A stretch of DNA of 64,000 nt from Promicromonospora sp. MEB111 (GTDB lineage Bacteria > Actinomycetota > Actinomycetes > Actinomycetales > Cellulomonadaceae), in assembly GCF_030209445.1 (NCBI RefSeq), contig NZ_JARVSD010000005.1, positions 62,001 to 126,000 of the forward strand, in the 5' to 3' direction. The notes below the pieces were generated by a model that ran no database searches, had not been told where the DNA came from, and saw only the letters and a list, made by a program, of their open reading frames with translations. A program made the position numbers and the translations under genes. This document shows, piece after piece, positions 1-64,000 of the stretch (its first letter is position 1; every line of letters begins with the position of its first letter).

Positions 1-1
1 C

Positions 2-436
2 TACGTCGAGTTCGTGTCCTGGGGCATCACCGACGGCGCGGACCCCGAGACGACGGACTTCGTGGAGTACATGATGTCCGACGCGTACGAGGACTGGCTG
101 GCCATGGCGCCTGAGGGCAAGGTGCCCGTGCGCACCGGCACGGCGGAGAGCCCCACCGAGTACACCGACGCCTGGTCCGGGCTGGAGATCGGCATCGACA
201 GCAGGGAGACGTTCTCCGACGTCTGGCCCGCCGAGGTGACCGACACCCTGGCCGCCGCCCCCGAGTCCGCGGACCGCTGGGCGCTGCCGCAGGGCCAGGG
301 CGCGATCCTGGGTCCGATCACGAGCGAGCTGCCGCTCGCCAAGGCGGCGGCCGACCTCGGGTCGGGCAGCGTCGACGCCGCCGAGGCGCAGGCGACGATG
401 CAGGAGGCCGTGGCCGAGATCGCCGGCCGCGACTGA
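2..436 (+). CDS. ABC transporter substrate-binding protein, C-terminal part (5' end outside window)
   Basis: The reading frame is open from base 2 to a TGA at 434-436, so this is the last ~144 residues of a protein that begins left of the window. The sequence resembles the C-terminal lobe of an extracytoplasmic solute-binding protein (YMMSDAYEDWLAM, then a helical acidic tail). The call rests mainly on context: it lies 19 bases before two binding-protein-dependent permease genes, the usual order for a carbohydrate or polyamine importer. It would bind substrate outside the membrane and deliver it to the permeases. The substrate cannot be read from this fragment. Confidence 0.75.
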   Translation, partial: YVEFVSWGITDGADPETTDFVEYMMSDAYEDWLAMAPEGKVPVRTGTAESPTEYTDAWSGLEIGIDSRETFSDVWPAEVTDTLAAAPESADRWALPQGQGAILGPITSELPLAKAAADLGSGSVDAAEAQATMQEAVAEIAGRD

Positions 437-455
437 CCGGGCCGGGGTAGAGACC

Positions 456-1388
456 GTGGACAGGGGTCGTGTGCGGAGGGGGCGGCGCAGGACGTCGAAG
501 CTGCGCGGCCGCGAGAGCCGCGACGGGATCACGCTCGTCGCACCCGTCGTGCTGGTGGTCGCCGCGATCATCGTGGTCCCCATCGTGTGGACGGTGGTGC
601 TCTCGTTCCAGGACGCGCGCTACGTGGACGTGGCCCGCAACGGCCTGTTCAACGAGCTCACGCTCGACAACTACGCCGACGTGCTCACGTCGCCGGCGTT
701 CTGGCAGGCGCTGGTGACCACGGTCCAGTACTCGGTGGCGACCACGGTGGGCTCCATCACCGTGGGTCTCGTGGCGGCGCTCGCGTTCCGGGACAGGTTC
801 CGGTTCCGTGCGCCGCTGCGGGCCGTGATGCTGCTCCCCTACGTGGCGCCGGTCGTGGCCACCACGTTCGTGTGGCAGGTCGCGCTGAACCCGCAGTACG
901 GCGTGGTGAACGCGTTCGGCACGCAGGTGCTCGGCTGGGAGCACCCGGTCAACTTCCTCTCGGCCGCACCCACGGCGCTCGGCACCGTCATCGTCTACGA
1001 CATCTGGCGGTACTTCCCGTTCGCGTTCCTCTTCCTGGGGGCGGCCCTGACGGGCCTCAGCAAGGAGATCGAGGAGGCAGCCGTGGTCGACGGCGCCACA
1101 CCGCTGCAGAAGTTCTGGTTCGTGGTGCTGCCGCAGCTGTTGCCCACGGTGGCCCTGCTGGTGCTGTTCCGCATGGTCATGGCCTTCAACGAGTTCGACG
1201 ACGTCTACCTGCTCACGGGCGGCGCCGCGGGCACGCAGGTGGCCTCGGTGCGGGTGTTCGAGCAGCTCACCGGGTCGAGCGACATCGGCGGCGCCAGCGC
1301 GACCGCCGCGGTGATGGCCGTGTTCCTGGGGGTCGCGCTGGCGATCTACCTGCGGCTCACGGCCCGGCAGCGGGAGGAGAACCGATGA
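456..1388 (+). CDS. ABC transporter permease, MalF-type
   Basis: Inner-membrane permease of a binding-protein-dependent importer, 310 residues from a GTG start. After a basic N-terminus, hydrophobic segments begin near residue 27. The EAA loop that contacts the ATPase is visible as EEAAVVDGATPLQKFWFVVL around residues 205-225. The stop overlaps the next start (ATGA at 1385-1388), indicating translational coupling with the second permease. Six membrane spans are expected for the family. No ATPase gene is nearby, so a shared MsiK-type ATPase elsewhere may energise the system (inference). The ribosome site is weak, so a slightly later start is possible. Confidence 0.88.
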   Translation: MDRGRVRRGRRRTSKLRGRESRDGITLVAPVVLVVAAIIVVPIVWTVVLSFQDARYVDVARNGLFNELTLDNYADVLTSPAFWQALVTTVQYSVATTVGSITVGLVAALAFRDRFRFRAPLRAVMLLPYVAPVVATTFVWQVALNPQYGVVNAFGTQVLGWEHPVNFLSAAPTALGTVIVYDIWRYFPFAFLFLGAALTGLSKEIEEAAVVDGATPLQKFWFVVLPQLLPTVALLVLFRMVMAFNEFDDVYLLTGGAAGTQVASVRVFEQLTGSSDIGGASATAAVMAVFLGVALAIYLRLTARQREENR

Positions 1389-2251
1389 GCGCCGTGTCCG
1401 TCCAGAGCAGCGTGCTGCGGGTGCTGCGCGTCGTCGTCATCGTGGCCCTCGTCGCGGCGACCGTGCTGCCGTTCGTCTACATGCTGAGCCTGAGCTTCGT
1501 GCGCATCGACGACCTGCTGCGCGACCCGTTGCGGGTGCTGCCGCAGCTCGACCGGATCACCACCGAGACCTACCGCGCCGTGCTGGCCTCCGAGGAGGAC
1601 GGCGGGTACGGGTTCGCGCGGTTCATGCGCAACTCCGCGGTCGTCGCGGTCGCGGCGTCGGCGCTGACGGTCGCGCTCGTGGTGCCGGCGTCGTACGCGC
1701 TGACGCGCCTGCGGTTCGCCGGGCGCTCGCAGGTCTCGTGGCTCTTCCTGGCCGTCTACCTGTTCCCGACCATCATCATCGCGGTGCCGGTGTTCGTCGG
1801 GTTCCAGGTGCTGGGGCTCGGGTCGTCCCTGGTGGGGCTGGTGATCGCGTACGTGGCGCTGACCGTGCCCGTCTCGGTGCACATGCTGCGCAACTACCTC
1901 GCAGGCATCCCCGAGTCGATCGACGAGGCCGCGGTGATCGACGGCGCCTCCCGGTTCCAGATCATGACCCGCATCACAGTGCCGCTCGCGATGCCGACCA
2001 TCATGTCTACGGCGCTGTACTCGTTCATGATCGCGTGGAACGAGTTCCTGTTCGCGCTGCTGTTCCTGTCCGCCAAGCAGGACCTGTGGACCGTGTCGCT
2101 CGGGCTGACCCGCCTCGCCGACGGTCAGGAGGTGTCGAAGACGGTTCTCATGGCGGGCAGCGTGCTCCTCACCGTGCCGATCGTGATTCTGTATGGAGTG
2201 GCCGAGCGTGCCCTCACCGAGGGACTGACCGCGGGGGCCGACAAGGGCTGA
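1385..2251 (+). CDS. ABC transporter permease, MalG-type
   Basis: Second permease of the importer, 288 residues, ATG start overlapping the stop of the preceding permease by four bases. The EAA loop reads DEAAVIDGASRFQIMTRITV in the second half, followed by the PLAMPTI and NEFLFALLF segments typical of MalG-like subunits. It presumably pairs with the upstream permease as a heterodimer in the cytoplasmic membrane. The gene ends 52 bases before a ROK regulator on the same strand, which suggests that regulator controls the uptake operon. Confidence 0.88.
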   Translation: MSAVSVQSSVLRVLRVVVIVALVAATVLPFVYMLSLSFVRIDDLLRDPLRVLPQLDRITTETYRAVLASEEDGGYGFARFMRNSAVVAVAASALTVALVVPASYALTRLRFAGRSQVSWLFLAVYLFPTIIIAVPVFVGFQVLGLGSSLVGLVIAYVALTVPVSVHMLRNYLAGIPESIDEAAVIDGASRFQIMTRITVPLAMPTIMSTALYSFMIAWNEFLFALLFLSAKQDLWTVSLGLTRLADGQEVSKTVLMAGSVLLTVPIVILYGVAERALTEGLTAGADKG

Positions 2252-2303
2252 TCGGCCCGGGAACGACGAGGGCCGGACGGCCCGAGAAGAACTGAGGAAC
2301 GAC

Positions 2304-3458
2304 GTGGCAGCAGGCGCGGGCGAGATCCTGCAGCTCATCCGGAGCGGACGGGCGACGACGCGTATCCAGGTCCTGGAGGCGACGGGGCTGTCCCGTGTCA
2401 CCGTGGCGCAGCGGATGGACGCCCTGGTGGCCGCGGGGATCGTCCACGCGGCGGGCGACGCGGGGGCGACGGGCGGACGGCGCTCGGAGCGGTTCGTGTT
2501 CGACCCGACGGACTCGTTGGTACTGGTGGCGGCGCTGGAGCTTGACGCGGCGGTGCTTGCGGTCGTGGACCCGCACGGGACGCTGCTGGCCCGGATGCCG
2601 CTCGTCGTGGACGTCGCGGCGGGGCCGGAGGCGGTGCTGCCGCAGCTCCTGGACGGTTTCGACGATCTGCTGGCGGACGCCGGGATCAAGCCCGCCGCCG
2701 TCGGCGGGGTCGCGTTGTCGGTTCCCGGCCCCGTCGACCCGCACGACCACCGCCTGTCCGATCCGCCGGTGATGCCGGGCTGGGGTGCGTGGCCGGTCGT
2801 CGAGACCGTGCGCGCCCGGTTCGACGTGCCGGTACACCTCGAGAACGACGCCGACGCGATGGCGTACGGCGAGTTCACCGAGCTCGGTGCGGGGGGCGAC
2901 GGCAGGCCCGAGCCGTTCGTGCTGGTCAAGGTGTCCCGGTTCCTCGGGGCGGGCCTCGTCATCGACGGGCGCACCTACCGCGGGACCGACGGCGGGGCGG
3001 GCGACATCGGGCACGTCGACGTGGGCGGCGACGCCGTCTGCCGCTGCGGCCGGCGGGGCTGCCTCGCCGCGGAGGCGGGCGGCACGGCGCTGCTGCGCCG
3101 CCTCGGCGAGGCGGGATCCGACGTCGGTTCGCTGACCGAGCTGCGCGCGCTCGCCGAGCACGGGGACGCTCTCGTGACGGCCGAGCTCGAACGCGCAGCC
3201 GCACTCGTCGGGCGCGTGCTGGCGGTCGTGGTCGGGGTGCTCAACCCCGCCGACCTCGTCGTGGCCGGCGAGCTCGCGGTGCCCACCATGATCGCGGGGA
3301 TCCGCGCGGGCGTGTACGCGGGCGCACAGCCCCGGGCGACCGCGCGCCTGCGGATCCGGGCCGCCGCGCTCGGGCCGGAGGCGGTGCTCGTCGGGCTGGC
3401 CAGGGTCGCGATCGACGACCGCTTCTCGGCCGAGGCCGTGGACGCCCGGCTGGGCTGA
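2304..3458 (+). CDS. ROK family transcriptional regulator
   Basis: 384 residues from a GTG start, with GAGGA six bases upstream. Residues ~8-60 form a winged helix-turn-helix (TRIQVLEATGLSRVTVAQRMDALVAAGIV). The rest is a ROK sugar-kinase-like domain: GGVALSVPGPVD, the ENDADAMAYGEF segment, and a zinc-site region CRCGRRGCLAAEAGG near residues 247-261. The HTH marks it as a NagC/Mlc/XylR-type regulator rather than a plain glucokinase. It follows the importer genes directly, so it probably represses or activates them in response to a sugar (inference). A candidate operator lies just downstream at 3466-3539. Confidence 0.88.
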   Translation: MAAGAGEILQLIRSGRATTRIQVLEATGLSRVTVAQRMDALVAAGIVHAAGDAGATGGRRSERFVFDPTDSLVLVAALELDAAVLAVVDPHGTLLARMPLVVDVAAGPEAVLPQLLDGFDDLLADAGIKPAAVGGVALSVPGPVDPHDHRLSDPPVMPGWGAWPVVETVRARFDVPVHLENDADAMAYGEFTELGAGGDGRPEPFVLVKVSRFLGAGLVIDGRTYRGTDGGAGDIGHVDVGGDAVCRCGRRGCLAAEAGGTALLRRLGEAGSDVGSLTELRALAEHGDALVTAELERAAALVGRVLAVVVGVLNPADLVVAGELAVPTMIAGIRAGVYAGAQPRATARLRIRAAALGPEAVLVGLARVAIDDRFSAEAVDARLG

Positions 3459-3465
3459 CTCCGGG

Positions 3466-3539
3466 TCAGTAGAACCGTTTCGCGCGAGCGGGTGATCTTC
3501 GCTCCTTTACTGAGTTGTGATCAGTAAAAGCGTTCCGCG
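3466..3539. promoter_or_regulatory. Candidate operator: direct and inverted repeats after the ROK gene
   Basis: A 19-base imperfect direct repeat is present at 3466-3484 (TCAGTAGAACCGTTTCGCG) and 3521-3539 (TCAGTAAAAGCGTTCCGCG). The second copy overlaps a perfect 8-base inverted repeat, TTTACTGA (3506-3513) and TCAGTAAA (3521-3528), with a 7-base spacer. The region is relatively AT-rich for this genome and lies between the ROK gene and the heptad-repeat gene. Binding by the ROK protein is inference. Confidence 0.5.
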
Positions 3540-3682
3540 GGGCCATACCCCCAGGTAACTTCTGCGCAGACGCCCACCACAACGGGCTTCGTGCTCGCCA
3601 ACGACGGCGAGCCCGGCGGGCAGGGGCGCCGGTCCGACAACTTCCGCGGGGCGACGAAGCCCGCAGAACGAGAGGCGAACCG

Positions 3683-6196
3683 ATGACGCAGCTTCATGCA
3701 TCACCGAAACCACGATCAGGCTTAGGTCCAACGATCTTGACCGCGCTCGGCGTCGCGCTGCTGCTCGTCGGCGCGATCGTCGTCACGGCCTTCATGCTCC
3801 TCTTCCAGGGGCAGGTCGCGGACGGCGCGAACCGGTTGGCCGACGGCGCGGGCGAGCTGAACGACGGCGTCCAGGCCGACCTGGTCTCGGGCGTCGGCGA
3901 TCTCAGCGCAGGGGCTACCGAGCTCAACAACGGTGTGCAGAACGACGTGGTACCGGGTACGGAGAAGCTCGCGGACGGAACCTCGGAGCTCGACGCCGGG
4001 GCCGCGGAGCTGCGTGCCGGTGTGATCAAGCTGCACGACGGGTCCAAGAAGATCGCCGACGGCACGGCCGAGACGGCGGAGGACGTCGCCGACCTGGCAG
4101 ACGCGTCGCTGCAGCTCACCGCTGGTTCCACGAAGCTGAACGCCGGCCTCGGGACCCTGAACACCAAGGCTCCCGAGCTGGCCGACGGCGCGGAGCGGCT
4201 CGCCGGAGGTTCCGCCCTGGTCCAGGCGGGCGTCGTGAAGGTCAGCGATGGCGTATCCCCGCTGGACGCGGGCGCGCGTCAGCTGGCCGCCGGTGCTGGG
4301 CAGGTGCAGGTCGGTGTCGCAACGGTCAGCGGGGGCGTCGGCTCGCTCGACGTAGGTGCGCGAAAGCTGGCTTCTGGATCGCTGCTGGTCAAGGCAGGGG
4401 TGGTCACGGTCAGCGACGGTGTGACCCCGCTGGATGCGGGTGCCCGTCAGCTGGCTCTCGGTTCCGGGGACCTGCAGGCCGGTGTGGTGCAGCTGAGCAA
4501 CAAGGCACCTGAGCTGGCCGACGGCGCGAACCAGCTCGCGGACGGTTCCGCCCAGGTATACGGCGGCACCGCACGGCTCAACTCGGGGCTCTCGACACTT
4601 GCTGCCAGCAGCGACGCGATCCTTGGTGGCACCAACTCGCTCCAGGCTGGCGCCAGTGCTCTCGCACAGGGTGCCGCCACCCTGGATGGTGGCGCTGACC
4701 AGATCGCTGGCGGCCTTGACCAGCTCAAGGCCAGTGCGCCGGCCCTCGTCAAGGGTGCCGGGGACACGGCGGCAGGCGCTGAGCGCGTGTCCTCAGGCGC
4801 TGGGTCGGTGGCCGAGGGCGCCGTTGCCGCAAAGAGTGGTGCGGACACGTTGGCCGCAGGAATCGGCGGCGTCGTCGCCGGGGCCGACAGTGTTGAGGGC
4901 GGCAACCGCGCCCTCCAGGAGAAGTTGACCCAACTCGCCGCCGCGACCGACGATCCGACATTGAAGGCTCAGCTTCAGGCGCTGGCCGCGTCGTCGGGCG
5001 ACCTGGCAACTGGCGCGGGGCAGGTCAGTGCCGGCGCGAAACGGGCCCACGGCGGTGCCGTCAGTCTCGCGTCCTCGCTCGGCACCTTGTCGGGAGGGGC
5101 TTCGGAGGTCTCCGACGGAGCAGCAGGAGTGGCCAAGGCATCCGCGCAGGTATCTGGCGGTGTCAACCAGGTAGCGGCAGGGCTGGACCCGCTGGCGGCC
5201 GGAGCCAACGACCTCGCAGCAGGCTCGGAGCAGCTGAAGGTCGGCAGCGCGTCGCTGAGTGCGGGTCTCGGGGAACTCGCTCCTGGGATCGAGCGGTACG
5301 TGGGCGGTGTCGGGTCGGCCTATGCGGGCAGCTCGGAGCTCGTTGAGGGCGCCCAGCGAACCGCGGTCGGCAGCGCGACGCTGGCGACCGGCGCTGGTGC
5401 GCTCAAGGACGGTCTGCCTGCGCTGCTCGATGGTGCGACCCGCGTGGCCGATGGCAATGCGACTTTGGCAGCCGGTACGGGGCAGCTGAAGAACGGCCTG
5501 CCTGCACTGCTTTCAGGTGCGACGCAGGTAGCGGGCGGCAACGTTGAGCTGGCGGCCGGCACGAGCCGGCTCAAGGGCGGCCTTCCCGCGCTCCTGTCCG
5601 GTGCCACCCGGGTCGCCGACGGCAACGCCGAGCTCGCCGCCGGTACCGGTCAGCTCAAGGGTGGCCTGCCCGCCCTGCTCTCTGGTGCCACGCAGGTAGC
5701 CGACGGCAACGCCGAGCTCGCGGGCCAGACGCCGGCCCTCGTCTCTGGGGTCGGGCAGCTGTACGACGGCTCCGGACGCCTCGTTGACGGCATCATCCAG
5801 GTGCGCGACCGCGTCGTCCCGAAGGTCGAGAAGTCGCAGAAGCTGGCCGACGGGTCGGTCAAGGTGCGCGACGGGCTGAAGGACGCCCGGGTGGGCACCC
5901 GCACACTCGTCCAGGGCACGGGTGCCCTGGACGAGGGCACCCAGACGCTGGCCGCCGGCGCGGTCACCCTGGCCGACGGCACGCAGCAGCTCGCCGACGG
6001 TTCCGCGAAGCTCGCGGCCGGTACGTCCGACGTGGCGTCCGGGACGAAACAGCTTTCCGACGGCACCGGCGAGCTCCGCACCAGAGTCGACGGTTCGCCG
6101 GCAGGCGCCCTCGGCATCGGCGTCGTCATCTTCGCGGCGCTCGGTGTGCTGGCCGCCGTCGCGGGCCTGATCCTGCTGGGTCGGCGCCGCGCCTGA
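3683..6196 (+). CDS. xxxLxxG heptad-repeat surface protein with two terminal membrane spans
   Basis: 837 residues; ATG preceded by GAGAGG. A basic N-terminus is followed by a membrane span (~residues 15-41), then about 760 residues of heptads of the type xxxLxxG (LADGAGEL, LAAGAGQV, LADGTQQL), then a second span (~809-830) and the basic end GRRRA. Such heptads are known from the middle region of YhgE/Pip proteins and related Gram-positive surface proteins, but the Pip permease part is absent. Near residues 575-685 a 28-residue unit (LPALLSGATxVADGNAEL...) recurs about four times, so recent repeat duplication is likely. Both ends are probably cytoplasmic with the repeat stalk outside. Function unknown. 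Confidence 0.8.
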   Translation: MTQLHASPKPRSGLGPTILTALGVALLLVGAIVVTAFMLLFQGQVADGANRLADGAGELNDGVQADLVSGVGDLSAGATELNNGVQNDVVPGTEKLADGTSELDAGAAELRAGVIKLHDGSKKIADGTAETAEDVADLADASLQLTAGSTKLNAGLGTLNTKAPELADGAERLAGGSALVQAGVVKVSDGVSPLDAGARQLAAGAGQVQVGVATVSGGVGSLDVGARKLASGSLLVKAGVVTVSDGVTPLDAGARQLALGSGDLQAGVVQLSNKAPELADGANQLADGSAQVYGGTARLNSGLSTLAASSDAILGGTNSLQAGASALAQGAATLDGGADQIAGGLDQLKASAPALVKGAGDTAAGAERVSSGAGSVAEGAVAAKSGADTLAAGIGGVVAGADSVEGGNRALQEKLTQLAAATDDPTLKAQLQALAASSGDLATGAGQVSAGAKRAHGGAVSLASSLGTLSGGASEVSDGAAGVAKASAQVSGGVNQVAAGLDPLAAGANDLAAGSEQLKVGSASLSAGLGELAPGIERYVGGVGSAYAGSSELVEGAQRTAVGSATLATGAGALKDGLPALLDGATRVADGNATLAAGTGQLKNGLPALLSGATQVAGGNVELAAGTSRLKGGLPALLSGATRVADGNAELAAGTGQLKGGLPALLSGATQVADGNAELAGQTPALVSGVGQLYDGSGRLVDGIIQVRDRVVPKVEKSQKLADGSVKVRDGLKDARVGTRTLVQGTGALDEGTQTLAAGAVTLADGTQQLADGSAKLAAGTSDVASGTKQLSDGTGELRTRVDGSPAGALGIGVVIFAALGVLAAVAGLILLGRRRA

Positions 6197-6197
6197 C

Positions 6198-6235
6198 GTG
6201 GCCGGCGGCGGCCTGGTGGGGCCGCCGCCGGCCAC
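6198..6235. terminator. GC-rich hairpin after heptad-repeat gene
   Basis: Inverted repeat of 16 bases (6198-6213 and 6220-6235) with a 6-base loop, starting two bases after the stop codon of the heptad-repeat gene. No T-tract follows, as is common in very GC-rich actinobacteria. Confidence 0.6.
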
Positions 6236-6239
6236 CCTC

Positions 6240-6279
6240 GATCGCCGGGAACGGAGCACCTGCTCCGTTCCCGGCGATC
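6240..6279. terminator. Perfect 19-bp hairpin between convergent genes
   Basis: Arms 6240-6258 and 6261-6279 are perfect complements with only two bases between them, so a few pairs must open to form a loop. It lies between two convergent genes and probably terminates transcription from both sides. Confidence 0.6.
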
Positions 6280-6299
6280 CTCATGTCAGTGGCCGGCTG

Positions 6300-7016
6300 T
6301 CACAGGTCGGCGAGCATCTGGTCCAGGCGGTCGATCTCCGCCATCTGGTCCGCGGCGATGTTGTTCGCCAGCTCCAGCACCCGCTCCTCGCTGCCCGCTC
6401 CGGCGACGTCCTTGCACATGGCGAGCGCACCCTCGTGGTGCTTGATCATGCCCTCCAGGTACAGCCGGTCGAACTCGGCCCCGGACGCGTCCTCGATCTT
6501 CGCCATCTCGGCGTCGGTCAGCATGCCGGGCATGTCGGCGTCGTGCCCGTGCTCCGGCGCTCGCGGACCCGAGCCGTCACCGCCCTCCGCGGTCACGGGC
6601 ACGGGGTAGTCGTTCTCCTCCAGCCAGCCGGACATGAGGTCGATCTCGCTGGCCTGCACGACGTCGATCCGGCTCGCGAACGTCTTGAGCTGCTCGGACT
6701 CGGCACGCTCCGGCGCGAGCACCGACATCTCGATCGCCTGCCCGTGGTGCCAGATCATGTCGGTCAGGAACTCGGCGTCCGCCTTCGAGAAGGGCGCCTC
6801 CGCGTTCGGCGCTCCCTCGTAGTCCTCGGGCGCGATGGTCTGCGCGGGCTCCCCGGGCTTGCCCGGCTGCACGACCACCGAGCTCGGCGTCGAGACCGCC
6901 TCCGGCTCCTCGTCCGGGCCGCAGGCCGACAGCACGAGGGTCGGCGCGAGCACGGCCAGGCCGATCACTGCCGTCCGGGCGCGGGCTCGTCGTCCGGCAC
7001 CTGTCAGCGTCTTCAC
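6300..7016 (-). CDS. DUF305 domain lipoprotein
   Basis: 238 residues if started at the GTG at 7016, which has GAGAGG at a good distance. An in-frame ATG at 7052 would add twelve residues. A basic n-region, hydrophobic stretch and lipobox LSAC indicate a lipoprotein anchored outside the membrane. The DUF305 ferritin-like region carries the two family signatures, MIWHHGQAIEMS and MIKHHEGALAM, with paired histidines. DUF305 proteins are often found near metal or redox genes, but their biochemical role is poorly defined. It is divergent from the LVIVD-repeat gene, and a second DUF305 protein follows that gene. Confidence 0.87.
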   Translation of the reverse strand: MKTLTGAGRRARARTAVIGLAVLAPTLVLSACGPDEEPEAVSTPSSVVVQPGKPGEPAQTIAPEDYEGAPNAEAPFSKADAEFLTDMIWHHGQAIEMSVLAPERAESEQLKTFASRIDVVQASEIDLMSGWLEENDYPVPVTAEGGDGSGPRAPEHGHDADMPGMLTDAEMAKIEDASGAEFDRLYLEGMIKHHEGALAMCKDVAGAGSEERVLELANNIAADQMAEIDRLDQMLADL

Positions 7017-7276
7017 GGGCGATCCTCTCGTACGGGCTGAAGTCCGCGTCATCGAGCGGTCATCGGCTCCCCTGCTCCGGGTCGCGACAAACCATGGACG
7101 ACGCTGACGCCGGAATCTATCAAGGTGCTGTGACGTGGGAACACCATCGCCGGATGTCGCTTCCGCAGCACTAGGTGACGGTTTGTCACCACCATGTTAA
7201 AGATCCCGAAACTCCTGGTTCTGAGAGGTCCCTGTGAGCAACACTGCCCTCAACCGACCTAGGAGGTGTGACGCCC
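7017..7276. other. Divergent intergenic region, DUF305 / LVIVD genes
   Basis: This 260-base gap holds the promoters of two divergent exported-protein genes. The clearest element is a strong ribosome site AGGAGG at 7261-7266. It sits one base before one GTG and ten bases before a second (7277), which favours the second as start. The region contains several short AT-richer stretches, but I could not assign a -35/-10 pair. Confidence 0.4.
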
Positions 7277-8680
7277 GTGCGTCGTCCAACCTTTACCCGA
7301 CCTCGTGTGCGGGGCGCCGCCGGCGCCGCCCTGGCAGCGATGATCGCGGCTACGGCCTTCGCGGCGCCTGTTGCCGCGGACGTCGCAGCTCCGGACGTAC
7401 CCCCGGGCGAGTCCGCGTCCGAGAACATGACCCACCTGAGCAACCAGCCCAAGAACGGCGCCCTCCAGGGCACCGGCTCGGACATCGCGTTCCAGGGCAA
7501 GTACGCGTTCGCCGGCAACTACGACGGCTTCACCGTGTACGACCTCTCCGACAAGGAGAACCCGGAGCAGGTCGTGCAGGTCTACTGCCCGGGCTCGCAG
7601 AACGACATCTCGGTCTACAAGGACATCCTGGTGCTGTCCACGGACTCGTCGCGCAGCGACGACTCGTGTGCCTCGACGTCGCTCCCCGCCACCGAGAAGG
7701 CGGCCTGGGAGGGCATCAAGATCTGGGACATCTCGAACCCGCTCGCCCCGGAGTACATCAAGTCGGTCGAGACCGAGTGCGGTTCGCACACGCACTCGCT
7801 TGCGCCGTCCAAGAACGGCAAGGACCTCTACGCCTACGTGTCGTCCTACTCGCCCAACGCGACGTTCCCGGACTGCCAGCCGCCGCACGACTTCATCTCG
7901 ATCGTGAAGATCCCGGTGAAGCACCCGACGGCCGCGACGCTCGTCTCCACGCCCGTGCTGTTCCCGGACGGCGGCTACGAGGGTGACCCCAGCCGCAGCG
8001 CCTCCACCACGAGCGGCTGCCACGACATCACCACCTACGCCAAGTACGACCTGGCCGCCGGTGCGTGCATGGGTGACGGCATCCTGCTGGACATCAAGGA
8101 CCGTGAGCGTCCCCGCGTGATCAGCCAGGTGCGCGACACGGAGAACTTCGCGTTCTGGCACTCGGCCACGTTCAACAACGACGCGACCAAGGTCGTCTTC
8201 ACCGACGAGCTCGGCGGTGGCGGTCTCGCCACCTGCACCGGCGCCTACGCGCCGGAGCTGGGCGCCAACGGCATCTACGACATCGAGCGCGGGCGCCACG
8301 GCAAGAAGGAGCTCGAGTTCGCGTCGTACTACAAGATCCCCCGGATCAACACCGCCAACGAGAACTGTGTGGCGCACAACGGCTCACTGATCCCGGTCAA
8401 GGGCAAGGACATCATGGTCCAGTCCTGGTACCAGGGTGGCGTCTCGGTGTACGACTTCACGGACTCGGACAACCCGCGTGAGCTCGCCTGGTTCGACCGC
8501 GGCGAGGGCGTGAGCAGCGGCGGTACGTGGTCCACGTACTACTACAACGGCTACGCGTACTCGAACGACCTCGGCATCGGTTTCGACACGTTCGACATCG
8601 ACGACTCGATCGACGGCAGGGCCGAGCGGGTCAAGCAGAAGTCGCTCAACCCGCAGATGCAGGAGCCGTTCGGGCACTGA
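7277..8680 (+). CDS. Secreted LVIVD-repeat beta-propeller-like protein
   Basis: 467 residues from the GTG at 7277, ten bases after AGGAGG. A twin-arginine-poor Sec-type signal peptide (RRPTFTRPRVRGAAGAALAAM to VAAD) is followed by a mature domain with repeated aromatic/Asp strands such as FDGFTVYDLSDKENPEQV-like and GGVSVYDFTDSDNP. These are typical of LVIVD repeats, which form propeller blades. Several cysteines occur (VYCPG, DDSCAST, ETECGSH, SGCHD), suggesting disulfides outside the cell. No enzymatic motif is evident. Two DUF305 genes flank it, one divergent and one downstream, suggesting a common extracytoplasmic role (inference). Confidence 0.83.
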   Translation: MRRPTFTRPRVRGAAGAALAAMIAATAFAAPVAADVAAPDVPPGESASENMTHLSNQPKNGALQGTGSDIAFQGKYAFAGNYDGFTVYDLSDKENPEQVVQVYCPGSQNDISVYKDILVLSTDSSRSDDSCASTSLPATEKAAWEGIKIWDISNPLAPEYIKSVETECGSHTHSLAPSKNGKDLYAYVSSYSPNATFPDCQPPHDFISIVKIPVKHPTAATLVSTPVLFPDGGYEGDPSRSASTTSGCHDITTYAKYDLAAGACMGDGILLDIKDRERPRVISQVRDTENFAFWHSATFNNDATKVVFTDELGGGGLATCTGAYAPELGANGIYDIERGRHGKKELEFASYYKIPRINTANENCVAHNGSLIPVKGKDIMVQSWYQGGVSVYDFTDSDNPRELAWFDRGEGVSSGGTWSTYYYNGYAYSNDLGIGFDTFDIDDSIDGRAERVKQKSLNPQMQEPFGH

Positions 8681-8711
8681 CCCGTTCCGAGCGTCCTACG
8701 ACGTCTGACAC

Positions 8712-8749
8712 CCGAGGCCCATCGGCAGTCCGCTGCCGGTGGGCCTCGG
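8712..8749. terminator. Hairpin terminator after LVIVD gene
   Basis: Arms 8712-8728 and 8733-8749 are 17 bases long, with one G-T wobble and a 4-base loop. It begins about 30 bases after the stop codon. Confidence 0.65.
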
Positions 8750-8754
8750 CATCT

Positions 8755-8818
8755 TCTTCGAGGCCGGGGTTGCTTCGCTTTGAGCGGCCGCAAAGCGGAG
8801 AAACCCCGGCCTCGAAGA
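8755..8818. terminator. Second long hairpin, possibly composite
   Basis: Perfect 17-base outer arms at 8755-8771 and 8802-8818 enclose an inner, nearly complementary 9-base pair (CTTCGCTTT / AAAGCGGAG). It directly follows another hairpin, so the LVIVD gene ends in two tandem structures before the next gene. Confidence 0.55.
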
Positions 8819-8909
8819 GGAGTACCTGGTCACCCCATTGCGTTGAGCACACCGCATCAGGGTTTTCCGTGATGGCGCGGACGGTGCTTTGTGTGGGAAC
8901 CTCCCGGAC

Positions 8910-9689
8910 ATGACGCCCCAGGACTCGACGACCGAGGAGGCCACCCCGCCGTCGGGCGAGGTGCCTGAGCACGAGCCCACGACCGCGCCGTCCGCCTACG
9001 GGCTCGGACGGCGACTGCGGATCATGGGCGCCGTCCTTGCCGGCGGCCTCGCCGTGGTGCTGGCGCTGCTGCTCTGGCTCGGCGTGCTGGTCCCGGCCAA
9101 GCAGGAGGCGGCCGGGTACTCGGAGGCCGACTCCGGCTACGCCGCCGTGGCGATCGAGCACAACGCGCAGGCCGTGCAGCTCGCGGCCCTCGCGCCGGGA
9201 CGCTCCACCGACGACGACGTGCTCGCCCTGGCCGTGGAGGTCGGCGAGGCGTCGGCGGGCCGGGTCGACGAGCTCGCCGCCTGGCTGGAGGCGCGGGACA
9301 TCCCGGTCCCCGCCGCGGGCCGGGAGGCGCTCGCGCTCGCCGAGGGCGGCCTGACGACCGAGGTGCCCGACGACGGCAGCGGGCCCCGGGCGGGTACGAC
9401 CGCCCACTCCCACGAGGGCGGGAACCACGGCATGCTCACCGACGAGCAGATCGACGCCATGGCCGGTCTGAAGGGCTCGGAGTTCGACATCGCGCTGCTG
9501 GCCGCGCTGGTCGAGCACCACTACGGCGGGCTGCAGCCGGCCGACAAGGAGATCGAGGGCGGCACGGACGCCGAGGCCAAGGCGCTGGCGCAGTCCGAGG
9601 CCGACGCGATCCGGGTCGAGGTCGAGGACGTCCGCGACCTGCTGGCCGCCGTCGGCGGGCCGGGCTCCACGAACGACCAGACGAACTAG
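8910..9689 (+). CDS. Membrane-anchored DUF305 domain protein
   Basis: 259 residues from the ATG at 8910; an upstream in-frame TTG at 8889 is less likely. Residues 1-37 are acidic and Pro/Thr-rich, and residues ~38-61 form a single membrane span. The rest is a DUF305 region outside the membrane. The second histidine signature is recognisable (LLAALVEHHYGGLQ), while the first is altered (VAIEHNAQAVQL, with one His replaced), so metal binding may differ from the lipoprotein paralogue at 6300-7016. It follows the LVIVD-repeat gene on the same strand, separated by two hairpins, so it is probably transcribed separately. Confidence 0.8.
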   Translation: MTPQDSTTEEATPPSGEVPEHEPTTAPSAYGLGRRLRIMGAVLAGGLAVVLALLLWLGVLVPAKQEAAGYSEADSGYAAVAIEHNAQAVQLAALAPGRSTDDDVLALAVEVGEASAGRVDELAAWLEARDIPVPAAGREALALAEGGLTTEVPDDGSGPRAGTTAHSHEGGNHGMLTDEQIDAMAGLKGSEFDIALLAALVEHHYGGLQPADKEIEGGTDAEAKALAQSEADAIRVEVEDVRDLLAAVGGPGSTNDQTN

Positions 9690-9693
9690 GTGT

Positions 9694-9731
9694 GACGGCG
9701 GGCGCGCCCTCGGGGCGCGCCGCCCCCGTCA
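9694..9731. terminator. GC-rich hairpin between convergent genes
   Basis: An inverted repeat centred on GGCGGGCGCGCCC / GGGCGCGCCGCC lies between the stops of the DUF305 gene and the CPBP-like gene. It probably serves both. Confidence 0.55.
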
Positions 9732-10547
9732 GGGCGCCGTGACGAAGATGTCGAACAGCTCCGGGTGGTGCCCGTGCACCAGGACGGCGAACACCACGGC
9801 GTCGAACAGCAGGTGCACCGCCACCACATAGCTGAGCGACTTGAACTTCGCGAAGATCCAGCCCTGGACCAGGGCGAACGGCACGGTGAGCAGCGGCCCC
9901 CACTCGCGGTAGCCGAGCTCCCACAGGAACGACACGAAGATCATCGACTGCAGCACGTTGGCCACCCACATCGGGAAGTGCTTGCAGTACAGGGCGAACA
10001 CGACGCAGATGAAGAACAGCTCGTCCCAGATGCCCACGGCGTTCACGCCCACGAACAGCCGCCAGATGTCCTGCGTCCCGTCCAGGTCGGGCCAGTTCAG
10101 GTACGCGCCGGACCCCAGAAAGTAGAACGGCAGCAGGAGGTATCCGATGATCACCACGAGGGCGAGGTAGATCCACTGTCCGCGGGTCCAGCGCTGCCCG
10201 GTCGCCACGGGGAAACGGATCGTGTCCTGCTTGAACACGAACCGGGACAGCGCCCAGGGCACCAGCACCGACCCGCCGAGCGCGAGCGTGAAGCGCAGCA
10301 TCCCGGCGTCGGACAGGTCGGCCTTCAGCGAGATCAGCGAGATGATCCCCATGCCCACGCCGATCAGCGCCAGGTCGCGGCCCAGCGCCCGGTCGGCCCA
10401 CAGGCCCAGCGCGATACCCAGCACCAGCGGCAGGTACGCGATCGGCCGGACGTGGATCGCGAACAGCAGGATCGCGGACGCCGACACGAGGAAGGCGGCC
10501 GTGAGGCGTGCCGGGCCGGCCAGCGGCGCGGGCAGGGTGAGGGTCAC
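9729..10547 (-). CDS. CPBP-like multi-spanning membrane protein
   Basis: About 272 residues from the GTG at 10547 (GGGAG ten bases upstream); an earlier in-frame GTG at 10571 is possible. There are eight or so hydrophobic segments. The C-terminal third resembles CPBP (Abi) intramembrane glutamic proteases: IWDELFFICVVFALY, then NVLQSMIFVSFLWELGY, then AVHLLFDAVVF. The usual first motif EExxxR appears here as WDELFF, with Asp in place of the first Glu and no Arg, so protease activity is uncertain. It is divergent from cstA. A near-perfect palindrome covers the shared upstream region. Confidence 0.65.
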   Translation of the reverse strand: MTLTLPAPLAGPARLTAAFLVSASAILLFAIHVRPIAYLPLVLGIALGLWADRALGRDLALIGVGMGIISLISLKADLSDAGMLRFTLALGGSVLVPWALSRFVFKQDTIRFPVATGQRWTRGQWIYLALVVIIGYLLLPFYFLGSGAYLNWPDLDGTQDIWRLFVGVNAVGIWDELFFICVVFALYCKHFPMWVANVLQSMIFVSFLWELGYREWGPLLTVPFALVQGWIFAKFKSLSYVVAVHLLFDAVVFAVLVHGHHPELFDIFVTAP

Positions 10548-10569
10548 GGGGACGAGACTCCCACACCTC

Positions 10570-10617
10570 ACGTGTCAGATGTACAGGTCACGGGAGGGAT
10601 CTGTACGTCTGACACGT
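10570..10617. promoter_or_regulatory. 17-bp palindrome in divergent CPBP/cstA promoter region
   Basis: Arms 10570-10586 (ACGTGTCAGATGTACAG) and 10601-10617 match at 16 of 17 positions around a 14-base centre. Because the flanking genes diverge, it is unlikely to be a terminator. An operator or an mRNA leader structure for cstA is more likely (inference). Confidence 0.5.
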
Positions 10618-10736
10618 CGAGTCCCGGGGATCGGGCCTGGTTTCTCGTGTTACCGGAGAACTAGAGTCTGCGGGTAGTCAGGATTCACCCAGCATCCGGC
10701 CCGCCACGGGCCGGCCACCCCGGCAAGGAGGCCGTC

Positions 10737-12998
10737 GTGCGCTCACCCGAGCACGTTGAGCTCGTTCGGAACAATCCGGACCTTCCCCCGGTCGCGGTCA
10801 TCGACCGCAGGCCCATGACCACCAGCAAGAAGCTCATCTTCGCCGCGATCGGGCTCGTCACCGCCATCGCGTGGGCCCTGGTCGCGTTCGTCCGCGGCGA
10901 GTCGGTCAACGGCGCGTACTTCGTGGTCGCCGCGGTGGGCACCTACGTCATCGCCTACCGCTTCTACGCCCGCCTGATCGAGTACAAGGTCGTCCGCCCG
11001 CGGGACGACCGCGCGACGCCGGGCGAGGAGCACGAGAACGGCCGCGACTACGCCCCGACCGACCGCCGCGTCCTGTTCGGCCACCACTTCGCGGCCATCG
11101 CGGGCGCCGGCCCGCTGGTCGGCCCCGTGCTCGCCGCCCAGATGGGCTACCTGCCGGGCACCCTGTGGATCATCATCGGCGCCGTGCTGGCCGGCTGCGT
11201 GCAGGACTACCTCGTCCTGTGGCTGTCCACCCGCCGCCGCGGCCGCTCGCTCGGCCAGATGATCCGCGACGAGATGGGCTCGGTCGGCGGCGCCGCCGGC
11301 CTGATCGGCGTGTTCGTCATCATGATCATCATCCTGGCCGTCCTCGCCCTCGTGGTGGTCAACGCCCTGGCCGAGTCGCCGTGGGGCGTGTTCTCGGTGG
11401 GCATGACCATCCCGATCGCCCTCTTCATGGGCGTCTACCTGCGGTACATCCGTCCGGGACGGGTGTCCGAGGTGTCGGTCATCGGCGTGGTGCTGCTGGT
11501 GCTCGCGATCGTCGCGGGCGGCTGGGTGGCGGACACCACCTGGGGTGCCGAGACGTTCACGCTCGACAAGGTGACCGTCGCCTGGCTCATCGTCGGCTAC
11601 GGGTTCCTTGCCTCGGTGCTGCCCGTCTGGCTGCTGCTCGCGCCGCGCGACTACCTGTCCACGTTCATGAAGGTGGGCACGATCGTCCTGCTGGCCGTGG
11701 GCGTCATCGTCGCCCAGCCCGCCGTGCAGGCCCCCGCCGTGTCGAGCTTCGCCATCGAGGGCAACGGCCCGGCGTTCGCGGGGTCGCTGTTCCCGTTCCT
11801 GTTCATCACCATCGCCTGCGGTGCGCTGTCCGGGTTCCACGCGCTGATCTCGTCCGGCACCAGCCCCAAGCTGGTCGAGAAGGAGAGCCAGCTGCGGCTC
11901 ATCGGCTACGGCGGCATGCTCACAGAGTCGTTCGTGGCCATCATGGCGCTGGTCACGGCCATCTCGATCGACCAGCACCTGTACTTCACGATGAACGCCC
12001 CGGCCACGCTCACGGGCGGCGAGCCCGGCACGGCGGCGGACTACGTGAACGGGCTCGGCCTCGCCGGCCCGCCCGCCACGGCGGCCGACATCCAGGGCGC
12101 CGCGGACTCGGTGGGCGAGGAGTCGATCGTCTCGCGCACCGGCGGCGCGCCCACCCTCGCCTTCGGCATGTCCCAGATCCTGGGCTCGTTCCTCGGTGGC
12201 TCCGCGATGACGGCGTTCTGGTACCACTTCGCGATCATGTTCGAGGCGCTGTTCATCCTCACCACGGTCGACGCCGGCACGCGCGTCGCCCGCTTCATGC
12301 TGTCCGACACGCTCGGCAACCTCGGCGGTCCGCTCAAGAAGTTCCGCGACCCGTCGTGGCGCGTGGGCGCGTGGATCTGCTCGATCGTCGTGTGCGGCCT
12401 GTGGGGCGCCATCCTGCTGATGGGCGTGACCGACCCGCTGGGCGGCATCAACACGCTGTTCCCGCTGTTCGGCATCGCCAACCAGCTCCTCGCCGCGATG
12501 GCGCTCGCCCTGGTCACGGTCGTCGTGGTCAAGAAGGGCTATCTCAAGTGGGCGTGGATCCCGGCGGTCCCGCTGGTGTGGGACCTCGCGGTGACCATGA
12601 CGGCGTCGTACCAGAAGATCTTCTCGCCCGAGCCGAGCCTGGGGTACTGGGCGCAGCACAACGCGTTCCGCGAGGCGCGGGACGCCGGCGAGACGTCGTT
12701 CGGCACCGCCGCCGACCCCGCGGCGATGGACGCCGTCATCCGCAACACGTTCCTGCAGGGCACCCTGTCGATCGTGTTCGCGCTGCTCGTGCTGATCGTC
12801 GCGCTCGTGGCGCTGTGGGTCTGCGTCAAGGCGATCCGCGCGGGCGGTCTGCCGACGACGGAGGAGCCCGACGCCGAGTCGGCCACCTTCGCCCCGTCGG
12901 GTCTCGTCACGACCGATGCCGAGAAGGAGGTGGCGGCCCAGTGGACCGCCTACTACGAGGCCAACCCGGACAAGATCAGGACGGGGACGCACGCATGA
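10737..12998 (+). CDS. cstA: CstA family carbon-starvation / pyruvate transporter
   Basis: 753 residues from a GTG with AAGGAGG six bases upstream. There are many membrane spans across the whole length. CstA family landmarks include GHHFAAIAGAGPLVGPVLAAQ and the AFWYHFAIMFEALFILTTVD segment. CstA and BtsT-type proteins take up pyruvate and possibly peptides as proton symporters in the cytoplasmic membrane. The stop overlaps the ATG of a YbdD/YjiX gene (ATGA), the conserved partner in many bacteria. Expression is probably tied to carbon limitation, and a palindrome upstream may be the control site (inference). Confidence 0.93.
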   Translation: MRSPEHVELVRNNPDLPPVAVIDRRPMTTSKKLIFAAIGLVTAIAWALVAFVRGESVNGAYFVVAAVGTYVIAYRFYARLIEYKVVRPRDDRATPGEEHENGRDYAPTDRRVLFGHHFAAIAGAGPLVGPVLAAQMGYLPGTLWIIIGAVLAGCVQDYLVLWLSTRRRGRSLGQMIRDEMGSVGGAAGLIGVFVIMIIILAVLALVVVNALAESPWGVFSVGMTIPIALFMGVYLRYIRPGRVSEVSVIGVVLLVLAIVAGGWVADTTWGAETFTLDKVTVAWLIVGYGFLASVLPVWLLLAPRDYLSTFMKVGTIVLLAVGVIVAQPAVQAPAVSSFAIEGNGPAFAGSLFPFLFITIACGALSGFHALISSGTSPKLVEKESQLRLIGYGGMLTESFVAIMALVTAISIDQHLYFTMNAPATLTGGEPGTAADYVNGLGLAGPPATAADIQGAADSVGEESIVSRTGGAPTLAFGMSQILGSFLGGSAMTAFWYHFAIMFEALFILTTVDAGTRVARFMLSDTLGNLGGPLKKFRDPSWRVGAWICSIVVCGLWGAILLMGVTDPLGGINTLFPLFGIANQLLAAMALALVTVVVVKKGYLKWAWIPAVPLVWDLAVTMTASYQKIFSPEPSLGYWAQHNAFREARDAGETSFGTAADPAAMDAVIRNTFLQGTLSIVFALLVLIVALVALWVCVKAIRAGGLPTTEEPDAESATFAPSGLVTTDAEKEVAAQWTAYYEANPDKIRTGTHA

Positions 12999-13219
12999 GT
13001 GCGCTCGTGGCACGGACCCCCGGGCCGTTCGACGTCGTGCGCCGGGGCTGGCGCGCCCTGACCTGGTACGTCACCGGGGTGCTGGGCGAGAGCGACTACC
13101 AGCGGTACGTGGCGCACCTGCGCCGCGCCCACCCGGACGCCGCGGTGCCGACCGTCGGTGAGTTCTGGCGGGACCGGTACGCGGCCCAGGACGCGAACCC
13201 GGGCGCCCGCTGCTGCTGA
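12995..13219 (+). CDS. YbdD/YjiX family small protein
   Basis: 74 residues; ATG overlaps the stop of cstA by four bases, so it is translationally coupled. The C-terminus has the family hallmark (FWRDRYAAQDANPGARCC), and WYVTGVLGESDYQRYV in the middle matches the conserved core. These small proteins are encoded next to CstA/BtsT transporters, and some are reported to be required for pyruvate transport. No membrane span is evident. A palindrome follows the stop codon. Confidence 0.93.
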   Translation: MSALVARTPGPFDVVRRGWRALTWYVTGVLGESDYQRYVAHLRRAHPDAAVPTVGEFWRDRYAAQDANPGARCC

Positions 13220-13231
13220 CCCGCGGCCGAT

Positions 13232-13275
13232 GTGTCCGACGGACAGGTCACTCCGGTGACCCGTCCGTCGGGCAC
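13232..13275. terminator. Long palindrome between convergent genes
   Basis: Arms of about 20 bases, GTGTCCGACGGACAGGTCAC and its partner ending at 13275, pair at about 18 positions around a 3-base loop. It lies between ybdD and the convergent metallo-hydrolase gene, so it is a likely bidirectional terminator. Confidence 0.6.
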
Positions 13276-13283
13276 GTCCACGG

Positions 13284-14099
13284 TCACGTCAGGTGGTCGA
13301 AGTCGCCGTTCGTCCAGGCCGCGTGGCGGTCCGCCGAGCGCAGCACGATCTCGCGGGCGTCGACCGGGATGACGCCCCGGAAGTTGTTGTAGAGCCGGTC
13401 GAACTCGAACCGCGCCACGTGGTGCGCCACGCGCCGCACGACCGGACCAGACAGCGGGAGCCGGTTCGGGTAGCTGCGCATGAAGGACACCGACGTGCGG
13501 TCGGGGTTGGCGAAGATGGTGTCGCCGCTCAGCAGCACCCCCTTGCCCCCGGCGCCCGAGGCCCAGTGCGCCACCGCGGACCCCGGGAAGTGGCCGCCCG
13601 GCTGGCTCAGCGTCACGCCGGGCAGGATCTCGCGGTCGCCCTTCCACAGCTCGACGGCGTCGTCGGGCCGGGCGAGCCAGTCGGCGTCGGCCTCGCTGAC
13701 CAGGATCGGGACCCCGCCGAGGCGGCGGCTCCACTCGACCTGCACCCCGTACATGTGCGGGTGGCTCGCCACGATGAACGCCAGCCCGCCGAGCTCGCGC
13801 ACGGCGTCCACCGCGGCGTCGTCCACGTAGCCGGGGACGTCGAACATGAGGTTTCCCGCGGAGGTCCGGGCGATCTTCGCGGTGGGCCCGATGCCCACGT
13901 CGGGCACCGTGGTGAGGCCGTACAGGTCCGGCTCGAGCTCCTCGACCGCGATGCTCTGTCCCTCGGCCGCGAGCTCCTCCAGCGTGGTCCAGTGCTGCCC
14001 GTCGGCGGGCACCCACTGGCGTTCGTCGGCGCAGACGGCGCACACCTCGGGCCGGGACTCGTGCTCCACACCGCAGGTGCTGCAGATCCAGAACGTCAT
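13284..14099 (-). CDS. MBL-fold hydrolase with N-terminal zinc-ribbon-like Cys motif
   Basis: 271 residues. The first 25 contain CSTCG and CAVCAD, two CxxC knuckles spaced like a rubredoxin or zinc-ribbon. The remainder has metallo-beta-lactamase-fold features: ASHPHMYG in place of the usual HxHxDH site, PGGHFPGSAV, LLSGDTIF, and a late histidine region (VAHHVARFEF). The first metal motif keeps two of its histidines, so the metal site is altered or partial. The family likely catalyses a hydrolase or redox reaction, but no substrate can be assigned. GAAGGG upstream of the ATG supports the start. Confidence 0.72.
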   Translation of the reverse strand: MTFWICSTCGVEHESRPEVCAVCADERQWVPADGQHWTTLEELAAEGQSIAVEELEPDLYGLTTVPDVGIGPTAKIARTSAGNLMFDVPGYVDDAAVDAVRELGGLAFIVASHPHMYGVQVEWSRRLGGVPILVSEADADWLARPDDAVELWKGDREILPGVTLSQPGGHFPGSAVAHWASGAGGKGVLLSGDTIFANPDRTSVSFMRSYPNRLPLSGPVVRRVAHHVARFEFDRLYNNFRGVIPVDAREIVLRSADRHAAWTNGDFDHLT

Positions 14100-14123
14100 T
14101 CGAGGACTTCCCTTCGTCGGGCC

Positions 14124-14169
14124 GGTGCTCCGCCACGTCGCGTCAGCCGGTGCTTGCCACCTTGCGTCA
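14124..14169. repeat. Imperfect direct repeat upstream of the MBL gene
   Basis: GGTGCTCCGCCACGTCGCGTC at 14124 recurs as GGTGCTTGCCACCTTGCGTCA from 14149, a 25-base period. It lies upstream of the start of the metallo-hydrolase gene and could be a pair of regulatory half-sites. Apart from this and the promoter near 14360, I see nothing else in the 14100-14371 gap. Confidence 0.35.
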
Positions 14170-14359
14170 CCGTGCCGGCCGTGTCCAGCAATTCTCGGCC
14201 GGCCGGGGCCGGTCGCGGGGGCGAAACGGCGTGCCGGACCGGCGCGCCGCGGGTGAGACGTCTCGGATCGCGGCGAGACCTGGTGCGCGCGACGGGTCGT
14301 CCACCGTCTGCTGAGCGCGTCTCCGTCTCAAGGCGGAAGCGGTCGTGCCCCCGGTTTCC

Positions 14360-14365
14360 TACGCT
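14360..14365 (+). promoter_or_regulatory. -10 hexamer TACGCT, leaderless start of histidine kinase
   Basis: TACGCT lies six bases before the ATG at 14372, and no ribosome-binding site fits. Transcription would start at or next to the start codon. Confidence 0.5.
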
Positions 14366-14371
14366 GGGGGC

Positions 14372-15880
14372 ATGGCCGTTGCCCTACCTCAGCCGGATCC
14401 CCGGCGCCCCGACGCCGACGCCCGGCAGCCCGCTACGGGTCCCGCCGCGCCGTCCGGCCGCGCCCAGAACGCCGCCGGTCGCCTGGCCGACTGGTTCGGC
14501 GTCGACTCCGACTGGGAGCGGGTGCCTGCCGGGCGCGACGCCTACCGCCGGGACCTGCTGCTGGGCGCCGGCTTCGCGGTGTTCGCGGCGGTCTCGATCG
14601 AGCTGGGCCACAGCATGGGCCTCTTCGAGGACGTCGACGTGCCGCTGTGGCTGGTCTTCGTGCTCGGTGTGGCCAGCACCGTCCCGCTCGCGTGGCGCCG
14701 CCGCTACCCCCTGATCTCGCTGGTGCTGGTGTACGCGGCGTGGCTCGCGCTCGGGCTGACCATCCCGCCCATCACGATGCTCATGCCGATGCAGATCATG
14801 TACTTCGTGGCGATGTTCACCGCGGTGGCCTGGGCGCGCGACCGGCGGGCCATGCTCATCGTGGTCAGCGCGTGCACCATGGTGATGCTGGGGTGGGTCG
14901 CCTGGATGTTCGCCGTGCAGCAGGGCATCGAGACGCTCCTGGAGGAGTATCCGACGCCGGCCGACTGGCCCGGTCAGGTGGACCCGTACCTCGCCAGCGC
15001 GGTGTACCAGGTCATCATGAACGTCGCGTTCTTCGGCGGCGCGGTGCTGGCGGGGCAGATGCAGTGGAACGCGGCGCGCCGCCGGGAGATCCTCGCCGAC
15101 CAGGCGGTCACGATCGAGCGGCAGGCGGCCGCCCTCACCGACCAGGCCGTGGTCACCGAGCGGGTGCGGATCGCGCGCGAGCTGCACGACGTCGTCGCGC
15201 ACCACGTGTCCGTGATCGGCATCCAGGCGGCCGCCGCGCGCCGCGTGCTGGACCGGGACCCCGCCCTCGCGGCCGAGGCCCTGGCCACGATCGAGCGCGA
15301 GTCGCGCGAGGGCGTCACGCAGATGCGGAACCTGGTGGGCACCCTGCGTTCGGTGCCCGACGGCGGCGCCTCCGCCGGGTCGGACGGCGCCTCCCGCGCG
15401 CCGGAACCGGGGCTGGCCGACATCCCGGCCCTGGCCGCCGCCGACGACGACGGCCTGGACACCACGTACCGCCAGGTCGAGGAACCGCCCGGCGCGGCCC
15501 GCGACGTGCCCGATCCCATGGGGCTGAGTCTCTACCGAACCGCCCAGGAGGCGATGGCGAACGTGCGGAAGCACTCGACGGCCCGGTCCGCGACGGTCAC
15601 GCTCCGCGTGGTCCGCGGCCCGGAGGCACTGGCGGACGAGCGGTTCGCCCACGGTTACGCGGAGGTGGAGGTGCTCGACGACGGCCGGCCCCGCCACGGG
15701 ACGTCCGGCTCCGGGCTCGGCCAGCTCGGGATCCGGGAGCGCGTCGCGACGCACCGGGGCGTGGTCGAGATCGGGCCGCGCGCGATCGGCGGGTACCGCG
15801 TGCGCGTGCGGCTGCCGCTGCCCGCGCCGGACGCCGCGTCGGAGGTTCTCCCCGCCGCCCGGACCGAGGCCGTCGGATGA
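14372..15880 (+). CDS. NarL-type sensor histidine kinase
   Basis: 502 residues from the ATG at 14372 (a GTG at 14345 would add nine). Four to five membrane spans occupy residues ~60-225. The HisKA_3 dimerisation region contains RIARELHDVVAHHVSVIGIQ with phospho-acceptor His272. The ATPase part has LYRTAQEAMANVRKHS (N box) and a compact, degenerate G region (SGSGLGQLGIRERV). It would autophosphorylate in response to an unknown signal and pass phosphate to the regulator whose ATG overlaps its stop. The linker around residues 330-355 is Ala/Gly-rich and variable. Confidence 0.92.
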   Translation: MAVALPQPDPRRPDADARQPATGPAAPSGRAQNAAGRLADWFGVDSDWERVPAGRDAYRRDLLLGAGFAVFAAVSIELGHSMGLFEDVDVPLWLVFVLGVASTVPLAWRRRYPLISLVLVYAAWLALGLTIPPITMLMPMQIMYFVAMFTAVAWARDRRAMLIVVSACTMVMLGWVAWMFAVQQGIETLLEEYPTPADWPGQVDPYLASAVYQVIMNVAFFGGAVLAGQMQWNAARRREILADQAVTIERQAAALTDQAVVTERVRIARELHDVVAHHVSVIGIQAAAARRVLDRDPALAAEALATIERESREGVTQMRNLVGTLRSVPDGGASAGSDGASRAPEPGLADIPALAAADDDGLDTTYRQVEEPPGAARDVPDPMGLSLYRTAQEAMANVRKHSTARSATVTLRVVRGPEALADERFAHGYAEVEVLDDGRPRHGTSGSGLGQLGIRERVATHRGVVEIGPRAIGGYRVRVRLPLPAPDAASEVLPAARTEAVG

Positions 15881-16551
15881 CGCGCGTGCTGCTGGTCGAC
15901 GACCAGGCGCTCGTGCGTTCGGGCTTCTCCCTCATCCTCTCGGTGGAGGACGACCTCGAGGTGGTCGGCGAGGCGGGCGACGGCGCGACGGCGATCGAGC
16001 TGACGCGCGAGCTGCGCCCCGACATCGTGCTCATGGACGTGCAGATGCCCGTCATGGACGGTATCGAGGCCACGCGCCGCATCGTCGCGGAGGATCTCGC
16101 CAAGGTGCTCGTGCTCACCACGTTCGACCACGACGAGTACGTGTTCGACGGCCTCGCGGCCGGCGCCTCCGGGTTCCTGCTGAAGAACTCGGACGCGGAG
16201 CACCTCGTGGAGGCCGTGCGCACGGTGGCGGCCGGGCACGCGCTGCTGGCCCCGCAGATCACGCGACGGGTGATCGAGCAGATGGTGGCGGGGGAGCGGC
16301 CGTCGTCGGGCACGGTGGGTGCCCTGCGCGAGACGGCGAAGCCGGCGCCCGCGGGGCTCGCCCTCCTCACCCCGCGTGAGCGGGAGGTGCTGGAGCTGGT
16401 GGGCACCGGGCTGTCGAACGCGGAGATCGCCTCGACCCTGTTCCTCGGCGAGGCGACGATCAAGACGCACGTCTCGAACGTGCTGTCCAAGCTGCACCTG
16501 CGCGACCGCGTCCAGGCCGTGGTCCTGACCCACCGTCTGGGCCTGGTCTGA
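15877..16551 (+). CDS. NarL/FixJ-type response regulator
   Basis: 224 residues; ATG overlaps the kinase stop (ATGA). The receiver domain carries the acidic pair near residues 8-9, phospho-acceptor Asp54 (VLMDVQMPVMDG) and the T and K switch residues (VLTTFDHDEY, FLLKNS). The C-terminal LuxR HTH reads LTPREREVLELVGTGLSNAE. It is the cognate DNA-binding partner of the upstream kinase. Target genes are unknown; the nearby ABC exporter and propeller array are candidates only by proximity. A long bidirectional hairpin follows. Confidence 0.94.
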   Translation: MTRVLLVDDQALVRSGFSLILSVEDDLEVVGEAGDGATAIELTRELRPDIVLMDVQMPVMDGIEATRRIVAEDLAKVLVLTTFDHDEYVFDGLAAGASGFLLKNSDAEHLVEAVRTVAAGHALLAPQITRRVIEQMVAGERPSSGTVGALRETAKPAPAGLALLTPREREVLELVGTGLSNAEIASTLFLGEATIKTHVSNVLSKLHLRDRVQAVVLTHRLGLV

Positions 16552-16584
16552 ACGGGCCTGGTCTGAACGACGCGAGGTGCGCCT

Positions 16585-16639
16585 CTACCCCGTCATCTGG
16601 CCCGAAACAGTCCGTGTTCCGGGCCAGATGACGGGGTAG
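16585..16639. terminator. 25-bp bidirectional hairpin between convergent genes
   Basis: Arms 16585-16609 and 16615-16639 pair with a single mismatch around a 5-base loop. It separates the response-regulator gene from the convergent Pro-rich protein gene and should terminate both. Confidence 0.7.
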
Positions 16640-16703
16640 GCGAAGAAAGCGGGTCGCGCGCTTTCTTCGGTCCGGCAAGAACGCCGGAAATGGACTATTC
16701 AGC

Positions 16704-17381
16704 CTATTCCGCGGAAGGGCTCGCCGAGGGTTCCGGCGACGGGCTGGTCGACGGTTCCGGCGTCGGTTCCGTCGTGGGCTCCGGGGTCGGCGTGGGCGAC
16801 GGCTCCGGGGTCGGGCGCGACGTCGGCTCCACGGACGGCTCCGGCGTGGGCTCCTGCGACGGCGGGTCGGAGGGCTCGGGCGTGGGCTCCGGGGTGGGAG
16901 TCGGAGTCGGGGTCGGCGTGGGCGTCGGCGTGGGTGTGGGCCGCGGCGTCGGCTTCTGCGTCGGCGGGTCGGTCGGCCTCGGCGTGGGCTTCGTGGTCGG
17001 CCGGGCCGGCGGGACGGGGTTGCCGGCTCCGGTGTCCGGCTCCGGCGCGATCGTGTAGTCGCTCGTCGGCGGCCCGTAGGTCTTCTCGGTGCTCTCCGGC
17101 GTGTTCTCCTGCGCCGACGGCGGCGGCGTGTACGTGAACGGGTTCTTCTGCGGCGCGGGCTTGCCGTGCACGTCGACCGTCGCGTTCTCGCCGGGCCCTG
17201 CCACGGGCTCACGCTTCAGCATCATGGGCGGCAGCCCCTGGAGGCTGTCGGCCGACGAGGCCCCTGCCGACGTCAGCCGGTTCTGGTCCTTGCCGGCCGG
17301 CTGCACGGCGACGGCACCCATGATTCCGGCCGTCAGCACCAAGGCCGCGGCCGTTCCTGTGATGAACAAACGCTTGCGCAC
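16704..17381 (-). CDS. Exported or membrane-anchored Pro/Thr/Glu-rich protein
   Basis: 225 residues from the GTG at 17381, which has GGGGGAG six bases upstream; the open frame extends further but without support. A basic start (RKRLF) leads into one hydrophobic segment (~residues 7-27), then a linker with FTYTPPP. From about residue 120 to the end come PT, PEPTPEPS and PSPEPSASPSAE repeats. Such tails are typical of cell-wall-spanning stalks or O-glycosylated linkers in actinobacteria, but no catalytic or binding domain is attached. Unknown function; it may be a wall-associated structural protein. Confidence 0.7.
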   Translation of the reverse strand: MRKRLFITGTAAALVLTAGIMGAVAVQPAGKDQNRLTSAGASSADSLQGLPPMMLKREPVAGPGENATVDVHGKPAPQKNPFTYTPPPSAQENTPESTEKTYGPPTSDYTIAPEPDTGAGNPVPPARPTTKPTPRPTDPPTQKPTPRPTPTPTPTPTPTPTPTPEPTPEPSDPPSQEPTPEPSVEPTSRPTPEPSPTPTPEPTTEPTPEPSTSPSPEPSASPSAE

Positions 17382-17638
17382 GCTTCGCTCCCCCTGCGGG
17401 TTCAGATGTTGCCCGGTGCCCCTGTGCCACGACGTCCCGGCCCGTGGGCCGAACCGCCATTCATCCGGCGGAGTGCGTTGCACATTCCTCCGCGGACGGG
17501 CTTTCGAACAGTTCACGGCCGCCCTTGTTCTGAGCGGCGTTCCGGACGGGACAATACGTGGCAGAACGACGACGGCAACCGGAACCTGTAATACCAGGTC
17601 AATGCCCGCGCGCCGGGGTCGGGGTAAGGAGTGCGGTC

Positions 17639-17692
17639 GGCAGAATGTCACAAGTTTGGTACCTCGGAATGCCGACTTCCTGACATTTTGCC
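17639..17692. promoter_or_regulatory. Widely spaced inverted repeat upstream of ABC exporter
   Basis: GGCAGAATGTCA (17639-17650) and TGACATTTTGCC (17681-17692) match as an inverted repeat at 11 of 12 positions, separated by 30 bases. It lies about 100 bases before the ABC ATPase gene, in the 413-base gap between divergent genes. It could be a pair of operator half-sites. Nothing else clear is seen in that gap. Confidence 0.4.
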
Positions 17693-17781
17693 GACGACCA
17701 TCCGGATCGGCCCGCCCAGGCCCGTCCAGCGGGGGAGTGCGGGTCCGACTTTCGGTGGATCCCGCGGGCGGCGTCGGCCTC

Positions 17782-17787
17782 TAGCGT
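17782..17787 (+). promoter_or_regulatory. -10 hexamer TAGCGT, leaderless start of ABC ATPase
   Basis: TAGCGT is seven bases before the ATG at 17795, without a convincing ribosome site. Confidence 0.5.
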
Positions 17788-17794
17788 GAGGGCC

Positions 17795-18694
17795 ATGAGC
17801 GATCTGGAGGTGCGGGAGCTGACCCGCGTGTTCGCCTCGGGCGACACACCCCGGCGGGCGGTGGACGGCGTGAGCTTCACCGCGTCGTCGGGCCTGCTCA
17901 CCGGGTTCGTCGGTGGGAACGGTGCCGGCAAGACCACCACCATGCGGATGATCATGGGCGTGCTGGCGATCACGAGCGGCGAGGTGCTGTTCGACGGCTC
18001 CCCCGTCACCCGGCACGACCGCCGCGAGTTCGGCTACATGCCCGAGGAACGCGGCCTCTACCCCAAGCAGCCCGTGCTGGACCAGCTCGTCTACCTGGCG
18101 CGGCTGCGCGGCATCGACGCCCCCGCCGCCCGCCGCGAGGTGCTGGAGCACCTCGACCGGCTGGGGCTCGCGAGCCGGGCGAAGGACCACGTGGAGAAGC
18201 TGTCGCTCGGCAACCAGCAACGGGTGCAGATCGTCGCGGCGGTCATGGGGCAGCCCAAGGCGCTCGTGCTCGACGAGCCCTTCAGCGGGCTCGACCCCGC
18301 CGCCGTCGACGCGATGGCCGACCTGCTGCGCGAGCACACCCGGCGCGGCGTCCCCGTGCTGTTCAGCTCGCACCAGCTCGACCTGGTGGAGCGGCTGTGC
18401 GAGCGGCTCGTCATCCTGGGCGGGGGCCGGCTCCTCGCGAACGGCACCCCCGACGGCCTGCGCGCCCAGGGCGTCACCCGGCACCGGCTGGTCCTGTCGG
18501 GCGACGCCGGCTTCGTGCGCGGAGTGCCCGGCGTGCTCGCCGTCGACGTGGACGGTTCGTCCGCCCTGGTCGAGGTGCACGACGACGCCGCGGCCAGCCG
18601 CCTCCTGGCGGCCGCCCTGGACCGGGGCACCGTCCAGGAGTTCTCCCCGGTGCGGCCGACGCTGGCCCAGATCTACCGCGAGGTGACCGCGTGA
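17795..18694 (+). CDS. ABC transporter ATP-binding protein, NatA-like
   Basis: 299 residues. Walker A GGNGAGKTT at ~40-48, signature LSLGNQQR at ~136-143, Walker B ALVLDEP at ~156-162, and the switch histidine in SSHQLDL follow the expected order. The C-terminal ~80 residues form the DUF4162-like extension common in NatA-type exporter ATPases. It pairs with the permease at 18824-20053 to form an ABC-2 exporter. Between the two genes lie two copies of an interspersed repeat, and this gene's stop codon is the first base triplet of the shorter copy. Substrate unknown. Confidence 0.92.
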   Translation: MSDLEVRELTRVFASGDTPRRAVDGVSFTASSGLLTGFVGGNGAGKTTTMRMIMGVLAITSGEVLFDGSPVTRHDRREFGYMPEERGLYPKQPVLDQLVYLARLRGIDAPAARREVLEHLDRLGLASRAKDHVEKLSLGNQQRVQIVAAVMGQPKALVLDEPFSGLDPAAVDAMADLLREHTRRGVPVLFSSHQLDLVERLCERLVILGGGRLLANGTPDGLRAQGVTRHRLVLSGDAGFVRGVPGVLAVDVDGSSALVEVHDDAAASRLLAAALDRGTVQEFSPVRPTLAQIYREVTA

Positions 18695-18735
18695 GCCGGA
18701 GCGGAGCCGCAGACTCACGCGGAGAGGACTCCGCG
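18692..18735. repeat. Interspersed repeat, short copy
   Basis: Begins at the stop codon TGA of the ABC ATPase and runs TGAGCCGGAG, then GGAGCCGCAGACTCACG and GGAGAGGAC. It equals the neighbouring long copy with roughly forty central bases missing. Confidence 0.65.
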
Positions 18736-18806
18736 TGAGCCGGAGGCGCAGCGCAGGGTGGGGACCGAGGAACGAGGTGCGTGCCCGGAGTGGAGCCGCA
18801 GACTCA
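18736..18806. repeat. Interspersed 71-base repeat, long copy
   Basis: This segment is the reverse complement, with several substitutions, of two identical 71-base copies at 40892-40962 and 40982-41052. Shared blocks include GCGCAGGGTGGGG and CCGAGGAACGAGG. The flank that follows it supplies the GGAGAGG ribosome site of the permease gene at 18824. Confidence 0.75.
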
Positions 18807-18823
18807 CGCGGAGAGGACAGAGC

Positions 18824-20053
18824 ATGACGAGTGCATGGATGCTGGTGGCGACCCGCGAGATCGCGGTGCGGGCGCTCAACAAGGGGTTCCTGATCGGCCT
18901 CGCGGTCACCATCGCGATGATCGGCGGGCTGGTCGGCTTCAGCGCCTACATGGACGGGCGTACCGAGTCGTTCGACGTCGCCGTCGTGGCCGGGGACGAC
19001 GCCGCCCTGACGGCCGTCGAGTCCGCCCGCGACGGGGCGGCGGCGTCGGACCAGAACGTCGAGCTCGACGTGGTCCGGGTCGACGACGCGGCCGCCGCCG
19101 AGGCCGCCCTCGAGGACGAGACCGCCGACGCCTGGCTCAGCTCCGAGGCGACCCCCGGTGCCACCGGTGCCACGGGCGACGACGCGGCCACCGGCTGGTC
19201 CCTCTCCGGCTGGCGCGAGCCCGACGGCGACCTCGCCGGCCTGCTCGGCACCACCGTGCGCGACCAGGTCATGACCGACCGCGCGACCGGCGCGGGCACC
19301 ACCATCGAGGCGCTCACGGCGGGCAGCGAGATCGAGACCCAGCGCCTCGACGGCAACCCCGTGGACCCGCAGGTCGTATTCCTCGCGGGGTTCGTGCTCG
19401 CGTTCCTGTTCTTCACGGGCGCGGTCGGCTCGGGCGCGATGATCGCGGGCAGCGTCATCGAGGAGAAGCAGTCCCGGCTGGTCGAGATCATCGCGACCGC
19501 CGTACCGCTGCGGCAGCTCCTGGCGGGCAAGATCATCGGCAGCTCCGTGATCGCGCTGGCCCAGAACCTCCTGCTGGCCGCCGTCGGGCTCGTCGGGCTC
19601 TCGTTCACGGACCTCTCGGCGGTCCTGCCCGCGATGACGGCCACGATGGTCTGGTTCGTCGTCTTCTTCACCGTCGGGTTCGTCGCCGTCGCGGCCCTGT
19701 ACGCGGTCGCGGGCTCGCTCGCGTCCCGCACCGAGGACCTCCAGTACACGACGACCCCGCTGATGATGCTGCTCATGGGCGTCTACATCGTGACGTTCTC
19801 GGCCGACGGCGTGCTCGAACGGGTCCTGTCGTACATCCCGCCGGCGTCCATCGTGTCGATGCCGGTGCGGGTGCTCAACGGCGACGCGCTCTGGTGGGAG
19901 CCGGTCGTGTCGCTGCTCGTCCTCGTGGTCGCCACGCTGGGCGCCGTGCTGCTCAGCGAGCGCGCCTACCGGGGCGCGCTGATGCAGACCGGCGGCCGGG
20001 TCACGTGGAGGTCGGCCCTGGCCACGGACCGGGGCACTACCCTCGGGGCGTGA
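18824..20053 (+). CDS. ABC-2 type permease, NatB-like
   Basis: 409 residues from the ATG at 18824, with GGAGAGG seven bases upstream. One membrane span near residues 25-45 is followed by a ~150-residue acidic extracytoplasmic domain and then five to six spans. This layout, and ARSVIEEKQSRLVEII-like sequence (GSVIEEKQSRLVEIIATAV), are typical of NatB/ABC-2 exporters. With the upstream ATPase it would export an ion, lipid or peptide. Its stop overlaps the GTG of the first propeller gene (GTGA at 20050-20053), linking the exporter physically to the array. Confidence 0.9.
   Translation: MTSAWMLVATREIAVRALNKGFLIGLAVTIAMIGGLVGFSAYMDGRTESFDVAVVAGDDAALTAVESARDGAAASDQNVELDVVRVDDAAAAEAALEDETADAWLSSEATPGATGATGDDAATGWSLSGWREPDGDLAGLLGTTVRDQVMTDRATGAGTTIEALTAGSEIETQRLDGNPVDPQVVFLAGFVLAFLFFTGAVGSGAMIAGSVIEEKQSRLVEIIATAVPLRQLLAGKIIGSSVIALAQNLLLAAVGLVGLSFTDLSAVLPAMTATMVWFVVFFTVGFVAVAALYAVAGSLASRTEDLQYTTTPLMMLLMGVYIVTFSADGVLERVLSYIPPASIVSMPVRVLNGDALWWEPVVSLLVLVVATLGAVLLSERAYRGALMQTGGRVTWRSALATDRGTTLGA
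20038..20043 (+). promoter_or_regulatory. -10 hexamer TACCCT before propeller gene A
   Basis: TACCCT is six bases before the GTG at 20050 and lies inside the end of the permease gene. It may give propeller gene A its own transcript in addition to read-through. Confidence 0.45.
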
Positions 20054-21819
20054 CCGAACGCACCCAGCCCGACTCCGCCGCGCCCGGGAGCTCCGACCCC
20101 GAGAAGGTGCACACCTTCGACCTGATCGACGAGGTCCCGGGCGCGTCCGGCAGGACCGCCGGCCCCGACGACGTCCGTCCGGACGGCGCCGACCCGGGCG
20201 ACGGGTCCGGCACCGCGGCCGACGGTGACGGAGCATCCGCGCCCCGGGAGCCCGGACGGGTCACGGTGGCGCTCGCGGGTGCCCGCACCGCCGTCGGGCG
20301 GACGGCGCGGCGGGGCGGGGCGGCCGTGCGGCGGCGGCTGCCGAGCACCCGCCGGGGCAAGGTGCTGCTGGCGGGCGGGACAGCCGTCGTCGTCGTGCTG
20401 GCGGTCGTGGCGGGGGTGCTGGTCGACGCCCAGGTGCGGCACCGGGATCTGCTGGCCGCCCCGGGCGGCGTGCGGAGCCTGGCGGAGAAGCCCACCGAGC
20501 AGTGGTCCGTCGACCTGGAGAACCCGATCTCGGCGACCCTGGTCGAGATGCCGGGCCTCCTCGCGATCGTCGGGGACGAGCAGGTCCGCGGCGTGGACCC
20601 GGCCACGGGCGAGGTGCGCTGGACCGTGCACGTGGGGCAGTACCCGGACTGCGGCCCGACGGGGCGGCTCGGCGTGGGCGGACCGGTGTCCGCGGAACCG
20701 GCCGACCCCCTGGTCTGCGTCAGCTCCGGTGAGGCTCCGCAGGAGGTGACCGTGATCCGGCCGGACGGCACGACGGCGAGCCGCGAGCTCGACGAGGGCG
20801 CCGTGGTCGCCCCGGCCGCCGACGGCACGCTGATCACGTTCGAGCTCACGGGTGAGGAGCAGGAGCCGCGGCCCGTCGTGGTCGACAAGATGGGCGCCGC
20901 CCACCTCCCGAAGGGGTTCACGGGGCCCGACCTGGTGGTGCGCCGGGAGGACGCCGCCACCGGCGCGGAGCGCTGGAGCGAGACCGTCGCGTTCGGCGCC
21001 CCGCTGCCCGAGAGCTGCGTGACCTACGACGACAACGCGCCGAACCTGGACGTCGCCGGAGCCCTGGGCTGGACCCTGCTCGACGGCGTCCTGGAGGTGC
21101 AGGGCTGCGGCGTCTCCGCGGCCTTCCTGCTCGACGGCACGCGGCTCGACGATCCCGAGGACCCCGCGGACGCCCCGGCCGGCGGCCTGGACACCGCGTC
21201 GTTCGCGGCCCTGCCCGACGGCGGCTGGGTGCAGCCCGCGGCGGAGCCCGCCGCCGACGGCGCCGCCCGTGACGCGGTGCACCTCCCGGGCGGCGGCGCC
21301 GTGACCCTCGACGGCCGGGCCCTCGTGCCGTGGGCCACCGACGGCCGGGATCCGGGGCTGCTGCTGGCCCGCGTGGGCTCGCGGACGAGCGCCGTGTCCA
21401 CCGACGGCAAGGACGCCGGGGAGGTGCTCTGGACCGTGCCCGACCTCGCGGTCGTCGCGGTGCTGGCGCGGGTCTCCGGTACCGCCGTGGTCATGGACGA
21501 GGAGGGCGAGGTGCACGGGATCGACCTCGGCACCGGCGCGGAGCGCTGGACCGTCGACCCGGACGTGCTCTCCACGCACGGCATGGCCTGGACCGTGGAG
21601 TCGATGATCTTCGGGGCCTACACGGACGGCGACACCGTGCTGTTCCCGGCGTCCGCGGACCCCGCGGGCGACTCGTCGGGGCTGCGGCTGCTCGCGATCG
21701 ACGTCCGCGACGGCTCGGTGCGCTGGGAGGTCGACCAGGACACCCCCTACACGCAGGTGATCAGCGTGGACGGCTACGTCGCACAGATCACCCAGCAGGG
21801 TGTGGTGGGGCTCGGCTGA
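20050..21819 (+). CDS. Propeller array protein A: membrane-anchored PQQ-like beta-propeller
   Basis: 589 residues; GTG overlaps the exporter permease stop. The array motif appears as HTFDLIDE (residues 21-28), followed by an acidic linker, a basic stretch, one membrane span (~104-126) and a large extracytoplasmic domain. That domain has PQQ-type blade signatures (DPATGEVRWTV, AATGAERW, DLGTGAERWTV) and ends ...VVGLG. Conserved cysteines occur in PDCGP, LVCV, ESC and QGCGV. The C-x4/5-C pair found in proteins B-E is missing here. It is the most divergent member. No catalytic residues are evident; a scaffold or ligand-binding role is possible. Confidence 0.83.
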   Translation: MTERTQPDSAAPGSSDPEKVHTFDLIDEVPGASGRTAGPDDVRPDGADPGDGSGTAADGDGASAPREPGRVTVALAGARTAVGRTARRGGAAVRRRLPSTRRGKVLLAGGTAVVVVLAVVAGVLVDAQVRHRDLLAAPGGVRSLAEKPTEQWSVDLENPISATLVEMPGLLAIVGDEQVRGVDPATGEVRWTVHVGQYPDCGPTGRLGVGGPVSAEPADPLVCVSSGEAPQEVTVIRPDGTTASRELDEGAVVAPAADGTLITFELTGEEQEPRPVVVDKMGAAHLPKGFTGPDLVVRREDAATGAERWSETVAFGAPLPESCVTYDDNAPNLDVAGALGWTLLDGVLEVQGCGVSAAFLLDGTRLDDPEDPADAPAGGLDTASFAALPDGGWVQPAAEPAADGAARDAVHLPGGGAVTLDGRALVPWATDGRDPGLLLARVGSRTSAVSTDGKDAGEVLWTVPDLAVVAVLARVSGTAVVMDEEGEVHGIDLGTGAERWTVDPDVLSTHGMAWTVESMIFGAYTDGDTVLFPASADPAGDSSGLRLLAIDVRDGSVRWEVDQDTPYTQVISVDGYVAQITQQGVVGLG

Positions 21820-21836
21820 CTCGCGGGACCCGCGAG

Positions 21837-21842
21837 TAGGAT
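21837..21842 (+). promoter_or_regulatory. -10 hexamer TAGGAT before propeller gene B
   Basis: TAGGAT ends six bases before the ATG at 21849, and no ribosome site fits. Confidence 0.5.
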
Positions 21843-21848
21843 CCGGCC

Positions 21849-23474
21849 ATGTCGCGGCCTGACCAGCAGGAACCCATCGTCTTCGAGCTGGTCGAGCACA
21901 ACGGGCCGGACGCGGGCACCGACCACGGCGACGCCGACCCGGACGGCTCCCCCGGCCGTCGTGCGCCCCGGCTGCCCCGCGTGCCGCGGCGCACCTGGCT
22001 GGTCGCCGTCGCGGCAGTCGCGGTCGTGGTGGTGGGCGTCACCGCCGTCGACCTGGTGCGCGACCACCGGCGGGCCGAGGTGATGCGCACCTCGCCCATC
22101 GGGGTGGCGTCGCTCGACGACCCGCTCGCGAAGGCCTGGACCGTGCCCTTCGACGTCGCCGCCCCGGGTGGGGACCAGACGTTCGTGGACCAGCAGCTCC
22201 TGACCATGGACGGGCTGCTCGTGGTGCCCCCGGGCACCACGCGCGGCTTCGCCCAGGTGGACGTCTCCACCGGAGCCACGAAACCCGCCCGGGTCGGGTT
22301 CGAGGACGTCGTGGCCGTCGACCCAGGTTCGGGTGAGGTGGCCTGGCGCGTGCCCCTGGGCGAGAACCCCGTGTGCGGGCCGTCCGGCTACGACGCGTCG
22401 GTGTCGGCCGACGAGCTGGTGTGCGTGCAGGGCCCGGCGGACGCGCGCGAGGTGCTGACCGTCGCGGCGGACGGCGGTACGCGGACCCGGGCGGCGGACC
22501 TGGCGGACGGCGAGCAGATCTTCCCCGGGCCGGACGGCACGGCGGTGCGGGTGGTCCGGACCGGTGGCGCCGCCGAGGAGGCGGTGTGCGACCTGGGCGT
22601 CTGCACGCCGTCCGTCCTCACCGAGGGGCGCGACGTGCTGGTCACCGCTGAGGACGCCGCGACCGGCGCCGAGCGCTGGACGAGCACCCTGGAGTTCGAG
22701 CCGGTCGAGGTGATCAACTGCCAGCCGCTGGGTGACGGGTTCGAGCAGGGGAGCGTCGACGCCGACCGGGTCACCGTCCTCACCGGCGCGGAGTCCGTCA
22801 CCGTGGACGGCTGCGGCATCTCGGGCGTGCTGTCGGTGAGGGGCGTCCGGCTCGACCTCGCCGGCGAGTCCGATGCCGACGCCGACGTCGCCGGCGATCC
22901 CGGCCTGTCCTCGCACGCCTGGGTGAACGAGCTCGGCCCGGACCTCTTCGCCGTCGAGTCCGATCCCATGAGGACCGTCGTCGTGGACGGCGCGGGGAAG
23001 GTCCTGCGCACCCTGGACGGCTGGATGCAGGGCGGGAACGTGTCCCCCGACGCTCCCGACGACCTCTGGTTCGTGACGGCCCGGTCGGGCGGCTACGGGT
23101 TCGAGGCGGTGCGCGAGGACGGGTCGGTGGCCTGGAAGGACATGAACAGCCAGCGTGTCCTGCTCGTCGGCCGCGACGTGGTGGTCGCGGACCGCGGGTC
23201 CCGGGTGGTCGGGCTGGCCCGGGACACGGGCGAGCAGGTCTGGTCGTGGGAGAGCGGGGACATGGCGGGCATGGCCCGCTACCGGGTGCTGACCGACGGC
23301 GAGACCGTGGTCCTGGAGCACATGCGCCAGGAGGGCACCGGCGCGGGCCTGCTGGTGGCGCTCGACCTCGGCACGGGCGAGCAGGTCTGGGACGCGCCGC
23401 TCGCGGGCTCCGCCGTCGCGGTGGACGGGCACGTCGTGGAGGTCGGCCCGGAGGGCCTGGCCGGCCTGGGATGA
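21849..23474 (+). CDS. Propeller array protein B
   Basis: 541 residues. The array motif is IVFELVEH at residues 10-17, then a short acidic linker, a basic run and a membrane span (~49-69). The outer domain carries blade-like sequences (DPGSGEVAWRV, AATGAERW, LGTGEQVW) and ends LAGLG. Six cysteines match the array pattern: PVCGP, LVCV, the pair C-x4-C (CDLGVC), INC and DGCGI. The closing segment DGHVVEVGPEGLAGLG aligns with the ends of all other members. Role unknown; inferred to act outside the membrane. Confidence 0.83.
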   Translation: MSRPDQQEPIVFELVEHNGPDAGTDHGDADPDGSPGRRAPRLPRVPRRTWLVAVAAVAVVVVGVTAVDLVRDHRRAEVMRTSPIGVASLDDPLAKAWTVPFDVAAPGGDQTFVDQQLLTMDGLLVVPPGTTRGFAQVDVSTGATKPARVGFEDVVAVDPGSGEVAWRVPLGENPVCGPSGYDASVSADELVCVQGPADAREVLTVAADGGTRTRAADLADGEQIFPGPDGTAVRVVRTGGAAEEAVCDLGVCTPSVLTEGRDVLVTAEDAATGAERWTSTLEFEPVEVINCQPLGDGFEQGSVDADRVTVLTGAESVTVDGCGISGVLSVRGVRLDLAGESDADADVAGDPGLSSHAWVNELGPDLFAVESDPMRTVVVDGAGKVLRTLDGWMQGGNVSPDAPDDLWFVTARSGGYGFEAVREDGSVAWKDMNSQRVLLVGRDVVVADRGSRVVGLARDTGEQVWSWESGDMAGMARYRVLTDGETVVLEHMRQEGTGAGLLVALDLGTGEQVWDAPLAGSAVAVDGHVVEVGPEGLAGLG

Positions 23475-23512
23475 CCTCCCGCGAGGGGCTGATCTGAGGC
23501 ACCGGGCGGCGT

Positions 23513-23518
23513 TACGCT
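23513..23518 (+). promoter_or_regulatory. -10 hexamer TACGCT before propeller gene C
   Basis: TACGCT ends six bases before the ATG at 23525. Confidence 0.5.
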
Positions 23519-23524
23519 CGCCGC

Positions 23525-25270
23525 ATGGCGCGCGACCCGGACGAGGGCGCTGCGTACGTCTTCGACCTGGTCGACGACGACGCGGCCGACCCGGGCGCGC
23601 TGCTCGGCGCCGCCCGGACGGACGGTACGGGCGGCCCGGGGAACCCCGACCGCGGTGCCGGTGCGGACGGTGCCGGAGCCGACGGCGCCGGAGCTGACGG
23701 CGCCGGGTCCCCGGCGGGCGGGCCGGCGGTGTCGGGCGGCCAGGTCGTCACGTGGCGCCGTGCGGCGCCGCTCGTGGCCCTGCTCGCGGTGGCGCTGGGC
23801 ACGGGGCTGGCGGTCGACGGCGCGCGTGACGCCGCCCGGATGGAGCGGATGCGCGACGCCCCCGGTGGGGTCGCGGACCTGTCCGTGCCGCTCGACGAGA
23901 CCTGGGTCTGGCAGGGCAAGGTCGACCTCGGCGAGGGCATGACCGACGTCGCGGTGCTCGGCGGCGACCTGGTGTTCGAGTCGGAGGGCGAGCTGGTCGC
24001 GCTTGACCCGGCCACGGGCGAGGAGTCCTGGACGGTCGAGCTCGGCGCAGGCCCGGAGTGCGGCCCCACGGTGTCGCCGGTGTGGGACGACCCGACGACG
24101 CCGTCGCTCGTGTGCCTTCAGGAGCGAGGCCGCGAGACCGAGGTGATCGTGGTGCGGCCGGGCGGCGAGACGTCGGCCCCGCGCCTGCTCCCCGCTGCCG
24201 ACGCCGCCCGGTACGGGCAGCCGCACACCGGGCCGGACGGGACGGTCCTGCGCGCGCGGCGCGTCGGGCCCGAGACGTCGCTGGGCGAGGACGTCCGGTG
24301 CGACGAGTCGGGCGAGTGCAACGGGCAGATCGTCGACGGGCGTGACCTGGTGCTCCGCGCCGAGGACGCCGTCACGGGCGAGGAGCGCTGGAGCGTGACG
24401 GTGCCGTTCCACCCCACGGAGGCCGCGCAGTGCACCAGCTCGTTCAGCGCGGCCTGGGGGAGTTCGGAGAACCGCATCCACCTCAGCGGGCAGCTCGCCC
24501 CCGAGGCCTTCGGCGCCCGCGTCCGGGCCGACCTCGTGAACGTGGAGGGCTGCGGCGTCCAGGCCGCCGTCACGTCGTCCGGGGTGCTGCTCGGCAGCCG
24601 CCTCGAGCCGGGTTCGAGCGTGGTGGGACGGCTCGACTCGGGGGGATACCTCGGGATGACCTGGGACGGCGTGACGCGCACCCTCCTGTACGACGCCGAC
24701 GGCGCGACCCGGGGCAAGGTGAGCGGGTACGTGATCGCCCCGAAGTCCACGGACGAGGCCGGCCCGGCCACCCTGCTCGCGATCGACGAGCCGCGGCGTC
24801 GCCTGTCGGCCCACGAGGCCGACGGGACCGCGCGCTGGGACATCGCGCTCCAGTCCGGCGGGCAGGAGTTCCTCGCCCAGGTGGGCGAGACGGCGGTGAT
24901 CACCACGGGGGCGGGGACCGTCCGGGGCCTCGACCTGGCGACCGGCGAGGAGAGGTGGACCTGGGACGGCTCGGACCCCGACGTGCTGGCCGACGGCGGC
25001 TACTTCGGCACCGCCTACGTGGTCCAGTCGTTCACCGACGGCGAGGTCGTGCTCCTGCTGGCCGAGGGCAACGGCACCGTCGCGCGGGGCATGGTGGCCC
25101 TCGACGCGGGCACGGGCGAGGTGGTCTGGGACGAGGCCGGTGGCGGGCCGGGCACCACGCTCGACCCGCACGACGGCGACGTGGTCCGGCAGGGTGTCAC
25201 CGGCGACCTGGTCGCGGTGGACGGGCACCTGATGGAGGTCGGGTCGGTCGGCGTCCGCGGTCTCGGGTGA
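23525..25270 (+). CDS. Propeller array protein C
   Basis: 581 residues. The array motif is YVFDLVDD at residues 11-18. The linker contains a GADGA tandem repeat (~residues 46-62), then one membrane span (~80-99). After ARDAARMERMR the outer domain shows blade signatures (DPATGEESWTV, AVTGEERW, LATGEERWTW) and ends VRGLG. Cysteines: PECGP, LVCL, C-x5-C (CDESGEC), AQC and EGCGV. It is close to D and E in sequence, so recent duplication is likely. Its stop codon begins TGAGCCGGAGGCG, the same opening as the interspersed repeat. Confidence 0.84.
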   Translation: MARDPDEGAAYVFDLVDDDAADPGALLGAARTDGTGGPGNPDRGAGADGAGADGAGADGAGSPAGGPAVSGGQVVTWRRAAPLVALLAVALGTGLAVDGARDAARMERMRDAPGGVADLSVPLDETWVWQGKVDLGEGMTDVAVLGGDLVFESEGELVALDPATGEESWTVELGAGPECGPTVSPVWDDPTTPSLVCLQERGRETEVIVVRPGGETSAPRLLPAADAARYGQPHTGPDGTVLRARRVGPETSLGEDVRCDESGECNGQIVDGRDLVLRAEDAVTGEERWSVTVPFHPTEAAQCTSSFSAAWGSSENRIHLSGQLAPEAFGARVRADLVNVEGCGVQAAVTSSGVLLGSRLEPGSSVVGRLDSGGYLGMTWDGVTRTLLYDADGATRGKVSGYVIAPKSTDEAGPATLLAIDEPRRRLSAHEADGTARWDIALQSGGQEFLAQVGETAVITTGAGTVRGLDLATGEERWTWDGSDPDVLADGGYFGTAYVVQSFTDGEVVLLLAEGNGTVARGMVALDAGTGEVVWDEAGGGPGTTLDPHDGDVVRQGVTGDLVAVDGHLMEVGSVGVRGLG

Positions 25271-25289
25271 GCCGGAGGCGGCTCCGGCA

Positions 25290-25295
25290 TACCCT
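25290..25295 (+). promoter_or_regulatory. -10 hexamer TACCCT before propeller gene D
   Basis: TACCCT ends seven bases before the ATG at 25303. A small GCCGGAG/CTCCGGC hairpin lies just upstream. Confidence 0.5.
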
Positions 25296-25302
25296 CGACC
25301 TC

Positions 25303-26988
25303 ATGGCGCGAGAACCGGGCGAGGGCGGTCGGCTCGTCTTCGACCTGGTCGACGACGCCGCGGGTGCCGAGGCGCCGTTCACCCGGTCCGGCCCCGACGA
25401 GCCGCCTCCTCCGGACGGCGACGAGGGCGGCGCCGGTCCGGACCCGGACGGCCCGTGGCCGCCGCCGGGCGCGCCGAGCGGGAGGCTGCGCCTCCTGGTA
25501 CCGGTCGCCGCGGTGCTGGCCGTCGTGCTCGGGACCGGCCTGGCCGTCGAGGGCGCGCGGGACGGCGCGCGGATGGAGCGGATGCGCGACGTCAGCGGCG
25601 GCGTCGCGGACGTGTCCGTCCCGCTGGCGGAGACCTGGCGGTGGGAGGGCCTGGTCGGGTCCCGGAAGGCGATCGACGAGGGACGCGGCAACGAGGTGGC
25701 CGTGCTCGGCGACGTCCTGGTCTTCGAGTCCGACGGCGAGCTCGTCGCGCTGCGCCCGGCGACGGGCGACGAGGCGTGGACCGTGCCGCTCGGGGAGAAC
25801 CCGGACTGCGGCCCGTTCGGGGCCGCGGGCTGGGCCCGGACGACCACGCCGTCCCTGGTGTGCCTGGAGGGCTCGGGCCCGGACCGGGCGGTCACGATGG
25901 TCGGGCCCGACGGCGTCGTGTCGGCCCGGCGGGAGCTTCCGGCCGCGGACACCGACCGGTTCGGGCTGCCGCGGCCCGGGCCGGACGGCACCGTGCTGCG
26001 CGCGCGGCGGGCGGGACCCGGGTCGGCCGTGGACCTGGGCGACGCGCGGTGCACGGACACGGGCGAGTGCTCCGGCACGGTGGCGGACGGCCAGGGCCTC
26101 GCGCTCCGCGCCGAGGACGCCGTCACGGGCGACGAGCGCTGGAGCACGGTCGTGCCCTTCCGGCCCACCCGGGCCGACCAGTGCAACAACTGGCTCGGCT
26201 CGTCCTGGGACGGCTCGGGCAACGCCGTGGACCTCGCGCAGATGATCGATCCGAGGGTCTTCGGCGCGCGGATCGGCGCCGACCTCGTGCAGCTCTACGG
26301 CTGCGGCATCGAGACGGCCGTCACCCCGGGCGGGGTGCCGCTCGGCACGGAGATCGAGCCGGGGACGGGCGGTGTGAGCAGCCTCGTCTCGGGCGGGTAC
26401 ACCGGGTTCACCTTCGAGGGCATGGTGCGGACGGTCCTGTACGACGGCGACGGCGCCGTCGTCGGCGAGATCGAGGGGCACGCGCTGGAGCCGGGGGTGA
26501 CGGACGGCCAGGGTCCGGGCGTGCTGCTGGCCATGGACACGGCCGGACCGCGGCTGCGGGCCTACGAGACCGACGGGACGCTGCGCTGGGACGCCACGAC
26601 GCGCGCCGGCGGCCAGCTCTTCCTCGCCCAGGTGGCCGGGACGATGGTCGTGATGACCGGGGCCGGGGACGTGCGGGGCCTGGACGCCGCGACCGGCGAG
26701 ACACGCTGGGTCTGGGACAGCACGGACGACGCCGACGGCCGGTACCCCGAGGACCTCTTCGTGTCCCGCACGTTCACGGACGGCGAGTCGGTGCTGCTGC
26801 TCACCGAGAACGGGTCCGGCGGTGCGGGCCTGGTGGCACTCGACGCGGCCTCGGGCGAGATCGTCTGGGAGCAGCACGGTGACACGGCGGTCACCGGCGG
26901 CATCTACCAGGGGTTCGACACCTCGCTCGTCGCCGTGGACGGGCACCTGCTGGAGGTCACGCCGTCGGGCGTCCGCGGCCTGGGCTGA
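25303..26988 (+). CDS. Propeller array protein D
   Basis: 561 residues. The array motif is LVFDLVDD at residues 11-18, with a Pro/Asp-rich linker and a membrane span at ~62-82. The juxtamembrane stretch ARDGARMERMRD is shared with C. Outer-domain blade signatures include RPATGDEAWTV, AVTGDERW and AATGETRWVW; the end is VRGLG. Cysteines: PDCGP, LVCL, C-x5-C (CTDTGEC), DQC and YGCGI. It has the same order of features as C and E, which points to tandem duplication with retained function. Substrate or partner unknown. Confidence 0.84.
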   Translation: MAREPGEGGRLVFDLVDDAAGAEAPFTRSGPDEPPPPDGDEGGAGPDPDGPWPPPGAPSGRLRLLVPVAAVLAVVLGTGLAVEGARDGARMERMRDVSGGVADVSVPLAETWRWEGLVGSRKAIDEGRGNEVAVLGDVLVFESDGELVALRPATGDEAWTVPLGENPDCGPFGAAGWARTTTPSLVCLEGSGPDRAVTMVGPDGVVSARRELPAADTDRFGLPRPGPDGTVLRARRAGPGSAVDLGDARCTDTGECSGTVADGQGLALRAEDAVTGDERWSTVVPFRPTRADQCNNWLGSSWDGSGNAVDLAQMIDPRVFGARIGADLVQLYGCGIETAVTPGGVPLGTEIEPGTGGVSSLVSGGYTGFTFEGMVRTVLYDGDGAVVGEIEGHALEPGVTDGQGPGVLLAMDTAGPRLRAYETDGTLRWDATTRAGGQLFLAQVAGTMVVMTGAGDVRGLDAATGETRWVWDSTDDADGRYPEDLFVSRTFTDGESVLLLTENGSGGAGLVALDAASGEIVWEQHGDTAVTGGIYQGFDTSLVAVDGHLLEVTPSGVRGLG

Positions 26989-27040
26989 CGGAGCGCCGCG
27001 GGCGGCCCGCGCTCTGGGTGAGCGGACGGCCCGTGCGGCA

Positions 27041-27046
27041 TACGCT
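27041..27046 (+). promoter_or_regulatory. -10 hexamer TACGCT before propeller gene E
   Basis: TACGCT ends seven bases before the ATG at 27054, which supports that ATG over the earlier in-frame start at 27018. Confidence 0.5.
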
Positions 27047-27053
27047 CGGTGGT

Positions 27054-28757
27054 ATGGCTCGTCACGCGGACGACGACGCCGTCGTCTTCGACCTGGTCGA
27101 CGACGAGGGACGCCGGACCGCGTCGTCCGCCCCGCCGTCGGTCGAGGGCGAGGACGCTCCGGGTGAGGGTGCCCCGGACGGGGACGGCCCGGGCGAGGCC
27201 GGTCCGGCGTCCGGCGGGCCGCGTCCGGCGGGCGACCCGGCGCGTGCCGCGGTCCGGCGGCGGCGCACGCTCGTCGGCGCCCTCGTGGTCGCGGCGGTGC
27301 TGGGCACCGGGCTCGTCGTCGACGGCGTGCGCGACGCCGCGCGGGCCGAGCAGATCAGGTCCGTGCGCGGCGGCGTCGTGGACGTGTCCGCGCCGCTGGA
27401 CGAGGTGTGGGCGTGGCGCGGCGCCGTCGGCTCGCGCCGGGCGTTCGTGCGGGGCGAGGGCAACCAGGTCGCCGCCCTCGGCCCCTTCCTCGCGTTCGAG
27501 TCCGACGGCGGGCTGCTGGCCCTGCGCGCGGCCAGCGGCGAGGAGGGGTGGACCGTACCGCTCGGGGAGGACCCGGACTGCGGGCCGACCGGCTACCTGG
27601 GCTGGTCGGGGGTGGCGACGGAGGTCCTGGTCTGCCTCCAGGGTTCGGGGGCGGAGCGCGAGGTCTTCACCGTGGGGCCCGACGGCGTGGCCTCCGCGCC
27701 GCGCGCGCTCGACGCCGGGGACGAGCAGCGGTACGGCTACGCCCGGCCCGGCCCCGAGGGGACCGTGCTGCGCGCCCGGCGGATCGGGCCCGAGCCGGCG
27801 GACGGGGACGGCGCCCAGTGCCCGGACGAGGGGGAGTGCAGCGGGACGGTCGCGGCGGGCCGGGACCTGCTGCTGCGCGCCGAGGACGCCCTGACGGGCG
27901 AGGAGCGCTGGAGCGCCGTCGTCCCCTTCCGGGCGATGGCGGCCGAGGGCTGCCGGGCCGGACCCTTCCTGCCCTGGGACGGGAGGGACGACATCGTGCG
28001 GTCCGGCGAGCACCTCGACCCCGAGGGGTTCGGTGCGCGGATCGAGCCGGGCCTCGTCCAGGTGTGGGGGTGCGGCTTCCGGGCCGGCGTCACCGCGGAC
28101 GGCGCCGTGCTGATGATGGAGGGCGTGCCGGGGTTCGCGTCGGTGGTCGGCCTCGACACGGGCGGGTACGTCGCGCAGACGATCGCCCAGCGGTACGCCG
28201 GCAGGATGGACAGCGCGCTCTACTCCCCGGACGGCGCGGCGGTCCGGAAGGTCGCCGGGACCCTGAACCGCCCGCAGACCACGGACGATCCTCGTGCGGC
28301 CACGCTCCTCTCGACGGAACCGCCCGGGGGGCGCCTGCGGTCGTACGCGGCAGACGGGACGCAGCGCTGGGACGTCGCGGTGCGGGACGGCACGGCCCAG
28401 TTCCTGGCCCAGGTGGACCGGACGGTGGTGACCACGACCTGGACCGGGGGTGTGCGCGGGCTGGACCTCGACACGGGCGCGGTCCGCTGGACGTGGCGCA
28501 CGCAGGGCGGCCTGTACGACTGGCCTTACGAGAGCAGCTATGTGTCGCAGGCCTTCACCGACGGGCAGTCGCTCCTGCTGCTCCTGGAAAGCGGGAGCGG
28601 CGACCAGGGGCTCGTGTCGCTCGACGTGGCCTCGGGCGAGCTGGTCTGGGACGGGACCTCGTCGCACGTCCTCACCCCGAAGCCGGACACGATGCTGCTC
28701 GCGGTGGACGGGAACCTGCTGGAGGTCTCGCTGGACGGGGTCCGGCGGCTGGGCTGA
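27054..28757 (+). CDS. Propeller array protein E
   Basis: 567 residues from the ATG at 27054. The array motif is VVFDLVDD at residues 10-17, followed by a Gly/Pro/acidic linker, RRR and a membrane span (~72-90). Outer-domain signatures are RAASGEEGWTV, ALTGEERW and LDTGAVRWTW, with a closing VRRLG. Cysteines: PDCGP, LVCL, C-x5-C (CPDEGEC), EGC and WGCGF. It is the last member, followed closely by an unrelated endonuclease IV-type gene with its own promoter. The array is therefore bounded by the ABC exporter on the left and DNA-repair-type metabolism on the right. Confidence 0.84.
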   Translation: MARHADDDAVVFDLVDDEGRRTASSAPPSVEGEDAPGEGAPDGDGPGEAGPASGGPRPAGDPARAAVRRRRTLVGALVVAAVLGTGLVVDGVRDAARAEQIRSVRGGVVDVSAPLDEVWAWRGAVGSRRAFVRGEGNQVAALGPFLAFESDGGLLALRAASGEEGWTVPLGEDPDCGPTGYLGWSGVATEVLVCLQGSGAEREVFTVGPDGVASAPRALDAGDEQRYGYARPGPEGTVLRARRIGPEPADGDGAQCPDEGECSGTVAAGRDLLLRAEDALTGEERWSAVVPFRAMAAEGCRAGPFLPWDGRDDIVRSGEHLDPEGFGARIEPGLVQVWGCGFRAGVTADGAVLMMEGVPGFASVVGLDTGGYVAQTIAQRYAGRMDSALYSPDGAAVRKVAGTLNRPQTTDDPRAATLLSTEPPGGRLRSYAADGTQRWDVAVRDGTAQFLAQVDRTVVTTTWTGGVRGLDLDTGAVRWTWRTQGGLYDWPYESSYVSQAFTDGQSLLLLLESGSGDQGLVSLDVASGELVWDGTSSHVLTPKPDTMLLAVDGNLLEVSLDGVRRLG

Positions 28758-28793
28758 TCCGCGCTGCCCCCGCCGGATGTCGGTGAGCCGTCC

Positions 28794-28799
28794 TAGGGT
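28794..28799 (+). promoter_or_regulatory. -10 hexamer TAGGGT, leaderless start of endonuclease IV gene
   Basis: TAGGGT ends six bases before the ATG at 28806. Confidence 0.5.
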
Positions 28800-28805
28800 G
28801 GGCCC

Positions 28806-29591
28806 ATGGTGAGAATCGGCGCGCACGTGGACCTGGCCGACGCGATCGGGGCGGCCAAGGCGCTCGACGCGGACGCGGTGCAGGTGTTCCTCAGCGACCC
28901 GCAGGCCTGGAAGGTCCCGGACCTGCCCTACGAGGGCGGTGCGGAGGCGCTCCGGGCCGACGCCGCGGCGGCCGACGTGGACCTCTACGTGCATGCGCCG
29001 TACGTCATCAACGTGGCGTCGACCAACAACCGGATCCGGATCCCGAGCCGCAAGCTGCTGCAGCAGATCATGGACGGGGCGGCCGCGATCGGCGCCAAGG
29101 GCGTCGTGGTGCACGGCGGGCACGTCACCGCGAACGACGAGCCGGCCAAGGGCTTCGACAACTGGCGCAAGGCCATCGACGCGCTGGAGACCGACGTCCC
29201 GGTGCTCATCGAGAACACCGCGGGCGGCGACTACTCGATGGCCCGTCGGCTGGAGCGGATCGAGCAGCTCTGGGCGGCGGTGACCGCCGCGAACGGCGGG
29301 GACAACGTCGGCTTCACGCTCGACACCTGCCACGCCTGGGCCGGCGGCATCGACCTCGCGACGGCCGCCGACCAGGTCCGCGCGATCACGGGCCGCATCG
29401 ACCTGGTGCACGCCAACGACTCGCGCGACGACGCCGGCTCGGGTGCGGACCGGCACACCAACTTCGGCCGCGGCCTGATCCCCGAGGAGCTGCTGGTGGG
29501 CGTGATCGCGGCCGCGGGTGCCCCCGTCATCTGCGAGACCAAGGGTGAGATGGCGCCCGACATCGCCTGGCTGCGGGAGCGCCTCGGCTGA
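28806..29591 (+). CDS. nfo: Deoxyribonuclease IV (AP endonuclease, Nfo family)
   Basis: 261 residues, the usual size for the family. TIM-barrel metal-site motifs appear in order: GAHV at the start, HAPYVINVAS, VVHGGH, LIENTAGG, LDTCHAWAGG, DLVHANDSRDDAGSGADRH and ETKGE. These residues bind the three zinc ions that cleave abasic sites 5' to the lesion in base-excision repair. It is cytosolic and apparently monocistronic with a leaderless start. The gene symbol is by family resemblance; in some genomes a related sugar-phosphate isomerase barrel looks similar, but the HAPY and DRH-containing motifs favour endonuclease IV. Confidence 0.88.
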   Translation: MVRIGAHVDLADAIGAAKALDADAVQVFLSDPQAWKVPDLPYEGGAEALRADAAAADVDLYVHAPYVINVASTNNRIRIPSRKLLQQIMDGAAAIGAKGVVVHGGHVTANDEPAKGFDNWRKAIDALETDVPVLIENTAGGDYSMARRLERIEQLWAAVTAANGGDNVGFTLDTCHAWAGGIDLATAADQVRAITGRIDLVHANDSRDDAGSGADRHTNFGRGLIPEELLVGVIAAAGAPVICETKGEMAPDIAWLRERLG

Positions 29592-29632
29592 TCCGTAGGC
29601 CCCCGGTGGTCGAGCATGCCGGGACGACCTGG

Positions 29633-29638
29633 CAGGAT
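29633..29638 (+). promoter_or_regulatory. Weak -10-like hexamer CAGGAT before epimerase gene
   Basis: CAGGAT ends seven bases before the ATG at 29646. It departs from TANNNT at the first base, so this is less certain than its neighbours. Confidence 0.3.
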
Positions 29639-29645
29639 CGGACGC

Positions 29646-30509
29646 ATGGCGACGACGCAGCGGGTAGTGGTCACGGGCGCGAGCGGAAAGCTGGGCCGGT
29701 TCGTGGTGGAGCACCTGGTCGACTCCGGGTACGACGTGGTCTCGACCGACCGCGTGGCGCCCGCGCCGGGCAGCCCCGGTGACTTCACCGTCGCGGACCT
29801 GACCGACCTGGGCCAGGTCGTCGAGCTCCTGTCCGGCGTGGACGAGGGCGGGGCGGCGGACGCCGTCGTGCACCTGTCCGCGATCCCCGCGCCCGGCATG
29901 GCCACCAACGCGGCGACCTTCCGCAACAACGTGCCCAGCACGTACAACGTGCTGCGGGCCGCCCAGGTCCTGGGCATCCGGAACGTCGTGACGGCCTCCT
30001 CCGAGACCGTGCTCGGCCTGCCGTTCGACGTGCCGCCGCCCTACGTGCCGGTGGACGAGGAGTACGACGTGCTGCCGCAGTCCACCTACTCCCTGGGCAA
30101 GTCGCTCGAGGAGGAGATGGCCAGGCACTTCACGCGCTGGGACCCGGAGCTGAAGGTGGCCGCGCTGCGGTTCTCCAACGTGATGCGCCCCGAGGACTAC
30201 GCGCGCTTCCCGTCCTGGCAGGACGACGCCGCGGCCCGGCGCTGGAACCTGTGGGGCTACATCGACGGGCGCGACGGTGCGCAGGCGGTGCGCCGCGCGC
30301 TGGAGGCGGACTTCACCGGGTTCGAGGCGTTCGTGATCGCCAACGACGACACGGTGATGGTGCGGGACTCGGCGGACCTGGTGGCCGAGCAGTTCCCCGA
30401 CGTGCCGGTCCGCCGTCCGCTGCAGGGCCGCGAGACGTTGCTGAGCATCGACAAGGCCCGCCGGGTGCTGGGCTATGCGCCGCGGCACCGCTGGCAGGAC
30501 GAGGTCTGA
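29646..30509 (+). CDS. NAD-dependent epimerase/dehydratase (extended SDR)
   Basis: 287 residues from the ATG at 29646 (an upstream ATG at 29616 lacks support). The nucleotide-binding motif GASGKLG is at residues ~9-15, the acidic ribose-binding region is around STDRV, and the catalytic YxxxK is YSLGK, with the upstream Ser in ASSETVLG. This is the layout of extended short-chain dehydrogenases acting on sugar nucleotides or related sugars. The substrate is unassigned, and no sugar-biosynthesis genes lie nearby. Its stop lies ten bases from the convergent TetR gene's stop. Confidence 0.86.
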   Translation: MATTQRVVVTGASGKLGRFVVEHLVDSGYDVVSTDRVAPAPGSPGDFTVADLTDLGQVVELLSGVDEGGAADAVVHLSAIPAPGMATNAATFRNNVPSTYNVLRAAQVLGIRNVVTASSETVLGLPFDVPPPYVPVDEEYDVLPQSTYSLGKSLEEEMARHFTRWDPELKVAALRFSNVMRPEDYARFPSWQDDAAARRWNLWGYIDGRDGAQAVRRALEADFTGFEAFVIANDDTVMVRDSADLVAEQFPDVPVRRPLQGRETLLSIDKARRVLGYAPRHRWQDEV

Positions 30510-30518
30510 CGGCGGCGG

Positions 30519-31109
30519 CTACGCCCGGGCAGTCGCGCGGGCCGCGCTGCCGACGACGGCCCGGCAGCTCCGGAGGAACGAGTCCCCGACCCGGGACGGG
30601 TCGCCGAGGTAGCCGGCGACCATGACGCCGTCGCGGAGCAGCATCAGGTCCTCCGCGACCGCGGCCGGCTCGGCGAGCCCCAGCGGGGCGACGAGCCGCT
30701 CGAACGCGCGCACCCACCACCCGCGGTGCTCGTCGACGACCTTGCGGACCGGGCTGTCGCGATCGGGGTACTCGGCCGCGGCGTTGATGAACGGGCACCC
30801 GCGGAAGTCGGGTTCGCACGCCATGGCCCCGGTGTGCCCGGCCATCAGGGTCAGCGTGACGTCGACGTCGCCGTCGCCGTGGGCGATGGCCGCGTCCACG
30901 CCGGCGCGCTCCTGCGCCGCGCGGTGCTCCAGGTAGGCGACCACGAGGTCGTCCTTGGTCTTGAAGTGCCGGTAGAACGTCACCTTCGTGGTGCCGGCGC
31001 GTTCGATCACCTTGTCCACGCTCACGGCGCGCAGGCCGTGCGCGTAGAAGAGCTCGTTCGCCGCCTCGATCAGGCGGTCTGACATTGATCCGCGCACGGT
31101 CGCGATCAT
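30519..31109 (-). CDS. TetR family transcriptional repressor
   Basis: 196 residues; ATG preceded by GAGAGGGG. Residues ~9-55 are a TetR helix-turn-helix (LIEAANELFYAHGLRAVSVDKVIERAGTT, then TFYRHFKTKDDL). The rest is a helical ligand-binding domain with two cysteines (ACEPDFRGCPF). It is divergent from an operon encoding a small membrane protein and a flavin disulfide oxidoreductase, and a strong palindrome occupies the shared region. Autoregulation and control of that operon are the likely roles (inference). Confidence 0.9.
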   Translation of the reverse strand: MIATVRGSMSDRLIEAANELFYAHGLRAVSVDKVIERAGTTKVTFYRHFKTKDDLVVAYLEHRAAQERAGVDAAIAHGDGDVDVTLTLMAGHTGAMACEPDFRGCPFINAAAEYPDRDSPVRKVVDEHRGWWVRAFERLVAPLGLAEPAAVAEDLMLLRDGVMVAGYLGDPSRVGDSFLRSCRAVVGSAARATARA

Positions 31110-31167
31110 ACGTGGCCCCTCTCGCCGTCCCCTTGCGCTCGACGCCCGGGGATGTGTACTGTCTCGG

Positions 31168-31195
31168 TAGGTAGAGTTACTAGTCAGTCTACCTA
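31168..31195. promoter_or_regulatory. Candidate TetR operator
   Basis: A dyad TAGGTAGA (31168-31175) and TCTACCTA (31188-31195) is centred on the palindrome ACTAGT (31179-31184). It lies between the divergent tetR gene and the 31251 operon, the usual place for a TetR-family site. Confidence 0.7.
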
Positions 31196-31250
31196 GACAA
31201 ATGGCCGGGCGGATCGATTCCCGCTCGCGCCGCTACCGAGGGGAACTCAC

Positions 31251-31814
31251 ATGTCCACCACCGTGGAATCAACGTCGGCCGTTGCCACGGCCCGCGCGCT
31301 GCGGAACCTGTACTTCGTCCGGTTCGGCTTCGCGATCGTCTGGGCGGCCCTGCTGTTCGTCGTCGGGGGGAGCCTGGGCCCGGTCGCGATCGGGCTGCTG
31401 GTGCTCTACCCGCTGTTCGACGTCGCGGCGGCCGTGACCGACTTCCGGTCCTCGAAGTCCGCGCGCCCCACGGTGGGCCTGTACTTCAACATGGCGCTGA
31501 GCCTCGCCACGGCCATCGGCCTGGGCGTCGCGGTCACCTCCGGGATCCCCGCCGTGCTGCGGGTCTGGGGCGTCTGGGCGATCACCGCCGGCCTCGTGCA
31601 GCTCATCGTCGCGATCCGGCGCTACCGGCTCGGCGGCCAGTGGGCCATGATCCTCAGCGGCGGCATCTCGGTGTTCGCGGGCACGGGCTTCTTCATGATG
31701 GCCGGCGGGCCGGGCGCGGCTCTGACCTCGCTGGCCGGGTACGCCACGCTCGGCGGAATCTTCTTCCTGGTCTCGGCGTTGCGCCTGGGCCGCGTCATCA
31801 AGAAGGAGAGCTGA
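31251..31814 (+). CDS. Small multi-spanning membrane protein, HdeD/DUF308-like
   Basis: 187 residues; GAGGGGAA precedes the ATG. Six hydrophobic segments in hairpin pairs fit the HdeD/DUF308 type of membrane protein, some of which are linked to acid stress. There are no charged functional motifs besides short basic loops (RRYRLGG). One base separates it from the downstream oxidoreductase, so the two form an operon, presumably under the divergent TetR repressor. A role in membrane or redox stress is possible but not shown. Confidence 0.75.
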   Translation: MSTTVESTSAVATARALRNLYFVRFGFAIVWAALLFVVGGSLGPVAIGLLVLYPLFDVAAAVTDFRSSKSARPTVGLYFNMALSLATAIGLGVAVTSGIPAVLRVWGVWAITAGLVQLIVAIRRYRLGGQWAMILSGGISVFAGTGFFMMAGGPGAALTSLAGYATLGGIFFLVSALRLGRVIKKES

Positions 31815-31815
31815 C

Positions 31816-33261
31816 ATGACCGAGAGCGTCTTCGACGTCGTCGTCATCGGTGCCGGACCCGTCGGCGAGAACGTCGCCGACCGCGTGGTCCAGGGCGGCC
31901 TGACCGCCGCGATCGTGGAGCGCGAGCTCGTGGGCGGGGAGTGCTCGTACTGGGCCTGCATGCCCACCAAGGCGCTCCTGCGCGACGCCGCCGCACTGCG
32001 TGCCGCGCGCAGCCTGCCCGGCGCGCGCGCCGCCGTGACGGGCGAGCTCGACGTGACCGCCGTCCTGGCCCGTCGCGACGAGTTCGCGGCCCACTGGCAC
32101 GACGACGGCCAGGTCGACTGGCTGCAGGGCGCGGGGATCTCCCTGTTCCGCGGCGCCGGCCGCATCAGCGCCACCCGCACCGTCGAGGTGACGGACGCCG
32201 ACGGTGGCACGACCGTGCTCACGGCCCGGCACGCCGTCGTCGTGGCGACCGGCAGCAGCGCCGTCCTCCCGCCGATCCCCGGCCTGGCCGACGCCGCGCC
32301 GTGGACCAGCCGCGAGGCCGCGTCCGCCCAGGCCGTCCCCGGACGGCTCGCGGTCATCGGCGGCGGCGTCGTGGGAACCGAGATGGCCACCGCGTTCGCC
32401 GCCCTCGGCGCGCAGGTCACGATGATCGCCCGCGACGGACTGCTCCCCAACGTGGAGTCGTTCGCGAGCGACCTCGTGGCTGAGTCGCTCAAGGCGGAGG
32501 GCGTGGCGCTGCACCTGCGCACCCAGCCCGTGGACGTCCGGCGCGACGACCAGGGCACGGTGCACGTCGCGCTCGCGGACGGCACGGACGTCACCGCCGA
32601 CGAGGTGCTGGTCGCGACCGGCCGCCGGCCGAGCACGGACTCGATCGGCCTGGAGAACGTCGGGCTCATCCCCGGGGACTGGCTGACGGTCGACGACTCC
32701 CTCCGGGTGCTCGGCGGCGACGGCGTGCCGGTCGGCGACGGCTGGCTCTACGCCGCCGGCGACGTCAACCGCCGCGCGCTCCTGACGCACCAGGGCAAGT
32801 ACCAGGCCCGGGCCGTGGGCGATGCCATCGCCGCCCGTGCCAAGGGCACGCCCGTCGACGTCGGCCCGTGGGGCCGGCACGCCGCCACGGCCGACGAGCG
32901 CGCCGTGCCGCAGGTGATCTTCACCGACCCCGAGATCGCGAGCGTCGGCCACACCGCCGCCTCCGCCGAGGCCGCGGGGCTGCGCGTGCGCTCCGTCGAG
33001 TACGACCTGGGCGCCGTCGCCGGCGCCTCGCTGCACGCCGACGGGTACACGGGCCGGGCCGCCATGGTCGTGGACGAGGACCGCAAGGTGCTCGTCGGGT
33101 TCACCGCGGTGGGTCCCGACGTGGCCGAGCTGCTGCACGCGGCGACGATCGCGATCGCCGCGGAGGTGCCGATCGACCGGCTGTGGCACGCCGTGCCCGC
33201 CTACCCCACGGTCAGCGAGGTGTGGCTGCGGCTCCTGGAGACCTACGGGCGGTCGGCATAG
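31816..33261 (+). CDS. FAD/NAD(P)-dependent disulfide oxidoreductase, Lpd/MerA-like
   Basis: 481 residues; AAGGAG precedes the ATG. FAD-binding GAGPVGEN is at residues ~12-19 and the redox-active pair is GGECSYWACMPTK (two Cys spaced as in lipoamide dehydrogenase). A second nucleotide-binding GGGVVGTEMA lies near 185, and AAGDVN near residues 314-319. The C-terminal interface region is present, but the family His-x-x-x-x-Glu pair is not obvious; LWHAVPAYPTVSEV holds the likely His. The substrate (lipoamide, quinone, mercuric or other disulfide) cannot be fixed. No pyruvate dehydrogenase genes are adjacent. It pairs with the HdeD-like gene in a TetR-controlled operon. Confidence 0.88.
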   Translation: MTESVFDVVVIGAGPVGENVADRVVQGGLTAAIVERELVGGECSYWACMPTKALLRDAAALRAARSLPGARAAVTGELDVTAVLARRDEFAAHWHDDGQVDWLQGAGISLFRGAGRISATRTVEVTDADGGTTVLTARHAVVVATGSSAVLPPIPGLADAAPWTSREAASAQAVPGRLAVIGGGVVGTEMATAFAALGAQVTMIARDGLLPNVESFASDLVAESLKAEGVALHLRTQPVDVRRDDQGTVHVALADGTDVTADEVLVATGRRPSTDSIGLENVGLIPGDWLTVDDSLRVLGGDGVPVGDGWLYAAGDVNRRALLTHQGKYQARAVGDAIAARAKGTPVDVGPWGRHAATADERAVPQVIFTDPEIASVGHTAASAEAAGLRVRSVEYDLGAVAGASLHADGYTGRAAMVVDEDRKVLVGFTAVGPDVAELLHAATIAIAAEVPIDRLWHAVPAYPTVSEVWLRLLETYGRSA

Positions 33262-34261
33262 GCGGGACGCGGCCGGGCAGGGCGATCTGGTCGGGGGTCC
33301 TGATCTCCGACCACGCCCGTGCCCGCGGGAGCCGGTGGATCGTGATGTCCGTGGGCCGCGTGCCCGCCGGCTCCACGGGTGGCACCGCGAGCACGTCCGC
33401 GCCGGGCAGCGGGCCGAGGTCCAGCCGGGTCAGCGCCGCGACGTCGCGCACCGGCACCTGGTAGGTGCGGAACGGGCCGAGCGGCGGGATCTCGTCCCTG
33501 GCCAGGGCCTGGGCGGTGATCTCGTACAGCCTGGCGTCGTCGAGCTGGGGCGTCTGGTCCAGCACGAACGCCGTCGCCCGCAGCATGCCGGGCGCGACGC
33601 CGGCGGTGTCGCCGGGGCCGGTGACGCCGGCAGGGCCGGTGATGCCGGCCGGGCCCACCCAGGCGACGACCTTCCAGAACAGACGCGGGATGCGGACCCC
33701 GCGGTACGGCGGGTCGTCGGCGGCGAAGACGGGCCCGGTGTGGACCGCCAGTCGGTGGTCGTGGGCTGCGGCGTACCGCAGCACGTGGTCCTCGAGCCCG
33801 TTCCAGAGCTCCTTGGACTGGTTGAACCTGTTCACCTGCGGCGCGGCGTTCGTGTAGGTGAACGTGTCGTGGTTGGCCCGCGCGGCCGTCTCGGCGTCAC
33901 CCCAGACGGGGTCGAGGCGGCGCACGAGGTGGCCGCGGTCCAGGGGGTTGCCCGCGTAGAGCGCGCTGCCGGCCTGCTCGCCGCTCGGCACGCGGGAGTC
34001 CAGGCGCCAGCGGCCGGACCGGCGCAGCGCCTGGAGCGTGGCGCCGTCGATGGTGCAGGCCGTGGCCGCGGCGAGCCGGCGGACCGGGTCGAGCAGCACG
34101 GAGAAGTGGGTGTAGTCGAGCACACGCAGCTCGAGCGGGGAGGCGGGGAGCGGGACGCCGAAGCCGAGGAACTGTGCGTCATATCCGGTCACAGGCCGAC
34201 AGCCAACCAGAGTGAGCCAGGTCATGACCAGACCAACAATCGGACGCGGTGGACGCCGCAA
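33212..34261 (-). CDS. DNA/RNA non-specific endonuclease (NUC1 family)
   Basis: 349 residues from a TTG start, or 337 from the ATG at 34225. The catalytic motif DRGH is at residues 108-111, followed by the metal/substrate segment TYTNAAPQVNRFNQSKELWNGLE. This gives the Mg-dependent sugar-non-specific nuclease core. With the longer start, RRPPRPIVGLVMTWLTLVGC looks like a lipoprotein signal with lipobox LVGC, which would place the enzyme outside the membrane; with the shorter start this signal is lost. A GPAG-rich collagen-like linker occurs around residues 202-224. Its 3' end overlaps the convergent oxidoreductase gene by 50 bases. Confidence 0.85.
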   Translation of the reverse strand: MRRPPRPIVGLVMTWLTLVGCRPVTGYDAQFLGFGVPLPASPLELRVLDYTHFSVLLDPVRRLAAATACTIDGATLQALRRSGRWRLDSRVPSGEQAGSALYAGNPLDRGHLVRRLDPVWGDAETAARANHDTFTYTNAAPQVNRFNQSKELWNGLEDHVLRYAAAHDHRLAVHTGPVFAADDPPYRGVRIPRLFWKVVAWVGPAGITGPAGVTGPGDTAGVAPGMLRATAFVLDQTPQLDDARLYEITAQALARDEIPPLGPFRTYQVPVRDVAALTRLDLGPLPGADVLAVPPVEPAGTRPTDITIHRLPRARAWSEIRTPDQIALPGRVPPMPTARRSPGAAATPR

Positions 34262-34274
34262 GGCAATCTCGGCC

Positions 34275-34280
34275 TAGGCT
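34275..34280 (+). promoter_or_regulatory. -10 hexamer TAGGCT, leaderless start of ppc
   Basis: TAGGCT ends seven bases before the GTG at 34288. Confidence 0.5.
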
Positions 34281-34287
34281 CTAGCCC

Positions 34288-36975
<2,688 letters not shown>

Positions 36976-37000
36976 CGCCGGTCTGGCCCGGCCGTTCGGC

Positions 37001-37048
37001 CGGTCGTCCTGAGATCGGTTCGTCGACGGACTTGTCGCAGGACGACCG
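37001..37048. terminator. Inverted repeat after ppc
   Basis: CGGTCGTCCTG (37001-37011) and CAGGACGACCG (37038-37048) are perfect complements with a 26-base centre, placed 26 bases after the ppc stop. Confidence 0.45.
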
Positions 37049-37095
37049 ACCGGGCTCGGCAACACCCATGACCTGAAGGACCGATGGGAGAGACG

Positions 37096-37932
37096 ATGAG
37101 CGCGACCTTGATCGGGACGTCGCACGGGACCGACGACGCCGCGGGTCAGGCGGCCGTGCGTGCCCTGCTCGACGGCGTCCGCGCTGCGCGGCCCGGCCTC
37201 GACGTGCGCGAGGCGTTCGTGGACGTGCAGCAGCCGGAGGTCGGCGACGTTCTCGCGGAGGCGGTGCGGGACGCCGGGACAGTGCGTGACGCCGGGGCGG
37301 TGCGTGACGCCGGGGCGGTGCGTGACGCCGGGGCCGCCGCCGAGACGTCGGCGGAGGGGCCGGTCGCCGTCGTCGTGCCGCTGCTCCTGTCCACGGGCTA
37401 TCACGTGCGGCACGACATCGCGCAGGCCGTCGCCGCGGTGAACGCGGCCGGCGACGGCGTGGCCGTCGCGGCTGACCCGCTCGGCCCGCACCCCCTGCTC
37501 GTCGACATCCTGGCCGACCGGTACGCCGCCGCGGAGGCCGCCCACGGCCCGTTCCGGTCGGACGACGCCGTGGTGCTCGCCGCCGCCGGGTCCTCGGTGG
37601 CGGCCGCGGCGACGGCGGTCGAGGAGGTGGCCAGCGGGCTGGCCCAGCGCCTCGGGCGACCCGTGACGCCGTCGTACGGGGCTGGCGCGGAGCCACGCGT
37701 CCCGGACGCGGTGGCCGCGGCGCGTGCCACGGCTGCACCCGGGGCGACGGCCCCCGGTCGCGTGATCGTCGTGTCCTACCTCCTCGCGCCCGGGTACTTC
37801 CTGGACCGGGTGCTGGAGGCGGGCGCCGACGTCGTGACCGACCCGGTCGCCGGCCCGGCCGGAGCCGAGAAGGCCGACCCGCGGCTCGTGCAGGTGGTGC
37901 TGGACCGCTACGACGCGGTCGTCAGCGCCTGA
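37096..37932 (+). CDS. Sirohydrochlorin chelatase-like protein (CbiX family)
   Basis: 278 residues from the ATG at 37096; an ATG at 37084 would add four. GTSHGT at the N-terminus carries the family's metal-site histidine. A second CbiX-like half follows from about residue 150 (VVLAAAGSSVAAAA; ending ...VVLDRYDAVVSA). The family inserts Co2+ or Fe2+ into sirohydrochlorin. An insertion after ~residue 58 is a tandem repeat VRDAGAVRDAGAVRDAG encoded by 18-base units. The second metal-site histidine is hard to place in the C-terminal half. No other tetrapyrrole genes are in the window. Confidence 0.78.
   Translation: MSATLIGTSHGTDDAAGQAAVRALLDGVRAARPGLDVREAFVDVQQPEVGDVLAEAVRDAGTVRDAGAVRDAGAVRDAGAAAETSAEGPVAVVVPLLLSTGYHVRHDIAQAVAAVNAAGDGVAVAADPLGPHPLLVDILADRYAAAEAAHGPFRSDDAVVLAAAGSSVAAAATAVEEVASGLAQRLGRPVTPSYGAGAEPRVPDAVAAARATAAPGATAPGRVIVVSYLLAPGYFLDRVLEAGADVVTDPVAGPAGAEKADPRLVQVVLDRYDAVVSA
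37266..37334 (+). repeat. 18-base tandem repeat inside the CbiX gene
   Basis: Units of GTGCGTGACGCCGGGGCG, in frame and coding for VRDAGA, repeat about four times with slight variation in the first. It lies in a surface-loop position of the chelatase. Confidence 0.7.
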
Positions 37933-37947
37933 TCACGCCCCGCCTGA

Positions 37948-38880
37948 TCACGCCCAGCCGAACGCCGTCCGGACCCGGTCGACGCTGGAGCGCAGGCCCC
38001 ACCGTGCGACGAGCGCCTCCAGCGCCTCGGCGTCGGCGGGCGCCTTCGGGACCGCCGGATCGAACGCGGGCAGCGGAGCGTCCCGTGCCACCTGCACCAC
38101 GACGGGCGCGACCTTCAGGTACTCGTCGGCCTCCAGCAGACGACGGCGCTGCGTGGTGGTGAGCCCCTTGTCGCCGGCGTCCCGGGCCGCGAGGATCCCG
38201 GCCAGCGTGCCGTACTGGGCGAGGAGCTTGGCGGCGGTCTTCTCGCCGACGCCCGGCACGCCCGGCAGGCCGTCGCTCGGGTCGCCCCGGAGCGTCGCCA
38301 TGTCGGCGTAGGCCTGTCCCGAGGCGACGGCGTACTTCTCGGCCAGCCGCTTCTCGTCCACCACGTCGGGGTCGCGGATGCCGCGCGCGGGGTACAGGAC
38401 ACGCACCCCGGCGGCGTCGTCGACGAGCTGGAACAGGTCACGGTCGCCCGTGACGATGTCCACCGGCCCGGCGCCCTGCTCGACCGCCCGGGTGGTCAGG
38501 GTGCCGATGACGTCGTCGGCCTCGTAGCCGGGCACGCCGACACGCGCGATGCCGAGCGCCGCCAGCACGTCCACGATGACGGGCACCTGTGCGAGCAGCG
38601 TCTCGGGCACCTCCTCGATGCCCGTGGTGCCGGGCACCTCCTGCGCGACGCGATGCGCCTTGTAGCTGGGGATCGCCTCGACGCGGAAGGCGGGCCGCCA
38701 GTCGTCGTCCCAGCACGCGACCATGCGGTCGGGCCCGTGCGTCGTGGCGAGCCACGCGATGGTGTCCAGCAGGCCGCGGACGGCGTTCACCGGTACGCCG
38801 CTGGGCGCGCGCAGCGAGTCGGGCACACCGAAGAACGCACGGAAGTACAGCGAGGCGGAGTCGAGGAGCATGAGGCTCAT
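37948..38880 (-). CDS. 5'-3' exonuclease (PolA N-terminal-like, FEN family)
   Basis: 310 residues from the ATG at 38880 (an open frame extends to 38967 but lacks a start signal). The metal-binding aspartates of the PIN/FEN domain appear in order: LLDSASLYFRAF, CWDDDW, GYEADDVIGTL, VTGDRDLFQLVDD. A helix-hairpin-helix follows (GVPGVGEKTAAKLL). There is no polymerase domain, so this is a stand-alone nuclease acting on flap or primer ends in repair or replication. It is convergent with the CbiX gene and divergent from the unknown 39058 gene. Confidence 0.9.
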   Translation of the reverse strand: MSLMLLDSASLYFRAFFGVPDSLRAPSGVPVNAVRGLLDTIAWLATTHGPDRMVACWDDDWRPAFRVEAIPSYKAHRVAQEVPGTTGIEEVPETLLAQVPVIVDVLAALGIARVGVPGYEADDVIGTLTTRAVEQGAGPVDIVTGDRDLFQLVDDAAGVRVLYPARGIRDPDVVDEKRLAEKYAVASGQAYADMATLRGDPSDGLPGVPGVGEKTAAKLLAQYGTLAGILAARDAGDKGLTTTQRRRLLEADEYLKVAPVVVQVARDAPLPAFDPAVPKAPADAEALEALVARWGLRSSVDRVRTAFGWA

Positions 38881-39045
38881 GCAGCGAAGCCTGCCACGCA
38901 CCACCGACAAGCGGGCCGTCGAGCGAGCGAGACCCTGCGCGGCGGGCTCGGCCATGCCGTCGAGCATGGATGCCCGGTGAGGGCGGAATGCGGGACGACA
39001 CGGGCGAAATAGCCGCAGAAGGCCGGTTCCGGCCCGGTGTGCCCG

Positions 39046-39051
39046 TAGTGT
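39046..39051 (+). promoter_or_regulatory. -10 hexamer TAGTGT, leaderless start
   Basis: TAGTGT ends six bases before the ATG at 39058. Confidence 0.5.
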
Positions 39052-39057
39052 CCGACC

Positions 39058-39471
39058 ATGGCAAGCAAAGTGCAGCAGGTGACCGAGGTCATCGAGGGCC
39101 TCGGCCTCGGGATGGCAGCGGTCGGCGCGACGCGGGCGACCTCCACGAAGGCGGATCTAGAGCGTGCCCTGAGCCACGCGTGGTCGGGCTGGGAGCACAG
39201 CGGCGACTACCCGTTGATCGAGCGGGCGCAGAAGCCGGAGAACGAGCTCTGGGCCGGGATCAACGGATCGACCCGGCGGACGAACGCCGCGGTCGTCTGG
39301 CGGGAGCGCGGCGACTGGTACGTCGTCGACATCGCGCTGGTGAACCGTACGCCGGTGGAAGCGGCGCGCTTCGTCGGCAGCCGGCCTCTGACGGAGTGGG
39401 TGCTGCTGGCGGAGCTCTTCCTCAGCGCGCTCAACCCCGGCGACGTACCGGTGAGCGACGTCAAGGTGTGA
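39058..39471 (+). CDS. Conserved-looking protein of unknown function
   Basis: 137 residues, soluble, no signal peptide or membrane span. Residues ~25-60 are helical, with TSTKADLERALSHAWSGW, and the second half is strand-rich with aromatic residues (AVVWRERGDWYVVDIALV). I do not recognise the family. Coding is supported by strong third-position G/C bias and a leaderless promoter. Its last eleven bases overlap the 3' end of the convergent crcB gene. Confidence 0.7.
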   Translation: MASKVQQVTEVIEGLGLGMAAVGATRATSTKADLERALSHAWSGWEHSGDYPLIERAQKPENELWAGINGSTRRTNAAVVWRERGDWYVVDIALVNRTPVEAARFVGSRPLTEWVLLAELFLSALNPGDVPVSDVKV

Positions 39472-39868
39472 ACAGGCCGCCCATCGCCACGCCTGCGCTC
39501 GCCGCGAGCACCGTCACCAGCAGCGTGCCCAGGGTGTTCGCCAGCGCGAGCCGCAGCCGGCCGGACTGCGCCAGGCGCACGGACTCGATCGTGGCCGTGG
39601 AGAACGTGGTGTACCCGCCGCACAGGCCCGTGGTCAGGGAGAACTGCACCAGCTGCGCGACGTCCGTGGACACCCCGTACCAGGTGAGCGTGGAGAACAG
39701 GGTCGAGAACACACCGATCAGGAACGAGCCGGTCACGTTCACCACGAACGTGCCCCACGGGAACCCGCCGTTGTGCCGGGCCCGGACCTCGCCGTCGACC
39801 ATGAACCGGGCGGCGGCGCCCAGGCCGCCGCCGACGGCTACGAGGAGAAGTGCGAGCACCGCCGTCAC
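39461..39868 (-). CDS. crcB: Fluoride efflux channel CrcB/Fluc, second subunit
   Basis: 135 residues with four membrane spans. Family motifs are GGGLGAAARF at the start, GTFVVNVTGSFLIGV and GLCGGYTTFST. Fluc channels export fluoride and protect cytosolic enzymes. Its GTG overlaps the stop of the other crcB gene (GTGA at 39865-39868), so the two are co-translated. Paired genes in Gram-positive bacteria are thought to form hetero-dimers or to be inserted in opposite orientations. Confidence 0.93.
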   Translation of the reverse strand: MTAVLALLLVAVGGGLGAAARFMVDGEVRARHNGGFPWGTFVVNVTGSFLIGVFSTLFSTLTWYGVSTDVAQLVQFSLTTGLCGGYTTFSTATIESVRLAQSGRLRLALANTLGTLLVTVLAASAGVAMGGLFTP

Positions 39869-40332
39869 CTGCCCTTCCGGCGCCGGTCGGCGCGTGCCGC
39901 CAGCGCGATCCCGCCGAGGCACGTCGCCGTGCCGCCCACCAGGGTGAGCGTCACGTACAGCAGCGCGAGCCACGCCATGTCCTGGCCGATCAACGTCTGG
40001 ACCTCCAGGGCGAGCGCGGAGTAGGTGGTGAACCCGCCGAGCACGCCCGTGCCGATCCCGAGGCGGATCTTGCGGCGCCGGACGGTCTCGCGGCCCCGGC
40101 GGACAAGTGCCTCCAGGAGGTAGCCCAGAGCGAACGCGCCCACGAGGTTCACGACGAGGGTCCCGACCGGGAACCAGAGGATCGTGTGGCCCGCGTCCGG
40201 TAACAGGATGGTCAGGGGCGTCAGCAGGATCCCCGACCACATGCTGACGAGATACCGCGCGACCGAACCACCCGCGCCACCCAGCGCGACCAGGCCGACG
40301 TACCGCCAGTCGCGGTGCGGTGCTCGTGTCAC
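39865..40332 (-). CDS. crcB: Fluoride efflux channel CrcB/Fluc, first subunit
   Basis: 155 residues from the GTG at 40332 (GAGGGAA eight bases upstream). It has four spans with GGAGGSVARYLVS, GTLVVNLVGAFALGY and GVLGGFTTYSALALE. The N-terminus (TRAPHRDWRYVG) and the basic C-terminus RADRRRKGR are longer than in the partner. It is the first gene of a two-gene operon. I looked for a fluoride riboswitch in the 50-base leader and saw none. Confidence 0.93.
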   Translation of the reverse strand: MTRAPHRDWRYVGLVALGGAGGSVARYLVSMWSGILLTPLTILLPDAGHTILWFPVGTLVVNLVGAFALGYLLEALVRRGRETVRRRKIRLGIGTGVLGGFTTYSALALEVQTLIGQDMAWLALLYVTLTLVGGTATCLGGIALAARADRRRKGR

Positions 40333-40382
40333 GCGGTGTGTTCCCTCGTGGAGGCTCGAAAGGTCTGGGACGAACCTACCGC

Positions 40383-40844
40383 TCACGAGGCCGACATCGT
40401 CTCGGGGAGCACCACGACCGGGCGCGACTGGTTGTGGATGAGTCGTCCCGCCACGGTCCCGCTCACGAGGTTGGTCGTCCAGCCGCGCAGGCCCGAGCGG
40501 TGGGCGCCGACGACGATCATCGCCGCCCCCACCTCGTCGGCCACCCGTCCCAGCTCGGCGGCCGGGTCGCCGGCGCCGCGCCGCGCGCACCAGGGCAGGC
40601 CGACGTCGGCCATCGCCCGGTTCAGCCCGGCCAGGACGTCGGCACCGTACGCGTCGGAGGGCACGGCGATGTCCGGGTCCACCGACACGGTGAATCCCCG
40701 TGAGTCCGAGACCGCTGACTCGTCGACCCACACGCACACGAGCTCGATCAGGCTTCCACCCAGCGACTGGACGAGCGACGCTGCCCGCCGAGCCAGGTCT
40801 GGGTGCTTGTGGTCCACGCCGACCACCACGGATCGCACAGTCAC
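40383..40844 (-). CDS. Universal stress protein (UspA family)
   Basis: 153 residues, one Usp domain. It opens with VVVGVDHKHPD and ends with the nucleotide-loop signature GAHRSGLRGWTTNLVSGTVAGRLI, close to the G-x2-G-x9-G(S/T) pattern of ATP-binding Usp proteins. It would be cytosolic and induced by stress or starvation. A leaderless promoter precedes it. It lies between the crcB operon and an ECF sigma gene, separated from the latter by a pair of 71-base repeats. Confidence 0.9.
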   Translation of the reverse strand: MTVRSVVVGVDHKHPDLARRAASLVQSLGGSLIELVCVWVDESAVSDSRGFTVSVDPDIAVPSDAYGADVLAGLNRAMADVGLPWCARRGAGDPAAELGRVADEVGAAMIVVGAHRSGLRGWTTNLVSGTVAGRLIHNQSRPVVVLPETMSAS

Positions 40845-40851
40845 CCTGACG

Positions 40852-40857
40852 AGGGTA
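40852..40857 (-). promoter_or_regulatory. -10 hexamer TACCCT, leaderless start of usp
   Basis: On the minus strand TACCCT ends seven bases before the GTG at 40844. Confidence 0.5.
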
Positions 40858-40891
40858 TGGCCAAACCCCTAAGCTCCACCATCTATCGACG

Positions 40892-40962
40892 GAGCCTGCG
40901 GTTCCGCTTCGGGCGCGTGCCTCGTTCCTCGGCCCCCACCCTGCGCTGCACCTCCGGCTCAG
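40892..40962. repeat. Interspersed 71-base repeat, copy 1 of tandem pair
   Basis: Begins GAGCCTGCGGTTCCGCTTCG and ends CACCTCCGGCTCAG. Identical to the copy at 40982-41052, offset by 90 bases, and related to the inverted copy at 18736-18806. Confidence 0.8.
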
Positions 40963-40981
40963 GTTCCGCCGGTTGTCGACT

Positions 40982-41052
40982 GAGCCTGCGGTTCCGCTTC
41001 GGGCGCGTGCCTCGTTCCTCGGCCCCCACCCTGCGCTGCACCTCCGGCTCAG
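40982..41052. repeat. Interspersed 71-base repeat, copy 2 of tandem pair
   Basis: Identical to copy 1. Its last bases include the complement of the sigma-factor stop codon (41049-41051), so on the minus strand the repeat starts CTGAGCCGGAGG with that TGA. Confidence 0.8.
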
Positions 41053-42071
41053 TCGAGGTGGTCGGGCAGGCCGAATCGGGGGAACCACTTCTCCGTGTCG
41101 ATGAAGGTGGTGATGCCGGTGATGTGCTTGCCGTCGTTCTCCAGCACCACGATCCCCCACGGGAAGTGGCCGCCCTTCGGGTCCGCCCGGTACTGGGCGA
41201 ACCCCGGGGTGCCGTTGACGTGGATCGGCATGCAGCGCGAGCCCTCGCACCCGTTGCCGGGTCCGGTCATCCACGCCTGGATGTTCTCGATGCCCTCCAG
41301 CCACATCGCGTACGGCGGCATGTTCATCACCGCGTCCTCGCGCAGCAGGTTGGCCAGCGCGGTCATGTCGTAGCGCTCGAACGCCGCGACGTACCGCTCC
41401 AGGAGCTCGGTCTCGTCGGCCGACGCCTGCTCCGGCGCCTCCGAGGTGCCGGCCCGGTCGGGGGCCTTCTCGGCGAGCGTGGCCCGTGCCCGCTGGAGCG
41501 CGCTGTTCACCGACGCCACCGAGGTGTCGAGCAGCGTGGCCACCTCGGCGGCGGGCCAGCGCAGCACCTCGCGCAGGATCAGCACGGCGCGCTGCTTGGC
41601 CGGCAGGTGCTGCAGGGCCGCGACGAACGCGAGCCGCACCGACTCCCGCGCGACGGCGGTGTCCGCGGGGTCGCTCGCGCCGGGGAGCACGTGCTCGGTC
41701 GGGACCGGCTCCACCCACGCGTACTCGGGCAGCACCATCGCGAGGCTCTCCTCGACCGGGTCGGCCGCGGCGCCGAGTCCCATGGGGCGCTCCCGCTTGG
41801 CGCGGCTCGAACCGAGCTGGTCGAAACAGACGTTGGTGGCGATCCGGTACAGCCAGGTGCGGAGCGAGGAACGACCCTCGAACCGGTCGTACGAGCGCCA
41901 CGCGCGCAGCAGGGTCTCCTGCACGGCGTCGTCGGCGTCGAAGGTGCCGCCCAGCAGGCGGTAGCAGTATCCGGTCAGCTCGCGGCGGTACACCTCGAGC
42001 TGAGCGGAGAGCTCGGCCCCGGCCAGGTCCTCACCGGTGCTCTGCTTGGGTCGTGACGCTGTCTGTGCCAT
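41049..42071 (-). CDS. ECF sigma factor with C-terminal SnoaL-like domain
   Basis: 340 residues. Region 2 includes CYRLLGGTFDADDAVQETLL and region 4 includes LPAKQRAVLILREVLRWPAAEVA. From about residue 205 to the end an added SnoaL/NTF2-like domain is present (YVAAFERYDMTALANLLREDA...). This architecture matches long ECF factors such as the SigJ/SigG or SigX5 type. In these the NTF2-like domain is thought to modulate activity in place of an anti-sigma factor. Targets unknown. A leaderless promoter precedes it, and its stop lies in a 71-base repeat. Confidence 0.92.
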   Translation of the reverse strand: MAQTASRPKQSTGEDLAGAELSAQLEVYRRELTGYCYRLLGGTFDADDAVQETLLRAWRSYDRFEGRSSLRTWLYRIATNVCFDQLGSSRAKRERPMGLGAAADPVEESLAMVLPEYAWVEPVPTEHVLPGASDPADTAVARESVRLAFVAALQHLPAKQRAVLILREVLRWPAAEVATLLDTSVASVNSALQRARATLAEKAPDRAGTSEAPEQASADETELLERYVAAFERYDMTALANLLREDAVMNMPPYAMWLEGIENIQAWMTGPGNGCEGSRCMPIHVNGTPGFAQYRADPKGGHFPWGIVVLENDGKHITGITTFIDTEKWFPRFGLPDHLD

Positions 42072-42078
42072 AGCTCAC

Positions 42079-42084
42079 ACCGTA
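42079..42084 (-). promoter_or_regulatory. -10 hexamer TACGGT, leaderless start of ECF sigma
   Basis: On the minus strand TACGGT ends seven bases before the ATG at 42071. Confidence 0.5.
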
Positions 42085-42143
42085 CGCGGAGCCACTGACA
42101 CGCGATCCTGGATTCGACCCTGGCCGAAGCCCGGGGCCCAAGT

Positions 42144-44342
42144 TCACCCGAGGTCGAGCTCGAACCAGACCGTCTTGCCCGTCCGCCGGCCCTCGCGCGG
42201 CGGACCGTGCCGGTGGCTCGGGCGTGGCGCCCCGCCGTGCCTGTCCACGCCCCACCGGGACGCGAGCCGTTCGAGGAACTGCACGCCGCGCCCGCCGAAC
42301 TCGGTGACCGCCGGGTCGCGCAGCTCGGGCTGGACGGTCGACGAGTCGCGCACCCCCACCCGCAGCCGGTCCAGGTCCACCTCGACCGTGGCGGTGAACG
42401 GCGCCTGCCCGTGGTCGACGGCGTTGGTCAGCACCTCCGACGTCAGCAGCATCACCGTGCGGCGCAGCGGCATCGGCACGCCGCAGCTCTCCAGCACGTC
42501 GTCGACCCAGATGCGGGCCGGCCCGACGTCGCACAGCGACGGGGCCAGCTTGCGCTCCGCCGTGGCGGGGCGCCCGGGCGACGGTGGGCCCGACGGCGCC
42601 GCCGCCCGCACCCGGACGGCGAGCACGGCGACGTCGTCCCGCTGGTCGTCCGAGGCGAGGCGGCGGACGAGGGTGACGGGCAACGCCGCGGTGGCCGTGT
42701 CGCCGAGCGCGCCGAGCGTCTTCTGCAGGCGGTTCAGCCACTGGTCCGGGGTGGTGCCGCGCTGCTCGGCGAGCCCGTCCGTGTAGAGCAGGAGGGTGTC
42801 GCCCGGGCGCAGCGTCGTGACGTGGTCGGTGCGTTTCGACGTGGGCCGTACGCCGAGCATCATGTCCGGGAGCACCGAGAGGCGCTCGACCGTGCCGTCC
42901 TCGCGGAGCACGAGCGGTGGTGGGTGACCGGCGGTGGACCAGGTGAGCTGGTACGCGCCGGCGACCCGTTCCAGCCGGGCCACCACGGCGGTCCCGCTGG
43001 CGAGCAGCCCCAGCCCGGAGTTGGCCTTGTCCAGCAGCGACAGCAGGGCCGACGGCGACTCGTCGTGGCTCCACGCGAACGCGCGCAGCAGCGACCTGAG
43101 CTGGCCCATCTTCGCCGCGGCCCGCATGTCGTGGCCGGTCACGTCCCCGATCATGAACATGGTCGCGTCGTCGTCCACCGCCACGGCGTCGTACCAGTCG
43201 CCGCCGATCTGGTCGGAGCGCGTGGCGGGCGAGTAGGTCGCCGCCATGTCGAGGTGCGGCACCTCGGGCAGCCGGCTGAGCATCGCCCGCTGCAGGGTCT
43301 TCGCGGACTCGCGCCGCTCCTCCAGGAGCCGGGCCCGCTCCAGCGCGTGGCCCGTGTAGTGGGCGAGCCCGGTCTGGAGCGCGTACGAGTCCTGGTCGGG
43401 CCCGCGGTCGCGCTCCCAGGCCAGCATGATGACGGCGACGACGTCGCCGGCCGTGACCACGGGCAGGTACGCGCGGGCGCCGACCTCCGGGTCGCAGAGC
43501 TCCTCCGAGCCCGGGAACGCCGTGAACATCTCGTCGGCCGACCGGAAGAACAGGGGCCGGCCGGTGCGGGCCGCCTCGGCCAGGGGGCGCTGCTCGTCGA
43601 GCTTGGTCTGGCGGAGCCGCTGGGGAAACTGCGGCTCGGCGTGGACGAGGGATCGGTAGGTGATGCCCCGCCCGTCGGCGTCCGCGAGGGCGAACGCGCA
43701 GTAGCGCGCGCCGATCCCCGCGGTGCCGACCTCCACGATGACCTCTTCGACCTGGTCCATCGTGTTGGCGTTCGCGAAGGCCTCGCTCAGCGAGAGCAGG
43801 AACCGGCTGCGGCGGTTCGCCCGGACGGCGGTCTCCTGGATGCGGCGTGCGCGCTCGCGCTCGGCGCGCAGGCGCAGCTCGGCGGTGCAGGCCGCGGCGA
43901 GGTCGGCGAGGGAGTCCAGGTCGTCCTGCGACCACTCGCGGGGTTGGTCGTCGACGGCGCACAGCGCGCCGACGGCGCGCCCGCGCAGGTCGAAGACGGG
44001 ATAGCCGGCGAGGGCGACCAGGCCCATCTCCCGGACCAGGTAGTTGTCGCACAGCAGCGGGTCCGCGCGGGCGTCCACCGTGACGACCGGCTCGCCACGC
44101 GCCGTGATGACGTTGGTGAGCGTGCCCGGGTGCTGCAGCAGCCGGTTGGACTGCATGGGCTCCGGCACCCCGGACGCTCCCGCGAGGACCTGGCCCTCCC
44201 GGACCACGAAGTAGACGACGGCGGCCGGGACCCGCAGATGCCGACGCACCAGGCGAGCAAACCGGTCAAAGGCCTCATCCGCTGTGGGAGCAGCAAGACC
44301 GACGTGCTCGAGGTCTCGCAGCGCCTGGAGGTCCGTCGGCAT
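42144..44342 (-). CDS. GAF-GAF-PP2C (SpoIIE) phosphatase with C-terminal ATPase domain
   Basis: 732 residues. An N-terminal GAF-like domain (~1-170) and a second GAF (~195-345) are followed by a SpoIIE-type PP2C phosphatase (~370-590; metal motifs DQIGGDWYDAVAVDDD and IGDVTGHDMRAA). A HATPase_c serine-kinase-like domain follows (~600-730; LLTSEVLTNAVDHG). This joins phosphatase and anti-sigma-like kinase in one protein, as in actinobacterial stress pathways that act on STAS antagonists. It probably links a sensed signal to sigma-factor control, but no STAS partner is in the window. The ATPase part lacks an obvious full G2 box. Confidence 0.9.
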   Translation of the reverse strand: MPTDLQALRDLEHVGLAAPTADEAFDRFARLVRRHLRVPAAVVYFVVREGQVLAGASGVPEPMQSNRLLQHPGTLTNVITARGEPVVTVDARADPLLCDNYLVREMGLVALAGYPVFDLRGRAVGALCAVDDQPREWSQDDLDSLADLAAACTAELRLRAERERARRIQETAVRANRRSRFLLSLSEAFANANTMDQVEEVIVEVGTAGIGARYCAFALADADGRGITYRSLVHAEPQFPQRLRQTKLDEQRPLAEAARTGRPLFFRSADEMFTAFPGSEELCDPEVGARAYLPVVTAGDVVAVIMLAWERDRGPDQDSYALQTGLAHYTGHALERARLLEERRESAKTLQRAMLSRLPEVPHLDMAATYSPATRSDQIGGDWYDAVAVDDDATMFMIGDVTGHDMRAAAKMGQLRSLLRAFAWSHDESPSALLSLLDKANSGLGLLASGTAVVARLERVAGAYQLTWSTAGHPPPLVLREDGTVERLSVLPDMMLGVRPTSKRTDHVTTLRPGDTLLLYTDGLAEQRGTTPDQWLNRLQKTLGALGDTATAALPVTLVRRLASDDQRDDVAVLAVRVRAAAPSGPPSPGRPATAERKLAPSLCDVGPARIWVDDVLESCGVPMPLRRTVMLLTSEVLTNAVDHGQAPFTATVEVDLDRLRVGVRDSSTVQPELRDPAVTEFGGRGVQFLERLASRWGVDRHGGAPRPSHRHGPPREGRRTGKTVWFELDLG

Positions 44343-44432
44343 CCCATCAGTATTGCGAGAGAAGGACGCCTGCGCGACAGATGTACCGGATGTGTCCCTT
44401 TTGCACCGGGCAGGTAGCCTGCCCGTTCCCGG

Positions 44433-47400
44433 TCACACCTCCAGCAGACCGCGCTGGTGGGCGAGGCTCACCGCCTCAGCCCGGCCCGAGGCGCCGAGCT
44501 TGGCCAGCAGGTTGGACACGTGCACGCTCACCGTCTTGGTCGAGATGAACAGCCGTTCGCCGATCTGCCGGTTGGACAGCCCCTGCGCGACCAGGCCGAG
44601 GACCTCCTCCTCGCGCTCCGTGAGGGTCGACGCCGTCGCGCGGCGGACCCCCGGCAGGTCGAGCCGTGCCCGCCGCGCCAGCGCACGGACGGCGTCGGCC
44701 AGCGGCTGCGCGCACATGTCCTCCGCCTCCGAGAGCGCCTCGGCGGCCTCTACCTCGGCGGCCTGTCGCTCGCCGGCGCCGAGCAGGGCCTCGGCCCAAC
44801 GGTAGCGCGACCGCGCGACCTCGTAGCGGTACCCGAAGCCGAACGCGTTCACCGTGTCCTGCCAGCTCGCGGCGGCCTCGCGCCACAGGTCGCCGGCGGC
44901 CCGCTCGCCGCTGTCGGCGCCCGCGGTGGTGCCCACGATCGCGTGGAGCCGGGCGTTCTCGGCGGCCGCCCGCTGCAGCCAGGCCCGTCCCTCGGGGCCG
45001 AGCACTCCGCCACGCGGACGTCCGCGCTGCGCCGTCTCGCGGGCGATCGCCAGGAGCGAGTCACCGCTGTCGAGGCGTTCGGCCGCGCGAGCCTCCACGG
45101 CAGTGGCGGCGGCCGAGCCGGGGGCGCCCGCGCGGCCCGCGGACCGGTCGGCCTGCGCCGCGTCGGCCAGGGCCGCGATCGCCAGCGCGGACAGCCAGAT
45201 CCGGCCGAGGAACACCTCGGTCCACACCTCGCCGAGGTGGTCGGTGATCCGCACGGCCAGCGCCGCGGCGTCGTCGTACCGGCCCGCCCAGGTCAGGGCG
45301 TCGACCAGGCTGCCGCCGCCGATCAGGGCGATCTGGCCGTCGCTCTGCCAGTGGTCGAAGAGGGCCTCGCCGCGTGCGATGACGTCGGCGTCGCCGCGGG
45401 CCACCGCGGCGTACATCTGCGTCGCCTCCAGGACGTGCTTGTGCGTGGCCGGCACCCCGCCGGCGGGCCGCGGCGTCAGGTCGCCGCGGAAGTAGAGCAT
45501 GACCTCCTGCAGGATCCGCAGGAAGACGGTGGGCGTGCTCCAGGCCAGCCCGAGCTCCTCGGCCCGGGCGAGCGCGTGCTCCACCCGCTGCTGAGCGGCG
45601 TCGAGCTCGCCGGCGTAGAACCGGTTGGCCGTGGCGTTGTAGAGCGTGCGCATCTCCGTGAGCACGTCGCCGGCCTCCGTGGCCGCCGTGCGCGCCTCGT
45701 CGAGGAGCGCCGCCGCCCGGTCGGGGTCGGCCACGTCGAGCACGGCGAGGGTCGAGAGCGCGGCGGCGAGCGCGCCGGGCTGACCGACGGACCGCGCCTC
45801 CTCGATGGCGCACCGGGCGTGGTCGCGGGCGTCGTCGTCCAGGTCGATGATCATCGTGACGCGCGCCAGCAACGCGTTGGTCCAGATCCGCTCGGGGCTG
45901 CGCTCCGGCAGCACCTCCAGGGCGGCGCGCAGGTCCTCGATCGCGGCCTCGACCTGGCCGGGCGTCTCGTCCCAGGTGGGCAGGTCGAGGTACCGGTGCA
46001 CGAGCACGTGCCGCAGCCCGGCCCGCCGCACGGGGTCGTTCACGCCCTCGACCGCGCGCTCGGTGAGCTTCACCGCGCGCATCGGGTCACCGGCGCGCGC
46101 GGCGGCCTCGCCCGCGGAGAGCGCGATGTCGACCCGGTCCTGGCCGATCCGCTCCTCGGCGTCGGGCACCGACTCCCACAGCGCGAGCACCTGCTCCCAG
46201 TGCCTGAGCTCCTCCTCGGGGGCGAGCAGGCGGCGGGCCCGCAGGGCCGCGTCGCGCGAAGCGGTCAGGGCCGCGGGCAGGTCGTGGCCCTCGTAGGCGT
46301 GGTGGGCGCGCTCGGCCGCGCTGCCGATCGGCATGCCGTCGGGCCCGTCCTGCTCGATCACCGCGAGGTAGGCGCGGTGCACCGATGATCGCTCGCCGGG
46401 CAGCAGGTCGGCGTACAGGGCCTCGGCGAGCAGCGCGTGCCGGAACTCCAGGTGGACCCCGGAGACCACCAGCACCTGCTGGGTCACCGCCTCGCGCAGC
46501 GCGGCGTCGACGTCGTGCGCGCCCCAGCGGGCGGCCGCGGCTCGGAGGAGCTCCTCGCGCACGCGGCGTCCGGCGACCGACGCGATGCGGAGCACCTGCT
46601 GCACCCCGGGGTCCAGTCGTTCCAGCCGGGTGCGGAGCACCTCGGTGAGCGTCCAGGGCAGGCTGGCCGAGTCCGGCCCGGCGTCCAGGAGCTCCTCCGC
46701 GAAGAAGGCGTTGCCCTCGGACCGGTCCAGCACGTCGGCGAACCCGGCGGCGGGCAGGGGCTGCCCCGCCAGGGCGGTCGTGAACTCGCGCAGCTCGTTC
46801 TCGGTGAACGGCTGCAGGTCGATCCGCTCCACGTGCTCCAGCCGGGACAGCTCGGCGAGCAGGGGGCGCAGGGGGTGCCGGCGGTCGACGTCGTCCGCCC
46901 GGTAGGTCACCACGATCAGGACGTTCTCGGTCCGGGCGCGGGCCGCGAGGAACCGCAGCACGTCGCGCGTGGACGCGTCGGCCCAGTGCGCGTCCTCGAC
47001 GACGAGCACGAGCGGGCGCTCGGGCGCGCCGGCGACCGCCAGGCTGCGCGCGATGCCCTCGAAGAGCTGGAGCCGCTCGTCGTGGTCGGCGTCGGCGCTG
47101 CTGCCGGGCTCCAGGAGCCGCCACAGGGCCGGCCGCTCCGCGACGAGTTCCGTGACCCGCGCGGCGGCGTCGGGCCCCGCGGCCCCGGCCTGCAGCTGGG
47201 TCAGGGCCTCGGTGAAGGGAAGGTAGGGGATGCCGACCTGGCCCAGGTCGACGCAGTGCACGACGACGGCACTGGCTCCCGCCTGCTCCGCCGCCTGTGC
47301 CACATGCCCGATCAGACGGGTCTTGCCCACGCCGGCGTCGCCGCCCACGAGCACGAGACCTGGCCGGCCGGCCGAGGCGCGACCCACCGCCAGCAGGAGG

Positions 47401-47459
47401 GAGGCAACCTGCTCCTGCCGGGAGACCAGGGGGATCGTCGTAGACCTTCGCACCTGCAC
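44433..47459 (-). CDS. Large AAA-ATPase LuxR family regulator (LAL/MalT-like)
   Basis: About 1008 residues from a GTG at 47459; the exact start is uncertain because no good ribosome site is seen. Walker A GGDAGVGKTR is at ~39-48 and Walker B LVVEDAHWAD at ~152-161. A long helical region of TPR-like repeats follows, with a LuxR HTH at the end (LTEREEEVLGLVAQGLSNRQ). Such STAND-type regulators bind an inducer and ATP, oligomerise and activate transcription. The open frame runs on upstream to 47963, but that part has the character of non-coding sequence. Target genes unknown. Confidence 0.9.
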   Translation of the reverse strand: MQVRRSTTIPLVSRQEQVASLLLAVGRASAGRPGLVLVGGDAGVGKTRLIGHVAQAAEQAGASAVVVHCVDLGQVGIPYLPFTEALTQLQAGAAGPDAAARVTELVAERPALWRLLEPGSSADADHDERLQLFEGIARSLAVAGAPERPLVLVVEDAHWADASTRDVLRFLAARARTENVLIVVTYRADDVDRRHPLRPLLAELSRLEHVERIDLQPFTENELREFTTALAGQPLPAAGFADVLDRSEGNAFFAEELLDAGPDSASLPWTLTEVLRTRLERLDPGVQQVLRIASVAGRRVREELLRAAAARWGAHDVDAALREAVTQQVLVVSGVHLEFRHALLAEALYADLLPGERSSVHRAYLAVIEQDGPDGMPIGSAAERAHHAYEGHDLPAALTASRDAALRARRLLAPEEELRHWEQVLALWESVPDAEERIGQDRVDIALSAGEAAARAGDPMRAVKLTERAVEGVNDPVRRAGLRHVLVHRYLDLPTWDETPGQVEAAIEDLRAALEVLPERSPERIWTNALLARVTMIIDLDDDARDHARCAIEEARSVGQPGALAAALSTLAVLDVADPDRAAALLDEARTAATEAGDVLTEMRTLYNATANRFYAGELDAAQQRVEHALARAEELGLAWSTPTVFLRILQEVMLYFRGDLTPRPAGGVPATHKHVLEATQMYAAVARGDADVIARGEALFDHWQSDGQIALIGGGSLVDALTWAGRYDDAAALAVRITDHLGEVWTEVFLGRIWLSALAIAALADAAQADRSAGRAGAPGSAAATAVEARAAERLDSGDSLLAIARETAQRGRPRGGVLGPEGRAWLQRAAAENARLHAIVGTTAGADSGERAAGDLWREAAASWQDTVNAFGFGYRYEVARSRYRWAEALLGAGERQAAEVEAAEALSEAEDMCAQPLADAVRALARRARLDLPGVRRATASTLTEREEEVLGLVAQGLSNRQIGERLFISTKTVSVHVSNLLAKLGASGRAEAVSLAHQRGLLEV

Positions 47460-47563
47460 ATCGTGCCACCGGTCACTGACAATCCCCCTGGCCTGGCCTT
47501 TCCCCGGGTTCGCCGCGGCGGCTCCCGCCGCCCGGGCGCCCACGGCGTCGGCGCCCACCGTGG

Positions 47564-47773
47564 TCACGCGAACAGGCCGTGCCGCTTGGCGGGCGCGGGG
47601 CGCATGCCCGCGATGCCCTCCCTGATCTGCTCCGTGCGGTTCACCCGCGCGGCCCACCGCTCCTGGCGGGCGGCGCGGTCCGCCGCGGTCGGCCGCTTGC
47701 TGCGCCAGGCCCTCTTGGCCTCGGCCTGCCGGTACTCGATCTCCGCGTCCACCGCGGGTCCCCACAACGACAT
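47564..47773 (-). CDS. Small basic protein of unknown function
   Basis: 69 residues, rich in Arg, Ala and Glu and probably helical (YRQAEAKRAWRSKRPTAADRAARQERW). A near-ideal GGAGGA lies just before the ATG, which supports translation. No known family is recognised. It lies upstream of the large LuxR-type gene on the same strand, with a ~105-base gap. Confidence 0.6.
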   Translation of the reverse strand: MSLWGPAVDAEIEYRQAEAKRAWRSKRPTAADRAARQERWAARVNRTEQIREGIAGMRPAPAKRHGLFA

Positions 47774-47880
47774 GATTCCTCCGATGTCCCCGGCGGGCCG
47801 TGTGCCCGTCCGGCTGATGAGGAAGACACTCGTCCTGAGTCGTGGGGTCGCGGATCGGGAGGTCGGCCAGTCCTGGCCGT

Positions 47881-47964
47881 CGGGGTACCTCAGAGCGGCG
47901 TCTGAGGTACCCCGGCGCGGGCCTGAGGTGGCCCTGAGGTGCCTTAGTGCACCTCAGGGGCACC
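47881..47964. promoter_or_regulatory. Two tandem palindromes sharing a CTGAGGT core
   Basis: A perfect 14-base hairpin (47881-47894 / 47901-47914) is followed by a 16-base one with one mismatch (47927-47942 / 47949-47964). Both contain the core CTGAGGT and its complement ACCTCAG, giving five copies in 84 bases. The flanking genes diverge (47773 leftward, 48120 rightward), so clustered operators fit better than a terminator. The rest of the 47774-48119 gap shows nothing clear. Confidence 0.5.
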
Positions 47965-48119
47965 GCGACGCGGTTCGTCCGGCGCCCGAGATGCCCGACG
48001 GGCCGGGTGGCGAGACACTGGGCGGGCGAGATTCAGGGAGTTCACAGCCCCACTATTGCGATCTACGTCACAGCAGACGCACACTGGAAGTAGCAGCGGA
48101 CCCAATTCGGGGGTGGATC

Positions 48120-48827
48120 GTGACCGGAACCGAAGCTGGAACGTACGACATCTTGCCCATGCTGGGCCGTGGGAAGCACCGCAATCCAAAGAAGGGCGCG
48201 TGCTTCATGGAGCTCGCCTCCTTCCTCGCAGGCGAGAAGTGGAGCGACCATCCAGCCTGCACGCACCCGCTCATCGCGATGCTGGCTCGTGCGGTGAACG
48301 ACCTGACGGCGGACCACGCTCGCCCGCAGCTCGCACCGCTGATCCCGTCGGTCATCGGCCTGACCAGCACCGACCCGCGCTGGGACGTGCGGATCGCGCT
48401 GCGCGCCGCGCAGACGGCGCTGCCGGTGTCGCCCGCGGACCGGCAGCAGACGCTCGCCGTCGCCGTCCTCGGCTCCGAGCGCATGCTCGACGTCCTGGAG
48501 GACCGTCCGGCTGGCACCCTCGCACCGGAGAGCAAGGACGCGCTGGCGTCCGTGCCGAAGACGGCGGCCTGGGCCGAGCGGTTCTGCGCCGGCACCAGCG
48601 TGCGGCCCAAGAGGTTCGTCCGTGACGCCGCGCCGAGCGTGGTCTCCACCGCGGTACAGGGCATCTCGGAGGCGTTCGTGCCGGACGTCGACGCACGCCT
48701 GAGGGACCTGCTCGCAGCAACGATCGCCGATGCGCGCCGCTGGACCGGGAACGCGGACGATGACGCCCGCATGCTCGACCCGCTGGCGTGGGGCCCGGTG
48801 GTCAAGGCGGCTCCGACAACTGCCTGA
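48120..48827 (+). CDS. Conserved-looking hypothetical protein
   Basis: 235 residues from the GTG at 48120 (GGGGGTGGA upstream). There is no signal peptide or membrane span. The first 45 residues, with TYDILPMLGRGKHRNPKKGACFMELASFLAG, look like a conserved motif. The rest is helical (HPLIAMLARAVNDLTADHARPQ). Family not recognised; the compact Cys-containing N-terminal motif suggests a small-molecule or nucleic-acid-binding role, but this is speculation. A hairpin terminator follows at 48852. Confidence 0.65.
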   Translation: MTGTEAGTYDILPMLGRGKHRNPKKGACFMELASFLAGEKWSDHPACTHPLIAMLARAVNDLTADHARPQLAPLIPSVIGLTSTDPRWDVRIALRAAQTALPVSPADRQQTLAVAVLGSERMLDVLEDRPAGTLAPESKDALASVPKTAAWAERFCAGTSVRPKRFVRDAAPSVVSTAVQGISEAFVPDVDARLRDLLAATIADARRWTGNADDDARMLDPLAWGPVVKAAPTTA

Positions 48828-48851
48828 CACACCTGGCCGGACAGGGGGAAC

Positions 48852-48885
48852 CGGGTCGGGGCGCACCAGGGGGCGCCCCGACCCG
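48852..48885. terminator. 13-bp hairpin terminator
   Basis: CGGGTCGGGGCGC (48852-48864) and GCGCCCCGACCCG (48873-48885) are perfect complements, 25 bases after the 48827 stop. Confidence 0.7.
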
Positions 48886-49013
48886 AGTCATGTCCGGACG
48901 GGCTCCCCGGGCAGGTCGCGCAGCTCGGCGAGAGATCGTGTCGAGACCTGTCGATCGGGCGGCGGCGAGATCGTCACCACCGTGTCAGACAGACCCGACC
49001 GGAGGACGGAACC

Positions 49014-49385
49014 ATGCGATACACGATCCTGCTGCACTACCCGGAGATGACGCCCGAGGAGCTCGCGCCCGGCGGCTGGGAGGAGGGCGAGCGCGAGTTC
49101 GAGGCCTACGCCACGGCGCTGGACCAGGCCGGGGTGCTGCTCTCGGCGGAGGTGCTCCAGCCCTCGTCGTCCACGACCACCGTCGCGGTGCGCGACGGCG
49201 AGCTGCGGGTCCAGGACGGCCCCTTCGCCGACACGAAGGAGCAGCTCGGCGGCACGTTCGTCGTCGACGTGCCCGACCTCGACGCCGCGCTCGCCTGGGC
49301 GCAGAAGGCGCCGTCGGTCCAATGGGGCACCGTGGAGGTGCGCCCCAGCGCCACCCACTTCGAGAACGGCGCGTGGACGCGCTGA
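49014..49385 (+). CDS. YCII-related (DGPF) domain protein
   Basis: 123 residues. The DGPF motif that names the family is present (VQDGPFADTKEQLGG), with the typical start MRYTILLHYPE. These small proteins are encoded next to ECF42-type sigma factors. That sigma gene follows here, with its GTG starting inside this gene (overlap 49373-49385). The exact function is unknown, though a link to the sigma factor's activity is inferred from the pairing. Confidence 0.92.
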   Translation: MRYTILLHYPEMTPEELAPGGWEEGEREFEAYATALDQAGVLLSAEVLQPSSSTTTVAVRDGELRVQDGPFADTKEQLGGTFVVDVPDLDAALAWAQKAPSVQWGTVEVRPSATHFENGAWTR

Positions 49386-50638
49386 CCGACCGCGCGGACG
49401 TGCGGGCCGTCGCGGAGGCGGCGGCCCGCACGTCGTACGGACGCCTGCTGGCGCTGCTCGCGGCCCGCGACGGCGACATCCAGCGCGCCGAGGACGCCCT
49501 CGGCGAGGCCTTCGAGCGCGCCCTGCGGCACTGGCCCGACGACGGCGTGCCGCACAACCCCGACGGCTGGCTCCTCACCGTGGCCCGCAACCGGCTGCGC
49601 GACCTGTACCGCTCCGCCGCCCACCGCACCACCGTGCCGCCCGACGCCGGACCCGAGCCCGCCGCGCCGCCCGAGGACGTCGACCCCGACGCGATCGGGG
49701 ACCGCCGGCTGGAGCTCATGTTCGTCTGCGCCCACCCCGCGGTCGAGGCGGGCATCCGCACCCCGCTCATGCTGCAGACCGTGCTCGGCGTGGAGGCCAC
49801 GGACATCGCGGCGGCGTTCGCCGTCCCCGCGCCCACGATGGCGCAGCGCCTGGTCCGGGCCAAGCGCCGCATCCGGGACGCGCGCATCCCGTTCCGGATC
49901 CCCGGCCGGGACGAGGTGCCCGACCGCCTGCCGCCCGTGCTGGAGGCGGTGTACGGCGCCTACGCCATCGACTGGCGCGGCGCCGCGCCCGAGGTGCGCG
50001 GATCGCTCACCGGCGACGCGCTCACGCTGGCCCTGCTCGTGGCCGACCTGCTGCCCGAGCCCGAGGTGCTCGGCCTGGCCGCCCTGCTCTGCTTCTCGCT
50101 GGCGCGCGCCGACGCGCGCGAGGCCGACGGCGCCTTCGTGCCGCTCGACGTGCAGGACGTCGCCCGCTGGGACACCGGCCTGATCGAGCGCGGCGAGGCG
50201 CTGCTCCGCCGGTCGCTCGCCGACCCGGCCTCGCCCACCGACCAGCCCGCCGGACCGCCTGGCCGGTTTCGCCTCGAGGCCGCGATCCAGTCCGTGCACT
50301 GCGCGCGGGCGCGCACCGGCCGCACCGACTGGCCCGCGCTCGTCACCCTGCACCGGGCGCTGCTCCGCGTCGCGCCGACGCTGGGCGGGCGGGTGGCACT
50401 CGCGGCGGTCGTCGCCCGGGTCGACGGCGCACGAGCGGGGCTGGCCGCGCTGGACGAGATCGTGGCGACGGAGCCGGCGTCGGGCCGGTTCCAGCCGCTG
50501 TGGGCGACCCGCGCGCACCTCCTGGCCGAGGCCGGCGACATCGACGCGGCCCGGGTCGCCTACGACAAGGCGCGCTCGCTCACGACGGACCCTGCCCTGC
50601 GGGAGTTCCTGGCCCTGCGGAGCGCCGCCGTCGGATAG
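49373..50638 (+). CDS. ECF sigma factor, ECF42-type with long C-terminal extension
   Basis: 421 residues from the GTG at 49373, overlapping the YCII gene. Region 2 is represented by LLALLAARDGDIQRAEDALGEAF, and region 4 by LMLQTVLGVEATDIAAAFAVPAP and RLVRAKRRIRDA. After about residue 180 a helical, TPR-like extension reaches the end (DEIVATEPASGRFQPLWATRAHLLAEAGD). This is the YCII-partnered ECF42 arrangement, which uses a C-terminal extension rather than an anti-sigma factor. Operon structure: YCII then sigma. Regulated genes unknown. Confidence 0.93.
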   Translation: MDALTDRADVRAVAEAAARTSYGRLLALLAARDGDIQRAEDALGEAFERALRHWPDDGVPHNPDGWLLTVARNRLRDLYRSAAHRTTVPPDAGPEPAAPPEDVDPDAIGDRRLELMFVCAHPAVEAGIRTPLMLQTVLGVEATDIAAAFAVPAPTMAQRLVRAKRRIRDARIPFRIPGRDEVPDRLPPVLEAVYGAYAIDWRGAAPEVRGSLTGDALTLALLVADLLPEPEVLGLAALLCFSLARADAREADGAFVPLDVQDVARWDTGLIERGEALLRRSLADPASPTDQPAGPPGRFRLEAAIQSVHCARARTGRTDWPALVTLHRALLRVAPTLGGRVALAAVVARVDGARAGLAALDEIVATEPASGRFQPLWATRAHLLAEAGDIDAARVAYDKARSLTTDPALREFLALRSAAVG

Positions 50639-50771
50639 GGCCACCGGGTGAAGTCGGCCACGCCGGTCCCGAAACCCGGATCCACTCCTCCCTACCAACG
50701 AAGCGAGCTCCTGGTTCGTCCTGTTCCACGAGGGGCGCCCACACGAGGGGGCCTGAGAACGGGGAACGACC

Positions 50772-50957
50772 ATGACGACCAGCACAGCGATGATCACCGG
50801 CAAGGACGTCGCGGCGGTCGAGCGCGATCTGCGGCGCATGGAGCTGCTCAACCGACGCGAGCACAGGATCCGCGCGGCCGGCCGGTCGGCCCCGATGACG
50901 TCCTACCTCACGCTCGCCTCGCGCTCGCGGGACCGCAGGCGGTACGCGGACGCGTGA
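50772..50957 (+). CDS. Small basic protein of unknown function
   Basis: 61 residues, Arg-rich (RRMELLNRREHRIRAAGR). GGGGAACGACC precedes the ATG. It is soluble and not recognised. It is short, and the only evidence is codon bias and the ribosome-like site, so a spurious ORF is possible. Confidence 0.45.
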   Translation: MTTSTAMITGKDVAAVERDLRRMELLNRREHRIRAAGRSAPMTSYLTLASRSRDRRRYADA

Positions 50958-51049
50958 CGTCGGAGGGGCGGGGCCGCAGATCCAGGGGGTTCGGCGGCCC
51001 TGCCTCATTTCACCCAGGAATTTACACGGAGCGATCCTGACCTGCCCCT

Positions 51050-51055
51050 TAGGCT
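51050..51055 (+). promoter_or_regulatory. -10 hexamer TAGGCT, leaderless start of PBP gene
   Basis: TAGGCT ends seven bases before the ATG at 51063. Confidence 0.5.
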
Positions 51056-51062
51056 CCTTGGC

Positions 51063-53219
51063 ATGAGCGGACACCCTTCACCCCATCTGCCAGCGGACGG
51101 TCATGCGCCCGTCCCGCCCCCGCCAGGTGGGTACGACGCGGTGCCTCCGGCCGTCGGACCCCCGCCGCCGCCCGTCCCGGTACCCGTCGGTACGGTGCCC
51201 GGACCGCCTCCTCCGCCCGGTGTCCCGGTGCCCGGAGGCGGCCAGCCACCCGTCCCGCCCCGGAAGAACGGGCGGCGCGCGCTGATCATCGCCGTCGTGG
51301 TGATCCTGCTGCTCGCGGCCGGCGCGGGGGTCTGGTACCTGCTGCGGCCGCCGCCGATCCCCGACCCGGAGCCCGCCGCGGAGCAGCTCGCGGCCGCGCT
51401 CCAGGCGGGGACGCCGGCCGAGTTCCCGCTGACCATGGAGACGTCCGCGTCACCCGACGAGCAGTACGCCTCGGTGTTCGAGCAGCTCGTGGCCGCCGTC
51501 GGCGAGGACGCCGGGACCGTGGCCGTCAAGAGCGTCACCCCGCTCGAGGAGGGCGACGGCGGTACCGCGACCGCCACCGCGACGCTCGCCTGGACCTGGC
51601 CCGTGGCGACCGAGGAGGCCTGGGAGTACGAGACGGTCGTGCAGCTCACCTACCCGGGCCCGGCCGACGGCGAGGCCGGCGCCTGGGAGGCCGCCTGGAA
51701 CCTCGGCGTGCTGGTCCCGGGCCTGGAGGCGGGTGAGCGGCTCGCGGTGGAGCGCACCGAGCCGGTGCGCGGCGACATCGTGACCACGAGCGGCGAGACG
51801 ATCGTGGGGCTCACCCCCGTGCACCGCGTGGGTATCGACAAGACCCGGCCGGGCTGGGACACGGCCGCCGCGCAGCTCGGCGCCGTGCTGGGCTTCGACC
51901 AGGCGACGACCGACGACATCGCGGCGCAGGTCCAGTCCGCGGGCGACAAGGCGTTCATCGACGTCATCACCATCCGGGACAACGACCCGGAGTACGACTT
52001 CAACGCCGCGATGGCGATCGCCGGCGTCGTCGGGATCCCCGACGAGATCCCCCTCGCGCGGGACCGCGACTTCGCACGCGCGCTGCTCGGCACGGTCGGC
52101 GAGGCGACCGAGGAGATCGTCAAGGACTCCGAGGGCACCATCAAGCCCGGCGACATGGTGGGCCTGTCCGGCGTGCAGGCGGCCTACGACGAGCAGCTGC
52201 GTGGCGTGCCCGGCCTGGCGGTGACCATCGAGCCCGGCGAGGACGCGGAGGGCGGCGAGAGCCGCGAGGCCTTCACGATCGAGAAGAAGGACGGCGAGCC
52301 CGTGGCCATCTCGCTCGACCCGGAGACGCAGCTGCGCGCCCAGGCCGCGCTGGCCGACTTCGGCGACCTGGCGAGTGCGATCGTCGCCATCAAGCCGTCC
52401 ACCGGTGAGGTGCTCGCGGCGGCGTCGGGCCCCGGCTCCGAGGGGTTCAACACGGCGACCCTGGGGCAGTACCCGCCGGGTTCCACGTTCAAGATCGCGA
52501 CGTCGCTGGCGATGCTCCGCGCCGGGACGACGCCGGACTCGACGCTGCCCTGCACCGCCACGATCAACGTGGAGGGCCGCGAGTTCCAGAACGTGCCCGG
52601 TTACCCGCAGTCCGCGATGGGCGACGCCGTACCGTTCCGGACCGTGTTCGCCAACTCGTGCAACACCGCCTTCATCTCGCAGCACCAGGCGATCTCGCAG
52701 CAGCAGCTGCACGACGCCGCGGCGTCGCTCGGCCTGGGCACCGAGCACACGGTGTCCTTCGGCGGTGCGGCGGCGTTCGGCGACGTGCCCACCGAGGCCT
52801 CGGGCACGGAGCACGCGGCGTCGATGATCGGACAGGGTCAGGTGCTGGCCACCCCGCTCGCGATGGCGACCGTCGCCGCGAGTGTCTCCGCAGGCCACAC
52901 TGTGTCCCCGTGGCTGGTCGAGCCGACGGGGGAGGAGGCGGACGCCGAGCCGGCGGGCGACCTCACCGCGGACGAGGCGGCCACGCTGCGCGACCTCATG
53001 GGTGGTGTGGTGCAGGAGGGCTCGGCCGAGCTGCTCCAGGACGTCCCGGGGATCGTCGGCGCCAAGACGGGCACCGCCCAGTTCGGCGACGGCTCCAAGG
53101 CGCACGTCTGGATGCTCGCGATCGCGAACGACCTGGCGGCGGTCGTGTTCATCGAGGAGGGCGAGCTCGGCTCGACCACGGCCGGCCCGGTGATGCACAA
53201 GTTCCTCACGGGGAGCTGA
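51063..53219 (+). CDS. Class B penicillin-binding protein (transpeptidase) with NTF2-like domain
   Basis: 718 residues. Residues 1-70 are a Pro/Gly-rich cytoplasmic tail and ~71-93 a membrane anchor. Next come an NTF2-like (MecA_N) domain (~100-215), a PBP dimerisation domain and a transpeptidase. Active-site motifs are S474-T-F-K, S532-C-N and K668-T-G. It cross-links peptidoglycan outside the membrane. MecA_N-bearing PBPs can have reduced beta-lactam affinity, but resistance cannot be judged from sequence alone. The terminal segment is duplicated after the stop, and a strong hairpin follows. Confidence 0.92.
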   Translation: MSGHPSPHLPADGHAPVPPPPGGYDAVPPAVGPPPPPVPVPVGTVPGPPPPPGVPVPGGGQPPVPPRKNGRRALIIAVVVILLLAAGAGVWYLLRPPPIPDPEPAAEQLAAALQAGTPAEFPLTMETSASPDEQYASVFEQLVAAVGEDAGTVAVKSVTPLEEGDGGTATATATLAWTWPVATEEAWEYETVVQLTYPGPADGEAGAWEAAWNLGVLVPGLEAGERLAVERTEPVRGDIVTTSGETIVGLTPVHRVGIDKTRPGWDTAAAQLGAVLGFDQATTDDIAAQVQSAGDKAFIDVITIRDNDPEYDFNAAMAIAGVVGIPDEIPLARDRDFARALLGTVGEATEEIVKDSEGTIKPGDMVGLSGVQAAYDEQLRGVPGLAVTIEPGEDAEGGESREAFTIEKKDGEPVAISLDPETQLRAQAALADFGDLASAIVAIKPSTGEVLAAASGPGSEGFNTATLGQYPPGSTFKIATSLAMLRAGTTPDSTLPCTATINVEGREFQNVPGYPQSAMGDAVPFRTVFANSCNTAFISQHQAISQQQLHDAAASLGLGTEHTVSFGGAAAFGDVPTEASGTEHAASMIGQGQVLATPLAMATVAASVSAGHTVSPWLVEPTGEEADAEPAGDLTADEAATLRDLMGGVVQEGSAELLQDVPGIVGAKTGTAQFGDGSKAHVWMLAIANDLAAVVFIEEGELGSTTAGPVMHKFLTGS

Positions 53220-53249
53220 TCCCCTCACGGGGAGCCGATCCCCGAGCAC

Positions 53250-53318
53250 GTACGACAGAGCGCCTGTCCGACGGTCCCCGGCGATGCCGGGGCGGGTCGG
53301 GCAGGCGCTCTGTCGTAC
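53250..53318. terminator. Long composite hairpin after PBP gene
   Basis: Outer arms of 23 bases (53250-53272 and 53296-53318) pair with one G-T wobble, and an inner CCCCGGC/GCCGGGG pair adds a second stem. It stands between the PBP gene and the convergent lipoprotein gene. Confidence 0.7.
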
Positions 53319-53343
53319 GGCGTCGTACGGCCTCGGCGGGCGG

Positions 53344-53811
53344 TCAGCCCTTGAAGCCGCCTTCGGTGCACGTGGCCTTGTAGGACTCGATGGCGCCCAT
53401 GATGGCGTTCGGGCGGGCGATCGAACCGCCGAGCGCCTGGTCGAACGGCGCGCGCACGGCCTCGAGGTGGGCGATGCTCACCTCGTCCGCCTTGCCGATG
53501 ATCAGGCCGATGTTCGTGCTCACCTTCGTGGCGTTACCGGTCTTCTCCTCGTCGAGCGGGGAGGCGACGTCCATCGCCGCGGCCTGGATGCTCGACACGA
53601 GCGGCCCGGCGAAGAACGCGTTGCACGTCTCGACGAGGTCGTACTCGCCGGTGCTGATGGGGGCCTCGACCACGGGGGACGGCGCGGCCTGCTGCACCTC
53701 CTCGCCGGACGGCGTGAAGTCGCTGGCCATGTCCTCGAGAGCCGAGCATCCGGACAGCAGAAGTGCACAGGCGACCACTGCCGCGGTCGCCCAGTTCTTG
53801 CTGGTGCTCAC
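53344..53811 (-). CDS. Small putative lipoprotein
   Basis: 155 residues. The signal segment NWATAAVVACALLLSGC ends in lipobox LSGC, so the mature protein would be attached to the outer face of the membrane. The mature part is acidic, with two further cysteines (ETCNAFF and KATCTEGG), possibly a disulfide. No family recognised. Confidence 0.75.
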   Translation of the reverse strand: MSTSKNWATAAVVACALLLSGCSALEDMASDFTPSGEEVQQAAPSPVVEAPISTGEYDLVETCNAFFAGPLVSSIQAAAMDVASPLDEEKTGNATKVSTNIGLIIGKADEVSIAHLEAVRAPFDQALGGSIARPNAIMGAIESYKATCTEGGFKG

Positions 53812-53916
53812 GATCTACATCCCTCACGTCATCGGGTCAGAAAAGTGCGGTTCGGCCGCACTCGCCCGCGAGTCTAGCGCCACGGCCGCCACCGAAGGCC
53901 AGCGGTCCCGTGGGGA

Positions 53917-53960
53917 ACGTCGGACGCTCAGGTCACGGGAGTGGCCTGAGCGTCCGACGT
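53917..53960. terminator. 20-bp palindrome downstream of SHOCT gene
   Basis: Arms 53917-53936 and 53941-53960 match at 19 of 20 positions around GGGA. The stem core GGACGCTCAGGTC recurs in the palindrome at 61572-61613. Confidence 0.65.
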
Positions 53961-53977
53961 CCGGTGCGGGGCGGCGG

Positions 53978-54376
53978 TCAGCGCTCGCCGTCCGCCGGGG
54001 GCTGGTCCTGCGGCCCGGGAGCCGCGGGAGGTGCGGGTTCCGCCGTCGTCGTCGGGCCGGAACCCTGGCCGGAACCGGGGACGGGTCCCACCGAGCGGAG
54101 CACGGCGAGCCGGGAGCGGTACTCGGCCTCGTCGATCTCGCCGCGGGCGAAGCGGTGGCCCAGGAGCGTCACCGGGTCGGCCCCGGCCGCCGTGTGCGCG
54201 GCCCACGGGCCGCCCCACCCGCCGCGTGCGCCGCGGCGGGCCCGGCGCGCGATCAGGAAGACCACGGTCGCGAACAGCAGGAACCACAGCAGCGGGAAGA
54301 TGAAGAAGAACGGGCCGGGTCCGCCCCAGCCGTAGTGCGGCCCGTTGGCGAGGACCTCTGTCGTCGCGGTGAGCAT
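53978..54376 (-). CDS. SHOCT domain membrane protein
   Basis: 132 residues. One strong span (PFFFIFPLLWFLLFATVVFLI, residues ~22-42) is followed by RRARRG and a SHOCT motif (DPVTLLGHRFARGEIDEAEYRSRL). The end is Pro-rich and probably disordered. SHOCT domains are common oligomerisation or membrane-association modules with no fixed function. It is transcribed in the same direction as the response regulator downstream on the map. Confidence 0.85.
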   Translation of the reverse strand: MLTATTEVLANGPHYGWGGPGPFFFIFPLLWFLLFATVVFLIARRARRGARGGWGGPWAAHTAAGADPVTLLGHRFARGEIDEAEYRSRLAVLRSVGPVPGSGQGSGPTTTAEPAPPAAPGPQDQPPADGER

Positions 54377-54473
54377 GTCGACCTCCAGCAGTCGGTTCGG
54401 CCGGTCGTTCCGGCCACACCACCAGGCTGCCGCCGTCCGCCGCCGGGGGCGTCAGCCCGGTGTACCTGCCGTG

Positions 54474-55148
54474 CTACCCCTCTGGTGCCGCCCAGCCCGG
54501 GCGTACGAGGCCCGCCTCGTACGCCAGCACCACGAGCTGCGCGCGGTCGCGCGAACCGGTCTTCATGAGCACCCGGGAGACGTGCGTCTTGACCGTCGAC
54601 TCCGACAGGTACAGCCGGCCCGCGATCTCGTCGTTCGCGAGGCCGCCCGCCACCTCGACGAGCACCTCGCGCTCCCGGGGGGTGAGGTCGGCGAGCGCGG
54701 GCACCGGCCGCACGGTCCGGGTCGCGTCGGCGACCTTGGCCAGCAGGCGCCGCGTCACCGTGGGTGACAGGAGCGCGTTGCCTGACGCCGCCACCCGCAC
54801 CGCGCGGACCAGCTCCGCGGGCTCGGTGTCCTTGACCAGGAACCCGGACGCCCCGGCGCGGATCGCCTCGGTGACGTACTCGTCGAGCTCGAACGTCGTC
54901 ACCACCACCACGTGCACGCCCGCCGCGCGGGGTTCCGCGATGATCCGCCGCGTCGCCGCGAGCCCGTCCAGGCCGGGCATGCGGATGTCCATGAGCACCA
55001 CCTGGGGCAGGTGCTCCAGGGTGAGCGCCACGGCGTCGTCGCCGGTCGCGGCCTGTGCCACGACGCGCATGTCGTCCTCGGAGTCGATCAGGGCGCGGAA
55101 CCCGCCGCGCACCAGGGCCTGGTCGTCGGCGAGCAGGACGTCGATCAT
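54474..55148 (-). CDS. NarL/FixJ-type response regulator
   Basis: 224 residues; ATG overlaps the kinase stop (ATGA at 55145-55148). Receiver Asp54 lies in VLMDIRMPGLDG, with the conserved T and K in VTTFELDEY and FLVKDT. The HTH is LTPREREVLVEVAGGLANDE. It pairs with the kinase at 55145-56656 and is a paralogue of the regulator at 15877-16551. Target genes are unknown. Confidence 0.94.
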   Translation of the reverse strand: MIDVLLADDQALVRGGFRALIDSEDDMRVVAQAATGDDAVALTLEHLPQVVLMDIRMPGLDGLAATRRIIAEPRAAGVHVVVVTTFELDEYVTEAIRAGASGFLVKDTEPAELVRAVRVAASGNALLSPTVTRRLLAKVADATRTVRPVPALADLTPREREVLVEVAGGLANDEIAGRLYLSESTVKTHVSRVLMKTGSRDRAQLVVLAYEAGLVRPGWAAPEG

Positions 55149-56656
55149 GCGGTATCTCCGGTCTCGGGTGCCTCGGGTGGTGCGGCGTCGTTCGACGGGG
55201 TGATCCCCGCGGGCGGTGTCCCGGTCCGCCGGGCGACCGGGAGGCGGGCGCGCACCTCCCAGCCGGGTCCGTCCGCGCGCGGGCCGGCGGTCAGCGCGCC
55301 GCCCGCGCCCTCGACGCGCTCGCGCATCCCGAGCAGCCCGTAGCCGGCTACCACCTGCTCTCCCTGCCGCGGGGAGGCGGCACCATCGTCGGACACCGTG
55401 ACCTCGACGGCGTCGCCCCTGGTCACGCGCAGCGTGACCCGGCGGGCCGACGGCGCGTGCCGGCGCACGTTGGTCAGCGACTCCTGGACCACCCGGTGCA
55501 CGACGCCGGCGACGTGGTCGGGCAGGTCGTCCACGTCGGTGAGCTCGACGGTGACGTCGAGGCCGTCGGCGCGGGCCTGGTCGGCCAGCCGGCGCAGACC
55601 GGTCAGGTCCCAGGTCGGGGTGAGGGGCGCGGCGTCGTCCCACTGCAGTTCCCCTGCCGTTTGGGGGCCGGCGGTCGGCGGGGCGGCGGCCGGCTCACCG
55701 GCGGCGGGTGTCCCGGCGCCGTCGGCCGCGAGCGGCTGTGCCCCCGAGGTGGACGGGGCCGTCCCTTCGCGGACGATTCCCAGGACCGTGCGCACCTCGG
55801 CGAGCGCGTCCTTGCTGGTGTCGCGGATGTTGGTCAGCGCCTCGCGCGCCTGGCCGGGGTTCCTGTCGATCAGGTGCAGGCCCACGCCGGCCTGGACGTT
55901 GATCGCGGACAAGGAGTGGGCGAGCACGTCATGCAGCTCGCGCGCGATGCGCAGGCGTTCCGAGGCGACGGCGGTGCGCTCGCGTTCGGCGGCGGTCTCC
56001 AGGGCGGCCGCGCGTGCGGCGGTGCGGCGTGCGATCCGGTCGCGCGCGCCGCTCGCGATCAGCAGCACGACCGTGAGCCAGGCCGCCCCCGCGACGAGCG
56101 CGCCTGTGGTGAGGAACCACGAGCCGTCCCCGTCGTCCCAGCCCGGGCCGTGGTACCCCGGAGGGCCCCAGGTGCGGTCGGGCCCGACCGGGTTCTCGGT
56201 GAGGAACCGTTCGAGGCGCGGGGCGAGCAGCGTGGCGGCGACCCCCACGCCGCCGGCGAGCAGGGCGGCCCCGGACCACGCGACCAGCCGGGCCCGGCGC
56301 ACCTCGCCGCTGAGCATGACACCGGCCAGCACCGCGACCGGGCCGAGGAACCCGGGGCCCCACGGGTACCCGGCCAGCAGGTACGCGAGCGTGGCGGCGA
56401 CGGACAGCACCGTCGCGAGCACGGGGCGGCGGGGCAGCAGGAACACCAGCGCCACCGGCGACACCAGCAGCAGGAGCACGCCCGCGAGGTCGAGGTCCGT
56501 GGCCCACGCCTGGCCGCGCGAGGCACCGAACGAGCCCAGGACGGAGGCGACCGCGACGGCGACGCCCACGAGCACGCGCGGCCGGAGGCGGTCGAACGGC
56601 GCCGTGAGGGGCGGGTCCGCGAGAGCGGCGTGGTTCGGACGGATGGTGCCCAGCAT
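55145..56656 (-). CDS. NarL-type sensor histidine kinase
   Basis: 503 residues. Six or so membrane spans occupy residues ~25-200. HisKA_3 contains RIARELHDVLAHSLSAINVQ with His242. The ATPase domain has VVQESLTNVRRHA (N box) and VSDDGAASPRQGEQVVAGYG plus LLGMRERVEGAGG (G boxes). A Pro/Ala-rich linker near residues 310-340 resembles that of the first kinase. A leaderless promoter precedes it. It is the upstream partner of the regulator whose start overlaps its stop. Confidence 0.93.
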   Translation of the reverse strand: MLGTIRPNHAALADPPLTAPFDRLRPRVLVGVAVAVASVLGSFGASRGQAWATDLDLAGVLLLLVSPVALVFLLPRRPVLATVLSVAATLAYLLAGYPWGPGFLGPVAVLAGVMLSGEVRRARLVAWSGAALLAGGVGVAATLLAPRLERFLTENPVGPDRTWGPPGYHGPGWDDGDGSWFLTTGALVAGAAWLTVVLLIASGARDRIARRTAARAAALETAAERERTAVASERLRIARELHDVLAHSLSAINVQAGVGLHLIDRNPGQAREALTNIRDTSKDALAEVRTVLGIVREGTAPSTSGAQPLAADGAGTPAAGEPAAAPPTAGPQTAGELQWDDAAPLTPTWDLTGLRRLADQARADGLDVTVELTDVDDLPDHVAGVVHRVVQESLTNVRRHAPSARRVTLRVTRGDAVEVTVSDDGAASPRQGEQVVAGYGLLGMRERVEGAGGALTAGPRADGPGWEVRARLPVARRTGTPPAGITPSNDAAPPEAPETGDTA

Positions 56657-56662
56657 GCTCGC

Positions 56663-56668
56663 ACGCTA
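56663..56668 (-). promoter_or_regulatory. -10 hexamer TAGCGT, leaderless start of histidine kinase
   Basis: On the minus strand TAGCGT ends six bases before the ATG at 56656. Confidence 0.5.
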
Positions 56669-56778
56669 CGCCGGGCAGGGGTCCGCCGCGTCGCACCGCG
56701 GTGCCGCCGCGTGTCCACCCCTGGTACCGCCCGGGGTGGGGCTGGGCTGGGCAGGCGCTCGCGGTGTGATCGGTGGAA

Positions 56779-56818
56779 CGTCAGGTGATCGGCAGCCCGA
56801 GCTACCGATCACCTGACG
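56779..56818. terminator. 18-bp palindrome after amidohydrolase gene
   Basis: Arms CGTCAGGTGATCGGCAGC (56779-56796) and GCTACCGATCACCTGACG (56801-56818) match at 17 of 18 positions around a 4-base loop. It lies just beyond the amidohydrolase stop at 56846. Confidence 0.65.
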
Positions 56819-56845
56819 CTCTACCGACCATCCCCGTTCTGCCGA

Positions 56846-58081
56846 TCAGGCGAAGCGGGCCGTGCGCTCCACCACCCGGCCGGCGCCGCGGCCGGCGTCG
56901 GCGGCCGGGTCCCAGGCGTAGACCTCGGTGCCGGTGATGAAGACGCGCTCGGCGCGCTGGTCGGTGTCGAGCGGGTCGCCGGACCAGAGCACGACGTCGC
57001 CGTCGAGCCCCTCGGCGATGGACCCCACGCGGGTGTCCAGCCCGAGGAACGACGCGGGGTTGGTGGTGATGGCGGCCAGCGCGGTCTCGCGGGGCAGCCC
57101 GTCGCGCGCGGCGAACGACGCCTGGTGCACCAGGAAGTTGATCGGGATGACGGGGTGGTCGGTGGTGATCGCGACGCGGACGCCGGCGGCCGCCATCGCG
57201 GCGATGTTGCGGTTGGCCCGATGCCGTACCTCGACCTTGGACCGCGAGACGAACATCGGGCCGTAGATGACCGGGATGTCCTTCTCGGCGAGGACGTCGG
57301 CGATCAGGTGGCCCTCGGTGCCGTGGTTGATGACCAGGCGGTAGCCGAACTCCTCCGACAGCCGGATCGCCGTGGCGATGTCGTCGGCGCGGTGCGTGTG
57401 CTGGTCCCAGGCGAGCTCGCCGGCCAGCACGCGGGCCAGGGTCTCCTTGCCGAGGTCGCGCTCGAAGGGCTTGCCCTCCTCCGCCGCGGCGTCCCGCTTC
57501 GCGGCGTAGTTCTGCGCGTCGACGAAGGCCTTGCGGATCACGTTCGCGACGCCCAGGCGGGTCGACGGGAGCTGCTTCTTGTCCCCGTACACGCGCTTGG
57601 GGTTCTCGCCGAGGGCGCTCTTGACGGACACCGAGTCGCTGATCACCTGCTCGTCGATCGTGCGGCCGCCCCAGGTCTTGATCGCGACGGTTTGGCCGCC
57701 GATCGGGTTGCCCGAGCCCGGCTTGATGACCGCCGTCGTCACGCCGCCGGCAAGGGCGTCGCGGAAACCCTCCTCGTCGATCTGGACGGCGTCGATCGCC
57801 CGCAGCGCGGACCCGTTCGGGTCCGTCATCTCGTTGGTGTCGTTGCCGGCCCAGCCCTCGCCCTCCTCGTGGATGCCGATGTGGCCGTGTGCCTCGACGA
57901 AGCCGGGCAGGAGCCACCTGCCCTGCGCGTCGACGGTCTCGGTGCCCTCGGGCACGGTGACGCCCGTGCCGACGGCGGTGATCACGCCGTCCTGGATGAG
58001 GACCGTCCCGTTCTCGATGGGCTCGGCGGCGACGGGGACCACGTAGGCGTTGGTGATGGCGATGCTGGAGCGGGTTGTCAT
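56846..58081 (-). CDS. Amidohydrolase (imidazolonepropionase-like)
   Basis: 411 residues from the ATG at 58081. The metal-site motif GFVEAHGHIG replaces the usual HxH with HGH. Later signatures are VINHGTEGHLIADVLA and AITTDHPVIPINFL, giving further His/Asp ligands. This is the layout of cytosolic amidohydrolases that open cyclic amides. Many related proteins have unknown substrates, and no histidine-degradation genes are nearby, so the substrate is open. An upstream TTG would add six residues but is unlikely. Confidence 0.86.
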   Translation of the reverse strand: MTTRSSIAITNAYVVPVAAEPIENGTVLIQDGVITAVGTGVTVPEGTETVDAQGRWLLPGFVEAHGHIGIHEEGEGWAGNDTNEMTDPNGSALRAIDAVQIDEEGFRDALAGGVTTAVIKPGSGNPIGGQTVAIKTWGGRTIDEQVISDSVSVKSALGENPKRVYGDKKQLPSTRLGVANVIRKAFVDAQNYAAKRDAAAEEGKPFERDLGKETLARVLAGELAWDQHTHRADDIATAIRLSEEFGYRLVINHGTEGHLIADVLAEKDIPVIYGPMFVSRSKVEVRHRANRNIAAMAAAGVRVAITTDHPVIPINFLVHQASFAARDGLPRETALAAITTNPASFLGLDTRVGSIAEGLDGDVVLWSGDPLDTDQRAERVFITGTEVYAWDPAADAGRGAGRVVERTARFA

Positions 58082-58158
58082 GGGTACATCATTACCCAAG
58101 GTAACGAGGTGTCCGGAACCTCGGCCGAGGCGAAGCTTGGCCGGCCGCGCTCACCACG

Positions 58159-58455
58159 TCAGCCCGACGCCGCCGGGTTGGTCGCCTTCCCGTCGAGCCA
58201 CAACGTGTCCGACGCGTCGCTGTGCGTGCCCGACGTGCCGACGTGCTTGGCGCTGATCTGCGGGCCCTTGGTGATCACGTGGACCATCGCCATGCCGTGG
58301 CCCCGGCCCAGGCCGTAGTCCTCCTTGAGCCACTCCAGGATCGGGCCGGCCTTGGTGGAGGCGTCGAACCCGCGCTCCTGCGCGAGCTTGATGAGCTCGC
58401 GCGGGGTGTGCCCGGTCTTGTCCTCGACGGCGTCGAGGTAGGCCTGAAATGACAT
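58159..58455 (-). CDS. DUF4287 domain protein
   Basis: 98 residues from the ATG at 58455 (GAGAGG upstream). Conserved DUF4287 sequence includes MSFQAYLDAVEDKTGHTPREL, then FDASTKAGPILEWLKEDYGLGRGHGMAMVHVI. Such proteins are small and soluble; function unknown. It is divergent from nadE. Confidence 0.9.
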   Translation of the reverse strand: MSFQAYLDAVEDKTGHTPRELIKLAQERGFDASTKAGPILEWLKEDYGLGRGHGMAMVHVITKGPQISAKHVGTSGTHSDASDTLWLDGKATNPAASG

Positions 58456-58574
58456 CGGTGGTCCTCTCGTACGGTCGACGGGGCCGTCGGCACCGCCTGC
58501 TACCAGCACAGACGTCCCCGCTTCCCGGAACTCATCGGTCGACGGGAAACGGGTGCGAGCAAAGGCGTGCAGGC

Positions 58575-58623
58575 CGGCGGGGTTACGGAGAGGGAGCAGT
58601 GCTACCTCTCCGTAACCCCGCCG
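58575..58623. promoter_or_regulatory. Perfect 18-bp palindrome in the DUF4287/nadE divergent region
   Basis: CGGCGGGGTTACGGAGAG (58575-58592) and CTCTCCGTAACCCCGCCG (58606-58623) are perfect complements with a 13-base centre. Since both neighbours diverge, it is more likely an operator than a terminator. The nadE promoter hexamer follows 50 bases later. Nothing else is clear in the 58456-58685 gap. Confidence 0.45.
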
Positions 58624-58672
58624 TCCCGTACACGCCTCTCCCGAGACCGGGCCGACCCCCAGCGCGGATCCA

Positions 58673-58678
58673 TAGACT
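58673..58678 (+). promoter_or_regulatory. -10 hexamer TAGACT, leaderless start of nadE
   Basis: TAGACT ends seven bases before the GTG at 58686. Confidence 0.5.
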
Positions 58679-58685
58679 CGACGTC

Positions 58686-60758
58686 GTGGACTTCTACAAC
58701 GCGTACGCCCACGGGTTCGCCCGGGTCGCGGCCTGCACCATCCCCGTCGCCGTCGCCGACCCCGCGGCGAACGCCGCCGTCGTGCTCGACCAGGCGCGGC
58801 GGCTGCACGACGACGGCGTGGCCGTCGCGGTGTTCCCCGAGCTGTGCCTGAGCGGCTATGCCATCGACGACCTGCTCATGCAGGACACCCTCCTGGAGTC
58901 GGTCCTGGACGCCCTCGCCGACATCAAGGAGGCGAGCGTCGACCTCATGACGATGCTCGTGGTCGGGGCGCCGCTCCTGGTCGGCAGCCGCCTGCTGAAC
59001 ACCGCCGTCGTCGTGCACCGCGGGCGGATCCTCGGCGTCGCACCCAAGTCCTACCTGCCCAACTACCGCGAGTTCTACGAGAAGCGGCAGTTCGCCTCCG
59101 GCGACGAGCACCGCGGCGCGCTGACCCTGCTCGGCGAGGAAGTCCCGCTCGGCTCCGACCTCATCTTCCGGGCCGACGACGTGCCCGGGCTCGCGATCCA
59201 CGTCGAGGTCTGCGAGGACATGTGGGTGCCCGTGCCGCCCAGCGCGCTCGCGGCGCTCGCGGGCGCGAACGTGCTGCTCAACCTGTCCGCCAGCCCGATC
59301 ACCGTGGCCCGGGCAGAGGACCGCCGGCTGATCGTGCGCAGCGCGAGCTACCGCTGCAACGCCGCCTACGTCTACACGGCGGCGGGCCAGGGCGAGTCCA
59401 GCACCGACCTGTCCTGGGACGGCCAGACCATGGTCTACGAGGCGGGCGACCTGCTCGGCGAGACCGAGCGGTTCCCGGACGGCCCGCGCGCCACCGTGGT
59501 CGACGTCGACCTCGACCGCCTGCGGCAGGAGCGGCTCCGGCAGGGCACCTTCGACGACAACCGGCGCGGGCTGGGGATGGCCACGCCGGGTTCGGCGGGC
59601 GACGGCGGCGACTTCCGCGAGGTCGCCTTCAGCGTGCACCCGCCGCAGGGCGACATCGGCCTGCGCCGCAAGGTGGACCGCTTCCCCTTCGTGCCGGACG
59701 ACGCCGAGCGACTCGCCCTGGACTGCTACGAGGCGTACAACATCCAGGTCACCGGGCTGGAGCAGCGCCTGCGCGCCATCGGGCAGCCCAAGGTGGTCAT
59801 CGGCATCAGTGGCGGGCTCGACTCGACGCACGCCCTGATCGTCGCGGCCAAGGCCATGGACCGGCTGGGCCGGCCGCGCACCGACATCCACGCGTTCACC
59901 ATGCCGGGCTTCGCGACGACGTCGGAGACCAAGGACCGCGCGGTCCGGCTCGCCGAGGCGCTGGGCGTGACGTTCCAGGAGCTCGACATCCGGCCCGCCG
60001 CCGAGCAGATGCTGCGCGACCTCGACCACCCGTACTCCGACGGCACCAAGCAGTACGACGTCACGTTCGAGAACGTCCAGGCCGGGCTGCGCTACGACTA
60101 CCTCTTCCGGCTCGCGAACCACCGCGGCGGGATCGTGGTCGGCACGGGCGACCTGTCCGAGCTGGCCCTCGGCTGGTGCACCTACGGCGTGGGCGACCAG
60201 ATGTCGCACTACGCGGTCAACGCGGGCGTGCCCAAGACGCTCATCCAGCACCTCATCCGCTGGACGATCGACAGCGGCCAGTTCGCGGCGGAGGCGACCA
60301 GCCCGGTCAACGTGGTCCTCACGGAGATCGTCCAGCAGGAGATCACGCCCGAGCTGATCCCCACCGAGGAGGGCGAGGCGCCGCAGTCCACCGAGGCGAC
60401 GATCGGACCGTACGCCCTCCAGGACTTCACGCTCTTCCACGTGCTGCGGCGCGGCTACCGCCCCTCCAAGATCGCGTTCCTGGCCTGGCACGCGTGGCAC
60501 GCGGCGGACGACGGCGAGTGGCCGCCCGGCTTCCCCGACCAGCGGCGCACCGCCTACGACCTGGCGACGATCCGGGGCTGGCTCGAGGTGTTCGTGCGCC
60601 GGTTCTTCGCCTCGCAGTTCAAGCGGTCGGCGCTGCCGAACGGCCCGAAGGTCTCGCCGGGCGGCACGATGTCGCCGCGCGGTGACTGGCGCATGCCGTC
60701 GGACGCGTCGTCGGCGGCGTGGCTCGCGGAACTCGCGAAGAACGTCCCGGAAGCCTGA
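58686..60758 (+). CDS. nadE: Glutamine-dependent NAD+ synthetase
   Basis: 690 residues from the GTG at 58686, typical of the long two-domain form. The N-terminal nitrilase-type glutaminase has catalytic Glu52, Lys121 and Cys176 ([41 protein letters not shown]). The C-terminal synthetase has the ATP loop SGGLDS at 375-380. It converts nicotinate adenine dinucleotide to NAD+ using glutamine-derived ammonia, the last step of NAD synthesis. The catalytic-residue numbering matches the mycobacterial enzyme, supporting the start. It is monocistronic and leaderless. Confidence 0.97.
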
Positions 60759-60814
60759 TCCGCGCCCGGTCGTGAGGCCTGACACAGGCCCGGTTCCGCG
60801 TGTTCCACGAGGAG

Positions 60815-60820
60815 TAGGGT
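60815..60820 (+). promoter_or_regulatory. -10 hexamer TAGGGT, leaderless start of CopC-like gene
   Basis: TAGGGT ends six bases before the ATG at 60827. Confidence 0.5.
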
Positions 60821-60826
60821 TCCGTC

Positions 60827-61564
60827 ATGCCTGCTGTCCCCGTTGCCCTGGCCCGGCCCGACGGCCGTCGCCTCGTCCGCCTGATCACCGTGTTCGCAGC
60901 GGTCCTGACCTTTGTCGCGCTGCTGCTGGTAGCCGGCCCGGCGAGCGCCCACGACCAGCTCCTGTCCTCCGACCCGAAGGACGGCGCCACGCTCGACGAG
61001 CAGCCGACGAGCATCGCGCTCACGTTCAGCACGGCCCCGCTCGACACGGGCATCGAGGTGGCGCTGGTCGGCCCCGACGGCACCACCACCAAGGGCGGTG
61101 ACATCACGGTCGACGACGAGGTCGTGACCGCGCAGCTCCCCGCGGACCTGCCCCCGGGCGAGTACGACGTGGCGTGGCACGTGGTCTCCTCTGACGGCCA
61201 CCCGATCGACGGCGAGTTCAGCTACGCGGTCGAGGGCGAGCCGGAGCCGACCGAGGAGCCCACGGCGACCGCGAGCGACGAGCCCGAGATGTCCACGCAG
61301 GAGGCCGCGCCCGCCGACGAGGCGACGGGCGCGACGGACGAGGCGAGCACGCCCACGGAGCTCGCGGGGGCCGGGGACGGCTCGGGCCCCAGCGGGCTCG
61401 CCGTTGCCGGTGGCATCCTCGCCGCGGTGCTGGTCGTGCTGGGCGTCGTGGTGATGATGCGCCGCAAGATCCTCGAGAACGACCGGCTGCGCCAGTCGGG
61501 TGAGCCCGGGTCCGAGGACCCGGACGCCGAGAAGCCCAACGAGAACCCCGACACCAAGGGCTGA
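60827..61564 (+). CDS. CopC domain protein, C-terminally membrane-anchored
   Basis: 245 residues. The signal peptide ends at ASA, so the mature N-terminus is HDQLLSSDP, and this first His is the copper ligand in CopC proteins. A second His-containing motif is WHVVSSDGHPIDGEFSY. An acidic Glu/Thr/Pro-rich linker leads to one membrane span (~190-212) and a charged cytoplasmic tail. CopC proteins bind copper outside the membrane. No CopD or copper ATPase is adjacent, so the copper role is by family only. Confidence 0.88.
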   Translation: MPAVPVALARPDGRRLVRLITVFAAVLTFVALLLVAGPASAHDQLLSSDPKDGATLDEQPTSIALTFSTAPLDTGIEVALVGPDGTTTKGGDITVDDEVVTAQLPADLPPGEYDVAWHVVSSDGHPIDGEFSYAVEGEPEPTEEPTATASDEPEMSTQEAAPADEATGATDEASTPTELAGAGDGSGPSGLAVAGGILAAVLVVLGVVVMMRRKILENDRLRQSGEPGSEDPDAEKPNENPDTKG

Positions 61565-61571
61565 CCGAACC

Positions 61572-61613
61572 TGTCCGACGCTCAGGTCGCCCGGGTGACC
61601 TGAGCGTCCGACA
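61572..61613. terminator. Palindrome between convergent CopC and MFS genes
   Basis: Arms 61572-61588 and 61597-61613 pair at 16 of 17 positions. The stem GACGCTCAGGTC is shared with the palindrome at 53917-53960. It overlaps the MFS stop codon at 61582-61584. Confidence 0.6.
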
Positions 61614-62931
61614 CGGGGCGGGACGAGCGGACCGCCAGGATCACCGTCACCACGGCGGGCGTCAGCAGGACGGCGCCCGCCGTGTTCACCGCCTCGAACC
61701 CGCCCCAGGCGAGCAGCGGCCCGGCGAGCGCGGCGGAGGCGGCGCCGAAGTAGTTCATCAGCGCGTCGGTCGCGCCCTGCAGGGGCAGCTTGACGTGCGG
61801 CTCCGCGACGGACGCCAGCACCGCCGACGAGGCGATGAGGCACGCCGACCAGCCGAGCCCGAGCAGCACCAGGGCGACCGCCGTGAGCACCTCGGCGTCG
61901 AGGCCCGGCGCCGCACCCCCGTGCCCGGCGTGCTCGCCGGCGTCGGGCACCGCGGCCGAGGCCAGGGCCGCGGCCGTGAACCCGAGGGCCACGGCGGCCG
62001 CCTGCAGCCCGATGCCGCCGACGGCGACGCGGATCGGGCCGAATCGGTCGGTCAGCCATCCGAACACGGGGCTGAACGCGAACATCCCCAGCACGTGCAG
62101 GCTGATGACGATGCCGACGAGCTGGAGCGACATCCCGCCGTGCTGCATGTGCACCGGCGTCATCACCATCACCATGATCATCACGCCGTGCGCCACGGCC
62201 GTGGTCACCACGGCGAACCGGGCCCGCGGACGGGCCCATGCCCACCGCAGCGCCGCGAGGGCCCCGGTCCGTCGCGGTTCGGCTCGCTTGTCCCCGTGCC
62301 CCTGCCCGACGGCGCCCGCGGGCACCACCCGCCCCGCCACGCCGCCCGCCGGATCCCGGTACAGGCTCAGCAGCAGCAGCCCGGCGAGCAGGTACGCGAC
62401 GACGGAGAACAGGTAGGGCCCGCCGAGGTCGGGTATGCCGAACCCGCTGCCGACCACGGCGCCGGGCGCCGCGAGGTTGGGCCCGACCACGGAGCCGACG
62501 GTCGTGGCCCACAGGACGACCGACATGGTGCGGGCACGCGTGCCGGACCCGACGTTGTCGGCGGCGGCGTAGCGGGACTGGAGGTTGGTCGCGTTCGCGA
62601 CGCCGTAGAGCATCAGGCCGACCAGGAGCAGCACGAGCTGGCCCAGCACGGCCGCCGTCACGATGAGCAGCGCGCCGGCCGTGGACAGGGCGTACCCGAG
62701 CGAGAGGGCCCACCGCCGTCCGCGGAGCTGGGCGAGCGTTGCGAGCGGGATCGAGGCGACCGCCGCGGCGAGCACGCTGACGGCCTGTGCGAGGCCCGCC
62801 ACGGAGGTGCCGCCCAGGCTCTCCGCGAGCAGGGCGCCGACGGCGGCGCCGGACGCGACCCCGACACCCGCCAGGAGGTTGCTGAACACCAGGACGACGA
62901 GGTTTCGGCGGGCGTGCGGCGGATTCTCCAC
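61582..62931 (-). CDS. MFS transporter
   Basis: 449 residues from a GTG with GAGGAAA upstream. Twelve membrane spans are evident. The loop between spans 2 and 3 has QLRGRRWALSLGYALS, a modified MFS signature, and the centre carries a cytoplasmic loop around residues 205-230. It resembles drug or small-molecule exporters, but the substrate is unknown. It is convergent with the CopC-like gene and divergent from the HU gene. Confidence 0.88.
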   Translation of the reverse strand: MENPPHARRNLVVLVFSNLLAGVGVASGAAVGALLAESLGGTSVAGLAQAVSVLAAAVASIPLATLAQLRGRRWALSLGYALSTAGALLIVTAAVLGQLVLLLVGLMLYGVANATNLQSRYAAADNVGSGTRARTMSVVLWATTVGSVVGPNLAAPGAVVGSGFGIPDLGGPYLFSVVAYLLAGLLLLSLYRDPAGGVAGRVVPAGAVGQGHGDKRAEPRRTGALAALRWAWARPRARFAVVTTAVAHGVMIMVMVMTPVHMQHGGMSLQLVGIVISLHVLGMFAFSPVFGWLTDRFGPIRVAVGGIGLQAAAVALGFTAAALASAAVPDAGEHAGHGGAAPGLDAEVLTAVALVLLGLGWSACLIASSAVLASVAEPHVKLPLQGATDALMNYFGAASAALAGPLLAWGGFEAVNTAGAVLLTPAVVTVILAVRSSRPVSDAQVTRAT

Positions 62932-63205
62932 GATTTCCTCTCATTGGCCCGGCAGTACCGGAACGGTAGACCGCTCTGGGTTGCGGAAGTCATCGGATAG
63001 TGCGGGCTGACACGGTCCCGGGAGCCGCTACGCCGTCGTCGTCCACAGGTTCGTACACAGGTTCGCGTCCTCTGTGAGCAGAAAGTTACGCACGACTCGC
63101 CGTGGAAGGGCCTGTTCTCCGCGAATTCCTGCCGATCTGCTGGCAGTATGGGGCCTCGTCGTCGGGCGGGTACCGCCGCACGACGTGACCGAAGAAGGGA
63201 AACGC
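62932..63205. other. Divergent MFS/hup intergenic region
   Basis: This 274-base region holds the promoters of both flanking genes. A 12-base-period direct repeat CACAGGTTCG occurs at 63044-63053 and 63056-63065. GAAGAAGGGAA at about 63191 is the HU ribosome site. No clear -35/-10 pair could be set with confidence. Confidence 0.4.
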
Positions 63206-63487
63206 ATGTCGCTCAACAAGTCCGAGCTCGTCTCGGCCATCGCCAGCAAGGCCGAGATCAACAAGACCGAGGCCGAGGCCGCGCTCAACGCCTTCCAGGA
63301 GGTGCTGATCGAGTCGCTCGCCAAGGGCGAGGCCGTCAAGGTGACGGGCTTCCTCTCGGCCGAGCGCGTCGAGCGTGCCGCCCGCACGGGTCGCAACCCG
63401 CGCACCGGCGAGGAGATCTCGATCCCGGCGAACTTCGGTGTCAAGATCAGCGCCGGCTCGCTGCTGAAGAAGGCTGTCGCCAAGTGA
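63206..63487 (+). CDS. hup: HU family histone-like DNA-binding protein
   Basis: 93 residues from the ATG at 63206. The helical dimer core (MSLNKSELVSAIASKAEINK) and the DNA-binding arm region (GRNPRTGEEISIPANFGVKI) are both present, ending SLLKKAVAK. It compacts and bends DNA as a dimer. The length is that of a plain HU, without the Lys/Ala-rich tail found in mycobacterial HupB. A strong terminator follows. Confidence 0.95.
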   Translation: MSLNKSELVSAIASKAEINKTEAEAALNAFQEVLIESLAKGEAVKVTGFLSAERVERAARTGRNPRTGEEISIPANFGVKISAGSLLKKAVAK

Positions 63488-63514
63488 CGCTTCGCCGCTG
63501 AGCTCTTCAGCGAC

Positions 63515-63551
63515 GCGAAGGCCCGGCTCCCCCTGGGGGCCGGGCCTTCGC
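63515..63551. terminator. Hairpin terminator after hup
   Basis: GCGAAGGCCCGG and CCGGGCCTTCGC form a perfect 12-base stem with a further CCCC/GGGG part inside. It lies between convergent hup and the YbhN-like gene. Confidence 0.7.
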
Positions 63552-63556
63552 ACGTC

Positions 63557-64000
63557 TCAGAGGTCGCCCTTGCGCTCCAGGTACCGCATCGCGACCCAGC
63601 CGATCGGGATCCGGCCCCAGTAGGTGCACAGGCGGTACAGGATCGTCGCGGAGAACGCGATGGTGGCCGGCACCCCCGCGGCCGACAGACCGGCCGTCAG
63701 GGCGCCCTCCACGCCGCCCAGGCCGCCGGGCGTGGGGATGAGCGCACCCAGCGCGTTGCCGACCAGGTTGACGAGGGCGATGTCGACCAGCGAGAGCGAC
63801 TCCCCGAACGCCGCGAGGCAGCACCACAGGGCCACGATGTAGCCGAGCGTCATGATCAGGTTCCCGGCCACGCCCAGCGCCAGCCGGCCCGGGTGGCTCA
63901 GCATCTGCGCCAGCCGCGGCCACACCTGGCGCAGCCTCGGTCCGATGAAGCCCATGCCCCACCGCCGCACCGGCGGCACCAGCAGCGTCGCGACGACGGC
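63557..64000 (-). CDS. YbhN/UPF0104-type membrane protein, C-terminal part
   Basis: The frame is open to the right window edge, so the N-terminal part of this minus-strand gene lies outside. The visible ~147 residues carry four to five membrane spans and the conserved segment LVNLVGNALGALIPTPGGLGGVEGAL, plus YRLCTYWGRIPIGW. This matches the lysylphosphatidylglycerol-synthase transmembrane (flippase-like) region found in YbhN/MprF-type proteins. Whether a catalytic domain is attached cannot be seen. Confidence 0.85.
   Translation of the reverse strand, partial: AVVATLLVPPVRRWGMGFIGPRLRQVWPRLAQMLSHPGRLALGVAGNLIMTLGYIVALWCCLAAFGESLSLVDIALVNLVGNALGALIPTPGGLGGVEGALTAGLSAAGVPATIAFSATILYRLCTYWGRIPIGWVAMRYLERKGDL

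Follow-up and report, generated by a model that had tools for sequence, protein, structure and literature searches.

A tandem array of five single-span PQQ-like propeller proteins sharing a conserved N-terminal tail motif in Promicromonospora

Results and Discussion

Gene array and upstream signals

The window, meaning the whole stretch of 64,000 nucleotides from the soil bacterium Promicromonospora sp. MEB111 that was analysed, carries five consecutive paralogous genes directly downstream of a NatAB-type ABC exporter. The features of the locus, all on the forward strand, are:

17786..18694, +, NatA-like ABC ATPase (ABC_tran, DrrA1-3_C), array neighbour
18827..20053, +, NatB-like permease (ABC2_membrane_3), array neighbour; start chosen within an open reading frame (ORF) open from 18758
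20038..20043, +, -10 box TACCCT of gene 1, inside the natB 3' end; leaderless-type, putative promoter
20050..21819, +, paralogue 1 (P0001, 589 aa); start GTG; tail VHTFDLIDE, long linker, span, propeller; orthologous clade 1
20116..20133, +, tail motif codons of paralogue 1 (FDLIDE)
21837..21842, +, -10 box TAGGAT of gene 2; leaderless-type, putative promoter
21849..23474, +, paralogue 2 (P0002, 541 aa); tail IVFELVEH; PQQ_2; placed in the tree
21882..21899, +, tail motif codons of paralogue 2 (FELVEH)
23513..23518, +, -10 box TACGCT of gene 3; leaderless-type, putative promoter
23525..25270, +, paralogue 3 (P0003, 581 aa); tail YVFDLVDD; PQQ_2; placed in the tree
23561..23578, +, tail motif codons of paralogue 3 (FDLVDD)
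25290..25295, +, -10 box TACCCT of gene 4; leaderless-type, putative promoter
25303..26988, +, paralogue 4 (P0004, 561 aa); tail LVFDLVDD; PQQ_2; AlphaFold2 model with pLDDT 87.4 and pTM 0.83
25339..25356, +, tail motif codons of paralogue 4 (FDLVDD)
27041..27046, +, -10 box TACGCT of gene 5; leaderless-type, putative promoter
27054..28757, +, paralogue 5 (P0005, 567 aa); tail VVFDLVDD; PQQ_2; placed in the tree
27087..27104, +, tail motif codons of paralogue 5 (FDLVDD)

All five reading frames are open from these starts and the encoded proteins align along their length with pairwise identities of 29–56%. They follow a common plan of a short N-terminal motif, a variable linker, one span and a PQQ_2/BamB-like propeller, and each of them ends in GLG or RLG. 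The initial annotation had described five tandem genes of one plan with a shared GLG-type ending and a first gene overlapping the exporter permease stop, and all of this could be confirmed, including the overlap of the gene 1 GTG with the natB TGA (GTGA, 20050–20053). These five are the only full-length family members in the 6.23 Mb genome; one more match is a piece of 276 bases (E 8.6e-4). The named records that match P0001 over its full length, at 66–71% identity, are from Promicromonospora species. The window gave no Rfam match and contains one tRNA (6206–6297), and an RNA element or tRNA was rejected as the reason for the locus.

The five hexamers end 6 or 7 nt ahead of the start codons. 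Among relatives a TANNNT ending 4–12 nt upstream of the start precedes 97 of 108 genes, 96 of the sites lying at 6–7 nt, whereas 200 rounds of shuffling the upstream regions gave 2.2 such genes on average and never more than 6; within Promicromonospora the signature is found in 55 of 56 genes. The -10-like hexamers that had been assigned to each gene are thus present here and in most relatives, and with a box ahead of each gene every gene looks separately transcribed without a leader. As leaderless genes are common in Actinobacteria, the pattern is consistent with such transcription but not special.

Fold and topology

Matches to PQQ_2 (PF13360) exceed the Pfam gathering threshold of 27.6 bits in all five proteins (41.1, 47.0, 43.3, 54.6 and 37.6 bits for P0001 to P0005). 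Structure prediction with AlphaFold2 was performed for P0004 (92-row alignment, mean pLDDT as listed above) and P0001 (62-row alignment, mean pLDDT 84.4, pTM 0.79), and both models show a disordered N-terminus, one long helix containing the span, and a propeller, in agreement with the earlier description of membrane-anchored PQQ-like propellers with a single span. The propeller is predicted to be closed and built of four-stranded blades, the last of them being completed by the strand directly after the span (W112 in P0004). A listing of strands suggests nine four-stranded units in each model, as counted from the printed secondary structure and not from coordinates; some of the strands in units 2, 4 and 6 are weak. 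In P0001 the linker is predicted to include a cytoplasmic helix (residues 71–96, pLDDT about 60–75), and the tail is of low confidence in both models (pLDDT about 50).

A Foldseek search with the P0004 model placed BamB and designed propellers at the top (E about 1e-11, target TM-score about 0.5). The TM-scores to the designs Cake8, Cake9 and Cake10 are nearly equal (0.50, 0.51 and 0.52), so the blade number is read from the strand listing alone; a ring of differing blade number could yield such middling scores, which are no proof of nine. When a profile was searched against PDB sequences, Cake designs came first, followed by quinoprotein ethanol dehydrogenase (1flg, E 1.3e-14), another Cake design and BamB (E 2.1e-11).

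All 92 members share four cysteines (C169, C187, C294 and C334 in P0004 numbering), each of which lies in the outer part. These cysteines fit an oxidising outside and, together with the fold, suggest that the N-terminus lies inside and the C-terminus outside.

The N-terminal tail

The main result of this work is the tail motif F-[DE]-[LIV], which is the most conserved cytoplasmic feature of the family. A short N-terminal motif had been mentioned in the initial annotation without being given any weight. When 92 members were aligned and weighted, F13 (P0004) came 11th in conservation among 561 positions, with a weighted F share of 89%, and position 14 held D or E in every sequence. Linker residues 20–60 form the least conserved region, with 0.80 bits compared to 2.25 bits for residues 12–19.

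As the start codons of most of the 92 rows had been picked with the motif in view, the test was repeated with motif-blind starts chosen by TANNNT plus 6–7 nt alone, for which 99 of 115 family ORFs qualify. The strict form (F[DE][LVI] within 30 residues) is present in 94 of these 99 and the relaxed form ([FVI][DE][LVIFP]) in all of them; shuffled tails gave a mean of 5.2 and a maximum of 12. From the 16 ORFs without a promoter-type start five are cut, masked or unclear, and the 11 readable ones comprise five with the strict motif, five with I, L or V replacing F, and one without the motif, a copy in genome G178 that adjoins NatB. The pN/pS of the N-terminal segment is not always low, pN being 0–0.22 over 17–28 codons.

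A scan of the organism's own genome with the strict tail pattern gave seven matches, four in array genes and three inside other ORFs, which by sequence reading are a ZIP-type transporter, an ArsR-type regulator and a DnaE2-like polymerase. The strict motif was found at the N-terminus of no non-array protein in this genome; since paralogue 2 (FELVEH) escapes the genome pattern, this absence holds for the strict form only.

Genomic neighbourhood

Upstream of the array lie genes for a histidine kinase, a LuxR-type regulator, NatA and NatB, and downstream those for a TIM-barrel AP-endonuclease-family protein (here Nfo) and an epimerase. An Nfo-like gene follows the array in 13 of 13 Promicromonospora genomes. 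NatA, NatB and the array are contiguous in 11 of the 13, the other two (G001 and G004) being broken assemblies; in G004 NatB still adjoins propeller pieces. Copy number in the 11 intact arrays ranges from three to five.

Outside the genus 23 genomes picked from the best matches were examined over 12–16 kb around the copies. NatB lies within about 4 kb in nine of them (G032, G033, G146, G148, G152, G153, G158, G160 and G178), which belong to three genera (g3, g9 and g15, the first two assigned to Antribacter and Isoptericola), and no NatB was found within the 12–16 kb in the other 14, seven of which are from genus g6, assigned to Cellulosimicrobium. G163 (g9) has copies and no NatB match at 1e-40, and in G196 NatB is about 11 kb off on the opposite strand. 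In the g6 genome that was scanned the copies adjoin branched-chain amino acid ABC ATPases; other neighbours outside the genus are a mycothiol S-transferase, a GGDEF protein and, in G178, an ECF sigma factor. The exporter link proposed earlier, as well as the synteny expected from it, therefore stands as adjacency to NatAB within the genus, with three to five copies beside NatB, and in three further genera, but it is not general.

These data bear on whether the five proteins might be accessory or substrate-recognition subunits of the neighbouring exporter. The contiguity in the genus, the nearby NatB in nine outside genomes and the overlap of gene 1 with the natB stop would all fit such a role. 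However, we consider it unlikely, as 14 of the 23 outside genomes have copies with no NatB in the 12–16 kb around them, the cases of G163 and G196 point the same way, and a -10-like box of its own for every gene means that no operon is required.

The proteins could also be transmembrane sensors, with a propeller that responds to a ligand outside the cell and a tail that holds a cytoplasmic regulator, for example a sigma factor. Anti-sigma sensors with an inner N-terminus have the same topology as proposed here, the cytoplasmic peptide is conserved, and the sigma factor gene next to the G178 copy would suit this idea. On the other hand, the scan returned no anti-sigma domain at cut-off (one match of 15.5 bits compared to 100, in the P0002 span region) and no sigma gene among the other seven neighbours scanned, and the very G178 protein beside the sigma factor is the one without the tail motif, making a sensor function improbable. 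A defence system was rejected as well, with no PADLOC match at 0.01 for any of the five proteins.

Distribution and evolution

Within the window's own GTDB family some match was found in 145 of 221 genomes, many of the matches being weak. In a first look at 119 genomes of the order, with at most 11 candidates scored per genome, all full-length matches fell within the same GTDB family and the others were short. Three of the short matches led to a second family of the order (f48), whose genomes also have tandem single-span propellers. There 26 ORFs were found, 24 of which include the N-terminus, and all 24 have the tail motif before the linker, according to the expression [DEN][DE]F-x-[LIVPF] that was composed after seeing these sequences; the last motif place is L, I or V in 21 and P in three.

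Like the window family, f48 combines a single span and a variable linker with a tail, [DE][DE]-F-x-[LIVP], at the same place, and its first two blades are homologous to those of the window family (hhalign probability 98%, E 1e-13, 94 columns). In contrast, its proteins have only about 390–510 aa, the leaderless start signature occurs in one of 26 rows compared to 97 of 108 genes, and f48 forms a separate clade with its own duplications. From two f48 copies scanned one reaches PQQ_2 and the other no Pfam family. A MacB-like permease is encoded some 3 kb from one f48 array. In a tree of 60 proteins, made by a quick method, unrooted and with long branches flagged, the two families stand apart with full support, each with duplications of its own.

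A second tree of 108 proteins, also made by a quick method, resolves array positions 1, 2, 3 and 4 as clades of 11, 12, 12 and 9 rows (support 99–100) and position 5 as a clade of 8 rows (support 90). Most positions are therefore orthologous across the genus. The pair G001_3/G011_4 falls outside the clades of positions 3, 4 and 5, positions 2 and 5 are missing from G012, and a dispersed extra lineage occurs in two genomes. For the outer domain pN/pS was 0.36–0.76 in 20 of 20 ortholog comparisons between the window and four genomes, and in the same comparisons it was 0.4–1.1 for the linker; these ratios were derived by hand, are uncorrected for saturation or codon bias and apply at the scale of whole domains. 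The position clades and the outer-domain values below 1 point to stable paralogues rather than diversifying selection, so far as sequence comparison can tell.

The initial annotation had suggested variant surface receptors, scaffolds or binding proteins. Surface receptors kept for their diversity would agree with the tandem paralogues, the linker ratios and the varying copy number, but with most positions orthologous and the outer domain below 1 in every comparison this proposal is largely refuted at the scale of whole domains, and we regard it as very unlikely. The proteins rather look like a long-kept scaffold set than like ever-changing surface receptors, and a scaffold or binding role is supported as a possibility.

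Proposed role and relation to known families

Our tentative best explanation, to which we give a little short of an even chance, is that the five proteins are lineage-restricted envelope scaffold or adaptor propellers docked by their shared inner tail to one cytoplasmic partner. In each, a single membrane helix would separate an inner N-terminus from an outer C-terminus and carry a BamB-like propeller that probably lacks a cofactor. About 10–20 residues into the protein, the tail F-[DE]-[LIV]-x-[DEP] would dock all paralogues to the same cytoplasmic partner with the long variable linker serving as a tether, and the diverged outer propellers would serve as stable modules that bind envelope proteins or ligands and cannot replace one another. 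With a leaderless promoter of its own for each gene, single copies could be kept, lost or moved.

More broadly and with somewhat greater reserve, we propose that the N-terminal F-x-[LIV] may be an undescribed docking signal read by one conserved actinobacterial protein that recruits sets of outer propellers, two families having separately built tandem arrays around it. The motif is kept in nearly all copies of both families while linkers and propellers diverge, which makes its function directly testable. A division or cell-wall protein as the partner would mean a BamB-like scaffold layer in Gram-positives, and a transporter or regulator a new receptor class. The motif may also be kept for another reason such as insertion, stability or translation, and speaking against docked scaffolds are the five tail-less relatives of Rv3212 described below, the G178 copy, the five copies with I, L or V for F, the not always low pN/pS of the N-terminal segment and the low pLDDT of the tail in both models.

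In outer-membrane assembly BamB (YfgL) serves within the BAM complex as a lipoprotein scaffold with eight blades and no enzyme activity. It shares the PQQ-like propeller with the window proteins and, besides leading the Foldseek result, is among their profile matches; however, the window proteins have a transmembrane anchor, a conserved cytoplasmic tail and, by the strand listing, about nine blades. Their scores for the BamB equivalog TIGR03300 are 12.6–32.4 bits compared to a cut-off of 285.2, and a lipobox cysteine is missing, P0004 having no cysteine before residue 169 and the invariant ones lying in the outer domain.

PQQ-dependent or other outer-surface enzymes we hold to be most improbable, because despite repeats of the PQQ type, low-scoring NCBIfam hits on PQQ alcohol dehydrogenases and the rank of 1flg above BamB (though below Cake designs), TIGR03075 (PQQ alcohol dehydrogenase) gives 30.4 bits at best compared to 480, and none of the five proteins reaches an enzyme family at NCBIfam cut-offs, which bears out the earlier statement that no known enzyme motif is seen.

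Returning to docked scaffolds, a distant relative is the Rv3212 family (hhalign probability 92%, E 7e-7, 295 columns), which has a short N-terminus, a single span, a propeller and a CG...C pair in the first blades as do the window proteins. It differs in its length of about 400 aa and in having one match per genome, and the five Rv3212 relatives examined have neither tail motif nor long linker. For the family model NF050114 the best window scores are 24.8 and 24.2 bits compared to a cut-off of 150, and no Rv3212 family match was found in the organism's own genome at 1e-3. Because of this relative one might guess that the process served is the cell-wall or division machinery. Rv3212 is listed in published pull-down tables for FtsB (PMC6872210) and for the divisome protein Rv0954 (PMC8093794), and it appears in a table of targeted genes (PMC6299477). 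As the relatives lack the tail motif, the pull-down data carry over weakly and serve as a lead only. Two further candidates were set aside: a Deinococcus BamB-like gene (PMC9425974) was dropped as a lead and PgfA, described as beta-barrel-like (PMC9678360), was rejected as an analogue.

In the open-licence PMC literature nothing was found on Rv3212 as a beta-propeller or on a function for single-span PQQ-like propellers in Actinobacteria, nor, in that literature with its coverage of few subscription journals, on a tail-tagged, stably partitioned tandem set. The kind of domain is already known, and a tail-tagged stable tandem set, apparently present in two families, was not found described. The Rv3212 family is also present in Corynebacterium glutamicum.

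Genes flanking the array

Upstream of the NatAB-like exporter genes natAB lies a two-component pair, a position that recurs in several Promicromonospora genomes, and between this pair and natA a further gene is located:

14345–16551, histidine kinase and LuxR-type regulator
16704–17531, minus strand, proline/threonine/glutamate-rich protein

The latter has no Pfam match, and within the stretches fetched from relatives its counterparts were found in 10 of the 12 other Promicromonospora genomes with 46–64% identity.

In G178, a genome from outside Promicromonospora, a propeller gene is adjoined by two genes, and a Pfam scan of the 427 aa product gave no match:

L067:9339–9935, ECF sigma factor
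L067:8059–9339, 427 aa protein

Propeller proteins

For the first of the five paralogues the AlphaFold2 model predicts, with moderate confidence, a basic helix preceding the span, which is absent from the model of paralogue 4:

20260–20337, predicted basic cytoplasmic helix, residues 71–96 of paralogue 1

Tandem arrays of single-span propellers also occur in another family of the order (L173:4861–14434, L174, L175, L176, L177 and L179). Their N-terminal tail is of the DEF[TA][LI] type, and one short gene encodes a product starting with such a tail:

L179:7490–7942, 151 aa product

Two Promicromonospora genomes carry a sixth propeller lineage (L055, L060), which is dispersed and located outside the array.
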